From: an uncultured Verrucomicrobia subdivision 3 bacterium
Lineage (GTDB): Bacteria > Verrucomicrobiota > Verrucomicrobiae > Limisphaerales > CAMLLE01
DNA length: 7,645 bases
NCBI GenBank assembly: GCA_946480555.1
Contig: CAMLLE010000126.1
Location: forward strand, 1-7,645
Reading direction: 5' to 3'
Position numbers and translations under genes: made by a program. Under the pieces are notes generated by a model. The model was not told where the DNA came from, did no database searches, and worked only from the letters and a program-made list of their open reading frames with translations. Of the stretch, positions 1 through 7,645 are shown one piece after another. Every line of letters starts with the position of its first letter. Position 1 is the first letter of the stretch.

Positions 1-1
1 C

Positions 2-706
2 TACAACCAAAGCGCCCGACTCCACGACGGAAACGTGGAAGCCGTGATCACGAGCAAACGCGATCAAGATTCCGCGGATGGCATTTGCGTCTTCGACAAG
101 GAACGCGGCGTGGTGGAAGGCATTTACCCGAGGCCCTGGCAGCTATGCACGTGCGTTGGCAAATGGCATTACGACCGCGAAGTCATTTACAAAACGCCCA
201 AGCGCGTCATCGACATGCTGGTCGATGTCGTCAGTCGAAACGGGAACCTGCTGTTGAACTTCCCGCTGCCGAACAGCGGCGCGCTGGACAGTCAGGAATT
301 GAAAATCCTGGAAGCCATCACGAACTGGATGAGCGTGAACAGCGAAGCCATCTACGAAACGCGCCCTTGGAATACCGTTGGCGAAGGCGGGCTGGTGAAG
401 GAAATCCCCGGCGTGAAATACAACGAAGCCAGTTTGAAGGATTTCACATCAGACGTGGTGCGTTTCACTACCAAAGGCAAAACGCTCTACGCATTCTTTA
501 TGGGTTGGCCAGAAAAGGAAGTCACGATTGCGCCGCTCGCTGCTGGCAGGGCACATGTTGCGGGCAGAATCCAGAACGTCGGACTCGTGGGTGCTGCGCC
601 GACATTGAAATGGGAGCACAACTCGAAGGGTCTCACCGTTCAACTGCCGGAAAATCCGCCAACAGATTTCGCCCATGTGCTGAAGATCGAAGGCTTGGAA
701 ACGTGA
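2..706 (+). CDS. GH29 alpha-L-fucosidase, C-terminal part (5' end outside window)
   Basis: This is the last 234 residues of a retaining exo-alpha-L-fucosidase, which releases terminal L-fucose from glycans. The frame is open from the window edge (first residues YNQSARLHDGNVEAV), so the GTG at position 35 is not a real start. The recognisable GH29 stretch is the end of the TIM barrel: WHYDREVIYKTPKRVIDMLV followed by SRNGNLLLNFPLPNSGALD, then NWMSVNSEAIYETRPWN. In the family this part packs the last barrel helices and leads into the C-terminal beta-sandwich, seen here as roughly the last 110 residues (from GEGGLVKEIPGVKYNEAS to VLKIEGLET). The catalytic nucleophile Asp and the acid/base lie upstream and cannot be checked. 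The stop TGA at 704-706 overlaps the GTG of the next gene, so the gene is probably the upstream member of an operon with the beta-helix protein and the rhamnosidase. Family assignment is secure; the natural substrate is not known from sequence. Confidence 0.93.
   Translation, partial: YNQSARLHDGNVEAVITSKRDQDSADGICVFDKERGVVEGIYPRPWQLCTCVGKWHYDREVIYKTPKRVIDMLVDVVSRNGNLLLNFPLPNSGALDSQELKILEAITNWMSVNSEAIYETRPWNTVGEGGLVKEIPGVKYNEASLKDFTSDVVRFTTKGKTLYAFFMGWPEKEVTIAPLAAGRAHVAGRIQNVGLVGAAPTLKWEHNSKGLTVQLPENPPTDFAHVLKIEGLET
690..693 (+). promoter_or_regulatory. Candidate ribosome binding site for GTG 703
   Basis: AAGG lies nine bases before GTG 703, inside the end of the fucosidase gene. Together with the GTGA stop/start overlap it supports coupled re-initiation at 703. 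The match is short, so this is suggestive only. Confidence 0.35.
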
Positions 707-2676
707 AACGCAGTCGGCTATCAACGGAGTTGAATATGGGGCGGACCGGCAGCTCCGCCCCACCAAATCAAGGTAGGGCTGCGCTGCCGCGCAGCCCCAT
801 TGTTCGTCCGAAGCGCAAGCTGTGCCTCGGTGTTCTCGTGAGCCTTGCGCTTTCCCTGACCGGAGCTTTCTCCGCCGAACTTTGGATTTCTCCCACCGGC
901 TCCGATCAAAACCCCGGCTCGCGCGAACAACCTTTCGCCACGCTCTCCGCCGCGCAGCGTAAAGCCCGCGAACTGCGGCGGATCAACGATGTTTCCGCTC
1001 AATCCGGAATTCGCATCGTGCTCGAGGATGGCATTTATCTGCTCACGACTCCCCTGCTCTTTCGTTCCGAAGATTCCGGGACGCCCGAAAGTCCCACCAT
1101 CATCGAGGCAGCGCCAAACGGGCGCCCGACGCTGAGCGGTGGAGTTTCAGTCACCGGCTGGAAGAAGGCGCCGCGTCGCGTGCAAGGATTGCCCCCAGCT
1201 GCACGCGGCAATGTCTGGATGGCCGAAGCGCCACGCATTGGCGGACGCGTTCTCGAATTTCGCCAGCTCTGGATCAACGATCGAAAAGCCGTTCGCGCAC
1301 GGAATCCCAACGGCGCACTCGACCGCATGATGGCGTGGGATCGCACCAACCAATTCGCCATCCTTCCGACATCATCCATCGCCGGAGTCGAAGACCCGTC
1401 CGGCGTCGAAATGATCTTTCATCAGCAATGGGAAATCGCGATCTGCCGCCTGAAGTCGCGGGAGACCTTCAAAGCGCAAACGCGCGTCACGTTTCACGAA
1501 CCCGAATCGCAGTTGCAATTCGAACATCCCTGGCCGCAGCCCGTGATGTCCAGCAACGGCGCGCCATTCTTCCTCGCCAACGCGATCCAGTTTCTCGATC
1601 AGCCGGGTGAGTGGTTTCAGGAGCATCCCGGTGGGCGCATCTATTATTGGCCGCGAGCCGGCGAAGATCTCGATACCGCGACGATCATCGCGCCAGCCTT
1701 CGAAACACTGGTTCAAATCGAAGGCGCGCTCGACGATCCCGTGTCGCATATTTCGTTTCGCGGCATTCGCTTCGCGCACACCACCTGGATGCGTCCGTCC
1801 CTCCAGGGCCACGTACCGCTTCAGGCCGGCATGTACCTTCTCGACGCCTACAAATTGAAACCGCCCGGCACGATCGATCACTCGGCGGGTTTGGACAATC
1901 AAGCCTGGCTCGGCCGCGCGCCTGGCGCCGTCTCAGCAAAGAACGCCAGCCATATCAACTTCGAGCGTTGCACTTTCGAGCACCTCGCCATGTCGGGCCT
2001 GGACGTCCACGGCGGCACCCGCGACTTCGCGATCCAGGGAAACGTGTTTCGTGACATCGGTGGAAATGGAATTCAGCTCGGCCACTTCGCCGATCCCGGA
2101 TTTGAAACACATCGGCCTTACAACCCCACCGACGAACGCGTCATCGCCACGGGCCATCGCATCGCCAACAATCTTGTGACGGACACCGCGAACGAAGAGT
2201 GGGGCTGCGTGGGAATCCTGGCGGGCTACGGGCGCGAGATCACGATCGAGCACAACGAAGTCAGTCACACGTCTTACACCGGCATCAGCGTCGGCTGGGG
2301 CTGGAACAAGGCCGCTAACTGTATGCGCGACAATCGCATTGTAGCGAATCACATCCATCATGTTGCAAAGTGGATGGGTGACACTGCGGGCATCTACACG
2401 CTCTCACCGCAGCCTGGAACCTTGATCGCGAGCAACTCAGTTCACAGCATCCGCATGAGCTCTTACGCCGCCGATCCAGAGCATTGGTTTTATCTCTACC
2501 TCGACGAGGGTTCGTCACACATTACTGTGCGCGACAACTGGTGCCCGGAAGAACGGTTTCTGAAGAACGCGAACGGTCCCGGAAACGTTTGGGAGAACAA
2601 TGGTTCGATGGTGTCGGATGAAATCCGCAACAACGCCGGTCTGCAACCCGCGTTTCGCGACTTGCTGAAGAAATGA
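703..2676 (+). CDS. Secreted right-handed parallel beta-helix protein, GH141-like
   Basis: 657 residues if started at GTG 703. A signal-peptide core lies at residues 40-55 (LCLGVLVSLALSLTG), with cleavage probably near FSA/ELW at 58-59. The mature protein opens with LWISPTGSDQNPGSREQPFA, then GTPESPTIIEAAPNGRPTLS and LWINDRKAVRARNP, a layout known from GH141 and related beta-helix enzymes. The C-terminal half is a beta-helix with repeated Asn-rich turns, including YTGISVGWGW (about 525-534) and DTAGIYTLSPQPGT (560-573). GH141 contains alpha-L-fucosidase and xylanase activities, so an exported fucose-releasing enzyme fits its GH29 neighbour; activity and catalytic residues are not established here. 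I chose GTG 703 because it overlaps the fucosidase stop (GTGA), has AAGG at 690-693, and must predate the palindromic element at 736-800. ATG 736, with GGAG six bases upstream, is the main alternative (646 residues), but it lies in that element. An open frame extending upstream to 85 is only a shadow of the fucosidase. Confidence 0.85.
   Translation: MKRSRLSTELNMGRTGSSAPPNQGRAALPRSPIVRPKRKLCLGVLVSLALSLTGAFSAELWISPTGSDQNPGSREQPFATLSAAQRKARELRRINDVSAQSGIRIVLEDGIYLLTTPLLFRSEDSGTPESPTIIEAAPNGRPTLSGGVSVTGWKKAPRRVQGLPPAARGNVWMAEAPRIGGRVLEFRQLWINDRKAVRARNPNGALDRMMAWDRTNQFAILPTSSIAGVEDPSGVEMIFHQQWEIAICRLKSRETFKAQTRVTFHEPESQLQFEHPWPQPVMSSNGAPFFLANAIQFLDQPGEWFQEHPGGRIYYWPRAGEDLDTATIIAPAFETLVQIEGALDDPVSHISFRGIRFAHTTWMRPSLQGHVPLQAGMYLLDAYKLKPPGTIDHSAGLDNQAWLGRAPGAVSAKNASHINFERCTFEHLAMSGLDVHGGTRDFAIQGNVFRDIGGNGIQLGHFADPGFETHRPYNPTDERVIATGHRIANNLVTDTANEEWGCVGILAGYGREITIEHNEVSHTSYTGISVGWGWNKAANCMRDNRIVANHIHHVAKWMGDTAGIYTLSPQPGTLIASNSVHSIRMSSYAADPEHWFYLYLDEGSSHITVRDNWCPEERFLKNANGPGNVWENNGSMVSDEIRNNAGLQPAFRDLLKK
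726..729 (+). promoter_or_regulatory. Candidate ribosome binding site for ATG 736
   Basis: GGAG is spaced six bases from ATG 736, a canonical Shine-Dalgarno arrangement. It would start the beta-helix protein at the first base of the palindromic element. If used, the inserted element supplies the ATG and creates a second start 33 bases after GTG 703. Which start is used cannot be decided from sequence. Confidence 0.4.
736..800 (+). repeat. Composite palindromic element 1 (two inverted 27-base arms, apex CGGCAG), in-frame inside a CDS
   Basis: The left arm is 736-762, the spacer 763-773, and the right arm 774-800 in inverted orientation. Read in the same sense, the arms match at 21 of 27 positions. 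Each folds into a hairpin with the same six-base tip CGGCAG: 738-745 pairs with 754-761 (GGGGCGGA with TCCGCCCC), and 776-783 pairs with 790-797 (GGGCTGCG with CGCAGCCC). Two of the stem differences between arms are compensated, a G-C pair replaced by T-A and an A-T pair replaced by C-G. The element lies between the start codon and the signal-peptide core of the beta-helix protein and encodes about residues 12-33 without a stop. AT flanks the core on both sides, which could be a 2-base target duplication or part of the inverted repeat. Confidence 0.82.
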
Positions 2677-5600
2677 ATCACACAGTGACAACTCAGCCTC
2701 ACGCGAAGTCAAAATGGGGAGCGCAACCGTCCCGGTTGCACCAGCCGGCGTCCCGCCGGCTGGATCTGCGACGCAAGAGGAAGAACCGAACTTCGTTGGA
2801 TTATGCGCTCGAACGTTTTTGGCGGGACGCCAAAAACAGCAGGCGGGACGCCTGCGCTCCCCGTTGCACTTTGATTCTCCTTTGCTTTCTTCTGTTCAGT
2901 CTCTCCGCTTCTGCCGCGCTCGTTCCGGCAAATCTCAGATGTGAGTATTCGCCGAATCCGCTGGGCATCGATGTCCCCAATCCACGTCTCTCCTGGCAGG
3001 TGCAGAGTGCAGAGCGCGCTCAGTTCCAAACCGCGTATCAAATCCTTGCCGCCAGTTCGACTGAACTGCTCAACGAAGGACAAGCCGATCTTTGGAACAG
3101 TGGCAAAGTAAATTCAGATGAAACACTGCACATTCGTTATGCAGGCAAGGAATTGAAATCTTCGCAGGAAGTGTTCTGGAAACTTCGCGTTTGGGATCGC
3201 TCGGGCACGGCTTCCGACTGGGGCCCTGCTTCGAAGTGGACCATGGGAATTCTGCCGCAGCTTGGAAACGTCTCGCAAGACGCCCCGCCCGCAGGCTGGC
3301 TGGCACGCTGGATCTGCGCCCAAGCCACGAGTGAAGCGCTGTTGCTCAGGAAAGAGTTTCAGATCAAACCCGGCCTGAAGCGCGCCACCATTCACATTTC
3401 CGGTCTTGGCCATTACGAACTGAATCTCAACGGCCGCAGAGTCGGCAAGGATCTGCTCTCGCCCGGCTGGACGGATTACAACGACACGATTCTCTACGAC
3501 ACACACGACGTCACCGCGCAGCTGCAATCTGGCGCCAACGCCATTGGCATCACGCTCGGCAACGGCATGTATCACGTCGTGCGGCGTAATCGCTTTGCGA
3601 AGTTCACCGGTTCATTCGGTCCATTGCGGGCGATTGCGCAGCTTGAGTTGGAATTCGCGGACGGCAGTCGCGAGACAATTGTCACCGATCCCTCATGGCG
3701 AACGCATCCTGGGCCGATCACATACAACAGCATCTTCGGCGGCGAAGATCACGACGCTCGGCTGAATCCGATCGGCTGGGACAAACCGGGCTTCAATGAT
3801 CGGGAATGGAAACTCGCAGTTCATGTCGTCCGTCCGGGCGGCGACCTGCGCGGCCACAGCGCATCGGTCGAACCGATTCGCGCGATTGAAGTTCGCAAAC
3901 CTATTGCCGAGAAGCGCCTCGCTGAAAACAAAAGCGTTTTCGATTTCGGGCAGAACACGTCTTACATTCCGCGACTTCGCGTTGCCGGTCCGGCGGGAAG
4001 CACCGTGCGTTTGATTCCAGCGGAAGTAGTAAACGCCGACGGTTCGATCCAGCGTTCCACCATGGGCAGCACCAATCGCGGGCTTTCCTGGTGGGAATTC
4101 ACGAAGGCAACGGACGCGGAGGAAGAGTGGTTTCCGCAGTTTTATTATGTCGGTTGCAGGTATCTTGAAGCGACCCTCAACCCGGCCGCAACCAGCGTAG
4201 GGCAGGCTTTCCAGCCTGCCGGTTCTGGCGGCGTTCCAGTCGCCAGTTCCCAATCCAATTCAACACGCAACGACTCGGGGCTCGAAAGCCCCGCCGACTG
4301 GCGGGCTGCAAAGCCTGCCCTACAAATCACATCTCTCGAAGGCGTCATCATCCATGCCGACGTAGCCTTCACCGGCGACTTCGAATGTTCCAATCCGCGG
4401 CTCAACCGCATTCGCGAACTCGTCCGCTGGGCGCAGCGCGCGAACATGGTTTCGGTTCTCACCGATTGCCCGCATCGCGAAAAGCTCGGCTGGCTGGAGC
4501 AATACCATCTGAATGGTCCTTCCATCCGGTACGAGTTTGACACGGCTCGCATGTTCACGAAGGGCATGAATGACATGGCCGACGCCCAGCTCGACAACGG
4601 CCTTGTGCCGAACATTGCGCCCGAGTTCACCGAGTTCAAAGGCGCGTTCCGCAGCGCCGCCGAGTGGGGCAGCGCGTTCATCATCGTGCCGTGGCAGCAG
4701 TATCAATTCTGCGGCGATCTCGATCTTCTACGCACGCATTACGCCGGAATGAAGCGCTACTTCACGTATCTGGAAGGCCTCGCGACGAACAACATTCTTT
4801 CGCAGGGCCTTGGCGATTGGTTCGATCTCGGCCCGAAGAAATCCGGCGCGCCGCAACACACACCGCCGCCGGTGACTGCGACGGCGTTTCTGTTTCACGA
4901 TGCGCAAATCCTCGCGGAAGCCGCGAAGCTTCTGAACCAAACCGACGACGCGAAGCATTTCGCCCGGCGCGCCGTTGCGATTCGCACGAGTTACAACCGG
5001 CAGTTCTTCAATGCCGACAACGGTAGTTACGCCACCGGTTCTCAATGCGCGAACGCCCTGCCGCTCGTCCTCGGGATGGTGGAGCCGCAGCATCGTTCCG
5101 TCGTGCTGGACGCGCTCGTCAAGGATCTGGAATCACGCGATTACCTGATGACCGCCGGCGACATCGGCTTCCGTTTCCTGCTTCAGGCGCTGGCGCAGAA
5201 CGGCCGTTCAGACGTGATCTATCGCATGATCAACCAGGACGAAAAACCCGGCTACGGTTACATGCTGAAGAAGGGCGAGACGAGCCTGACGGAGGCATGG
5301 GACGCCAACCTCACCACGTCGCACAATCATTTCATGCTCGGGCACATCACGGAGTGGTTTTACAAGGACCTGGCCGGAATCGACTGCGACCTGAGCGGCC
5401 CCGGCTTCAAGCACATCGTCATCAAGCCGCAGCCTGTCGGCGACCTGACCTGGGCGCGTGCGAGTTATGAATCCGTTCGCGGCAGAATCGCGAGCCATTG
5501 GCGCCGGTCGGAGAATGCCTTCGAACTCGACGTCACAATTCCCGCCAACACGCGCGCCACGATCTTTCTTCCGGCACATTCAACGGAACAGATTCGCGAA

Positions 5601-5717
5601 AGTGGGCGAAGGCTCCCCGACGTCAGCGGCGTGACCAATGTTCGGGTTCTGGGAGATCAGGTGATCTTCGAAATTGGTTCGGGACATTACCAGTTTCGCA
5701 CCTGGTCCCAACAATAG
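2673..5717 (+). CDS. Secreted GH78 alpha-L-rhamnosidase with two in-frame palindromic insertions
   Basis: 1014 residues. It hydrolyses terminal alpha-L-rhamnose with inversion, presumably outside the cytoplasm. Domain order: signal-peptide core at 65-82 (cleavage near SASA/ALVP, 81-82); an Ig-like N-terminal domain (about 83-190, with PLGIDVPNPRLSW); the rhamnosidase N domain (about 225-395, ISGLGHYELNLNGRRVG); another beta domain (about 415-505); the (alpha/alpha)6 catalytic barrel (about 570-910); and a C-terminal beta domain (about 910-990). The barrel carries DCPHREKLGW at 598-607, where Glu603 aligns with the family general acid, and TEAWDAN with Glu874 at the position of the general base, so the enzyme should be active. 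ATG 2673 overlaps the previous stop (ATGA) and has no good ribosome binding site, implying coupling. The 64 residues before the hydrophobic core are unusually long and are largely encoded by the element at 2716-2862; a second element adds residues 509-551 in the linker before the barrel. TTG 2796 is a weaker alternative start. Confidence 0.93.
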   Translation: MNHTVTTQPHAKSKWGAQPSRLHQPASRRLDLRRKRKNRTSLDYALERFWRDAKNSRRDACAPRCTLILLCFLLFSLSASAALVPANLRCEYSPNPLGIDVPNPRLSWQVQSAERAQFQTAYQILAASSTELLNEGQADLWNSGKVNSDETLHIRYAGKELKSSQEVFWKLRVWDRSGTASDWGPASKWTMGILPQLGNVSQDAPPAGWLARWICAQATSEALLLRKEFQIKPGLKRATIHISGLGHYELNLNGRRVGKDLLSPGWTDYNDTILYDTHDVTAQLQSGANAIGITLGNGMYHVVRRNRFAKFTGSFGPLRAIAQLELEFADGSRETIVTDPSWRTHPGPITYNSIFGGEDHDARLNPIGWDKPGFNDREWKLAVHVVRPGGDLRGHSASVEPIRAIEVRKPIAEKRLAENKSVFDFGQNTSYIPRLRVAGPAGSTVRLIPAEVVNADGSIQRSTMGSTNRGLSWWEFTKATDAEEEWFPQFYYVGCRYLEATLNPAATSVGQAFQPAGSGGVPVASSQSNSTRNDSGLESPADWRAAKPALQITSLEGVIIHADVAFTGDFECSNPRLNRIRELVRWAQRANMVSVLTDCPHREKLGWLEQYHLNGPSIRYEFDTARMFTKGMNDMADAQLDNGLVPNIAPEFTEFKGAFRSAAEWGSAFIIVPWQQYQFCGDLDLLRTHYAGMKRYFTYLEGLATNNILSQGLGDWFDLGPKKSGAPQHTPPPVTATAFLFHDAQILAEAAKLLNQTDDAKHFARRAVAIRTSYNRQFFNADNGSYATGSQCANALPLVLGMVEPQHRSVVLDALVKDLESRDYLMTAGDIGFRFLLQALAQNGRSDVIYRMINQDEKPGYGYMLKKGETSLTEAWDANLTTSHNHFMLGHITEWFYKDLAGIDCDLSGPGFKHIVIKPQPVGDLTWARASYESVRGRIASHWRRSENAFELDVTIPANTRATIFLPAHSTEQIRESGRRLPDVSGVTNVRVLGDQVIFEIGSGHYQFRTWSQQ
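2716..2862 (+). repeat. Composite palindromic element 2 (two inverted 48-base arms, four hairpins with apex CGTCCCG), in-frame inside a CDS
   Basis: Arms 2716-2763 and 2815-2862 are inverted around a 51-base spacer. Each arm has the same plan: GGGGAGC, a 7-pair hairpin, one base, and a 10-pair hairpin. All four loops are TCC (GGA on the other strand) closed by C-G pairs. Stems are 2723-2729/2733-2739, 2741-2750/2754-2763, 2815-2824/2828-2837 and 2839-2845/2849-2855, all perfectly paired. Compared in the same sense, the arms differ at 8 of 17 base pairs, and every difference is compensated. The outer ten bases (GGGGAGCGCA) are perfectly inverted at the two ends. The total length is 147, exactly 49 codons, open in the rhamnosidase frame (residues 15-64), in one other plus frame and in at least one minus frame. 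No convincing target duplication flanks it. Confidence 0.88.
4197..4323 (+). repeat. Composite palindromic element 3 (GTAGGGCAGGCTTT ends), in-frame inside a CDS
   Basis: The perfect 14-base ends GTAGGGCAGGCTTT (4197-4210) and AAAGCCTGCCCTAC (4310-4323) are inverted; over 24 bases the ends differ at only two positions. Each end is itself a hairpin: 4201-4208/4213-4220 with loop TTCC, and 4300-4307/4312-4319 with loop GCAA and one G-T pair. Inside are further hairpins, 4225-4230/4241-4246 (CTGGCG with CGCCAG) and 4276-4282/4287-4293 (CGGGGCT with AGCCCCG, loop CGAA), plus pairing of 4241-4247 with 4297-4303. It is read in frame by the rhamnosidase (residues 509-551, starting VGQAFQPAGSGG). TA flanks the core at 4198-4199 and 4321-4322; removing the core plus one TA would take out 123 bases, 41 codons. 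Confidence 0.85.
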
Positions 5718-5744
5718 CGGTGCGACGAAGGCCTCTGTTTCACT

Positions 5745-6443
5745 TCAGAAATTCCATTCCACGAATCCGTTCGGACCGATGGTGCGGAAGCGCGGTTCCA
5801 TTTGATCGAAATCGCGCCAGGCCACATGCAGATCCAGGAAGAGAATATTCCCACCCTGGGCGCCGTTCTTGCGAATGTGATTGCTGCGATCCGTCCAAAT
5901 GCCAGTGATGCGGCTGAAATCATCGTCCATGCAGGCGGTGGCGTCGAAGGCGAGTTCCATTTCCGCGGTCTTGCCGGCTCCCTTCAGGCTGGCGCGCCAG
6001 AGATTGCGCGGCACCTGGCGGACACCGGGCAGCAGCATTGGATAGCCGATTACCCGTATCGGACTGGGATCGTTCTTCCAGAAGTTCCAGTGCCGGTCAT
6101 CGTTCATCTCAAGATTCGCGGGACAGTAAAACTGCTCCCGTCCGGCGCCGTTCTTTTCCAGAATCGTGGTCAGGTTCGTGTGAATGTCCCAGGGCCACTG
6201 CGGACCGGCGAAGTTGGAAAGGCGGCAATCGGGGAGCGCGTCCTGGTTGTCATTCGCATACGACTGAAGAGCCCCGCCGATCTTTTGCAGATTCTCCCGG
6301 CAATTCGTTCTAAACGCCCGTTGCTTGAGTTGTGCGCCACCGGCAAGGGTCACGAAAGCCAGCACCCCGAGAATGCAGAGGATTGCGGCGACATCCAGGG
6401 GCCGGATGGCGCCAAGCTCGTTTCTCCTCCGCAGACATTTCAT
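5745..6443 (-). CDS. Pseudopilin-like membrane-anchored protein with H-X9-DG-like C-terminal motif
   Basis: 232 residues from ATG 6443 (MKCLRRRNELGAIRPLDVAA). A basic N-terminus is followed by one hydrophobic helix at about 16-36, then RTNCRENLQKIGGALQSYAN (about 45-64), the usual continuation of type II secretion pseudopilin-like proteins of Verrucomicrobia and Planctomycetes (compare the family consensus C-NNLKQIGLA--Y--DN). Near the C-terminus, SNHIRKNGAQGG runs into NILFLDLHVAW, matching the processing-associated H-X9-DG domain, but with Leu instead of the usual Gly after Asp and a longer His spacing. The prepilin cleavage site is degenerate: the canonical G/FTLIE is GAIRPLD, with no Glu at +5. 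It may therefore stay as a simple membrane protein rather than a processed pilin. Function and partners are unknown. I chose ATG 6443 because it starts right before the basic stretch; GTG 6539, 8 bases past the glyA stop, would give 264 residues. It lies downstream of glyA in the same direction and could be co-transcribed. Confidence 0.8.
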   Translation of the reverse strand: MKCLRRRNELGAIRPLDVAAILCILGVLAFVTLAGGAQLKQRAFRTNCRENLQKIGGALQSYANDNQDALPDCRLSNFAGPQWPWDIHTNLTTILEKNGAGREQFYCPANLEMNDDRHWNFWKNDPSPIRVIGYPMLLPGVRQVPRNLWRASLKGAGKTAEMELAFDATACMDDDFSRITGIWTDRSNHIRKNGAQGGNILFLDLHVAWRDFDQMEPRFRTIGPNGFVEWNF

Positions 6444-6461
6444 AAACGTCCAATCCCGTTG

Positions 6462-6485
6462 CGGCGCGCTTTTCCGGGCGCGCCG
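6462..6485 (-). other. Hairpin between glyA and the pseudopilin-like gene
   Basis: CGGCGCGC (6462-6469) and GCGCGCCG (6478-6485) pair perfectly over eight bases around the eight-base loop 6470-6477. In the direction of transcription it lies about 60 bases after the glyA stop and about 18 bases before ATG 6443. No T-run follows it on the minus strand, so it is not a classical intrinsic terminator. It could slow transcription, protect the glyA mRNA end, or be chance in GC-rich DNA. Confidence 0.4.
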
Positions 6486-6546
6486 TGTGTCGCTGACCGC
6501 GCCTAGCTTCTGCTTCACGCGGAGGAGCCGCCCGCACACCAGTGGA

Positions 6547-7645
6547 TCAATACGGCAGCGGGAACTTCGCGGTCAATTCGCGCACGCGCTGGCGGACCTT
6601 CGACAACGTATCCACGTTCTTAATGTCCATCAGCACTTCACTGATCATGTCCGCAATTGCAGCCATCTCCGGCTCCTTCATGCCGCGGGTGGTGACAGCT
6701 GGAGTGCCGAGCCGGACGCCGCTGGCCTGGAAAGGCGAGCGGGTCTCAAACGGAATCGTGTTCTTGTTCGTCGTGATGCCCGCCTCGTCCAGCGCGATCT
6801 GACAATCTTTACCAGTCAACCCTTTCGCTCCCACGTCCACCAGCATCAGGTGATTGTCCGTTCCGCCGCTGATCAATCGGAATCCGTTTCGCTTCATGCC
6901 TTCGGCCAGCGCAGCGGCGTTCTTCACGATCTGTTGTTGGTATGCCTTGAAATTGGGTTGCAGAGCTTCCTGGAAACAGACGGCTTTGCCAGCGATGACG
7001 TGCATCAGTGGTCCGCCCTGGATTCCCGGGAACGTCTGCGAATCGATTTCCTTCGAATATTTCTCGCGGCACATGATCAACCCGCCGCGCGGTCCGCGGA
7101 GGGTCTTGTGCGTGGTGGTCGTGACGAAATCCGCGTGTTCGATCGGGCTGGGATGAATTCCGGCCGCGACCAGTCCCGCGATGTGCGCGATGTCCGCCAG
7201 TAGAAGCGCGCCAACTTCGCGGGCGATTTCGCCCATGCGCTTGAAATCAATGACACGCGGGTAGGCACTGGCGCCGACGGTGATCATCTTCGGCCGGTGT
7301 TCCTGCGCCATGCGCGCGAGTTGATCGTAATCAATCCGCTCGTCTTCCTTGCGCACGCCGTAATGAACGATCTCGAAGAACTTGCCGGAGAAATTCGCCT
7401 TGTTGCCGTGGGTCAAATGGCCGCCGTGGCTGAGATCCATGGTCAGCATTTTGTCGCCCGGCTTCAGCATGGCGAAATAGACCGCCATGTTCGCGCCGGA
7501 GCCTGAATGCGGCTGGACGTTGGCGTGCTCGGCGCCGAAGAGCTTCTTCGCGCGGTCGATCGCCAGTTGCTCCACCTGGTCCACGTTTTCACAACCGCCG
7601 TACCAGCGCTTCTTCGGATAGCCTTCGGCGTATTTGTTCGTCAGC
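6547..7645 (-). CDS. glyA: Serine hydroxymethyltransferase, C-terminal 365 residues (5' end outside window)
   Basis: A PLP enzyme of fold type I that interconverts serine and glycine, passing the one-carbon unit to tetrahydrofolate in the cytoplasm. The frame runs open to the window edge and begins [20 protein letters not shown], so GTG 7584 is not the start; about 50-60 N-terminal residues are missing compared with the usual 415-430. Visible family features in order: [28 protein letters not shown], the PLP-ring Asp in [15 protein letters not shown], the PLP-binding Lys in [14 protein letters not shown] (codon 7105-7107), [13 protein letters not shown] and [18 protein letters not shown]. No disruption is seen. 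It converges on the glycoside hydrolase operon and is a housekeeping gene with no evident link to it. Confidence 0.97.

Follow-up and report, generated by a model that had tools for sequence, protein, structure and literature searches.

It is probable that RAYT-type REP repeats are tolerated in frame inside protein-coding genes, and that a RAYT transposase clade associated with one of these repeat families is carried as a translated insert in essential genes. The window analysed here, a stretch of 7,645 nucleotides from an uncultured Verrucomicrobia subdivision 3 bacterium, contains three such repeats, E1, E2 and E3. While intragenic GTAG-tagged REPs were already known in 2013, E2-family REPs flanking an in-frame RAYT clade are new. 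The relevant features of the window are as follows:

2..706, + strand: alpha-L-fucosidase gene, 3' end (PF01120, PF16757); TGA stop overlapping the next start (GTGA)
703..2676, + strand: GH141-type gene (PF21231, PF13229); GTG start, 4-base overlap with the fucosidase stop
739..797, + strand: E1, two-hairpin REP dimer; right unit begins GTAG (GTAGGGCTGCGC...); translated GRTGSSAPPNQGRAALPRSP; folding z-score -3.93
805..876, + strand: GH141 signal-peptide core RPKRKLCLGVLVSLALSLTGAFSA, judged by eye from the translation
2673..5717, + strand: GH78 alpha-L-rhamnosidase gene (PF25788, PF08531, PF05592, PF17389, PF17390); ATG overlapping the GH141 stop (ATGA)
2716..2862, + strand: E2, long palindromic REP dimer with inner hairpins (GGGGAGCGC...GCGCTCCCC); z-score -8.71 (folded as 2712-2862)
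2865..2915, + strand: GH78 signal-peptide core CTLILLCFLLFSLSASA, judged by eye from the translation
4197..4323, + strand: E3, GTAG...CTAC REP dimer between the Bac_rhamnosid and six-hairpin domains; translated VGQAFQPAGSGG...AAKPAL; z-score -6.30

Beyond GH78, the window holds an opposite-strand ORF without assignment and a serine hydroxymethyltransferase gene. The tight 4-base gene overlaps pointed out in the initial annotation are both present (GTGA and ATGA). Neither the GH141 nor the GH78 gene resembles a pseudogene, for both run without interruption and retain their main Pfam domains. The folding of each element was compared with 200 dinucleotide-preserving shuffles, none of which matched it (0/200 for each of the three). 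An inverted-repeat scan of the window (seed 9, arms at most 120 bases apart) returned E2 and E3 only; the hairpins of E1 are shorter. E1 is open in the GH141 frame (703-2676) and E2 and E3 in the GH78 frame (2673-5717); folding and open frames confirm the proposal of three palindromes lying in frame in two adjacent enzyme genes. The positions likewise agree with the claim that two of them occupy the stretch between start codon and signal-peptide core, E1 and E2 each sitting between an overlapping start and a hydrophobic signal stretch. A GTAG tag stands beside a short-stem hairpin in E3, which starts with GTAG and ends with CTAC, and in E1, whose right unit starts with GTAG. The ends of E2 show no clear GTAG and this element is classed as REP-like only. 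A scan of the window against Rfam gave zero matches at the gathering score.

E1, E2 and E3 are REP/BIME-type repeats that are widespread in the order of their nearest relatives. Copies were searched for in genomes of relatives rather than in that of the window's own organism. The 313 genomes searched belong to one order, that of genome G008, which includes a Limisphaera MAG (L005, i.e., G005) and genome G051; two candidates were scored per genome, so the genome counts of the families are lower bounds. The E1 family was found in at least 77 of the 313 genomes (best relative 90% identical over 59 nt), the E2 family in at least 87 (best relative 79%, nearly full length) and the E3 family in at least 65, each element matching copies of its own as anticipated for three separate families. 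E3 was matched in 7 of 20 genomes reached from GH78 hits. G008, for which 40 of 75 candidates were scored, has at least 42 matches and G012 has 27, identity in these two genomes reaching 93% over the 55-base left half of E3. All three elements are dispersed, multi-copy repeats in relatives; a search for exact 16-mer repeats proved too strict for families this degenerate. In G008, a RAYT-type ORF (L207, 1884-2564) is flanked by inverted E3-family dimers and its stop falls in the GTAG of the right dimer. Such flanking of a RAYT by its own repeat was seen for the E3 (in G008) and E2 families and not for the E1 family. Y1_Tnp was detected in 11 of 12 genomes searched, and hairpin-adjacent tags were counted against one Markov shuffle in G051 (GTGG, 35 vs 5; GTAG, 23 vs 7) and in G008 (GTAG, 24 vs 2). 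From these families we infer that E1 to E3 would be non-autonomous REP/BIME repeats of the RAYT type, spread by single-strand RAYT transposases.

G051, the closest genome located through GH78, presents the same fucosidase-GH141-GH78 order, with GH78 72-77% identical. Its GH78 orthologue, the nearest found, is devoid of E3 and constitutes an empty site, relative to which E3 is an in-frame coding insertion with an uninterrupted orthologue. The GH141 and GH78 leaders of G051 carry different GTAG/GTGG REPs (GTAGCGCAGGTTC... and GTGGCGCAGACTT..., respectively), which are open in frame from starts overlapping the upstream stop. REPs thus stand in frame at both N-terminal places in a second genome, which favours the suggestion of an in-frame gene invasion resembling that by Rickettsia palindromic elements in another phylum.

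E1 and E2 could instead be ordinary REPs of 5' leaders whose starts were misannotated, translation beginning after or inside them, in which case E3 alone would be coding; we regard this as unlikely. The candidate starts of the window GH78 gene are 2673, 2685, TTG 2736 and TTG 2796 inside E2 and TTG 2871 after E2, and the three TTGs would suit such a leader. So would the ATG and the GTG located 3' of the GH141 REP in G051, owing to which that leader is possibly untranslated, and the 14 of 110 distinct REP copies found 5' of an ORF that is open through them. A passage of Di Nocera et al. 2013 (PMC3733652) also cautions that N-terminal REPs may reflect misannotation. Yet the in-frame starts preceding the signal stretch of the window GH141 gene (703, 730 and 736) all read through E1, no start lies between E1 and the signal core, and the later GTG at 838, inside the signal stretch, leaves no positive n-region. 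The G051 GH78 leader offers two in-frame starts, the overlapping ATG and a GTG within the first bases of the REP; none follows the REP in the 260 bases that were checked. Moreover, in both species each start overlaps the stop of the preceding gene and the frame is open through all four leaders, while Markov-shuffled versions of these leaders (window and G051) stay open at frequencies of 0.38, 0.35, 0.19 and 0.26, the product of which is 0.0066.

The place of E3 was examined in a set of 121 GH78 proteins comprising that of the window and the best 120 of 2394 hits. The corresponding segment measures 31-33 amino acids in 80 of the 121 proteins and at least 40 in 35, the window included, and internal insertions of at least 8 amino acids in this set are most numerous at this place (28, at residue 517), followed by residue 203 (10). 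Sequence alignment of the solved relatives 6i60 and 3w5m leaves 4 and 1 residues there, which identifies the E3 place as a domain linker. Sorting by patterns picked by eye distinguished linker peptides of the GAHGVTRPT type (7), GVRG/GERD type (8), VPPLGG/RLKP type (5) and SRRES/LTSAAT type (3); a peptide of the E3 kind occurs in two proteins, that of the window and P0044. The VPPLGG/RLKP-type match of P0079 was rejected as chance given its canonical linker length, and P0059, the third match to the E3 pattern, proved to be a different kind of peptide. Besides E3, one kind was examined as DNA, the insert of L024; with 40 of 140 candidates scored, it has at least 42 matches in G010 including itself, most of them covering a stretch of 28 bases. 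The aligned sequences indicate that one linker is lengthened by several unrelated peptides in these 35 proteins. Together with the different REPs at both N-termini in G051, this lends weight to the idea that permissive places are used repeatedly.

The REP families of E1 to E3 are mainly intergenic, as published for REPs. Copies, taken as the best matches of each genome rather than drawn at random, were sorted with a codon-hexamer classifier; 9 of the 110 distinct copies lay inside one ORF vs 414 of 600 random points, and the class 5' of an ORF open through the copy, quoted above, received 55 of the 600 points. The remaining copies were without coding flank (53), at edges (6) or in other configurations (28). 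We relied on these counts because a classifier based on 150-nt flanks performed weakly on G051 and G008. It returned 'none' for the two N-terminal REPs already known in G051, and the four rows that it labelled 'in-frame' (three from G051, one from G008) turned out on inspection by eye to be repeated coding motifs. Interior copies in frame occur in two protein kinases (L086 and L283), between the motifs we take to be DFG and APE, in an OGG-type glycosylase (L100), an MmeI (L226), a BadF-type protein (L270) and a propeller protein (L254), and twice in an alaS gene (L236); one 'one ORF' row (L099, 156 aa) stood outside the Pfam host scan. The scanned hosts are mostly cytosolic by family, the seventh being the propeller protein, which rules out an export-linked preference as a general rule. 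The data do not support the preference for gene interiors and for peptide removed on export suggested in the initial annotation. Its own reservation, that copies might prove intergenic or be explained by misannotated starts, applies in part: most sampled copies are intergenic and some N-terminal ones possibly have misannotated starts. Under the mechanism we propose, most surviving copies would be intergenic, and stop-free in-frame copies falling in linkers, loops or the start-to-signal-peptide stretch would be kept and translated as extra peptide.

The alaS gene L236 led to L317, in which an alanyl-tRNA synthetase ORF, a RAYT segment and E2-family REPs share a single frame. When the 313 genomes were searched with the L317 RAYT segment (up to 11 candidates scored per genome), all 42 close hits listed (E 1.1e-22 or better; 34 genomes) lay in stop-free frames of 555-1540 aa, whereas the next hits, at 3.1e-18 and weaker, lay in frames of about 190-350 aa mixed with longer ones. 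From 288 genomes sampled across the phylum came six more hits in 6 genomes, all in frames of 730-1316 aa, then a gap to 1.2e-18. Host genes were read for 39 of these 48 close hits. The 33 read among the 42 order hits comprise 27 alaS (two of these calls resting on one side only), 5 thrS and one priA-like gene by motif, and the six phylum-sample hits comprise 4 alaS and 2 recG (L377 by Pfam). Three further order hits share contig and frame with alaS. AlaS carries the RAYT at two sites, and in three genomes (G059, G150 and G149) a single alaS contains two RAYTs. A set of 30 records was retained for comparison, of which 17 occupy one of the alaS sites, 8 the second and 5 thrS, with L342 assigned to alaS site 1 by hand. 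This set excludes duplicates (L337, L339, L340, L343 and L349), distant RAYTs (L318, L319, L324 and L325) and three hits without a clean RAYT core (L358, L365 and L366).

More distant RAYTs were also encountered in long frames: in G139 with priA and with a DinG-like helicase, in G084 with a dnaE-like piece, in G008 with hsdR and in L384 with valS. For 8 of 9 RAYT-bearing proteins scanned, Pfam lists Y1_Tnp and host domains within the same ORF, six over the cut-off and two (L317 and L324) just under it, L377 giving no match. Within the clade itself, L323 and L321 are over the cut-off, L317 is just under and L377 has none; the other five ORFs scanned are more distant RAYTs.

Host motifs are found on both sides of the RAYT in the same ORF in 26 of the 30 records, and three others (L338, L341 and L363) are cut by contig ends. 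In the last, L322 from G084, the N-terminal part of alaS lies just upstream in a frame that differs from that of the RAYT and the rest of alaS, so the fusion is broken or misread there. Copy number was counted for alaS only among the host genes, in a sample of 23 genomes that leaves G084 outside: alaS is single-copy in 22 of them, and 20 of the 23 have the RAYT in alaS. The remaining genome, G253, has two overlapping alaS pieces on two contigs with differing identity, perhaps a second copy. With motif patterns that we take to be those of HUH and the catalytic tyrosine, the former is present in 29 of the 30 RAYTs and the latter in all 30. Stems of at least 8 were found in 51 of 59 RAYT flanks vs 2.2 expected, and in none of the 30 RAYT cores. 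Similarity to E2 was seen in 24 flanks from 13 of the 30 records, and E1 and E3 gave no match to the 59 flanks. A start codon occurs at most 20 codons upstream of the RAYT core in 9 of the 30 records, in which separate initiation is therefore possible; three records are free of ATG, GTG and TTG over the 60 codons upstream of the RAYT.

The in-frame RAYTs show, on a rough estimate, purifying selection: dN/dS ranges from 0.024 to 0.093 in 21 of the 28 closest pairs, those with finite dS. L322-L323 is the sole pair with dS under 1 (dS 0.64, RAYT ratio 0.078), so the estimate is drawn mostly from saturated pairs; the adjoining host segment of L322-L323 gives 0.091/0.43, about 0.21. At alaS site 2, RAYT identity correlates weakly with host identity (r 0.28, 120 pairs), and the history is consequently not simply vertical. 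A tree of 37 rows, 30 of them labelled, requires 5 changes among the labelled rows for the three places and 4 for site 1 alone, all forced by well-supported branches, which implies that the RAYT element switched place several times.

The clade looks like a transposase carried as a predicted, translated protein insert. In the simplest mechanism, host and transposase would be made as one polypeptide. The RAYT clade flanked by REPs of the E2 family would reside in frame inside essential genes (alaS, thrS, recG and probably priA), selection on the essential host gene would keep the REP-RAYT-REP frame open, and the in-frame RAYT could act on REP copies elsewhere. Judged from sequence, translation as one chain, transposase activity and mobilisation of E2 are all inferred. 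We lean, with some reserve, towards the fuller view that this clade, which would have given up stand-alone genes, persists as a translated, unspliced domain of these hosts with the REP peptides as linkers, the host protecting the frame while the cell would constitutively make a transposase that seeds REPs such as E2.

Inteins are mobile DNA within genes that remain in use. The hosts described here, essential and mostly single-copy, are like the targets of inteins and introns, and a REP-RAYT-REP segment removed from the host RNA or protein in the manner of an IStron or intein, hence absent from the mature enzyme, would account for the tolerance of the extra residues. We find such removal improbable: RNA splicing has no need of an open frame, yet each of the 48 close hits has a long open frame around it; no intein, Hint or splicing domain was found by Pfam at E 0.001 in the 9 RAYT-bearing ORFs; and in two RAYT-free relatives (G012 and G008) both insertion places of alaS hold long stretches, which are not alike in G012 and G008. 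The long frames are still less likely to result from faulty assembly or binning or to represent dead host genes. The genomes are mostly fragmented, and the contig-end records and the off-frame alaS part of G084 would fit, but the frames recur in 34 genomes of the order and 6 of the phylum sample, in some cases within long contigs (at least 3.5 Mb in G063), all 48 are stop-free, dN/dS is low and alaS is mostly single. A translated insert remains our preferred reading.

Rickettsia palindromic elements insert in frame in many proteins. As summarised in part of PMC3733652, they resemble the present repeats in outcome only, as palindromes in frame in proteins, and differ in the other tag of RPE-4 and RPE-6, in phylum and in that no in-frame transposase is described for them there. 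That E1 to E3 belong to the Rickettsia group through horizontal transfer is scarcely credible, for despite the like outcome in coding sequence, RPE-4 and RPE-6 are grouped with CGTC-tagged repeats in the relevant section of PMC3733652 vs the GTAG tags of E1 and E3, the descriptions setting them apart, and the E3 family has an adjoining RAYT in G008.

The closest described repeats are the GTAG-tagged REPs of Di Nocera et al., which share the GTAG tag, short stems, dimers, several families per genome and intragenic copies; according to the portions of PMC3733652 used here, most intragenic copies are in the verrucomicrobium O. terrae and one site is common to two recB genes. Unlike in those portions, one enzyme-family linker is here lengthened by several peptides and REPs flank an in-frame RAYT. 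With RAYT/TnpA-REP and REPtrons, as far as described in parts of PMC6006769, the clade shares HUH and tyrosine motifs and REPs on both sides, but differs in having all its close hits in long frames. The same parts of PMC6006769 report frame-preserving REPs inside tnpA-REP genes, and unexpectedly long proteins set aside as gene fusions or annotation errors. The likeness to inteins and IStrons (PMC4227781, in part) lies in mobile DNA within genes still in use; unlike in those systems, no splicing domain was found here and the frame is open throughout, as for a translated insert. Among the matches listed from the open-access literature, with subscription papers and preprints outside, none describes a housekeeping gene with a transposase inserted in its frame.

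REPs read as protein may thereby be linked to a possible mobile-element lifestyle, in frame, free of splicing and in genes that cannot be lost. This provides a setting in which to test how RAYTs persist and how proteins acquire linkers and domains. Gene callers may also trim REP-bearing N-termini or discard long RAYT proteins as annotation errors, and caution is warranted on both counts.

More distant RAYTs (REP-associated transposases) were found in long frames together with hsdR (locus L324, 702-3578), with a valyl-tRNA synthetase (L384, 1-3273) and with a protein assigned by eye as restriction/methylase-like (L390), and these may represent a second lineage of in-frame RAYTs. The N-terminal part of the RAYT-bearing alaS of genome G084 lies in a different frame (L322, about 4673-4828 of the reverse strand), reflecting either a true break or a sequence error.

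REPs of the E3 family, relatives of the GTAG-tagged dimer located in the GH78 linker, were also detected in other settings. Eight copies with a period of ~140 bases form an array (L335, contig C81 of genome G224, about 6849-7874) which adjoins a 241-aa RAYT frame at 6097-6399. Others lie in frame within the activation segment of protein kinases from two genomes (L086, 1447-1533; L283, 1501-1555), at a roughly equal position in both.

The reverse strand of the window contains the following ORF, for which no Pfam match was found:

5745-6539, reverse strand: ORF of 264 aa, prepilin-like in appearance, by eye

A second place at which GH78 homologues are lengthened corresponds to residue 476-477 of the GH78 protein of the window (about 4098-4103); there, 4 of 121 proteins (the window protein and the 120 listed of 2394 matches) carry peptides of the SRRE/SRRD type. 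Among the matches listed, GH78 proteins P0073, P0088, P0092, P0103, P0112 and P0116 carry an additional PF13088 domain.
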